37,116 nt of DNA from Bacteroidota bacterium (GTDB lineage: Bacteria; Bacteroidota; Bacteroidia; UKL13-3), in assembly GCA_947507965.1 (NCBI GenBank), contig CANNQU010000033.1, positions 1-37,116 on the forward strand, in the 5' to 3' direction. Positions 1-37,116 of this stretch are shown piece after piece. Under the pieces are notes generated by a model, which worked only from the letters and a program-made list of their open reading frames with translations, made no database searches and was not told the DNA's origin. Position numbers and translations under genes: made by a program. Position 1 is the first letter of the stretch. Each line of letters starts with the position of its first letter.

Positions 1-4
1 GAAT

Positions 5-27
5 TAAATCTAGATCGATCTAATTTA
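5..27. repeat. Short inverted repeat at window edge
   Basis: A perfect 12-base palindrome, TAGATCGATCTA, lies at 11-22. With a one-base bulge it extends to AT-rich arms covering 5-27. It could be a protein-binding site or a hairpin. Its context lies outside the window, so no function can be given. Confidence 0.4.
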
Positions 28-62
28 GAAATTATTTGAGAAAACAATGTTAGATTTGCCAT

Positions 63-128
63 AGGAAGGGGGGCTTTTGAAGAACCTCAAAGGTAACTCT
101 GAGGAAAAGACTTCCCTTTCCTTTTTTT
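63..128 (+). terminator. Probable plus-strand terminator hairpin
   Basis: An imperfect hairpin pairs CTTTT...CCTCA with TGAGGAAAAG around an 8-9 base loop, with a 6-base bulge in the left arm. It is flanked by outer GGAAGGG and CCCTTTCC arms. A run of seven T follows on the plus strand, so it best fits termination of a plus-strand transcript entering from outside the window. It lies just past the minus-strand genes, where it lacks a T-run, so it may act only weakly in that direction. Confidence 0.45.
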
Positions 129-243
129 AAACGTTTAGGACGCTATTGTTTTCAAACCATTCTTTCATGGCATCAGGTGTTTTCATAAGTTCTTTCATTT
201 TATTCATTGCCTCAAGATGTGCTTTGTTTCCACTTTGGAACAT
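127..243 (-). CDS. Possible small protein or gene remnant, 38 aa
   Basis: A short open frame reads from ATG at 243 to TAA at 127 and gives a charged, helix-prone 38-residue peptide rich in Lys, Met and Glu. It contains MKELMKTPDAMKEWFENN. The same frame stays open further upstream and overlaps the end of the CHAT gene in another frame; a TTG at 285 straddles the last sense codons of that gene. It could be a translationally coupled small protein, a tail lost from the CHAT protein by frameshift, or a decayed gene. I do not recognise the family. There is no clear ribosome-binding site. Confidence 0.3.
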   Translation of the reverse strand: MFQSGNKAHLEAMNKMKELMKTPDAMKEWFENNSVLNV

Positions 244-275
244 TTCTATTGCGTGACTTTTACTTTGATCAGTCT

Positions 276-3200
276 CTACCTCCAATCGCCATACAACACA
301 AAGGCTCCCCAGAAAAAGGGATGAACATATTGGGGGTTCTTCGAAAGCGTGGCCTGTGCTTGTCGTAAGGCCTCTGCCTTGGGCATCGTCCTTAGGTTTT
401 TATAAAACTCCGTCATCAATAATCCCGTGGCGTCATCATCAACACTCCATAATGAGGCTACCACCGTTTTAACACCGCTTTCTAAAAAGGAATTGGCGGC
501 CGAGTAGTACCATCCCTTTATGGAGTCGTTGGTTACCGCCGTCTCACAGGCCGAAAGTACGACCATATCACAATCCGTGAGCTCCAACCCCTTTATCTCT
601 GTGATGCTTAAATTCCCATCATTAGAAACATCGGTGTTGAATTTTATATATGAGTTTTTGAAATTCGAGTTGTCTAAAATTCCATGGGTGGCGAAATGAA
701 TGTAATGCTTGCTCTCTAACGATTTTTTTGCCTGTATCTCGGTGGCCTCCTTGCCATAAAAATAGTCACCGGCAATCAGCATTTTTTGTATTTCTTTTAC
801 CTCCTTCTCTGCACTGGGAAGGTTTTTTTGGGTGTTGTTGAAATCGGGGTTTCCAAACGCTGCTATCGATGCCAGGCTGTCGTTGCCCAACGAATGATTT
901 AAAAATACATCCAATTTCGTGATGTAAAAGATGGAATAATCTTCTACTAAAAACCTGAAATCGCCTTCCGTAACACTGCTGCCTAATACTTGAAAGGGTA
1001 TATTGCATAGTTTCCCGTTGGGGATAATGCATAGTTTCGTTTTTCCTTTGAGGTCGGCAACAATAGGCTCGATGAGTATTCGATAAAGATCTTTTGAGGT
1101 TGCCAACAAACTTACACCGCTTTGTTTCGGTTCTTCTAATAAGGTGCCTCCCCTTAATTTAAGGGTATGTGCACCAGCCGATTTGTCGGGTACGTTAAGT
1201 AGCGCAATAAATGTTTTAACCTTCGCCTCTAATTCACTCTGCTTTATCTTTACAATGCTTACCTTCTTGGTTTCATTGGTTACTGTAAAGATGAATAAGT
1301 TATTATCGTTGAGTATATAGAGTACCACCGCCACATCGGAAGGAATCTTTTTCTTATACGTCTTAAACTCTTCCGGGTTGGCATGCTTCGCGAAGTTTTC
1401 GGTTAAATTAGGATATACCGTCACCAACGAGTCGATATAATTATTGTAGTTGGCTTCTACATTTAAAATGGTTCGTTCGTACGATTTAAGTATCTCTTTG
1501 TTCTGTTCTTCTTCGGGTTTGGCTTTTTCTTTGGATAGGTTTTCTTTGACGGTTTTTATTTGCAGGTCGAGCTGCTTTGCTTTTTCAATTGCTTCCAATT
1601 TCTTTTGATCATTGATAATAACGCCTCCCTGTGAAACTTTATCTTTAAGCCCCTGGATATTACTTCGGTTGGCATAATTGAATGCCGCATCGGTATCGTG
1701 TAAGGCAATAAATGCGGCTATTATTTTTGAGTACAGATCGACCTTACGGCTATCACTTGAAAATTTATTTCTTACCTTCTCATCGTCGAATACTTTACTC
1801 GAATTTTCTTCTACGATGGTAATGGCTTGATTGAAAAATACGACCGATGAATCGTACTTTTGTTGTGTGTAATAAATAACGCCTAAATCGTATAACGCCT
1901 CCCAGTTAAATTTAACGATATTGTATTTCTTTGATTCCGACACGCATTTTTGCAGATACGACACCCCTTTTTCTTGGTTATTTAATTTTAAATATACACG
2001 TCCCAAGTATAACGACGACTCTATAATCTTTTCGCGTTCTCTTGACAGTATGCCATATTCATTGGCTTCCAACAGATACGTTAAGGCCATAGGGTAATTT
2101 TTTTTCTCGTATTCTACCTTTCCCAATACCACACACGAAACTGCAATCATACGGTTGAGTTTTTTTTCTTTGGCTATCTTGTAGGCCGGTAAAAGGTAGG
2201 CTATGGCGGTGGCATAATCCTTTTTGGCTAAATACGCTTCCCCTAAGTTTAAGGCAAAGAGAAGCCATGCTTCGTTTCGTAAATTTATTTTTTCATGGGT
2301 GGAATATGCATTTTTTATGTACGGTAGGCATCCATCGTAGTCGGCCTGCCAATAGTAAAGTGTGCCCAGGTTATTTTGTGAGGTAGCCCAGCTTACTACA
2401 TTATTCTCTTTAAGATAAATACTATCAGCCTTACTGTAAAAGTAGTTTGCCTTTTTATAATCGGAGAGATGCTGATAGATGCCACCCTTATTGAGGTAAG
2501 CATTGGCCAAGTAGGTGTTGTTTTGGATGGTTTTTAATAGGGCAATCGAACGATCGGCATACGTTAAGGCATCATCAAAATTTCCGGTTAAGGAATAAAG
2601 ATAGCCGATGGAACTTAAAATATCCGACTGGTCGAGTTGGTTATCACTCTCTTTTACGATTTCTAAGGCCATAAAATAATATTTTTCGGCGGTGCTGAAG
2701 TCGCCTTTGGCGATATAATTGGATGCGATAGCTGAATACAGGGTCGAATTCTGGGTTACTTCACCTAAGGAGTCAAACAGATGAATCGCCTTTAAATAGT
2801 AAACGTTGGCTTGGTCAATATTTAATTCAATGGTGAAAATGCGAGCCATGTATTTGTAGCAAATGGCTCGTTCTCGTTCATTCGCGTTTTTGTTGATGAT
2901 ACGAAGGGCCTCATCAATTTTGTTTTTCGACTCGGCAAACTGGAAATTGGATGATGCCAGACTGGCTAAGTTAAACAAAGAATAAATTTGATTGCTCACA
3001 TCGCCCATACTTTTTGAAAGGGTATAACATATGGCAAAGTAATTACGTGAGGTGGCTGTATCATAGGTATAGGCAGCCGAGCCCATATTGTAAGTACAGG
3101 CTATGGTGTTTACCGTGTTCTTACTTTGTAATGCTATTTGATAGGCTTTATAATATTTTTCATAAGCCTTGATATTATTCTGTTCTTTAACAAATAAATC

Positions 3201-5093
3201 CCCGTGGGTAATATATACATCGTATAGGTTGGTAGAGTCTTGCGTGAGTAAGTAATAGCTCACCGCACTATCCAAGGCTGCCAACGCGTTGTTTTTTTCG
3301 CCGATATCGGTATATAGGCTGCCTAATTTGTTCCAGCAATAGGCCACACCGGCATAGTCGTTCTCCAATTTACGATAGCTCAAGGCTTCTTGATGAAAGA
3401 GTATCGCGGTATCATATTTGCCTAGTCGGTAATACGCTTGCGCTGCACCCGATCTGGAAAATCCTGCGGAGGAATACGAGTTCAACGATGAGTATAGGTA
3501 AAAGGCTTGATTATAATTTTCAATGCTTTGCGTTAAATTCCCCAGGTTGAAAAGCACGGAGGCTATACTATTGTGAGTGTCAGCAACTTTCTCCTGATCG
3601 CCTAAGTTTTTATAACTCTCCAGCAAATTGGTATAGGCAGTAAGTGCTTCCTGGTTTTGCCCTTGCTCTTTATAAATGGTGGCTACCATATCATAGTAGG
3701 TAATATTTCTTTTTTTGCTTTCTAATGTGTTTTGCTCGTTATTTACCCGAATGGCATTTTTGAAATTTTCGAGTGCATTATTAAAATCATAGATTCGGTA
3801 GTAGGAGAAGGCTAAGAAATAAAATATCTTTGGTTCATTAAATTCCTTATCCGATTCGCTAAATTCGTGCTTAAAGAGGTAGAAATCTTCCACTATCTTT
3901 TTTTGAATGAGTATCGCCTCCGAATATTTTTTTTGCGAGAATAAACAAAACGATTCCTTGCTATTGGTTTTTAATATTCCGGGATGGTTGTTTAATAAAG
4001 CGAAGTTTTCTCTCGACTTCCTGCTGTATCGTATGGCTTCAAGATAGTTTTCCTGATTCTGGTATATCTCTGCTTTATACAAATAGGCATTGGCTAAGCC
4101 GTTGGTGTCGTTCAACTCTTCGCCTACCTCAATAGCCAAATTGGCTATTTTAAAGGCTTGATCAAATTTTTTAGTGGGTATGAAATCAAGGCAACTGATA
4201 GCCCAATAATAAACCATTTCTTCATGTAAGATGGTTTTTGCATTGGCTCTAATAATTCGCTTTCTTTCGAGTTTGTTATTCTCGAAATAGTTTAACGAGT
4301 CTTGTATTTCATTTTTTGAATAGGGTGCTTTGTTTAATACCCAAGTGGCAAATATCTCCGGGAAATTCCAATCGTTCGATGAATAGGTATAAGCATAGGT
4401 ATTCACATATTTTGCAAAGGCCAATATATCCTTTGCCTGCGCTTGATTAAGCATCTCTATCACACTCTTCCCGATATATCTACCCTCCTTTAAGGGCTCA
4501 AATAAAACAGGATATTCTTCTTTTTTATCTTTTACTCTTTCATAGATTTCTTTTAAACTGGTAGTGCAAATATCGATAATGCTGTCTTCCATCTTCTTAC
4601 TGTCGTTATACAGCAAACGGTTGATATCGAAAAGGTCAATGGTATTAACAAGGAAATGGGTATTGCGTTTAATTAATTCAAAAAATATGGAATGATAGTT
4701 AGAAGGTGGAAGCTTAATATCAGCAATGGTAACATAATCGTAAGGCAGTACCACAGAAACAGGGTCGTTATTATTGTATCGAATAATGGTAGCATAACTG
4801 CTATCGCCAAATACGTGGGTGATAATGGCATAGCCCAGCGAGATATTGTCTCGGCCTTCTATTTTGTTTTTATTCGAACCGGAAACGAGGGCGGAGGTAT
4901 GGGGCTTTACGCCTTGGTTACTGCCTGCCCCTAGGGTTGCAAATACCGTATCTTCCTTTACTCGATGTATCGAAGTAATCCAAAAATCAAATGTGGCATA
5001 GTCGTCTTGTGGTTCTTTTTGTGCATTACTTTCAAAAGCGTTCAACAGCAATAATACGGTTAAACTTAATAACATTAGTTTTGAATTCTTCAT
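276..5093 (-). CDS. Exported TPR-repeat protein with C-terminal CHAT peptidase domain
   Basis: 1605 residues from the ATG at 5093; the codon just upstream at 5096 is TTG. An N-terminal signal peptide ends near residue 25 (ESNAQ). Residues about 37-125 look like a small beta domain with the pattern GAGSNQGVKP...LGYAIITHVFGDSSYATI, reminiscent of FlgT-C/SH3-like barrels (inference). Residues about 320-1130 are a long series of TPR units, then a helical linker rich in Lys and Glu (about 1180-1240). The C-terminal CHAT domain (about 1290-1605) keeps both catalytic positions of this caspase-like clan CD family: His1470 in HFATHG and Cys1516 in LSACET, followed by ANSFLESGVKTVVASLW. Known CHAT/TPR proteins act in proteolytic signalling or regulated cell death, but usually in the cytoplasm. 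Export here is inferred from the signal peptide. The substrate is unknown. It sits alone behind its own promoter-like site. Confidence 0.93.
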   Translation of the reverse strand: MKNSKLMLLSLTVLLLLNAFESNAQKEPQDDYATFDFWITSIHRVKEDTVFATLGAGSNQGVKPHTSALVSGSNKNKIEGRDNISLGYAIITHVFGDSSYATIIRYNNNDPVSVVLPYDYVTIADIKLPPSNYHSIFFELIKRNTHFLVNTIDLFDINRLLYNDSKKMEDSIIDICTTSLKEIYERVKDKKEEYPVLFEPLKEGRYIGKSVIEMLNQAQAKDILAFAKYVNTYAYTYSSNDWNFPEIFATWVLNKAPYSKNEIQDSLNYFENNKLERKRIIRANAKTILHEEMVYYWAISCLDFIPTKKFDQAFKIANLAIEVGEELNDTNGLANAYLYKAEIYQNQENYLEAIRYSRKSRENFALLNNHPGILKTNSKESFCLFSQKKYSEAILIQKKIVEDFYLFKHEFSESDKEFNEPKIFYFLAFSYYRIYDFNNALENFKNAIRVNNEQNTLESKKRNITYYDMVATIYKEQGQNQEALTAYTNLLESYKNLGDQEKVADTHNSIASVLFNLGNLTQSIENYNQAFYLYSSLNSYSSAGFSRSGAAQAYYRLGKYDTAILFHQEALSYRKLENDYAGVAYCWNKLGSLYTDIGEKNNALAALDSAVSYYLLTQDSTNLYDVYITHGDLFVKEQNNIKAYEKYYKAYQIALQSKNTVNTIACTYNMGSAAYTYDTATSRNYFAICYTLSKSMGDVSNQIYSLFNLASLASSNFQFAESKNKIDEALRIINKNANERERAICYKYMARIFTIELNIDQANVYYLKAIHLFDSLGEVTQNSTLYSAIASNYIAKGDFSTAEKYYFMALEIVKESDNQLDQSDILSSIGYLYSLTGNFDDALTYADRSIALLKTIQNNTYLANAYLNKGGIYQHLSDYKKANYFYSKADSIYLKENNVVSWATSQNNLGTLYYWQADYDGCLPYIKNAYSTHEKINLRNEAWLLFALNLGEAYLAKKDYATAIAYLLPAYKIAKEKKLNRMIAVSCVVLGKVEYEKKNYPMALTYLLEANEYGILSREREKIIESSLYLGRVYLKLNNQEKGVSYLQKCVSESKKYNIVKFNWEALYDLGVIYYTQQKYDSSVVFFNQAITIVEENSSKVFDDEKVRNKFSSDSRKVDLYSKIIAAFIALHDTDAAFNYANRSNIQGLKDKVSQGGVIINDQKKLEAIEKAKQLDLQIKTVKENLSKEKAKPEEEQNKEILKSYERTILNVEANYNNYIDSLVTVYPNLTENFAKHANPEEFKTYKKKIPSDVAVVLYILNDNNLFIFTVTNETKKVSIVKIKQSELEAKVKTFIALLNVPDKSAGAHTLKLRGGTLLEEPKQSGVSLLATSKDLYRILIEPIVADLKGKTKLCIIPNGKLCNIPFQVLGSSVTEGDFRFLVEDYSIFYITKLDVFLNHSLGNDSLASIAAFGNPDFNNTQKNLPSAEKEVKEIQKMLIAGDYFYGKEATEIQAKKSLESKHYIHFATHGILDNSNFKNSYIKFNTDVSNDGNLSITEIKGLELTDCDMVVLSACETAVTNDSIKGWYYSAANSFLESGVKTVVASLWSVDDDATGLLMTEFYKNLRTMPKAEALRQAQATLSKNPQYVHPFFWGAFVLYGDWR

Positions 5094-5140
5094 CAATTGC
5101 CGGGTTTTAGATTTAATTTATTTTTGTTTAAGCGAGAACA

Positions 5141-5148
5141 CAAATATA
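5141..5148 (-). promoter_or_regulatory. Candidate -7 promoter element for the CHAT gene
   Basis: The minus strand reads TATATTTG, an exact match to the Bacteroidota -7 consensus TAnnTTTG, 47 bases before the ATG at 5093. No TTG lies at the normal -33 spacing; the nearest is about 28 bases upstream. Only the -7 half is supported. Confidence 0.4.
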
Positions 5149-5165
5149 ATTCAAAGCGTAAAGCT

Positions 5166-5189
5166 AAAAAATACCTCAACAAGGGTATT
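5166..5189 (-). terminator. Weak terminator after nadE
   Basis: On the minus strand AATACC and GGTATT form a 6-bp stem around an 8-base loop, followed directly by a run of T. It lies 25-48 bases past the nadE stop and just upstream of the CHAT promoter candidate, which fits separation of the two units. The stem is short. Confidence 0.4.
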
Positions 5190-5213
5190 CTTGGGTCGTG
5201 ATGAAACTAAATA

Positions 5214-6842
5214 TTAGTTCAGATAGGTGGCTACAATTGGCAGCCTTCGTCCACTGCCAAAGGCTTTTGGTGATACCCGTAAGATGGGTGGTGTTTGGTG
5301 TCGTTTATATTCGTTGGTGTTTACCATCTTTAAAATGCGATGTACGAGTGCGGCTTCAAAACCCATTGCTATAATTTCATGAGGACCTTTTCTGTTCTCT
5401 ATATATTCAAATAATACCTTGTCTAAGATGGCATAATCAGGTAAGGTGTCGCTGTCTTTTTGGTTGGCACGTAATTCGGCACTTGGGGCTTTGTTAATGA
5501 TTGCTGCCGGAATTATTTCTTCATTTCTGTTGATGTATTTTGCGAGTTCATATACTTGCGTTTTATATACATCGCCAAGTACGGCAATACCTCCACACAT
5601 ATCGCCATATAAGGTGCCATAGCCCACAGCAGCTTCACTTTTATTAGTGGTATTAAGTAGTATGGAACCAAACTTATTGCTTAGGGCCATCAACACCATA
5701 CCTCTTGCTCGTGCTTGAATGTTTTCTTCGGCAACATTGGGCGTCGTGTTTTCAAATTGCTTTTGAAGGGTATGCTCTATCGTGTTTACAATGTCTTCAA
5801 TGGCGATGGTGTCGTTGGGCGATTGTGTGTTTTGTAGCATCTGCAAGGCGTGGGTCACACTTCCTTCACTACTGTATTTGCTCGGCAGTAAAATGCTACT
5901 TACATTTTCTTTACCAAGTGCTTTTATGGCTAAAGCCAATACAATGGCACTATCAATACCACCACTAAGGCCTAGAATGGCCTTTTTGAACCCTTGTTTT
6001 GAAAAATATTGTTGTATGCCTAAAACTAAGGCGTCGTGAATTAATTCAACGGTTGAGAAGCCAAAATCTAAGACTGGTGCATCAAAATCTTCGGTATCGA
6101 TTACGTTGAAATCTTCGGTGAAATATTTCATCTCATTTACGACCTCGGCTTTATGGTTAAATGCTACACTTCCTCCGTCGAAGATGAGTTCGGTTTGTGC
6201 ACCTACATGATTTACATAAAAAAGAGGGATTTTATATTTTTCAGCATTATCTCGTAATGCTTTTTTTCGCTCCTCAATATGCCGATAATCGAAGGGTGAT
6301 GCCGCAATATTTACCATTAAGGTTGGTTGCTGAAGTATCAGTTGATCCATAGGACATACGACATACAACGGGTTATCATTGATGTTCCAAAGATCTTCGC
6401 AAATGGTTAATGCAATTCTCTCGCCCAGGTATTCGATACATTCGAAATGGGTATTGGGTTCAAAATAACGATATTCATCAAAAACATCATAGGTAGGAAG
6501 TAATGTTTTGTGTATTATTTTTTTTATCCCTTTATCGGCTAAAAAATAAGCCGAATTAAACAAGTCTTTTCCTTCCTTCTTCGCATTTACTGATGGCCCC
6601 CCTACAATGGCAGCAATGCCATCACAGTATTGGGCAATGCTATCGATACTGTCGGTACAGCGTTGTATGAAATCTTTAAACTCTAAAAAGTCTCGAGGAG
6701 GGTACCCACAAATGGAAAGTTCGGAAAACACCACCAGATCTACTTTCTTTTGCTTTGCTAAGATAATGCTATCAATAATTTTCCGGGTGTTCAATTCAAA
6801 ATTTCCTATATGGTAATTCAATTGGGCTAATGCTATTCTCAT
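5214..6842 (-). CDS. nadE: Glutamine-dependent NAD+ synthetase
   Basis: Makes NAD+ from deamido-NAD+ and ATP, using ammonia released from glutamine by its own amidase domain. 542 residues from ATG at 6842; a TTG four codons earlier is a poorer start because the family begins with the beta strand MRIALAQLN. The N-terminal nitrilase-fold domain (about 1-260) carries the Glu-Lys-Cys triad as Glu41 (FSELSICGYPP), Lys112 (HKTLLP) and Cys148 (TICEDLWN). The C-terminal synthetase domain has the ATP pyrophosphatase P-loop SGGIDS at 293-298 and the conserved YGTLYGDMCGG and KAPSAELRANQKDSD segments. The length is normal for bacterial two-domain NadE. It follows the aminotransferase gene by about 100 bases on the same strand. 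Confidence 0.97.
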   Translation of the reverse strand: MRIALAQLNYHIGNFELNTRKIIDSIILAKQKKVDLVVFSELSICGYPPRDFLEFKDFIQRCTDSIDSIAQYCDGIAAIVGGPSVNAKKEGKDLFNSAYFLADKGIKKIIHKTLLPTYDVFDEYRYFEPNTHFECIEYLGERIALTICEDLWNINDNPLYVVCPMDQLILQQPTLMVNIAASPFDYRHIEERKKALRDNAEKYKIPLFYVNHVGAQTELIFDGGSVAFNHKAEVVNEMKYFTEDFNVIDTEDFDAPVLDFGFSTVELIHDALVLGIQQYFSKQGFKKAILGLSGGIDSAIVLALAIKALGKENVSSILLPSKYSSEGSVTHALQMLQNTQSPNDTIAIEDIVNTIEHTLQKQFENTTPNVAEENIQARARGMVLMALSNKFGSILLNTTNKSEAAVGYGTLYGDMCGGIAVLGDVYKTQVYELAKYINRNEEIIPAAIINKAPSAELRANQKDSDTLPDYAILDKVLFEYIENRKGPHEIIAMGFEAALVHRILKMVNTNEYKRHQTPPILRVSPKAFGSGRRLPIVATYLN

Positions 6843-6939
6843 AATGTGAACCAACTAAGCAAGACAAGTTTATTTTTTTTCAATATTAGGTGCAAATAAG
6901 TATATTTTCAGCCTCTGTTTTTTTTTGATCAATGAAATA

Positions 6940-7779
6940 TTAATCAAGGTATAGGCCATTAAAAATTTGTTTTGTCAGCAAGTTATTGAAACGTAACTTA
7001 TCGTTTGCTACGTTTATTTCACTCACCCACTGAATTCCGCGAGTGGCATTCGAAAGAAAAACTTCCTCGGCATCTAATATCGATGCTAAAGGATATTCTC
7101 CTTCGTTGAGCTCGAACTTGTTTTTGGCTAAATCGTTTACGATCGATTGCCGCATTACCCCCAGTATGCAGCCCGATTCACGAGAAGGCGTATAAACTTT
7201 ATGGTCTTGTATCCAAAATAAATTACTGCTGATGCTCTCACATAGATTGCCTTCGGTATTCAAAATAAGGCACTCATCCCAACCCATCTTCTTTTTATAT
7301 AACCCTGCTTTTACATAAAGCAAAGCATTGCATGATTTTATAGTACTCAATAAATTCATTGGTTTTAGTATGTTTTGATAAACTCCTAATTCCAAACCGG
7401 TACCATTCAGTTGATAGTTGGCATTTTCAACCGGCGTGGCTTCTATAATAAAACCGGCATTATTGCTTTCCGGCTCGTAGTTTCCGGCACTTTCGCGAAA
7501 AAGAAATATTCGAATTCTCGCATGGCATAGTTTATTGGCATCTCTCAGGCGTTCTATCTCTAACGCAATATTTTCTGAATTTAATTTTTCGGGGAGTAGG
7601 AGTTCTAAAACTTCAGCACCTTGTGCTAATCTGCTGGCATGTAAGGAAAGAAGTTTTACTTTATTGTTAAAAAGTGCCATGCTTTCAAATAGGCCGTCGC
7701 CATAGCGAAACCCTCGATTGCTAGGATGCAATATGGGGTGCTTCGATGCTATGATTTCTCCGTTGAAATTGATATACAT
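6940..7779 (-). CDS. Class IV PLP aminotransferase (PabC/IlvE-like)
   Basis: Fold-type IV pyridoxal-phosphate enzyme of 279 residues. The frame is open further upstream to a GTG at 7878, but that would overlap the end of tamB by about 90 bases. ATG at 7779 gives the family-typical start MYINFNGEII and leaves a 7-base gap after the tamB stop. Seen: RGFRYGDGLFESM near the N terminus, the PLP-binding lysine Lys148 in STIKSCNALLYVKAG, and the downstream ECLILNTEGNLCES...SNLFWI motif with the conserved glutamate. The size and the short N terminus suit 4-amino-4-deoxychorismate lyase (PabC, folate branch), but a branched-chain or D-amino-acid aminotransferase cannot be excluded by motifs alone. Probably co-transcribed with tamB and possibly nadE. 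Confidence 0.9.
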   Translation of the reverse strand: MYINFNGEIIASKHPILHPSNRGFRYGDGLFESMALFNNKVKLLSLHASRLAQGAEVLELLLPEKLNSENIALEIERLRDANKLCHARIRIFLFRESAGNYEPESNNAGFIIEATPVENANYQLNGTGLELGVYQNILKPMNLLSTIKSCNALLYVKAGLYKKKMGWDECLILNTEGNLCESISSNLFWIQDHKVYTPSRESGCILGVMRQSIVNDLAKNKFELNEGEYPLASILDAEEVFLSNATRGIQWVSEINVANDKLRFNNLLTKQIFNGLYLD

Positions 7780-7786
7780 ACAGTAT

Positions 7787-10700
7787 TTATAGGGGTGCCA
7801 CGATGGAATTAAAGGAGGGTGCTTTCTTTCGCCTGCGAAACGAATTAAATTCCTTACGCCAGTAAATACCGACTCCACTGGTTAAAATATTTTGATTGTA
7901 GGTAAAGGTATTTGTTTTTTTACTAAAAACGGTAAATCGCAGTTGACCCGATTTATCCAATAGCACCTGAGCCGAAATATTGCCGGTAACATTACTTGTT
8001 GCTTCTCCATTGAGTATGTAATTACCTTCTACAACCAAGCGGTCGTTAAAGAATTTTTTACTGAGTTTAAAAATCCAAATGCCGGTACGGGTTGGATCCG
8101 ATTTGTTATAGTCGATTCCAAATGGGTTATTGCTAAATACCTGCCCAAGCCAATTGGTAAGTTGTGCAGTTAAGAAATCGCCCAGTGCCGTGTAACCTCC
8201 TGTAGAGGCGAAGGTTGTAGCGGAGTTGTCGAGTGAGAAAAACCTTTTGAAGAAGAGCAAACTAAATACCTGTCGGTTTAATTCATCTGGATTTTGCTGC
8301 CAACTGGCAATATACGTTTTTACTGTGTTCTCCAGTTGTGGGTCGTTGAAATTTTGAAGCTTTGGAATTTCTAAATTGAAGGTGATATCGGGTTTAAATA
8401 ATAGTCCTTTTAAATATAAGATGCAATCGACAGGAATATTTTTAGTTTGAGCATCAGAACTGCTCGAATTGTTGGCGGCAGTACTTACCTGAGTTTGAAG
8501 CAAGGAACTAACATTGGCCTGCGTAATATTATATACCGCTTCCAAATTTACTTTCGCCCCGTAAGGGTCGCCATCCCATGAAATATGACCTCCACTTTTT
8601 ACGATAAAGGGCTTGTTGAATACATCAAATTTAGTGAATAGATATTTCCCATGCTTAATTTCATAGTTCCCATACATGGAAAAATCACCACTTGGTGTAA
8701 TATGCATTCGAATATTTCCATTGCCCGATCCTTCAATAATATCACCTAGCTGCGAGTCGAAAATAAGTTTAATATAAGCGTCTTCATTGATGTCCAGATT
8801 CATCGTTAATTCCAGCCCACCCAATTCCACCTGGTACGATTTATTCGCTTTCTGACTCTTTTCTTTGAAGGTGATATAGCTCGATTTACTACTATACTCC
8901 GGGTTTGTAAGTGGTATATTGATCAACGTTCCTCGGTTCGACTTTAAATTCATAACCATTTTGAGGTCATCAATGCCACCTTTTATCGAGATATTTCCTG
9001 TGCCATAACCGGTGCCATAAAACAAGTCATTATCATGCGAGGTGGTATTTAATATCTTATAATTCGAAAAGTTCTTAACGGTGATATCAAGAAACCATTG
9101 GTCGAAATTATGGTGAATTACCTTTATATTAGCCAGCGCCATTTTTTTATTTTCGTCATATAGCTTGGCATTTATTATTTCAAAGCTGTTTTTATTGATT
9201 GCGATCTCATTCTCCAGCTGGTAGTGTGTTTTTAAATAGTCTATCGTGAAGCCACCACCCTTTAAGTATCCTTTTCCACTGATTTCGGGATTATTAAAGG
9301 TTCCGGTAAGTTTTGCTTTGGCGGTTAATTGACCTTCGAGCTGGCTGGCAATACCTTTAAATACAAAGTTTAAAACTTTGGTAGGGGTTTCATTTATTAC
9401 GATATCAAAATCGAGATAATTTGTTTTTTTGTTCGAATAAATCTTGCCTTCAAGCATTAAATTCTGTAAATCGCCATCGGTAAATCGAATGGAGGAATAA
9501 ATTATATTATCGTCTTTGTTATAGGCCGAATTTATTCTAAGGTTGCCAAAGGTATCCTTATCTACCTGAAATGTTTTAACGGTAATGCCACTGCTGTCGG
9601 TCGAAAAATAAGGATTGTTAAATGGATTGGTAATGCTAATGTTGCCGTTTACTTCACCATAAAGTTTTACCCCCATATTCTTCACCAGCGTGTTCAGGGT
9701 GTTGAGTTGAAACCTATGAATTCCTATATTTAACGGCTCACTGCTCGTCTTGGACAATAAACCATTCACTACCACTTCTTGTGTCTTACCGATGACTTTG
9801 AAGTCATAAAACCGGGCACCTCCCTTGGATAAAAAGATGGGTTCTGCTTGCGCTACATTGAAATCAACAGCGTTAAAGGTGAACGAATTCTTGTTTAATT
9901 GTAAGGCGATGCCATCCTCTAAAAAATCGAAGGTGCTTTCCAGGTAATACGCATCGGCGGCAGCACGGTTTAGGGCTTTAATCGTTGCATAAATTTTGTT
10001 TTCAATGCATTTGAAAATAAGGGTATCCCAGGTAATCCAAGGTTCTGGTGAGCCCTCTTGCTGAATCTTTTTAGTGGAAGCGTACACGTAAAATGGTTCC
10101 TCCGGTTTCTTTTGCGAATGAAGGAGAAGGCTGTCGATTACCAGGGTATTGAAGCTGATTTGTTTCGACTTTAAATTGAAGGCGTATCGATGCGATTGAT
10201 TATTAAAGTAGCCGTCGATAAGGGTCGGTTTCAGCCTTAGTCCTGGATTGATGAGCTCAATAAACTCCTCGGGCTTCTTGAGGTCAAATTTGAACACAAA
10301 ATCTTGGATGGATCGTGTTGCAAATTGCTTGAAATAGGAGGGATACAAAATTGCAGCTTCGTTTTCAATAGCCTTCATGAGCTCATTAAAGTTATAACTG
10401 CCATCGATGCTGGCATCTAATACATCCGATGTGATATTGATGGAACGTTTATTAGAAAGTATCTTAGATGATAATGCTAACGTTTTAAATTCGTATTTTT
10501 TACTTTCTCGTTGATAGGAGATGTAGGGGATGGTTGCATCACCATAAATATCGGCAATGTTGTTACCACGCAATTTCATTTTCACCTGCACATTCAAAAT
10601 CGATGGGGTGCTGTCGAGATGAAGCTGATGTAGGTTCGCATTTTTTATTTTGGCATCAAAATCGAAAACCGATTCGGCCTTGCTATAATCTACGATGCCA

Positions 10701-12187
10701 TCGAAATTTAAGTTTATGTTATCATCTTCAACAATGGCTTTGCCGCTAAATTTCTTATCTGCAATGATACCCTCTGCCGTGATATTTTGATAGGTATAGC
10801 TATTCCATCGGATGCTTTCGAGGTCTGCATCAATTTTGGTGGATATCGTTTTTAAGGTAAGGCCACTTCCTTTTACGGTAACCTCGCCACTAACCCCTTC
10901 AAGCATCGTATTACCGGTTAGCTTACCCAAATTAAATTCTTTAAAAAAAGCGGAACCACTATAGCTTTCAATTTTCTCTTTTGGAAATTTTAAATTAAGA
11001 TCTGTTTTTACGCTACCCAAGGCGGTATTAAAATAGCCATCGAGTACAAAGTCACGTACAAAACCAATGGCTTTCATTTGATAGGTAATCGTACCTAGTT
11101 GGTATATCTCTTTGGGTAATTCCTGTGCGATTAAGTAGTCGAGGTCGTCTTTTTTCAGCAAAGCATCTTTGGTAGAAACTTCAAAAAAAGTTTCATATAC
11201 ATCAGGTAATCCTTTAAAGGTGGCACTGCCTTTAAAGTAACTCTCTTTCCCAAATTGGGCCGTTACATTTTTGCATTTTAAATTATCGATCGTGCCTTTG
11301 GTGGTAGCACTGAATTGAATTTTTTGATGCATGCCCCTTAAGTCGGATGCGAAGTAAGCTAAGTCGTCGAAGGATAGGATGCTATGATCAAAATGTCCTT
11401 CGATTTTTACCTTGGAAAGGAAATCATCAAAATCATCAATACGGTCGAAACGCATTACAAATTGATCTTTAATAACACTATTGGGCGTAATAATCTGTAG
11501 TTTATTAAAATTCATCTCACCTGAAGAAAGTGTAAGCAAGCTATTCAGCTCTTTAATTTTAAAGCCACACCGTTCTACCGCTTCCAGGTTTGAGATTTGC
11601 ATTCTCGTCGTATCGCCATCGAGGGTTAAATTCGTGATATTAAAGGATAGATGCTTTAGTTGAATATGATTTTCATCAAATTGTGTTTCATTGCGTGTCG
11701 AATGCCCGTCCTCATGCTGAAAGGTGCCATCGTTGAATTTCACTTCCGCAATTTCTATCGACCAGTCTTTTTCTTGATTTGCTGTTTTCTTGTTTTTGTT
11801 TTTGAAGTTGTCGAGAAGCAACAAATAGGCCCAACGCGTATCTTCTTTATGTCGTTGCAGCTCAATATTGGCTTCTTCAAGCAAAATATAGTTAATGGAG
11901 AGCTTTTTCTTCGACCAATTTAATTCCTTAATGTCAAGCTTAATTACTTTTGAGTAGAGCACCGTATCCTCATGTAAATCACAAAAAAGAACGTCTTCCA
12001 ATTTTAAGGCATGAAAAAAATCGATATCTACATGTCCAATTTGTACTTTTGTACCTATTTTATCCTCCAATGAGGTGGTAATTTTTTGAATAATAAAGTT
12101 TTGTACCACCGAACTTTGCAGGAGTATATATACTAACCCAATTAAAAAGAGCGTGATTAGAAGTAAGGTTTTTAAAAATCGTTTCAT
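7787..12187 (-). CDS. tamB: TamB-family translocation/assembly module protein
   Basis: Large envelope-spanning protein of 1466 residues from ATG at 12187 (a TTG four codons upstream is rejected). A short basic N terminus is followed by a single membrane anchor, about residues 8-28 (LLLITLFLIGLVYILLQSS). The long middle region is a repetitive beta structure, as in AsmA/TamB bridge proteins. The C-terminal part matches the TamB (DUF490) domain: GSGNGNIRMHITPSGDFSMYG, then HGKYLFTKFDVFNKPF and SWDGDPYGAKVNLEA, ending in a beta-rich tail with ILTSGVGIYWRKEF. The family helps outer-membrane protein insertion and lipid transport between membranes. It is divergent from tsaD, with a gap of about 68 bases between start codons, and is followed 7 bases later by the aminotransferase gene. 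Confidence 0.93.
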   Translation of the reverse strand: MKRFLKTLLLITLFLIGLVYILLQSSVVQNFIIQKITTSLEDKIGTKVQIGHVDIDFFHALKLEDVLFCDLHEDTVLYSKVIKLDIKELNWSKKKLSINYILLEEANIELQRHKEDTRWAYLLLLDNFKNKNKKTANQEKDWSIEIAEVKFNDGTFQHEDGHSTRNETQFDENHIQLKHLSFNITNLTLDGDTTRMQISNLEAVERCGFKIKELNSLLTLSSGEMNFNKLQIITPNSVIKDQFVMRFDRIDDFDDFLSKVKIEGHFDHSILSFDDLAYFASDLRGMHQKIQFSATTKGTIDNLKCKNVTAQFGKESYFKGSATFKGLPDVYETFFEVSTKDALLKKDDLDYLIAQELPKEIYQLGTITYQMKAIGFVRDFVLDGYFNTALGSVKTDLNLKFPKEKIESYSGSAFFKEFNLGKLTGNTMLEGVSGEVTVKGSGLTLKTISTKIDADLESIRWNSYTYQNITAEGIIADKKFSGKAIVEDDNINLNFDGIVDYSKAESVFDFDAKIKNANLHQLHLDSTPSILNVQVKMKLRGNNIADIYGDATIPYISYQRESKKYEFKTLALSSKILSNKRSINITSDVLDASIDGSYNFNELMKAIENEAAILYPSYFKQFATRSIQDFVFKFDLKKPEEFIELINPGLRLKPTLIDGYFNNQSHRYAFNLKSKQISFNTLVIDSLLLHSQKKPEEPFYVYASTKKIQQEGSPEPWITWDTLIFKCIENKIYATIKALNRAAADAYYLESTFDFLEDGIALQLNKNSFTFNAVDFNVAQAEPIFLSKGGARFYDFKVIGKTQEVVVNGLLSKTSSEPLNIGIHRFQLNTLNTLVKNMGVKLYGEVNGNISITNPFNNPYFSTDSSGITVKTFQVDKDTFGNLRINSAYNKDDNIIYSSIRFTDGDLQNLMLEGKIYSNKKTNYLDFDIVINETPTKVLNFVFKGIASQLEGQLTAKAKLTGTFNNPEISGKGYLKGGGFTIDYLKTHYQLENEIAINKNSFEIINAKLYDENKKMALANIKVIHHNFDQWFLDITVKNFSNYKILNTTSHDNDLFYGTGYGTGNISIKGGIDDLKMVMNLKSNRGTLINIPLTNPEYSSKSSYITFKEKSQKANKSYQVELGGLELTMNLDINEDAYIKLIFDSQLGDIIEGSGNGNIRMHITPSGDFSMYGNYEIKHGKYLFTKFDVFNKPFIVKSGGHISWDGDPYGAKVNLEAVYNITQANVSSLLQTQVSTAANNSSSSDAQTKNIPVDCILYLKGLLFKPDITFNLEIPKLQNFNDPQLENTVKTYIASWQQNPDELNRQVFSLLFFKRFFSLDNSATTFASTGGYTALGDFLTAQLTNWLGQVFSNNPFGIDYNKSDPTRTGIWIFKLSKKFFNDRLVVEGNYILNGEATSNVTGNISAQVLLDKSGQLRFTVFSKKTNTFTYNQNILTSGVGIYWRKEFNSFRRRKKAPSFNSIVAPL

Positions 12188-12255
12188 TACAAGTTTCAAT
12201 ACCGGTTCAACGTATTGAAGTTTAATCTCAATTATTGTTTAGGTTACATACGAAT

Positions 12256-13269
12256 ATGATGCCACAAAGTAACGAAATTTTTACACTATCTATAGAGTCA
12301 AGTTGCGACGACACCTCGGCAGCTGTTTTATGTAACGATACCGTTTTGAGTAATATTGTTGCAACGCAAAAAATACATGAGCTTTATGGTGGTGTGGTAC
12401 CTGAGCTGGCCTCCAGGGCACATCAACAAAACATCGTGGTAGTGGTTGATACCGCCTTACGAGAGGCTAACATTTCGAAAAGTCAGTTATCGGCCATCGC
12501 GTTCACCAATGGCCCCGGGCTTATGGGTAGCCTGTTGGTAGGCACTTCGTTTGCCAAAACGATGAGTATGGGTTTAGCTATACCTTTAATTGAGGTGAAC
12601 CACATGCAAGCTCATGTAGCAGCACATTATATCGACAATAAGCCCAATTTCCCTTTTCTTTGTCTTACGGTCTCCGGAGGTCATTCTCAAATTGTATTGG
12701 TGAAAGATTATTTATCGATGGAAGTGCTCGGTCGTACCCTTGATGATGCCGTAGGTGAAGCCTTCGACAAGGCGGCCAAAATAATGAAGTTACCCTATCC
12801 TGGCGGTCCCTTAATCGATTATCACGCACGATTGGGCGACGCCACCAAGTTTAGTTTCCCTATGCCGGCGATGAATGGTTTCAACTACTCTTTCAGTGGA
12901 GTGAAAACATCATTTTTGAATTTTATCTCCAAAAATACCATAGCAAACCCAAATTTTGTGGAGGAGGAAATGCCACATATTTGTGCCTCCTACCAGGCGC
13001 ATCTCGTAAATTATTTATGTAAAGTGTTTTTATTGGCATCACAGCATTATGATATCAAGGAGTTGGCTATTGCCGGTGGGGTATCGGCCAATAGCAGTTT
13101 ACGATCGGCCTTGATGGAGTTCGGCAAACAGGGTTTTAATACGTATATCCCAAAAATGGAGTATTGTACCGATAATGCAGCCATGATAGGCATTGTAGGC
13201 TATTATAAATACCTCAGCAAAGATTTCACCAACCTACGCATTACCCCATATTCCAGGTCGGAACAATAA
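12256..13269 (+). CDS. tsaD: tRNA N6-adenosine threonylcarbamoyltransferase TsaD
   Basis: Transfers the threonylcarbamoyl group to A37 of ANN-reading tRNAs (t6A), with TsaB and TsaE. 337 residues from the tandem ATG ATG at 12256/12259; an upstream TTG at 12235 would add residues that the family lacks. The start SIESSCDDTSAAVL is the canonical ASKHA nucleotide-binding entry. The metal-binding HMQAH motif gives His116 and His120, and Asp306 in CTDNAAM is the third ligand. TVSGGHSQ and AIAGGVSANSSLR are further family signatures. tsaB and tsaE are not in the window. No promoter match was found in the short gap to tamB. Confidence 0.97.
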   Translation: MMPQSNEIFTLSIESSCDDTSAAVLCNDTVLSNIVATQKIHELYGGVVPELASRAHQQNIVVVVDTALREANISKSQLSAIAFTNGPGLMGSLLVGTSFAKTMSMGLAIPLIEVNHMQAHVAAHYIDNKPNFPFLCLTVSGGHSQIVLVKDYLSMEVLGRTLDDAVGEAFDKAAKIMKLPYPGGPLIDYHARLGDATKFSFPMPAMNGFNYSFSGVKTSFLNFISKNTIANPNFVEEEMPHICASYQAHLVNYLCKVFLLASQHYDIKELAIAGGVSANSSLRSALMEFGKQGFNTYIPKMEYCTDNAAMIGIVGYYKYLSKDFTNLRITPYSRSEQ

Positions 13270-13365
13270 GATATTTGGGTAGCTCTCGCCTCTCCCTATT
13301 GGGGTTGATGGGTTAGGTGTTACGTTTAATTGAATACGGTTTTGACAGGGCCTCGCCAATATTAA

Positions 13366-14523
13366 CTATTTCAAGGTGTGCAATAAGGCGGCGGCTTCTA
13401 ATTGCATTTTTCGATTACGTAATAGGATGGTATTTAAAGCCACTTTAGCATCTTCGTTCTTATTTTGTTTAATTAATACCTTGGCTTTTAAAAATAGGCC
13501 TTGTTCGAAATACATAGAGTTTGTGTTATGTGTAATGAAATATAAGTTCACCAGGCATTTGTCAAAATAGCTGGAGTCGAAGTTTCGTTGTGCCATGCTA
13601 TAGTCAGCCGAATCAACGGCATTCGAGCTTTCGAGAAGAACTTTAGTGTTCTCAGATTGGACATTATAGTTTGAATTGTTATTTGAATTACCATTTGAAG
13701 CCGGGTAGGTTTCATGCTGTCCTTTTGCTTTTCTTTTTTTATTCTCGGCTTTGGCAAGTGCAATCTGTTTGTCAGCCATATCCACGGAGGATGCTTTGCT
13801 TTTATCTGGCCTTGTTTCTGAACTAAAAAGCACCTCCTTTTCAACAGCATCATCCATCGTGGCATTGGTGTTTATGGCAACACTCGGTGCCAAGGTATCT
13901 AACGCGATGGCCGCTTTGCCGTTAGCGGAGGTCTCCTTGCTTTGATCAACGACCTCCGGTGAAGGTTCTGTATCTTCGGCATTCACCGGAGATGCTTCTT
14001 CGCGTATCTTTAGAGCCTTCGTGTTGCTTTCCTTCCAATGATATTCGGTATCTTTACTTTTACTGTTTTGCTCAGTTAAACCGATGAGATCCGAATTTAT
14101 TTTATGCGTATCCAATGAAAGCGGTAACTTTTCTTTTTCTTTTGCAGGCGTAGGGTCAGTGGTAGGTTCGGTCATCGACGTGGTATCTGCTATAACATCT
14201 TTTTTATTCATTAGCATCCAACTCAATCCAACGCCCAAAATAAGCATCGCTGCAGCACTCCAATACCAAAAGGTGATGCGATTTTTTTGCTTTGCTAGAA
14301 TGGCGCTATCGACTGCTTTGTTTAAGGCCTTTACCTGTTCACCTAGTTGCCCGGAAAAGGTCATCGCATCAATTCCTTCCTTTATGTCGGCACATATCTC
14401 GCACCCACTTACATGCTCTCGAATGAAGTTCAATTCAGGCTCACGCAGCGTTTTGGTGCTGTAGCATTCCCATTGATAATTAGTTATACATAATGGAGTA
14501 TCCATGTGATCAAAGGGAGCCAT
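13366..14523 (-). CDS. Anti-sigma factor, zinc-finger type, with membrane anchor
   Basis: 385 residues from ATG at 14523; a second ATG at 14505 is equally possible. The cytoplasmic N terminus holds a ZAS-type zinc motif H-x3-C-x2-C (His37, Cys41, Cys44). One membrane helix spans about 83-104 (ITFWYWSAAAMLILGVGLSW). The rest, presumably periplasmic, is a low-complexity acidic, Ser/Thr/Ala-rich stretch (about 115-310), followed by a helical pair resembling a TPR (about 310-385). The start overlaps the end of the sigma factor gene by 22 or 40 bases, so the two are translated from one message, and this protein most likely holds that sigma factor inactive. The signal sensed is unknown. The C-terminal part does not match a family I recognise. 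Confidence 0.85.
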   Translation of the reverse strand: MAPFDHMDTPLCITNYQWECYSTKTLREPELNFIREHVSGCEICADIKEGIDAMTFSGQLGEQVKALNKAVDSAILAKQKNRITFWYWSAAAMLILGVGLSWMLMNKKDVIADTTSMTEPTTDPTPAKEKEKLPLSLDTHKINSDLIGLTEQNSKSKDTEYHWKESNTKALKIREEASPVNAEDTEPSPEVVDQSKETSANGKAAIALDTLAPSVAINTNATMDDAVEKEVLFSSETRPDKSKASSVDMADKQIALAKAENKKRKAKGQHETYPASNGNSNNNSNYNVQSENTKVLLESSNAVDSADYSMAQRNFDSSYFDKCLVNLYFITHNTNSMYFEQGLFLKAKVLIKQNKNEDAKVALNTILLRNRKMQLEAAALLHTLK

Positions 14524-15104
14524 AAACGGATTCCCTTATTACTTAATATTATTTTTAAATTTCGTTTGCCATTCTGAATATGGCTTTTCACTTCATTATC
14601 TGAGTATCCGGTAATGGCACTTACCTCATCATAACTCTTCTGTTGTAAGTAAAAGAGTTCGATGCATTTCTTTTGCTTGTCTTTTAATTCGTGTATGGCA
14701 TATTCGAGTGTCTGTAATTTCTGCTCTTTATCGTCTGTGTTTTCTTGTTGATGTAAAAACTGCTCTAATTCCATAAAGCTGGTTTCACTATCTCCTTCTG
14801 GTTCACTCATCCGTATCGTTAATAACGGTTTTCGTAATTGCATCAAACAATAGTTGCGACATACGGTATGCAACCAACTTCTGAAATTTTGTATCTCATG
14901 TTTCAATAAATCGGAGAATAATTTTTCAAATACCTGCATCGCGGCATCTTGGGCCTCATCATCATCTTTTAGGTATTTATTGCAAACGGCATAACACATT
15001 AACGAATGTCTCTTAAAAAGCTCGCCCACAGCATTCTTATCGAAGGTGGTTTGGTACTTTTTTACCAACTCCTCATCTGTTCCGATGGTAAGTTTGATCG
15101 ACAT
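14484..15104 (-). CDS. ECF-type RNA polymerase sigma-70 factor
   Basis: 206 residues from ATG at 15104; a TTG three codons upstream is rejected. The sigma2 region (about 20-95) contains AVGELFKRHSLMCYAVCNKYL and the helix running into FRSWLHTVCRNYCLMQLRK. The sigma4 helix-turn-helix (about 135-190) contains KQKKCIELFYLQQKSYDEV followed by ITGYSDNEVKSHIQNGKRNL. Regions 1 and 3 are absent, as expected for ECF factors. The C-terminal tail after sigma4 is unusually hydrophobic (IRLWLPLITWILHYV), and its coding DNA doubles as the start of the anti-sigma gene. It diverges from the DUF4139 gene. No promoter motif was recognised upstream. Confidence 0.95.
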   Translation of the reverse strand: MSIKLTIGTDEELVKKYQTTFDKNAVGELFKRHSLMCYAVCNKYLKDDDEAQDAAMQVFEKLFSDLLKHEIQNFRSWLHTVCRNYCLMQLRKPLLTIRMSEPEGDSETSFMELEQFLHQQENTDDKEQKLQTLEYAIHELKDKQKKCIELFYLQQKSYDEVSAITGYSDNEVKSHIQNGKRNLKIILSNKGIRLWLPLITWILHYV

Positions 15105-15193
15105 CAACAGCAAAGATTAAAAAAAAATGGAAGTCTTTATGGATTTTTTCAAACAATAACATCTACCTATCAACTAATTAAATTATTCATACC

Positions 15194-16846
15194 ATGAAAC
15201 GCACCCTCTTTTTTCTGCTGATATTTACTGCTACACACGCAGTAGCACAAAATGCAAAGGTTTTTAATGCCAAACTGCAAAAAGCCACCGTTTATTTACA
15301 AGGAACTCATCTGTACTACAATGAGAGTATAAATTTGGTTCCGGGCAACAACGAATTTATTTTTGAAAATATCTCCCCATATATCTCCGATGCCTCGTTG
15401 CAGGCTAGCAGTAAAGCGGGTGTGATTATGGAAGTAAAGCATCTTCTTAAATACAAAGAAAAGGTAATCGTCACCAGGCAATACGACAAAGAAATTCAAA
15501 ATGTACTCGACTCGCTGGAAGATTTAGGCTACCTCATCAAAGATGTCGATAATAAAGCAAATGTGCTTGCCACCGAAAAGCACATGCTTCTCAATAATCG
15601 AATCATCAAAGGCGAGCCTCTTCGTGATTCACTTGCTTTATTACGCGATGGGATGCAGTTCCTACAGGAGAAATTGAATGCTATTTTAGAATCAGAATTG
15701 AAGCTGGAACGAATGAAAAATAATTTACTGAAACAAAGAAATAAGCTGAACGCCAGATATAGTTCCCTCTTGTTATTTCAAACCGGCCATAACGTTTCGA
15801 ATAATTCGGAGGCACAGCCTATTCACCAGGTAGTTGTTATGCTTTTTGCTGAAACCGCCACGAACACCACCATAAGTTTTAATTATTTTGTTCAGCAGGC
15901 CAATTGGGTGCCTCAATACGACCTGCAGGCAACGTCTTTAACGAGTAATTTCCAATTGAAATATTTCGCCAACGTAACCCAAAATACAGGTATCGACTGG
16001 ACTCATGTGCCTCTTACCTTAAGCACCTCCAACCCATCGGAAAGCAATACCAAGCCGGAGTTAAATCCTTGGTACCTTAGTTTTATAGCCTATAGAAATC
16101 AGGACTCCTATGGCATGTCGAACGGTGAAATGCCGGTTATGGCGAAATCAAAAGCATTGAGTAAGAAGGAGTCAATAGACGATGCTACCGAAGATTATAA
16201 AAGGTTGGAGCAGTACATCTCCATTACCGAAAATATAATTCGTACCGAGTATGAAATTAAGTTGAATTATACGATAGCCTCCGATGGTAAGGCTCATAAA
16301 GTACTTATCAACCAACGCGATATACCGATGCTTTTACAGTTTGCCACTGTCCCAAAAATAGGTACCGATGCCTTTTTGTTAGCCAAAGTTACGGGTTGGG
16401 AAGACATGAATATTATACCGGGTAACGCAAGGGTGTATTTTGATGGCACCTATGTAGGCGAAATGTTTTTGAATGCCTCTACCACCACCGATACCTTAAA
16501 TATAAATTTAGGAAGAGATAAAAGTATCGCTATATCGCGTAAGAAAATCAAGGACAACTATAAGGAAAAAATTATTGGAGAGGAAAAAACAGAAACACGT
16601 ACGATTGAATTGGTGGTACGTAATACCAAAAATATACCAATAGAAATTGTTGTTGAAGATCAAATTCCGGTGGTTCAAGGAACCAACGATATTAAAGTAA
16701 CCCTCCTAAAAGGCGATGGTGCCGAACTCGATGAGGTAACCGGTAAGCTAACCTGGAATGTGAAGCTAGGCGTTAAAGACAGCAAAAAGATCGTCTTTAC
16801 CTATGAAATACGTCATCCAAAAAACAAGCCGGTGGCAGGGTTATAA
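15194..16846 (+). CDS. Exported DUF4140/DUF4139 protein (MuiA-like)
   Basis: 550 residues with a signal peptide ending near residue 19 (THAVAQ). The N-terminal DUF4140-like domain (about 28-125) starts with KLQKATVYLQGTHLYYNESI. A coiled-coil stretch (about 85-195) follows. The DUF4139 domain (about 205-548) contains FNYFVQQANWVPQYDL, then ITENIIRTEYEIKLNYTI and the terminal TWNVKLGVKDSKKIVFTYE. The family is sometimes called mucoidy inhibitor A, but its biochemical role is not known. It is divergent from the ECF sigma/anti-sigma pair and 34 bases upstream of dapD. Whether it belongs to the sigma regulon cannot be judged from the sequence. Confidence 0.88.
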   Translation: MKRTLFFLLIFTATHAVAQNAKVFNAKLQKATVYLQGTHLYYNESINLVPGNNEFIFENISPYISDASLQASSKAGVIMEVKHLLKYKEKVIVTRQYDKEIQNVLDSLEDLGYLIKDVDNKANVLATEKHMLLNNRIIKGEPLRDSLALLRDGMQFLQEKLNAILESELKLERMKNNLLKQRNKLNARYSSLLLFQTGHNVSNNSEAQPIHQVVVMLFAETATNTTISFNYFVQQANWVPQYDLQATSLTSNFQLKYFANVTQNTGIDWTHVPLTLSTSNPSESNTKPELNPWYLSFIAYRNQDSYGMSNGEMPVMAKSKALSKKESIDDATEDYKRLEQYISITENIIRTEYEIKLNYTIASDGKAHKVLINQRDIPMLLQFATVPKIGTDAFLLAKVTGWEDMNIIPGNARVYFDGTYVGEMFLNASTTTDTLNINLGRDKSIAISRKKIKDNYKEKIIGEEKTETRTIELVVRNTKNIPIEIVVEDQIPVVQGTNDIKVTLLKGDGAELDEVTGKLTWNVKLGVKDSKKIVFTYEIRHPKNKPVAGL

Positions 16847-16880
16847 AGATCAATAATTTTCTCTGTAAATTGCGCCGCAA

Positions 16881-17696
16881 ATGGATGATCTTAAAAATAC
16901 GATAGAAGCGGCATGGCTCGATAAAGCATTACTTCAAGAAAATAGGACACAGGAATGTATTCGTGAAGTAATAGCGCAGCTCGACAAAGGAATAATTCGG
17001 GTGGCTAATCCTACGGCTAATGGCTGGGTAGTGAACGAATGGGTTAAGAAAGCGGTGTTGATGTATTTCCCTATACAAAAAATGCAAACCATTGAATTAG
17101 GGCCCTTCGAGTTTTATGATAAAATGGCGCTGAAAAAAAATTACGAACAACTGGGCGTTCGGGTGGTACCTCATGCCATTGCACGATATGGGGCCTATTT
17201 GGCCAAAGGGGTTATTATGATGCCGAGCTATGTAAATATTGGCGCCTATGTTGACGAAGGCACTATGGTGGATACTTGGGCTACCGTTGGTAGTTGTGCG
17301 CAAATAGGTAAAGGGGTTCATTTGAGTGGTGGAGTTGGCATTGGTGGCGTATTAGAGCCCATTCAGGCGGCACCGGTTATCATTGAAGACGGTTGCTTTA
17401 TTGGCTCTCGCTGTATTGTAGTGGAAGGTGTTCACGTAAAAAGTGAAGCCGTATTAGGTGCTAATGTGTGCCTTACGCAAAGCACCAAAATTATTGATGT
17501 AACCGGTATCGAACCCATCGAAATGAAAGGCGTTGTGCCCGAACGATCGGTGGTGATACCGGGAAGCTATTCAAAGAAATTTGCGGCCGGTGAATTTCAG
17601 GTAAACTGTGCTCTTATTATTGGAAAACGAAAAGCAAGCACCGATTTAAAAACGAGTCTTAATGAAGCCTTACGCGACTTTGGCGTGGCTGTTTAA
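16881..17696 (+). CDS. dapD: 2,3,4,5-tetrahydropyridine-2,6-dicarboxylate N-succinyltransferase
   Basis: Succinyl-CoA-dependent step of the diaminopimelate/lysine pathway. 271 residues, the usual DapD length. A helical N-terminal domain (about 1-100) precedes a left-handed beta helix of hexapeptide repeats (about 110-235), visible as runs such as VIMMPSYVNIGAYVDEGTMV and ATVGSCAQIGKGVHLSGGVG. The conserved GGVLEPIQAAPVIIEDGCFIG segment and the C-terminal VNCALIIGKRKASTD fit the family well. It implies that this organism uses the succinylase branch. It lies close behind the DUF4139 gene, perhaps on the same transcript. Confidence 0.97.
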   Translation: MDDLKNTIEAAWLDKALLQENRTQECIREVIAQLDKGIIRVANPTANGWVVNEWVKKAVLMYFPIQKMQTIELGPFEFYDKMALKKNYEQLGVRVVPHAIARYGAYLAKGVIMMPSYVNIGAYVDEGTMVDTWATVGSCAQIGKGVHLSGGVGIGGVLEPIQAAPVIIEDGCFIGSRCIVVEGVHVKSEAVLGANVCLTQSTKIIDVTGIEPIEMKGVVPERSVVIPGSYSKKFAAGEFQVNCALIIGKRKASTDLKTSLNEALRDFGVAV

Positions 17697-17765
17697 ATAA
17701 TAATAAAAAAAATACGTTAACCTCATTTCACTTCCAATTCTCATCTACATCTCATCCCCAATTGT

Positions 17766-19949
17766 ATGAAATATTTTTTGCTCTCTCTCATTACCTTTAT
17801 ATCCTTGGCTACCCATGCCCAAGTGAAAATGCTGAGCATCGATGATGCCGTAATCGGTCACCGATCGTATTTGCAGCCCAAACGATTATCGCAATTGCAA
17901 TGGATACCCGGAACAACGAAGTATAGCTATATTTTAAAGCGTAATAATCGTGAAGAAGTAATGGTAGGAGAGGCCGGGATGCAAGAAGCTTCACCCTTAT
18001 TTGGCAGCGATTTGGTGGGTGCCCGGCTTGCCGAATATGGTGTTGACAGCTTTGTGAATTTCCCGCCTATAACCTGGGAGAATGCGAATACCATTCGTTT
18101 TATTTTCAAAAACCGATTCGTGTGGTTTGATATTATAGAACAAAAGATACGAACGAGTGCTACCTGGGTGAAACAAGCTGAGAATTTAGATGTGGATTCG
18201 AAATCGAAGCAAGTGGCCTACACCGTTGATAATAATCTCATTATCATGAACGCAAGGGGAGAACATTTAATGGTTAGTAATGAGGAAAACAAAGCGATCG
18301 TATATGGCTCATCCAACGTACATAGAAATGAATATGGCATTAGTAAAGGTACTTTTTGGAGCCCTCAAGGAAATTGTTTAGCCTATTATCGAATGGATGA
18401 AAGTATGGTTACCGAATATCCTATCTTAAATATTGATACCAAGCCTGCTACGGTGCAAATGATACGCTACCCAATGGCAGGTGGCACAAGCCATAACGTA
18501 ATGGTAGGGGTGTTTAATTTAGAAACTAAAACGTCATCTTTTTTGAAAATTGATGGCGATAAAGAACATTATATCACCAATATTAGCTGGAGCCGAGATG
18601 AGCGTAAGATTTACCTTGCCTTATTAAATAGAAGAACCGATTCGTGCTGGTATCAAATTTATGATGTAAAAACGGGCAATTTAATCAAAACCTGGGCACT
18701 CGTTACGGCACCCACCTATGTGGAACCTCAACATCCATTAATGTATTTAGGCAATACCAATAAATTAATTTGGCGTACGTTGGAGTTGTCAGCCGATAAA
18801 AAATCGACTACTGAAATTATTAAAATAATGGATGAAGCCGGGGTTGAAATAGATAAGAATTACTATGACTTTGGTAACTCGGTGGCCGATATTTTTGCAT
18901 TTAATGATAAAGGATATTATTTCACCTACTTCTATGATAATAGCTTAAACAAAGGAATCGCTTACCAACCTTTAGGTAAGGCCAAAGGAAAAGCGGCCTC
19001 TGCCGTTAAAATTAATTCCGATAATGGTGTACATACTCCCGTATTCTGCGATAATGGAACGTATTATATTGATCATTTTCAAGCCATCGACGAGCCGCGT
19101 TCGATTACGATCAAGGAGAGTGAAACGGGCAAGACCATTCATACCTTATTAAAAGCCGAGAATCCTTTGATGAGTTATAATATGCCGGTGTGCGCGTTAA
19201 AAAGCATCAAGGCAGCCGATGGTGTTACCGATATCAATTGCAGAATAATTTTTCCCATTAATTTCGATGCCTCTAAGAAATATCCTTCGATTACCTATGT
19301 ATATAACGGGCCTCATATTCAATTAATAAATGATGGCTGGCTGGCCGGTGCCGACCTATGGCTCTATTATATGGCGCAACAAGGATATCTGATTTTCACG
19401 GTAGATGGAAGAGGCAGTGGTAATCGTGAAAAAGCATTTGAACAAGTGATCCATCGCCAATTAGGTACCCTTGAAATTGCCGATCAAATAAAAGGGAATG
19501 ACTATTTGAGGTCGCTTCCATATATCGATGTCAATCGAATGGGGGTATTTGGATGGAGTTTTGGCGGTTTCATGACCACCGGATTAATGACACGCACGCC
19601 CGGGAAGTACAAGGTGGGCGTGGCTGGTGGCGCCGTCATCGACTGGAGCCTTTATGAAATAATGTACACCGAGCGTTATATGGATACCCCGGAAGAAAAC
19701 CCCGAAGGTTATGCCACCTCTAATCTCCTCAATTATATCGATTCGCTGCAAGGCAAACTACTAATGATTCATGGTACCAGCGACGATGTGGTGGTATGGC
19801 AACATACGTTGATGTATGCCAAGAAATGTGTAGAGAAGAGAAAACAAATCGATTATTTTATGTACCCCGAACACCAACATAATGTACTCGGTAAAGACCG
19901 TGTACACCTGATGCAAAAAATTACCGATTATTTCAATCAAAATTTATAG
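17766..19949 (+). CDS. ptpA: Prolyl tripeptidyl peptidase, S9 family (PtpA-like)
   Basis: 727 residues with a signal peptide ending near residue 19 (LATHAQ). The N-terminal beta propeller (DPPIV_N, about 60-460) includes GISKGTFWSPQGNCLAYYRM. The alpha/beta-hydrolase domain (about 480-727) carries Ser598 (GWSFGG), Asp673 (HGTSDD) and His705 (EHQHNVLG). The spacing between the catalytic residues (75 and 32) equals that which I recall for Porphyromonas gingivalis PtpA (Ser603, Asp678, His710). Segments such as FEQVIHRQLG, GGAVIDWSLYEIMYTERYMD and VVVWQHTL also recall PtpA rather than classical DPP IV, as does Asn after the catalytic His. It would remove X-X-Pro tripeptides from peptide N termini in the periplasm or at the cell surface. 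A bidirectional terminator follows. Confidence 0.88.
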   Translation: MKYFLLSLITFISLATHAQVKMLSIDDAVIGHRSYLQPKRLSQLQWIPGTTKYSYILKRNNREEVMVGEAGMQEASPLFGSDLVGARLAEYGVDSFVNFPPITWENANTIRFIFKNRFVWFDIIEQKIRTSATWVKQAENLDVDSKSKQVAYTVDNNLIIMNARGEHLMVSNEENKAIVYGSSNVHRNEYGISKGTFWSPQGNCLAYYRMDESMVTEYPILNIDTKPATVQMIRYPMAGGTSHNVMVGVFNLETKTSSFLKIDGDKEHYITNISWSRDERKIYLALLNRRTDSCWYQIYDVKTGNLIKTWALVTAPTYVEPQHPLMYLGNTNKLIWRTLELSADKKSTTEIIKIMDEAGVEIDKNYYDFGNSVADIFAFNDKGYYFTYFYDNSLNKGIAYQPLGKAKGKAASAVKINSDNGVHTPVFCDNGTYYIDHFQAIDEPRSITIKESETGKTIHTLLKAENPLMSYNMPVCALKSIKAADGVTDINCRIIFPINFDASKKYPSITYVYNGPHIQLINDGWLAGADLWLYYMAQQGYLIFTVDGRGSGNREKAFEQVIHRQLGTLEIADQIKGNDYLRSLPYIDVNRMGVFGWSFGGFMTTGLMTRTPGKYKVGVAGGAVIDWSLYEIMYTERYMDTPEENPEGYATSNLLNYIDSLQGKLLMIHGTSDDVVVWQHTLMYAKKCVEKRKQIDYFMYPEHQHNVLGKDRVHLMQKITDYFNQNL

Positions 19950-19955
19950 GCAATT

Positions 19956-19991
19956 AAAAAAGCCGCATCGGATATTCGATGCGGCTTTTTT
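19956..19991. terminator. Bidirectional terminator between ptpA and lipoprotein gene
   Basis: A perfect stem of GCCGCATCG and CGATGCGGC with a 6-base loop, flanked by six A on the left and six T on the right. It acts for both converging genes. Confidence 0.93.
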
Positions 19992-20006
19992 ATATTGCTT
20001 TTCTTT

Positions 20007-20618
20007 TTATTGTATATACGTAACGGTGCCTTTGGTAATGGAGGAATGGGTGGCGTCCTGAATATCGGATTCTGCTTTAGAAATAACCATGGTTTTATTG
20101 CTTAATTCTTCTAAAACCCAAGTGCTAGGGTTGTCGGTATTACCGGAAGTAGAAACGGTGGGACCAAAAGTATATTTAGTAAAATGCAGAACTACGGCTT
20201 CTTTCTTTTTTAAATCAGCAGCCTTATCCGCTCCTAAAAAAGCCCAGTTTCCTTCAATTAAATAAGTGACTCCCGATTGAATAATCGTTTCTTTGAAGGT
20301 ATTATCTTTTGTAATTTCCATGGTTTCCGAATAAGCATAAGATGACGTATCGGTTACTGCTGCCGAATTTCCGATTTTGGTTACTTTCACTAATTTTATT
20401 CTGTTGCCATCATACGTGTAATCACGGGTGGTATTGGTATTACCCGAAATTTGAGTAACATTATACGTTTGCGTCGAGAATTTCCAAGTGCCTTCGAGGC
20501 GGCTACTACGTGATCGTAAGGATAGAAATGGATCATTAGCTCCTTTTTTACAAGAAGATAACGGTAATAGCGTAGTAACAATTATAGCCACTAGGAAATA
20601 TTTAAAGAATGATTTCAT
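20007..20618 (-). CDS. Lipocalin-like lipoprotein
   Basis: 203 residues. A lipoprotein signal peptide ends in the lipobox LSSC, with Cys23 as the lipidation site, followed by KKGANDPFLSLRSR. The body (about 40-203) is all-beta with RLEGTWKF near its start, as in the small lipocalin-like proteins common in Bacteroidota. The ligand and role are unknown. It is the only minus-strand gene in this part and is bounded by the terminator shared with the peptidase gene. It is divergent from the OsmC-like gene. Confidence 0.78.
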   Translation of the reverse strand: MKSFFKYFLVAIIVTTLLPLSSCKKGANDPFLSLRSRSSRLEGTWKFSTQTYNVTQISGNTNTTRDYTYDGNRIKLVKVTKIGNSAAVTDTSSYAYSETMEITKDNTFKETIIQSGVTYLIEGNWAFLGADKAADLKKKEAVVLHFTKYTFGPTVSTSGNTDNPSTWVLEELSNKTMVISKAESDIQDATHSSITKGTVTYIQ

Positions 20619-20655
20619 GATTGAAGATTTTTTTTATACGGCGAATATAAATAAT

Positions 20656-20663
20656 TAAATTTG
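20656..20663 (+). promoter_or_regulatory. Candidate -7 promoter element for the OsmC-like gene
   Basis: TAAATTTG matches TAnnTTTG exactly, 24 bases before the ATG at 20688. The nearest upstream TTG (20621-20623) is too far away to be a proper -33 element. Confidence 0.4.
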
Positions 20664-20687
20664 AAAAATTAAAATCAGAATCTTATT

Positions 20688-21095
20688 ATGGCCACCTCTA
20701 TCGTATTATATCAAGGCAGCTTACGTACCCAAGCAACGCATTTAGCATCCGGTAGCAATGTTATTAGCGATGCGCCCATCGATAACCATGGAAAAGGGGA
20801 AGCGTTTTCGCCAACCGACCTAATGGCCACCTCCTTAGGGTCGTGCATGCTCACCATGATGGGAATAAAAGCAGATCAAAGCCATTGGAATATCGAGGGA
20901 ACAACGGTTGACATCACCAAGATTATGGGCACTGAGCCACGCCGTATTATTCAAATAGATGCCACGGTTACTTTTCCTAAAGGAGAATTCGACGATAAAA
21001 CCAAGAAAATTCTGGAGCATATCGCGTTAACTTGCCCTGTGAGCAAGAGTTTGCATCCCGACCTCAAACAACATATAGTATTTATCTGGAGTTAA
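20688..21095 (+). CDS. OsmC/Ohr-family protein
   Basis: 135 residues, typical for the family. The two redox-active cysteines are present: Cys53 in SLGSCM and Cys116 in LTCPVSK. SPTDLMATSLGSC is the signature segment. OsmC/Ohr proteins reduce organic hydroperoxides using dithiol cofactors. From the sequence I cannot say whether this one is an active peroxidase or one of the YhfA-type relatives. It stands alone, divergent from a lipoprotein gene, with a promoter-like site just upstream. Confidence 0.9.
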   Translation: MATSIVLYQGSLRTQATHLASGSNVISDAPIDNHGKGEAFSPTDLMATSLGSCMLTMMGIKADQSHWNIEGTTVDITKIMGTEPRRIIQIDATVTFPKGEFDDKTKKILEHIALTCPVSKSLHPDLKQHIVFIWS

Positions 21096-21241
21096 AAAGA
21101 ACTGGCTTTTCCTATATTTTTTTCACATTTCCATAAGACCGCAGCGTTTGATTGGTGTCCACTTTATTCAAGGTAATTCCAAGAATCGTTTATTCTAATT
21201 TTTAATTCGTAATTAATTCTATTCGTATTTATATTTGCCCC

Positions 21242-22645
21242 ATGGTTAATATAAAATTTGGTACCGATGGATGGCGTGCCATCATTGCACAAGAATATAC
21301 GGTTGATAATGTAAAAAGAGTAGCCGATGCTACTGCAAAATGGCTATTGCAAAACGAAGCAAAGCCTAGTGTGGTGGTAGGTAATGATTGTCGTTTTGGC
21401 GGACGATTATTTAGCGAAACGGTTACACGCGTCATGGCGGCCAATGGAATAAAAGTTTTTTTGGCCGAGAACGATTTCGTTAGCACGCCGATGATTTCAT
21501 TAGGTACCGTAAACCTAAAAGCCAATCAGGGAATTATAATAACGGCAAGTCACAACCCGGCAAGCTACAACGGTTATAAGTTAAAAGGAGCGTATGGAGG
21601 CCCTACCACACCAAAAGAAACGGAAATAGTAGAATCTTTAATTCAAGCATCGGTTGACTACGATTTAAAATCTATTGAAGCATATCAACTCGATGGTCTC
21701 ATCGAATATGTTGATTTAGAGACGATGTATTGCGACCATGCCGAGGCGAACTTCGATTTAGATGCCATTCGTAAAAGCAATTTAAGTTTTGCCTATGATG
21801 CCATGTATGGCTCCGGACAGAACGTAATTAAACGATTACTGCCTGATGTAGATCGTTTGCATTGTGAGTATAACCCAGGTTTCAACGGGCAAGCGCCGGA
21901 GCCTATTCATAAAAACTTACAGGAATTTAGTGAGATGATAAAAATAAGCGGTGATATCGCCTGTGGTTTAGCCACCGATGGTGATGCCGACCGTATTGGG
22001 TTATATGATAGCTCCGGAAAATTTATCGACTCACACCATATTATTTTACTCCTCATCAACTATTTGCATACCTATAAAAATTTAAGAGGAAAAGTGATTT
22101 TCACGTTCAGTTGCTCACAAAAAATAAAAAAATTATGCGAGTTATTGGGTATCGAATATGATATTAAAAAAATTGGATTCAAATACATCTGCGAAGACAT
22201 GATTACTCAGGATGTATTGGTAGGAGGGGAGGAGAGTGGAGGTATTGCCATTAAAGGTCATATACCGGAACGTGATGGGATATGGATGGGATTGGCCTTA
22301 TGGGAGTTTATGGTGAAAACCGGTAAGAGCCTTGAAGAGCTTATCGAAGAAGTGTATGCACTCGTTGGAACTTTTGCGGTAGAGCGCCTTGACCTTCATC
22401 TGACAGAAGATAAAAAACAGCAGATCGTAGCATCGTGCAAAGCGGGGAAATATACCACATTCGGGAATTTAAATGTAGAACACACCGAAGATTTGGATGG
22501 TTACAAATTTCATTTGGGTAATGAAGAGTGGGTTATGTTGCGTGCCAGCGGCACCGAGCCAGTATTGCGGGTATATTGTGAAGCCGCTACAAGCAAGCGT
22601 AGTTTCGATATTTTGGCGATTGTTGAAGGAGCTATCATAGGGTAG
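21242..22645 (+). CDS. Phosphoglucomutase/phosphomannomutase family enzyme
   Basis: 467 residues of the alpha-D-phosphohexomutase family. The four signatures occur in order: phosphoserine loop TASHNP with Ser103, metal-binding TDGDADRIG (245-253), sugar-binding GGEESGG (328-334) and phosphate-binding RASGTEP (434-440). The sequence opens with IKFGTDGWRAII, as expected. It interconverts 1- and 6-phosphates of glucose, mannose or glucosamine; the motifs do not settle which. TATATTTG, a match to the -7 promoter consensus, ends only four bases before the ATG. Confidence 0.93.
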   Translation: MVNIKFGTDGWRAIIAQEYTVDNVKRVADATAKWLLQNEAKPSVVVGNDCRFGGRLFSETVTRVMAANGIKVFLAENDFVSTPMISLGTVNLKANQGIIITASHNPASYNGYKLKGAYGGPTTPKETEIVESLIQASVDYDLKSIEAYQLDGLIEYVDLETMYCDHAEANFDLDAIRKSNLSFAYDAMYGSGQNVIKRLLPDVDRLHCEYNPGFNGQAPEPIHKNLQEFSEMIKISGDIACGLATDGDADRIGLYDSSGKFIDSHHIILLLINYLHTYKNLRGKVIFTFSCSQKIKKLCELLGIEYDIKKIGFKYICEDMITQDVLVGGEESGGIAIKGHIPERDGIWMGLALWEFMVKTGKSLEELIEEVYALVGTFAVERLDLHLTEDKKQQIVASCKAGKYTTFGNLNVEHTEDLDGYKFHLGNEEWVMLRASGTEPVLRVYCEAATSKRSFDILAIVEGAIIG

Positions 22646-22723
22646 CGATAAGTGGAATCCATTTCATAATTTTTTTCTTTTTTTTTGGGGTAATTCAACA
22701 TTGAGATTCCCTTACGTACACGC

Positions 22724-23230
22724 TTGAAAAATATTCTCATTCTCTCCGACACGCATAATTATCTTGATTCGCGAATTAGTAGATATGTTGAGGCGTGCGA
22801 TCAAATTTGGCACGCAGGTGATATTGGCACGATTACGATAACCGATGAATTGGCTAAATTAAAACCGGTACACGCTGTTTATGGTAATATTGATGGGCAA
22901 GATATTCGTATGGTGCATCCGTTAATCCATCGCTTTCGATGTGAAGAGGTGGATATTGCCATGACTCATATTGGAGGTTATCCACCCCGGTATAATTCCG
23001 ATGCATTAAAATTGCTCCACGAAAAAACGCCGGATATTTTCGTATGCGGACATTCTCATATTTTAAAAGTAATGCGTGACCCGACGCATCATAAAATGCT
23101 TTTTATAAATCCTGGGGCAGCCGGTGTTCATGGCTTTCACCCCATACAAACCCTCATCAAAATAAAAATAGATGGTAAGCGGGTGTACGATTTGGAGGTC
23201 GTGGAGTTGAAGCGGGATAGGGTGACATAA
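22724..23230 (+). CDS. YfcE/MJ0936-type metallophosphoesterase
   Basis: 168 residues. The start is a TTG at 22724: it gives the family-typical beginning MKNILILSDTHN, no in-frame ATG lies upstream before a stop at 22691, and a later start would cut the active site. Metal ligands are visible: DTHN (Asp8, His10), HAGDIG, YGNIDG, MTHIGG and CGHSH. Members hydrolyse phosphodiesters of varied kinds; the physiological substrate here is unknown. It follows the phosphohexomutase by 78 bases and is closed by a strong bidirectional terminator. Confidence 0.92.
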   Translation: MKNILILSDTHNYLDSRISRYVEACDQIWHAGDIGTITITDELAKLKPVHAVYGNIDGQDIRMVHPLIHRFRCEEVDIAMTHIGGYPPRYNSDALKLLHEKTPDIFVCGHSHILKVMRDPTHHKMLFINPGAAGVHGFHPIQTLIKIKIDGKRVYDLEVVELKRDRVT

Positions 23231-23262
23231 AAAAAGGCTGCAGTTTTTTCTGCAGCCTTTTT
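23231..23262. terminator. Bidirectional terminator
   Basis: The stem AAAAAGGCTGCAG/CTGCAGCCTTTTT has a T6 loop and starts one base after the stop codon of the phosphoesterase. It also serves the T9SS gene that ends at 23279 on the other strand. Confidence 0.93.
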
Positions 23263-23278
23263 GCGATTCATAGAAAAT

Positions 23279-26200
23279 TTATTTGTCAACCTTAATAAGC
23301 CGGCTTGTCGCCTTCCCATATCCGTTAACGGCACTCACAAGGTAAACCCCTTGAGCCAGAGAAGCAATGTTTAATGTGACCGATGCCCCACTAATTAGAT
23401 TGATCGGTTGCTCTGCCACTTTAAATCCAAATATATTATAGATATAAAGCGTTGCCTTTCCCTCGAAATTTGGCATTACAATCTTTATCTGATCAAGAGC
23501 TGGATTCGGATAGATATTTATTGCCGTTGGTTTATTGGTTCGGTTGTTAATCATTATCGGGTTCGAATAGGCCATTCGATCCTCTCCGTTATGTTGAATT
23601 TTATGGGTGATAGCGGTAAAGGTCCATTCGCTTCCAGTGTCAACAACATTGAATTGAATGGCATTAAGTACGCTATCGGTAATGCTTGTGGAAAGCTCGG
23701 TCGCTGGTTCCGTATAAAATCCACAAGGAGGTTCTGCCCCAACCGAAACACTCCAATCGCCTACCACCGATTCATATACTATCGGTAGGTAGGAAATAGA
23801 GTCTGTGAACTCGATCGTCATAGGAGAAACAATCATCATCAATGAACCGTGTTCCTCGTGCACATCTCCTTCGGTGCATTTTCCTGTTTGGTCTTTCATA
23901 ACGGTATGATACCTTAACTTCGAGTTGGAGCAGGCGGTTAGATTATCGTCATTATCATCATCGCGGTCGTAGTTATTGCCATCAACATCTTCATGCCCGC
24001 CTATTTTTCTGCCAGTGTAAATAGTGCATGTCGTTCCACCACATTTCGTCGAAGCAACGGTTGATTGCCCTATGATAAGATAGTGCCCATTGGCTGGAAC
24101 TCTAATAATATATTTATAGGCTGGGCCACCACCCACAGATACTAATACACCACTACTAATGGAAACATTCGAGATCAGGTAATTGGTACCATTCCATAAA
24201 GTTGAATAATGGCTTTGATTCCCGTCGCGTTTGCCCGCGCTACTTCTATTAAATACTTTAAGGTTCGATGCGAGAGCCGATTTTGATACGCTAGGATGAT
24301 GACCTGTTCCTGTTGTATATAACGATGAATAGACCGTTATGGTCGCGCTTGGTATTACCGTAATGGTTTTACTTGATGTGCCGCTGCAGCCATTGGAATT
24401 GGTAACCATTAATGTTAATGTAAAGGTGGTGGTGCTGCATGAACTTAAAACGACCACTGAAGATGCACTTGAACTTCCAACGATACTTGTACCACTGCCA
24501 CTTATGCTCCAGCTATAGGTGGATAAACCGGATGGTGCGGAATAGGATGTGGCTAAAGCACCTAATACCGATGAACTTCCAGTTATCGTACTGCTTGGTG
24601 CTTCTGGTTGTCCTACCGTGGCAGAACCATTAGCCTCGCCGCAGCTATTGGTCACCGTAAAGGTGTATGTACCGGCAGGCACACCCGTAAGATTTGCGGT
24701 GGTTGCTCCATTACTCCATAAATAGGCAAGCGTTCCCGATCCGGAAACATGAGTTGTAATGGTGCCATCGCTATTGCCAATACATGTTACTGGTGTTGCA
24801 GTGGCATTGGAGATAATTGCCGGGGCGGTACAATTAGCAGCAAACGTAGCACTTATAGTATGGGCGGTTGTAACCGCAACAAATATCTTTTCGGTGAGTG
24901 TTCCTGCACTGCTTCCATCAATAATGACGTCTGCGATATGATATCCACTTGAAGGTGAAATGGTATAGGTTTGGTCGTAGCCCAAACACACACTAGTGGT
25001 ACCCGAAGGTGAAATATTGCCGTTGCTTCCTGCTGAAGCAGTTAAAGCATATAATGGCAATACGGTTTCTGTAATAGTCGATGAAGTAGCCGGATTTCCT
25101 GTAGCACAGCCAATAGTTGAAGTTAATGCACAGGTTATATAATCGGAGTTTGCCAGTGCTGCATCGGTATAAGTGTCACTATTGGTACCCACATTAATAC
25201 CGTTTTTCTTCCATTGATACGCGGGGGTTGAGCCACCATTAGTTGGAGTTGCCGTAAAGGTAACGCTCGTTCCGGCGCAGATGGTGCCTGATGGAGAAGC
25301 GGCAATACTAACACTAACGGGATTGTTTGCATTGATCGTTAAATTGGTCGTAATGGCACTATCGCAGCCCTTATAATTGGTAATATGTGATGTCTGAGTC
25401 CCGCTTACGGACATTGAAGTTCCGCCAGGTGGAGTATAACTTTGTCCGTTGCATATGGAGATAGAAGAACTGCTACTGCTACTATAACTGCTACAAGGGA
25501 AATAGCAACCACTAATGGTTATAGACTGATAATTATTTCCAGTGGATGTTCTAAAGTTAAACATCACAGTTCCTGCTAGTAATTCCATCTCCGGCTTAGT
25601 AAAATATCGGCCATCTCCTGCGCCTGAATACGCTATATCATAGGCAGAGGTATAAGTTACATGAGTCGTTGTCCAGGTTAATAAGGTATTCGAATTAGGA
25701 ATAACAACACTACCTTTAACTTGTGCAGTACTTTGGTAATTCATCACAAAGGAATAGGTACCCGGAAAAAACTCAGCATGCATTTCTCCATTGGCATCGG
25801 TAATGTTCGGAGCTGGAAAATAAGATGTTCCCCAAGTTGCACCATAACCCCATCCTGCCGTTGCTCCCGACAATCCGGTGAGATCACATTTTTGAATTCG
25901 TAATGTTAATGTATTGGTTTGGAAGAGGTAATATGAGTTTGTCGTTGGATTTTGCGGACCTACTACTGCGGTAGTTCCATTAACTCGTGCCTCATGTGCG
26001 ATACTACTTGGACTACCATCATAAAGGGCCGCGAGCAGGCCAAGGGCACCGGTGGTTCCAGGAACATACCAGTTCGTTCCGGTAACAGGACCTCCCCTGA
26101 ATGATATTCCTGAAATGGGGTTTTCAGTACTATTAAAAACTCGAAGAATGGTAATGGTTTTGTTTATACTCGTCATTCCTTCATAATCAAAGGTAAAGTT

Positions 26201-26731
26201 AACGCCACGAACTTCGTACCACTCAAATCCGGTATGAAAAGTTAAAGGCGCTCCAGTTGAATTCTTAGGGAATAATTCTCTTGAGTTCCATACACCACCT
26301 GCTTTTCCAAAGGAAATATACCCACCATTATCACTTCCGAAATCGAGATAACCACCAGAAAAGTGAAAAGTTACATTGGTGGTTTTAAAAGTAAAGGTAT
26401 TGCCTTCTGCAGCGGAAACAAAAGTAGTAGCGCTGCTTCTTGTGTTTAAATATTCTGCATAAACCGTATAGGTAACACCGGCAGTCAGGCTGATGGTACT
26501 TCCAGAGGCATTGGGCCCGGTGTAGTTCCCCCCACCATCGAATACTTTATAGATTGCGCCATCTAATACACCATTTGTACTTGTACTAAGATGTACTGTT
26601 AGGTCTCCAGCGTAAGCCGATAGCGATAATAAAAGGGATAAAACAGAAAATACTGATTTTTTTGAAGCAACGCCTTTCTTATAAATTTCAAGAAGGGTGA
26701 ATTGCTTTAGTTTGGTAAGGATTTTTTTCAT
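23279..26731 (-). CDS. T9SS cargo protein, Ig/PKD-like and SprB-type repeats
   Basis: 1150 residues. The signal peptide has a long basic N region and is probably cut at AYA|GDLTV (about residue 41). Residues about 42-409 are closely similar to the N-terminal part of the protein encoded at 26956-29670. There follow a serine run (SSYSSSSSSSISIC), Ig/PKD-like beta domains (about 440-560), an InlB-like repeat (YALTASAGSNGNISPSG, about 560-630), a SprB-type repeat (PVTCIGNSDGTITTHVSGSG, about 640-710) and a large Cys-containing module. The last 80 residues, from NIYPNPALDQ to RLIKVDK, are a T9SS type A sorting domain, so the protein is expected to be surface-bound or released. The ligand is unknown; an adhesive or matrix role is inference. 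Confidence 0.87.
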   Translation of the reverse strand: MKKILTKLKQFTLLEIYKKGVASKKSVFSVLSLLLSLSAYAGDLTVHLSTSTNGVLDGAIYKVFDGGGNYTGPNASGSTISLTAGVTYTVYAEYLNTRSSATTFVSAAEGNTFTFKTTNVTFHFSGGYLDFGSDNGGYISFGKAGGVWNSRELFPKNSTGAPLTFHTGFEWYEVRGVNFTFDYEGMTSINKTITILRVFNSTENPISGISFRGGPVTGTNWYVPGTTGALGLLAALYDGSPSSIAHEARVNGTTAVVGPQNPTTNSYYLFQTNTLTLRIQKCDLTGLSGATAGWGYGATWGTSYFPAPNITDANGEMHAEFFPGTYSFVMNYQSTAQVKGSVVIPNSNTLLTWTTTHVTYTSAYDIAYSGAGDGRYFTKPEMELLAGTVMFNFRTSTGNNYQSITISGCYFPCSSYSSSSSSSISICNGQSYTPPGGTSMSVSGTQTSHITNYKGCDSAITTNLTINANNPVSVSIAASPSGTICAGTSVTFTATPTNGGSTPAYQWKKNGINVGTNSDTYTDAALANSDYITCALTSTIGCATGNPATSSTITETVLPLYALTASAGSNGNISPSGTTSVCLGYDQTYTISPSSGYHIADVIIDGSSAGTLTEKIFVAVTTAHTISATFAANCTAPAIISNATATPVTCIGNSDGTITTHVSGSGTLAYLWSNGATTANLTGVPAGTYTFTVTNSCGEANGSATVGQPEAPSSTITGSSSVLGALATSYSAPSGLSTYSWSISGSGTSIVGSSSASSVVVLSSCSTTTFTLTLMVTNSNGCSGTSSKTITVIPSATITVYSSLYTTGTGHHPSVSKSALASNLKVFNRSSAGKRDGNQSHYSTLWNGTNYLISNVSISSGVLVSVGGGPAYKYIIRVPANGHYLIIGQSTVASTKCGGTTCTIYTGRKIGGHEDVDGNNYDRDDDNDDNLTACSNSKLRYHTVMKDQTGKCTEGDVHEEHGSLMMIVSPMTIEFTDSISYLPIVYESVVGDWSVSVGAEPPCGFYTEPATELSTSITDSVLNAIQFNVVDTGSEWTFTAITHKIQHNGEDRMAYSNPIMINNRTNKPTAINIYPNPALDQIKIVMPNFEGKATLYIYNIFGFKVAEQPINLISGASVTLNIASLAQGVYLVSAVNGYGKATSRLIKVDK
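25505..26731 (-). repeat. Paralogous N-terminal module, copy 1
   Basis: This stretch encodes the signal peptide and about 370 mature residues that align nearly gap-free with 28453-29670. Shared segments include FRGGPVTGTNWYVPGTTG, the following SPSSIAHEARVNGTTAVVGP, and WGTSYFPAPN. The similarity is visible at the DNA level and stops sharply after a shared SGC tripeptide. Confidence 0.9.
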
Positions 26732-26907
26732 GATGTGATAAAATAGAGATTAAATAAATAAAATTTGTTAGCATCCTCTCAGTATATAGAATAGTATATT
26801 TTAAAAAGGAATTAGATTTGATCAAGAAGTTTTTATTGAGCGTAAGCGTTAATTTTGTATTGTTATTTCTTCACATTTATAGAATGTTCAGCCCGGTTTC
26901 AAAAGCC

Positions 26908-26945
26908 CAAAGCAACATCCCGATCATGGTCGGGATGTTGCTTTG
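26908..26945. terminator. Strong hairpin between the tandem T9SS genes
   Basis: A perfect 16-bp stem CAAAGCAACATCCCGA/TCGGGATGTTGCTTTG surrounds a 6-base loop, 11-48 bases past the stop of the upstream gene on the minus strand. It is followed there by GGGCTTTT. It probably terminates that gene. Its CATCCCGA...TCGGGATG core could also be a dispersed intergenic repeat. Confidence 0.75.
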
Positions 26946-26955
26946 AGTTTATGAA

Positions 26956-29670
26956 TTATTTTATAGATATCATTGTTCGGTTCATTTGAACTGTATTATT
27001 ATCTGCTAATGACGTGGTTTGGAGTTTTACCAAGTAATTACCAGCAGGCATATTCGATGCGTTCCAGAACTCCTTGTATTCACCGGCTTCTTTGTTTTCA
27101 TTCACAAGTACAGCAATCTCTTTTCCAAGCATATCAAAAACAGTAAGCCTTACGTTACTTGCTTCGGTAATAAGAAATGGAATGGTAGTTCTTCCAACAA
27201 ACGGATTCGGGTAGTTTACACCAAGCCCAATTTTGTTGTTAGTCCCGTTTTGGGCCATGCCAGTAGTTTTCGATAAGGCCGAACCACTCCAAAGAAAATC
27301 AATCGTATAGGTTGTACCTGAAACAGTTCTATATTTAGATAAAGAAGTAGCTGAATAACCCAGCGTAAAATAGTAACTACCTGGTAAGAGCTCTTGTGAA
27401 ACTTCTCCATTAATATCCGTGGTACCAAAAGAATTGGTAAAATACTGATAGTCGGTAACCACTCCACTGCTTAGAGGGGAGGCTGCCCCATCTTTCAACG
27501 TTACGGTAGTTAAAGTTGTAGTGAAGGTAACGGTTGGAGTCGTTCCGATATTCTGATAGATTGAGCTCCTGCCGGAATTAAATGCGATATTAAAATAATA
27601 GTTACCCGGTAAAAGTTGCATTGTTGCTGTACCGCCTACGGTAACGCCACCTGCAAAGGTTGCTGTCTCGAATTGGTAATACGTCAGGCCAGTTGCATCT
27701 GATAATAAATCGCCATTATGATCACGTAATTCTAAATCTACTTTTTTGGTTTGGAAGGTAACCGTAGGTGTTGTGCCTATATTCTGATAGATCGTCATAC
27801 GTCCGCTTTTAAACTGCATATTGAAATAGTAACTCCCCGGCAAAAGTTGCATGGTTGCTGTACCGCCTAGGGTTACGCCACCAGCAAATATTGCAGTGGT
27901 AAATTGGTAGTAGGATAAATTTGTAGCGTCTGATAATAGTGCTCCAACATGATCCCGAAGTTCTAAATCTACTTTTTTGGTTTGGAAGGTAACAATAGGT
28001 GTTGTGCCGATATTCTGATAGATCGTCATACGACCGCTATTAAACTGCATATTAAAATAGTAGCTACCCGGTAAAAGTTGCATGGTTGCTACGCCCCCTA
28101 AGGTTACCCCAGCCGAGAATGTGTTGGTAGCATTTTGGTAATAACTTAAATTTGTTGCATCAGATAATAAGGCACCTAGATTATCACGCAACTCCATAAC
28201 CACATTTTTTGTTTGAAAAACTACCGTTGGGGTGGTTACGATGTTCTGATAAATGGTATAATTTCCAAAATTATAATTCATACTGAAATAGGCACTTGTC
28301 GCAGAAGCCGGCAACAATAGAAATAAGTTTCCACTTGCATTGGTAATCCCACCATATACGGTGCTTGAAATATAGTAATTTACAATGCCACCGGAGAGCC
28401 CAGCCCCACTTGAATTTATTAATCTTACCAACACTGGTTTATTATCATAAGTGCAACCACTAAAGGTGAGGGCGATGTAATTAGATCCACTCGGAGATCT
28501 AAAATTGAAATTGTATGTTCCCGGCAATAACTCCATATACGGCTTATTGAAATAACGGCTATCGCCACTTCCACCGTAAGCTATGTCGTAAGCCCATGCC
28601 AATATAACCTTGGTCGTCGTCCAGGTTAAAATCGTGTTCGCATTCGGAATAACAACACTACCTTTTACTTGTGCAGTGCTTTGGTAGTTCATCTCAAAGG
28701 AGTAGGTGCCAGGGAAAAATTCGGCGCATGTTTCTCCACTAGCATTGGTACTGTTAGGAGCAGGGAAATAGGATGTTCCCCAAGTTGCACCATAACCCCA
28801 TCGTACCGTTCCTCCTGTCAATCCCGTAAGATCACATTTCTGAAGTCGTAACGTAAGTTTGTTTGTCTGGAATAGGTAATATGAGTTCGTGGTTGGATTT
28901 TGTGGGCCAACGACTGCCGTGGTTCCATTCACTCGGGCCTCATGTGCGATACTGCTTGGACTGCCATTATAAAGGGCCGCGAGCATACCGGTGGCACCAG
29001 TGGTACCAGGAACATACCAGTTCGTTCCAGTAACAGGTCCTCCCCTGAATGAGACTCCAGAAATGGGGCTTGCCGTACTATTAAAAACGCGTAGAATAGT
29101 GATGGTTTTGTCAATACTAGTCATTCCTTCATAGTCAATGGTAAAGTTGAGGCCTCGAACATCGTACCAAACAAATCCGGTGTGAATCGTCATGGTATTT
29201 CCGTAGTAGTCTTTTGGAAATAATTCTTGAGCATTCCATACACCGGCTGTTTTACCGAAGCTAATCAAGCCTCCGGAAGCTGTGTAATCAAGATAACCGC
29301 CCGAAAAATTAAATTTAACGTTCGTGGTCTTGAAGGAATAGGTATTACCTCCAGCTGAAGAAACAAAGGTTTCGCGCTTGGTACTTGTACCAGAATAATG
29401 CACAAAAAAAGTGTATGTTGTGCCAGTCGTCAGACTAAGGGTAGTTCCTACTGCTGATTCACCTAAATAGTTAGGCCCTGAAAACAGTTGGTATTTAGCA
29501 CCTGTTAACGCCCCGCCGGTACTCGTTGTAGCATTCACGGTTAAATCTCCTGCCGAGGCGGAATTAAAGGAATAAAAGAGAATAAAAAAGACAAAGAATT
29601 TGCTTAACAACCCATTCGAAAACGTGTTGCTAAATAGAGTTTTAGATACTGCTAGGTGATTATTTTTCAT
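26956..29670 (-). CDS. T9SS cargo protein with tandem 77-residue beta repeats
   Basis: 904 residues. The signal peptide is probably cut at ASA|GDLTV. Residues to about 406 match the neighbouring paralogue. Residues 490-720 are three near-identical 77-residue repeats, each running from VDLELRDH through GGTATMQLLPGSYYFNM to IYQNIGTTPTVTFQTKK. More diverged copies precede (about 407-489) and follow (about 721-795) them. The unit resembles carboxypeptidase-regulatory/prealbumin-like beta domains (G-x-LLPG-x-YYF pattern); this is inference. The last 85-90 residues, from NYPNPFVGRTTIPF, are a T9SS type A sorting domain. It is probably a rod-like surface protein. Its leader region is long and AT-rich with a promoter-like site about 350 bases upstream. 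Confidence 0.87.
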   Translation of the reverse strand: MKNNHLAVSKTLFSNTFSNGLLSKFFVFFILFYSFNSASAGDLTVNATTSTGGALTGAKYQLFSGPNYLGESAVGTTLSLTTGTTYTFFVHYSGTSTKRETFVSSAGGNTYSFKTTNVKFNFSGGYLDYTASGGLISFGKTAGVWNAQELFPKDYYGNTMTIHTGFVWYDVRGLNFTIDYEGMTSIDKTITILRVFNSTASPISGVSFRGGPVTGTNWYVPGTTGATGMLAALYNGSPSSIAHEARVNGTTAVVGPQNPTTNSYYLFQTNKLTLRLQKCDLTGLTGGTVRWGYGATWGTSYFPAPNSTNASGETCAEFFPGTYSFEMNYQSTAQVKGSVVIPNANTILTWTTTKVILAWAYDIAYGGSGDSRYFNKPYMELLPGTYNFNFRSPSGSNYIALTFSGCTYDNKPVLVRLINSSGAGLSGGIVNYYISSTVYGGITNASGNLFLLLPASATSAYFSMNYNFGNYTIYQNIVTTPTVVFQTKNVVMELRDNLGALLSDATNLSYYQNATNTFSAGVTLGGVATMQLLPGSYYFNMQFNSGRMTIYQNIGTTPIVTFQTKKVDLELRDHVGALLSDATNLSYYQFTTAIFAGGVTLGGTATMQLLPGSYYFNMQFKSGRMTIYQNIGTTPTVTFQTKKVDLELRDHNGDLLSDATGLTYYQFETATFAGGVTVGGTATMQLLPGNYYFNIAFNSGRSSIYQNIGTTPTVTFTTTLTTVTLKDGAASPLSSGVVTDYQYFTNSFGTTDINGEVSQELLPGSYYFTLGYSATSLSKYRTVSGTTYTIDFLWSGSALSKTTGMAQNGTNNKIGLGVNYPNPFVGRTTIPFLITEASNVRLTVFDMLGKEIAVLVNENKEAGEYKEFWNASNMPAGNYLVKLQTTSLADNNTVQMNRTMISIK
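27511..28203 (-). repeat. Three in-frame 231-bp tandem repeats
   Basis: Units lie at 27973-28203, 27742-27972 and 27511-27741 (77 codons each). The DNA is nearly identical between units, especially the last two thirds, which suggests recent duplication or ongoing gene conversion. Copy number may vary between strains. Confidence 0.93.
28453..29670 (-). repeat. Paralogous N-terminal module, copy 2
   Basis: Counterpart of 25505-26731; the homology runs from the signal peptide to the shared SGC tripeptide, after which the two proteins are unrelated. Confidence 0.9.
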
Positions 29671-29724
29671 TGGACAAGAGCTTTTAAATATTTTTGCCTA
29701 TGGGTACGCATTTCGGCTATTGCG

Positions 29725-29759
29725 CCTGAATACTTTTCTGGATATTCAGGTATATCCAG
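29725..29759 (-). promoter_or_regulatory. Two mutually exclusive hairpins in a leader region
   Basis: CCTGAATA (29725-29732) pairs with TATTCAGG (29743-29750). CTGGATA (29738-29744) pairs with TATCCAG (29753-29759). The two stems share bases, so only one can form at a time. They lie 55-89 bases before the start codon of the T9SS gene. A regulatory role is inference. Confidence 0.4.
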
Positions 29760-30021
29760 AGTTTTAATAGTTTGAGATTAAATATTTTGTTTATGAAAGT
29801 GCAGAAGTAGGATGAATTAATGCATTATGCAGCTACATTAATAACACAAAAAAAATCCTGCTTAATGGGTTGAATAAATGCTTGAAAATGGGGCTAAATT
29901 TTAAGGTACTTTTGGTGGAAATAAAAAGAGTCGATAAACTCTTAATAGAGTGTAAATTTAAGTTCATAATAATAGGTAATTTTTAAGTTAATCGATGTGA
30001 ATAATAAATTTTTAATTTGGA

Positions 30022-30050
30022 CAAATGTAGAATATTACGCCATATAGCAA
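30022..30050 (-). promoter_or_regulatory. Bacteroidota-type promoter for the T9SS gene
   Basis: The minus strand reads TTG (30048-30050), an 18-base spacer, then TACATTTG (30022-30029), matching TTG/TAnnTTTG. It would give a leader of about 345 bases before the ATG at 29670. Confidence 0.5.
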
Positions 30051-30530
30051 ATTTATATTTTGAAATTGAATAATATTCCTGTTTAAAGGACACTATTCAT
30101 GTGTTTTTAGATCAAATTTTGAAGTTTTCAGTTAATATTCCTAAAAACTTTATATTTATTTTTAACTATTATTGTCTAATAAAATATATTTAGGATTAAA
30201 TCGTCCTTTAATTATAAATATAATTTGCATTTATTAACAGATGAAAAAGAATAGATAATCGCAAAAAATGAAGGATAAAAAGGACCATAATTCGGAGTCG
30301 AAAATGGTTTAAAAATGGGCTAGGATGATTGGCTAAAACAAGGTGTATTTTAAGCCAATAATTAGTCATTAATTTATGCTATAAAAGGAGAGAAGAAAAG
30401 AAAAATTATTAACCCTTTGATACGTAAAATAAAAAGGAGTTTTGGAGCCCCTATTTTCTACCCTTTAGGCCGATCATCAAAAAGTTTAATCGTCATGAAG
30501 TATTAGCAACTCACTCCTCCTAGCATCATA

Positions 30531-30899
30531 CTATTTTTCTCTTCCAATAATACGTTTTCGGTGCAAAGAGCCCCAGTGCCTTAACTCATCAATTAGTTTA
30601 TCCAGCGTTTTGCCGTAGGAGGTCATCGAGTATTCAACCACCACCGGCACGGCATCGTAAACCGTACGCTTCACCAACTGATTAAGCTCCAAATCACGCA
30701 GCTCTTTAGAAAGCATCTTATCGGTGATGCCTGGAATTTCTTTCGCCATCTGGCTAAATCTTTTATTGCCAAAAGATAAGGCGATGATGATCGGCAGTTT
30801 CCACTTGCCACTTAAAATATCTAAGGCATCGCGTACGGGAAGTATCGCTTTGGTGCACTCTGCTAGGGTTTTAACCGCTGGTTGATGGGCTGTTGTCAT
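30531..30899 (-). CDS. HxlR-family winged-helix regulator
   Basis: 122 residues, a typical single-domain HxlR (DUF24) regulator. The winged helix spans about 20-110, with LDILSGKWKLPIIIAL, RFSQMAKEIPGITDKMLSKE and the wing LVKRTVYDAVPVVVEYSMT. An N-terminal cysteine (Cys15, in ECTKAILPV) sits where several family members sense electrophiles or oxidants through a conserved Cys. It is divergent from the yceI gene and shares with it an intergenic region carrying two palindromes, so it probably controls both itself and that gene. Confidence 0.93.
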   Translation of the reverse strand: MTTAHQPAVKTLAECTKAILPVRDALDILSGKWKLPIIIALSFGNKRFSQMAKEIPGITDKMLSKELRDLELNQLVKRTVYDAVPVVVEYSMTSYGKTLDKLIDELRHWGSLHRKRIIGREK

Positions 30900-30926
30900 G
30901 CTTATCGGGTATTAGCTTTACTAAAG

Positions 30927-30956
30927 TATAGTACTATATATTGGTATAGTACTATC
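30927..30956. promoter_or_regulatory. Paired palindromic operators for the HxlR regulator
   Basis: TATAGTACTATA at 30927-30938 is a perfect palindrome. TATAGTACTATC at 30945-30956 repeats it with one mismatch, 18 bases centre to centre (nearly two helical turns). The second copy overlaps the expected start site of hxlR and the -33 zone of the yceI promoter candidate. Binding by the adjacent HxlR dimer is inference. Confidence 0.7.
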
Positions 30957-30974
30957 AAATATATAGCAAATATA
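30956..30974 (-). promoter_or_regulatory. Two -7 element candidates for hxlR
   Basis: The minus strand shows TATATTTG twice, at 30967-30974 and 30956-30963. Either places the transcription start in or next to the second palindrome, as expected for autoregulation. Confidence 0.45.
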
Positions 30975-30976
30975 CG

Positions 30977-30984
30977 TAAGTTTG
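30977..30984 (+). promoter_or_regulatory. Candidate -7 element for yceI
   Basis: TAAGTTTG matches TAnnTTTG, 36 bases before the ATG at 31021. No TTG occurs at normal -33 spacing; the second palindrome occupies that zone. Confidence 0.45.
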
Positions 30985-31020
30985 CGCTCTCAAAAAAAAT
31001 AATTTTTAATATTTTAGAAT

Positions 31021-31566
31021 ATGGTAACTACAAAATGGGCTATCGATCCCGCACACTCAGAGATTCAGTTTAAGGTGAAACACATGATGATTTCTACCGT
31101 AACGGGTCATTTTAAACAATTTAATGCCACTGTAGAAACAGAAGGCGACGATTTTAGTACAGCAAAAATTAATTTTTCTGCCGATGTAAAATCTATTTCC
31201 ACCAACAACGAACAACGTGACGGGCACTTAAACGCTAGCGATTTTTTTGAATCGGAAAGTCATCCTCAACTGATTTTTGTGAGCGACTCAATGGAGAAAT
31301 TAAACGATGAAAATTATCGATTAATTGGCACCCTTACCATGAGAGGCGTTAGTAAAGCCATTACTCTTGAGGTAGAATTAGGGGGGATTATGGTTGACCC
31401 CTATGGCAATACAAGAGCCGGTTTCTCCATTGCAGGAAAAGTTAACCGTAAAGATTATGGTGTGAACTTTAGTATGATTTCTGAAACAGGCAGCATCCTA
31501 CTTGCGGAAGAGGTGAAGATTCATGTTAACGCCGAATTTTTGAAACAGGTAGCGGTAACGGCTTAA
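31021..31566 (+). CDS. yceI: YceI-family lipocalin-like protein
   Basis: 181 residues covering one YceI domain, an extended lipocalin-like barrel that binds polyisoprenoids in known structures. The start TKWAIDPAHSEIQFKVKHMM and the segment LNASDFFESESHPQLIF are family hallmarks. There is no signal peptide, unlike periplasmic Escherichia coli YceI, so this copy is expected in the cytoplasm. It is divergent from hxlR and 169 bases upstream of an extradiol dioxygenase gene on the same strand. Confidence 0.93.
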   Translation: MVTTKWAIDPAHSEIQFKVKHMMISTVTGHFKQFNATVETEGDDFSTAKINFSADVKSISTNNEQRDGHLNASDFFESESHPQLIFVSDSMEKLNDENYRLIGTLTMRGVSKAITLEVELGGIMVDPYGNTRAGFSIAGKVNRKDYGVNFSMISETGSILLAEEVKIHVNAEFLKQVAVTA

Positions 31567-31735
31567 ATCTTGGTTCTGGGTTTAAAATGTTTTATCTTGC
31601 CATGATTAGATACGATGGTTTTATGAAATGTGAAACGACGTTTAAGTAGCGATAGGGGCGGATATTCGATGTTTTTTGTTTCATTGGAGTAGGTAAATAA
31701 GTCATGATGTTGATGCTATACGTCACCATATTTTT

Positions 31736-32620
31736 ATGGAAAGAAAATCATTTATTAAAACACTCGGCCTTGGTACACTCAGCACATTTACCATGACAAC
31801 ATTAGCAGGATTTAATAAATTTAGTAATGCATTGAAAGATCAGGATGCGATTATGCCTTTACTCTTTGTGGGTCATGGCTCGCCCATGAATGCCATTGAA
31901 GACAATGAATTTAGCCAGCGATGGAAAGTCATGGGCAAAGAAATTCCATTGCCAAAAGCAGTGCTCATTGTTTCAGCCCATTGGCTTACCCAAGGTACGC
32001 AAATTACCGCGATGAACTTTCCAAAAACCATTCACGACTTTGGTGGATTTCCGAAACAGTTATTTGATTTTGAATATCCTGCACCCGGTAACGTAGCATT
32101 AGCCGAAGAAACACGTTCCTTAGTGCATTCTACCGTGGTAGGCCTCAATCACGATTGGGGCCTCGATCATGGGGCTTGGTCCATCGTATGCAATATGTAC
32201 CCTAAAGCTAATATTCCGGTATTGCAGCTCAGCATCGACTATAGCAAAGACGCTCCATATCATTACGACTTGGCAAAAGAGCTAGCATCACTTCGTAAAA
32301 AAGAGGTGCTTATTATTGGGAGTGGAAATATGGTTCATAACCTTCAAATGATAGCGTGGCCGATGATTAATGGTGGAGGTTTCGATTGGGCCTTGAGCCT
32401 TAATGAAAAATTTAAGGAGTTGATTCTTGATGGTGATCATCAACAGCTTATTCATTATGATAAGTTGGGAAGTGATGCACGATTGGCGATACCAACACCC
32501 GACCATTATTTGCCTTTAATTTATACTTTGGGTCTTCAAATTAAAAACGAGAGTATCTCCTTTTTTAATGATAAAGCTATTGGGGGCTCACTCACCATGA
32601 CTTCGGTTAAATTCGGGTAG
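31736..32620 (+). CDS. Class III extradiol dioxygenase, 4,5-DOPA dioxygenase type
   Basis: 294 residues of the DODA/YgiD family, which open catechol rings using a His-bound metal. Candidate metal and catalytic histidines: His47 (VGHGSP), His82 (SAHWLTQG), His145 (GLDHGAWS) and His201 (NMVHNLQM). The catalytic domain begins near residue 38 (IMPLLFVGHG). The preceding 37 residues are an extension with RKSFIKTLGLGTLSTFTMTT, which resembles a Tat-type signal with RK in place of RR. Export is therefore possible but not certain. The physiological substrate is unknown. It lies downstream of yceI on the same strand, perhaps in the same HxlR-controlled unit, and a bidirectional terminator follows. Confidence 0.9.
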   Translation: MERKSFIKTLGLGTLSTFTMTTLAGFNKFSNALKDQDAIMPLLFVGHGSPMNAIEDNEFSQRWKVMGKEIPLPKAVLIVSAHWLTQGTQITAMNFPKTIHDFGGFPKQLFDFEYPAPGNVALAEETRSLVHSTVVGLNHDWGLDHGAWSIVCNMYPKANIPVLQLSIDYSKDAPYHYDLAKELASLRKKEVLIIGSGNMVHNLQMIAWPMINGGGFDWALSLNEKFKELILDGDHQQLIHYDKLGSDARLAIPTPDHYLPLIYTLGLQIKNESISFFNDKAIGGSLTMTSVKFG

Positions 32621-32644
32621 TATCTTTTCGAAAATAGCGACATA

Positions 32645-32679
32645 AAAAAAACTGCTTCCGAATAGGAAGCAGTTTTTTT
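32645..32679. terminator. Bidirectional terminator
   Basis: The stem CTGCTTCC/GGAAGCAG has a 5-base loop, with seven A on the left and seven T on the right. It separates the converging dioxygenase and T9SS genes. Confidence 0.93.
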
Positions 32680-32703
32680 GTTTAATAACCATGGTTTAAT
32701 AAC

Positions 32704-35700
32704 CTACCACTTGGTAAGAATTACTTTCCTGTAGCGTGTTTGTCCGGCCATTTCTACTTTTACCATATAATAGCTCGATGCAACATCGTTTAAATCAACT
32801 CGTACCGAGGCGGTACCGGTGAAATTAGGTTTCACTACCGTTTGAACTTCTTGTCCTAAATAATTTAAAACGGTAACTCGTAATAGACCTTCGAGCGTAG
32901 AATTAATTTCGATATTGAATCTACCGGTCGATGGGTTAGGGAATACATTCAGTGATACTTCATCCTTTCCTATGTCATTGGCATTATCCGAATTGGAAGC
33001 TACCGGCTGCGTTTTATTCAAAGTACATCCTACGCAGATATTGTTCCAGTTCCAGCTGGTGTAATGGCCTTCCACCTCACTTCCAATAAACATACCATTC
33101 ATGCTAACACGAGCAGTACTTGTACCTTCGGCCTCAATTTCGCTCAACGAATAAATAGCGGCATTAACCACACTGCCTCTTTCAATTTCTACTTCTTTTC
33201 TGCCATAAACCGTAACGCTTTTTAAATCAAGGTTAAATTGATTAAAAGGGCCTAATTCTACTTCATTATAAATTACCAATACCGCGCAATTGGAGAACTT
33301 AATTTTCACATTCGAGTTCGTTGATAATGATTTAAGATATACTATCGGTTGTGAAAAGGTAACCGTAGCGTTGGTGCCTATCGATACATCCTTATAAATA
33401 GAATCATTTAATGTAATGGTGGCATTACTTGCAATGGTTAGATTACTTCCCTGAGTGTAATGTGTATTGTTTTTAAAGGCAGGTAAGGTAACGGCAGCGG
33501 GTGCGTATATTTTATTGGTAGCACTCGAACCTGATTGTATTTCAATATTTTTTGCTTTGGCAAACGTGGTGCTGCCGGTTATCGTTGAGTACCCTTCTAG
33601 TTCTATCTCACCGCACGTGCTGGTTACTCCTACAGCGCCTGTTTGAACATACGAGTGGGATTCGAATTCTGCTTCATGGGTTGCCAGTATGGTATAGCTT
33701 GATAAAAGAGCAGATGCATTATAGGTTACCGATATACTTGAAGTGGTAGTACATCCAAATCCATTTTCAACGGTAACGCTATATACTCCTGAGGCATAAA
33801 CATTAATGGTCTTCGAAGTGGCTGCGTTACTCCATAGATAGGTTACACCCGATGAGGCATTGGCTGTTAAAACCACCGCACCACCTTGGCAAAATCCTGG
33901 CAATACGCCTTGTGAAATGGATACCGTTGGCAGCGAGCCATTCACCGTTACGATGGCCGTATCGGTGGATGTATTTCCACTTAAATCGGTTACGGTGAGT
34001 ATCACGGTATTGGGGCCGATATTCGCACAACTAAAGTTGGATGCACTTACCGAATAAAAATCGATAGCGCAATTATCCGTACTCATATCATTAATATCTT
34101 CACCGGTTATGGTAGCACTGCCGCCCGCTAATGTTACGGAGATGTCTTTGGCATGGGCCACCGGATGTTCTGTATCATTAACCGTCACATCAAAATTGCA
34201 ATTGGCTGCATTACCCGATTCATCGGTAACATGTATCGCTACCGTTGTCGTTCCGGCAGGATATACTTTACTCAAACTACGAGCGATATAATTTCCCATT
34301 GGAGCATTGTTTCCGCACATTTTTATATCGTCGATATAATATAACGGGGTGGCTGATGGGTTAGGCTCGAATCCGAAGCCATTCGTATTGGCATAAAAAT
34401 CGAGTGCTCCTATTTTATTAGTTCCTGCAGCGCCATTGCTACGATTTGAAAATTGCCATGATTTTAAGGCAATTCCATTGATATACAAGGTTGTTTGATT
34501 GTTTGTTTGGTTAATTAATTGTTTCACTTCAAACCATTGGTCTTGAGGATAGGTGAACGCTACATTGCCGCTAGCCTCAAGGTTTCCGGTACCGTTGGAG
34601 TGAAATTGCGCTTGATGAGCCCATTCGATGGCAGCGGTTTCAAAATGCTGCAAATTATAATAGGCCGTATGTCCCGCAGGGATATACATATTAAACGATA
34701 GGATCCAATTCCCCGATGTTTGGTTTCCTAGCAAAAAGAGCTGATCGGTAGGGCCACCGGAGGGATTACCAGTAATTTTTAAACTATTCTCTGCACTGTT
34801 GTAAAATTCGTCGCTTACTACTCCGCTTAATCCACCTGGCCAGGTTACCCACTGCGGCGATAGGCCACTGATGCTATCGGGGGTATATTCTTCGAAGTTT
34901 TCGGTATAACATACCAAGCTACAATTATCACTCAGTGTGGGAGCCGACACATTTACCTGAGCATTGCATTGGCCCGTGGTATTGCTTACCGAAATATTGG
35001 TTGGGCAGGTAATGGAAGGTGCGGTGGTATCCGCGTAGGCACCCACGATAATGGTATCGCTAGCCCAACAATTAAATTCATTGGTAACCGTAACATAATA
35101 TTTACCGGGTGCCAGTCCCGTAATCTCATCCGTTGTTGCTGTGTTATTCCATAACACCGAGAACGTGCTGCCATTGCCGGTGTACGATACGCTGGCTGTT
35201 CCATCGGTACCTTTAGGGCAACTTGTTTTGGTCATGCTTAGCGTTAAGGTAACGTTACATTGCACTACGGTAATGGTAAATGTTTGCTCTACGGGTGCAT
35301 GGGCGTGATGCCATAAATCTTCACCCGATAAGGTAATGGTTACATCGCCGATGTCGCCAGCTCCTGGAGTTCCTGATAATGTTGCCGTTCCATCGCCATT
35401 ATCGGTGAGGGTAAGCCACGAAGGAATGGTTGAAGAATTTATCTCCAGTTCGTCGCCATACGCATAATCATCATCATTTAAGGTAATATTATACGTATAA
35501 ACTTCGTTTTCATGGGCAATCGTTCCTGCTGTAGAACCGAATGCCGGAGCTGTGTTGGGGAATAATATATAGTTTCGAACCGTTGTTTTTCCATTGCCGT
35601 CTTTCGCTGTGAAGGAAACGGTATCGGGTCCGAAATTAGCTGCTGTTGGAGTCCACGACATCACCGTTATTGCTGTATCGGTAAGCGATGTTGGGGTAGA

Positions 35701-36972
35701 TGCTGATAACGTTGCGCCGGATGGAATAGTGGCGGAGAATAGTTGTGTCGTTACACTCACATCTGGATTGGTGGCTACTACCGTATCCAGATGTGCTACA
35801 CCTGTTGGGATTACGTATGTTTCCAGTTCCAGTTTGGTTGGATTAATGAAAACCGGATTGGTGTTTACGTTGATGGTAACGGTAGAATTCGTTTGTACAC
35901 CTCCATTACGCTCGGCTACAAATGTGATGACGTAAATACCCAATTGTGCAAGGGTAGGAGTAAAGCTTAATCCTACCGTTACCGGATTGGATGGTCCGGC
36001 TGGAAGGGCAGGCGAAAAGCTCATTCCGGTAGGTTGTCCTACGGCCGATAAGGTAACGGTGCTTCCGGCATCTACATCCAACGCTTTAACACTAAATGCA
36101 AGTGTTTGCCCCGGGATAATACTATAAACAAAATTGTTGGCCGGAGTGATACTATAATCAAAAATAGGAGGGGTGTTTACCGCCACTATTTTTATTAGAA
36201 AATCAACCAAGGTAATGGAGCCACTGGCATCGGTAATGGCAAAAGCACCATTCCATAACTGGTTAATTGCCTTTCCAACCGTATTAAAGGTAGCCACCCC
36301 TGTGGAAGAGTTAATCGATAATCCGGTTGGGTTCTGACCTGAAGTTTGAGCGAGAGTTGCTAATGAATACGTCATGGTTTGCGCATCCGGGTCGGTGGCA
36401 GGCACATTAAAAGTAGCAGCGCTCTGCCCTACGGCCAGGTTAATTATAGCTGGCAATGTAGAAACGGGGCTTCCGGTGTTTCCAGGTACTAATCTTACTT
36501 GCGTGAGGGAGCTAAAACTACCATTATTATTATTTTGTAATGCAGGTCCATTAAAACGGCAGCAGGTAGAATATGAAGCCGTGAAATCGGTACCACTAAC
36601 TACATAAGTATGAGTTACGGTTCTTTCAGCAACCAACCAATCATCGGCTGCATTTCTTGAGGTTACAATGAAGGTTAATGGTGTTGAGTTGAGATCACCA
36701 AAAAAGAGTCCTCCAATTCCAGGGTCAACAACCGAGCCAACGGCAGTAGATCCGCTACTAAAATAGCTAATTTTCCACGCCGTGGTTATTTTAAAGGTAA
36801 CCGTTCGGGTGGCATCACTGGTACGACTCCAGGAAATACTTCCATAACGGTAGTGGGAGGCTTCGACTTTTTGGGGAACAAAAAATGCGATTAGAGCGAA
36901 AAAAATAAATCTGAAAATACGTCTGTTTTTCGTGTAAAACAATTTAATTGGGGTTTGTAAATCTGGGTTCAT
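32704..36972 (-). CDS. Large multidomain T9SS cargo protein (Ig-like, HYR, LamG-like)
   Basis: 1422 residues. The signal peptide follows a long basic N region and ends near residue 39 (KVEA|SHYRYG). The SHYRYGSISW opening recurs in bacterial surface proteins. Then come cadherin/Ig-like beta domains (about 160-565, including a putative-Ig repeat GDGTATLSGTPGAGDIG), a SprB-type repeat (about 570-645), a HYR domain whose halves (648-686 and 892-930) are separated by a LamG-like domain, another HYR-like segment (about 930-985), and a Cys-containing repeat. A region of repeated short beta strands (about 1110-1320) may form a beta helix. The last 80 residues, from NVFPNPSTGR to KVILTKW, are a T9SS type A sorting domain. 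Surface adhesion or carbohydrate binding is inferred from the domain types only. Confidence 0.88.
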   Translation of the reverse strand: MNPDLQTPIKLFYTKNRRIFRFIFFALIAFFVPQKVEASHYRYGSISWSRTSDATRTVTFKITTAWKISYFSSGSTAVGSVVDPGIGGLFFGDLNSTPLTFIVTSRNAADDWLVAERTVTHTYVVSGTDFTASYSTCCRFNGPALQNNNNGSFSSLTQVRLVPGNTGSPVSTLPAIINLAVGQSAATFNVPATDPDAQTMTYSLATLAQTSGQNPTGLSINSSTGVATFNTVGKAINQLWNGAFAITDASGSITLVDFLIKIVAVNTPPIFDYSITPANNFVYSIIPGQTLAFSVKALDVDAGSTVTLSAVGQPTGMSFSPALPAGPSNPVTVGLSFTPTLAQLGIYVITFVAERNGGVQTNSTVTINVNTNPVFINPTKLELETYVIPTGVAHLDTVVATNPDVSVTTQLFSATIPSGATLSASTPTSLTDTAITVMSWTPTAANFGPDTVSFTAKDGNGKTTVRNYILFPNTAPAFGSTAGTIAHENEVYTYNITLNDDDYAYGDELEINSSTIPSWLTLTDNGDGTATLSGTPGAGDIGDVTITLSGEDLWHHAHAPVEQTFTITVVQCNVTLTLSMTKTSCPKGTDGTASVSYTGNGSTFSVLWNNTATTDEITGLAPGKYYVTVTNEFNCWASDTIIVGAYADTTAPSITCPTNISVSNTTGQCNAQVNVSAPTLSDNCSLVCYTENFEEYTPDSISGLSPQWVTWPGGLSGVVSDEFYNSAENSLKITGNPSGGPTDQLFLLGNQTSGNWILSFNMYIPAGHTAYYNLQHFETAAIEWAHQAQFHSNGTGNLEASGNVAFTYPQDQWFEVKQLINQTNNQTTLYINGIALKSWQFSNRSNGAAGTNKIGALDFYANTNGFGFEPNPSATPLYYIDDIKMCGNNAPMGNYIARSLSKVYPAGTTTVAIHVTDESGNAANCNFDVTVNDTEHPVAHAKDISVTLAGGSATITGEDINDMSTDNCAIDFYSVSASNFSCANIGPNTVILTVTDLSGNTSTDTAIVTVNGSLPTVSISQGVLPGFCQGGAVVLTANASSGVTYLWSNAATSKTINVYASGVYSVTVENGFGCTTTSSISVTYNASALLSSYTILATHEAEFESHSYVQTGAVGVTSTCGEIELEGYSTITGSTTFAKAKNIEIQSGSSATNKIYAPAAVTLPAFKNNTHYTQGSNLTIASNATITLNDSIYKDVSIGTNATVTFSQPIVYLKSLSTNSNVKIKFSNCAVLVIYNEVELGPFNQFNLDLKSVTVYGRKEVEIERGSVVNAAIYSLSEIEAEGTSTARVSMNGMFIGSEVEGHYTSWNWNNICVGCTLNKTQPVASNSDNANDIGKDEVSLNVFPNPSTGRFNIEINSTLEGLLRVTVLNYLGQEVQTVVKPNFTGTASVRVDLNDVASSYYMVKVEMAGQTRYRKVILTKW
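34300..34915 (-). other. LamG-like domain inserted into a HYR domain
   Basis: About 205 residues, from FEEYTPDSISGLSPQWVTW to YYIDDIKMCG, carry concanavalin/LamG-like features: WILSFNMYIPAGH, then QWFEVKQLINQTNNQTTLYI and GALDFYAN. The flanking sequence reads as one HYR domain when joined: SDNCSLVCYT then YPAGTTTVAIHVTDESGNAA. Confidence 0.65.
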
Positions 36973-37116
36973 TAGTTAAGTTAAAATAAATAAATTAATA
37001 CTATCCACCCATAATGGATGGTTAAAACTGTAAAAGGATAACAAAATTTCTGATGCTAAAAGCGCTAACTCTTTTTGGGTTTTCAGGCATTAGTTTTGTT
37101 AAACTGAAGGCAAACA

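Follow-up and report, generated by a model that had tools for sequence, protein, structure and literature searches.

A TPR-CHAT protein of Bacteroidota with a signal-like start and an N-terminal domain common to C14 caspase homologues: a possible exported receptor-protease

One minus-strand gene of a Bacteroidota bacterium encodes a 1605-residue protein (P0001) in which a signal-like start, an N-terminal domain (NTD), a long TPR array and a CHAT peptidase domain with an intact catalytic dyad follow one another in a single chain. We suggest, from sequence comparison, that P0001 may be an exported receptor-protease in a Bacteroidota envelope protease relay, a reading to which we give a probability of about 0.42. 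The protein and its relatives form a CHAT clade of their own, carry an NTD that also heads C14 caspase homologues and, in three lineages, are encoded in clusters with further peptidases. The novelty lies in the NTD, its two peptidase families and the peptidase-containing clusters; export itself is ordinary for the class, which we take to be Bacteroidia. The window, by which we mean the whole stretch of DNA analysed, is an entire contig (C33; 37,116 nucleotides) of a 3.36 Mb genome in 147 contigs. G- and L-numbers denote genomes and loci of relatives, and P0002 is the NTD-C14 protein of the window's own genome.

Architecture of the window protein

The gene occupies positions 276..5093 of the minus strand as an open frame, with its ATG at 5093 and its stop codon at 276–278; the parts described below lie on the same strand. 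A sequence-only reading of this DNA had the strand wrong, the plus strand of 276–5093 being full of stops. Its central observation, that a signal-like start, a TPR array and a full CHAT dyad are combined in one chain, is borne out by the signal-peptide rule, Pfam and alignment.

Residues 1–24 (5022..5093) are assigned as a signal peptide, the start MKNSKLMLLSLTVLLLLNAFESNA|Q passing the signal-peptide rule. The NTD follows in two parts: a predicted beta part at residues ~30–130 (4704..5006), delimited by alignments and without a Pfam family, and a helical 'YATW' part at residues 132–262 (4308..4700), delimited by alignments A1 and A5 and by genome searches. The TPR array covers residues ~291–1180 (1554..4223) in a 40-residue register. 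A charged linker, coiled-coil-like by eye and recognised from its sequence and its identity among relatives (residues 1181–1310; 1164..1553), leads to the CHAT domain at residues 1332–1603 (285..1100), which matches PF12770 with an E-value of 5.9e-61 and a score of 206.9 bits (cut-off 24). The dyad had been numbered correctly: His1470 (codon 684..686) lies within HFATHG and Cys1516 (codon 546..548) within LSACET. The C14 family PF00656 is not listed for P0001, and none of the nine PF00656 matches of the genome lies on this contig.

TPR families span the middle of the protein in Pfam, with a TPR_12 match at E 4e-54. Twelve strong units start between residues 421 and 1064, with spacings that are 40 residues or close to a multiple of it; 200 shuffles gave 0.76 such units on average and at most 3. 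By our reading, the gaps in this register would leave space for ~17–21 units in all. An orthologue (L028) is 78% identical and of exactly the same length, and the two proteins align without gaps.

The type IX sorting tails Por_Secre_tail and CHU_C are absent from the Pfam list of P0001, and Por_Secre_tail is present in three other window proteins. The first 30 residues of P0001 contain no Cys, and hence no lipobox. Elsewhere in the window, two neighbouring type IX cargo proteins (23279–26731 and 26956–29670) have a long N-terminal likeness by eye, an apparent tandem duplication.

An N-terminal domain common to CHAT and C14 peptidases

Judged from alignments, residues ~21–300 of P0001 are a two-part undescribed domain that the sequence-only reading overlooked. 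When whole P0001 is compared with its own genome, a 1547-residue frame on contig C44 (P0002) matches at residues 30–306 only, with a blastp E-value of 5e-14 for the shared part; P0002 continues from its NTD into WD40 repeats and a C-terminal caspase domain with SGHG and DACHSG motifs. The NTD has no family match in Pfam or NCBIfam. Searched against solved structures, the NTD profiles reach best E-values of 0.44 (A1) and 0.0077 (A2, telomerase chains), weak matches that we take as chance. AlphaFold models (two sequences each) have a mean pLDDT of 36.6 for the CHAT region and 38.9 for the NTD, and it is from the latter, low-confidence model that the secondary structure of the beta part is predicted. 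The helical part ends near the YATW motif, and one Trp is invariant in 23/23 sequences.

Five prokaryotic C14 caspase homologues (orthocaspases/metacaspases) carry the NTD of P0001, one with WD40 repeats (P0002) and four with TPR units; they differ from P0001 in peptidase family, ending in PF00656 where P0001 has PF12770. We read the four TPR-C14 proteins as having two caspase units, a degenerate one followed by an intact one; Pfam marks a second PF00656 stretch in G293 and G192 and one stretch only in G172. WD40 and TPR partners are described for prokaryotic C14 homologues in PMC3501461. By these sequence comparisons, the same NTD is found at the head of two peptidase families of one clan. 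The NTD tree leaves the order of CHAT and C14 unsettled and places P0002 among the CHAT proteins without strong support; L045, a broken frame that fails the signal rule, and L046, a 52-residue fragment, were left out of it.

Eight smaller proteins, of which two have WG repeats, contain the helical part and no peptidase. At L043:3123–4400 and L044:7295–8533 the helical part of a signal-bearing protein is followed by a second stretch common to both proteins. At L121:47–2152 (G913), a 701-residue frame combines NTD and TPR with a tail that resembles by eye the end of the M48 neighbour in G879, and it may have arisen by a deletion that fused two genes or through faulty assembly. The frame at L045:7265–8149 (G373) starts like an NTD-CHAT gene and stops after 294 residues near the contig end; it may be a broken gene or, again, an assembly fault.

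The NTD is rare and patchy. A 276-residue NTD query has matches in 12/295 genomes of the class, and the helical profile in 18/395 genomes of an overlapping draw of the class, 5/395 of a draw of the phylum, 5/245 in the class of G538 and 3/195 in the class of G590. Within the window's order the profile matches 4/64 genomes, all of the window's genus, and one of the five genomes of that genus is without a match. The query or centre genomes are counted in these figures, and the searches were made within the phylum.

The CHAT domain and its clade

The His and Cys columns are invariant in 68/68 alignable CHAT domains. A CHAT tree of 75 leaves, comprising 57 of the 58 class CHATs discussed below, the second CHAT of the window's genome, two cluster neighbours and 15 NTD-CHATs, places 15/15 NTD-CHATs in one clade with support 1.0 and no extra leaf inside; support for this clade was 0.999 in an earlier tree of 68 CHATs. 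L057, which the seed profile missed and which has no SAC motif, is counted among the 58 and left out of the CHAT alignments and trees. P0001 itself has both marks of the group, an NTD before its TPR array and a CHAT domain inside the supported clade. The NTD profiles match 0/58 class CHATs at E 10 or better, nor do they match the second, 1125-residue TPR-CHAT of the same genome. Other TPR-CHATs of the class, of which this last protein is an example, share the dyad and usually a signal-like start and TPR units, but they are without the NTD and fall outside the clade. The residues after the catalytic Cys also differ, being GLG... in four compared other TPR-CHATs and A... in the NTD-CHAT family.

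A CHAT profile (A6) built from 10 NTD-CHATs and the second CHAT of the window's genome matches TPR-CHAT/Csx29 chains of type III-E CRISPR in the PDB (8d9f, 7x8a, 7y9x and 7zoq are examples of such chains), with a best E-value of 8.6e-8. Like P0001, Csx29 has a TPR array before a CHAT cysteine peptidase, and the His and Cys share columns with those of the PDB CHAT chains in the two alignments printed. Csx29 is described as a three-helix NTD followed by eight repeats, with H615 and C658 as catalytic residues (PMC10028731), whereas P0001 has a signal-like start and a longer repeat array, and the N-terminal domains of the two are unrelated in profile searches. No Cas7-11 or Csx30 gene was recognised among the ORFs of the window and L028, part of which were scanned with Pfam.

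Unequal conservation along the chain

Between P0001 and the 78% orthologue, identity is 36% in the signal peptide, 67% in the NTD, 79% in the TPR array and 85% in the CHAT domain. CHAT is more conserved than the NTD and than the TPR array in 17/17 listed pairs, which are those with CHAT identity >55% together with the window protein paired with five distant members. In the closest genus pair (L124/L125) this lead over NTD and TPR is just one to four points, and in three of the pairs the linker stands one to three points above CHAT. Synonymous sites are saturated between P0001 and the orthologue, and dN/dS by domain is therefore uninformative.

TPR arrays are general scaffolds, and P0001 could have an assembly or chaperone-like role in the periplasm, for which its CHAT fold would be conserved without protease activity being important. 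The location of the gene next to NAD synthase, and the lack of a recognised substrate gene, would suit such a protein. Both the invariance of the dyad and the consistently higher conservation of CHAT relative to the NTD and TPR array speak against it, and we consider it improbable.

A second feature of the divergence is seen against G990, where identity to P0001 jumps at residue 1298, close to the beginning of CHAT, from 56% to 84%. The G990 CHAT is no further from that of P0001 than is the CHAT of the nearer orthologue, and the TPR/CHAT distance ratio is 2.57–3.08 in the four pairs across the step versus 1.26–2.41 in the other pairs. These sequences suggest an exchange of the CHAT end; the front ends of other listed pairs also diverge faster, and unequal rates would likewise explain the step.

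This step, the faster divergence of NTD and TPR than of CHAT, and the patchy spread (a single genus in the order) would all fit a defence or conflict effector, namely an exported protease for death or antagonism whose receptor end varies, and CHAT and caspase-like peptidases have been described as effectors (PMC10907252). Several results make this reading quite improbable. PADLOC has no system-specific model that matches and yields generic TPR and caspase hits, a generic TPR model being the only one for P0001 at E up to 0.01; reading of the window ORFs, for which 8 of ~20 proteins were Pfam-scanned, brought no mobile or defence gene to light; and no relatives were found in plasmids (queried with residues 26–441) or in phages (queried with CHAT). 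Export would also be odd for phage defence.

Signal-like starts in the class

PF12770 matches are present in 51/149 genomes of the class. Fifty-eight CHAT proteins were hand-picked from these matches, each genome's best first, with 60 loci fetched and two left out (L104, a partial CHAT match, and L111, at a contig edge); the set excludes the NTD-bearing CHATs of G000, G078 and G099. The signal rule, which is no dedicated predictor and takes the best of several possible starts, is passed by 51/58 of these proteins (44 genomes), compared with 17/1160 internal windows of the same proteins in a control where one in four V and L residues is drawn to approximate GTG and TTG starts. Of the seven that fail, L060, L080 and L082 appear signal-like by eye and are uncounted. 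The suggestion that export is unusual for a TPR-CHAT protein is contradicted by these numbers, and since signal-like starts are the rule in the class, a signal peptide on the CHAT protein itself is no surprise. Among the genomes searched, G001, G039, G079 and G085 have 13–14 CHAT matches each, contig-end fragments included.

The NTD-bearing proteins follow the same pattern. All 15/15 NTD-CHATs pass the rule, as do 4/5 NTD-C14s (the fifth, P0002, is cut by the contig end) and 8/8 whole proteins that have the helical part and no peptidase. In the window's own genome the 1125-residue TPR-CHAT (L011:8274–11651) has a hydrophobic start that fails the rule, and among the nine C14 matches 7/9 pass, one fails and one, P0002, is the truncated frame. 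We found no paper on exported Bacteroidota TPR-CHATs in the open-licence literature. As early as 2012, prokaryotic caspase homologues were noted as likely bearers of signal peptides (PMC3501461), and CHAT proteins, one of them apparently transmembrane, are reported from a T6SS region of Bacteroides fragilis (PMC11854122).

The export call rests on a simple rule applied to sequence, and the hydrophobic start of P0001 could be an uncleaved anchor, or the product of a wrong start codon, with the protease facing the cytoplasm. The recurrence of signal-like starts throughout the family and in most other CHATs of the class, at a rate far above the control, renders a cytoplasmic protease very improbable.

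Peptidases and regulators beside the gene

Beyond the end of the gene, 275 bases of the window remain. NAD synthase lies upstream both here and at L028, where an arylmalonate-decarboxylase-like gene follows; in two further genomes of the genus the gene sits elsewhere, between DinB-like genes and others. The loci were sorted into ten lineages, defined and counted after they were seen: window/G330, G990/G991, P0002 (one side only), G099/G219/G334, G078, G172/G299, G293/G192, G538/G711/G646, G590/G879 and G735/G744.

In 3/10 lineages the NTD gene belongs to a same-strand cluster with another exported-type caspase-clan peptidase. (i) In G590 and G879, which represent two genera, NTD-CHAT is followed by a C14-DUF4384 gene and then by an M48 gene; in G590 the first two overlap by 4 bases, and this C14 is the only C14 match in that genome. 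(ii) In G172 and G299 the order is Trypsin_2, C14-DUF4384, NTD-C14. (iii) In G538 a second TPR-CHAT lies 12 bases upstream of NTD-CHAT, and in G646 one gene separates the two, the neighbour in G711 being known solely as a CHAT-search match. The tested peptidase neighbours in these clusters pass the signal rule in 10/10 cases. A fourth lineage, confined to one genus (G735/G744), has a PrsW-family intramembrane metalloprotease gene just before NTD-CHAT on the same strand (L122:7800–8915; L123:7790–8911).

Among the scanned neighbours, three of which have no family, there is no caspase-clan gene in 7/10 lineages, including that of the window, and in 6/10 there is no peptidase of any kind beside the gene. 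The earlier statement that no cognate gene lies nearby stands for the window; for some relatives, which have adjacent peptidases, it does not. Proximity within two genes is expected by chance for <1% per gene, and three of ten lineages near 1e-4, on the basis of 3–8 other caspase-clan genes per genome (five genomes), one gene per 1100 bases and even spacing. G538, G711 and G646 also have caspase-clan genes close together at other places, so that even spacing fails there and the figure of 1e-4 overstates the case.

Other genes recur beside the family. At L030:11827–13673 and L035:11066–12893, in two genera, a sigma-factor-like gene (ECF by Pfam in L030) and then a gene for a CHU_C (type IX) protein are divergent to NTD-C14. 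Also in two genera, a FecR-domain protein and a ~355-residue protein (no Pfam family in L048) are encoded beside the CHAT pair (L048:14023–15764; L050:2416–4220).

PrsW is an anti-sigma protease in Bacillus. Its presence, together with ECF sigma and FecR neighbours in some relatives, favours the strongest rival to a relay, in which the exported CHAT would be a regulatory protease that switches gene expression by cleaving an anti-sigma or receptor protein in its outer part. The PrsW-family gene precedes NTD-CHAT in both G735 and G744, an ECF sigma gene with a CHU_C protein is divergent to NTD-C14 in G293 by Pfam and is read likewise in G192, FecR-domain proteins are encoded near NTD-CHAT in G538 and G646, and a histidine kinase and response regulator follow NTD-CHAT in G078. 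The analogy would be with Csx29, which cleaves Csx30, a sigma factor inhibitor (PMC10028731). No such gene touches NTD-CHAT in the window, L028 or G990/G991, however, and the sigma gene of the window is ~9 kb off. We regard a regulatory role of this kind as unlikely.

A possible envelope relay

For the location, activation and substrate of P0001, and for the relay itself, we infer the following scheme. The signal peptide would carry the protein across the inner membrane, where the NTD and some twenty TPR units could constitute a large binding scaffold. A bound ligand or partner might then rearrange CHAT into an active cysteine endopeptidase, much as target binding rearranges the active site of Csx29 via its TPR activation region (PMC10028731). 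Active CHAT would carry out limited proteolysis of envelope proteins, a second peptidase possibly among them. Because some relatives' neighbourhoods carry other exported peptidases, these are likely to be among the partners or targets, and a proteolytic relay could result. The envelope-located proteolytic switch proposed in the sequence-only reading is likewise a hypothesis. A broader and more doubtful extension is that the NTD is the receptor or docking module of undescribed envelope relays in general, with either CHAT or C14 placed behind one exported sensor and cooperating with another peptidase, exported or in the membrane, whose gene is adjacent (caspase, CHAT, M48, trypsin-like or PrsW).

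In bacteria, the most familiar caspase-clan proteases are cytoplasmic and serve as death effectors or as CRISPR partners. Within one class of Bacteroidota such proteases appear to be exported as a matter of routine. A subset of them carries an unnamed NTD common to two peptidase families and, in several lineages, has more proteases of the exported or membrane kind as neighbours. For testing the relay, the G590/G879 and G172/G299 cluster types provide defined three-protein sets. If the relay exists, bacteria would possess a caspase cascade that runs outside the cytoplasm.
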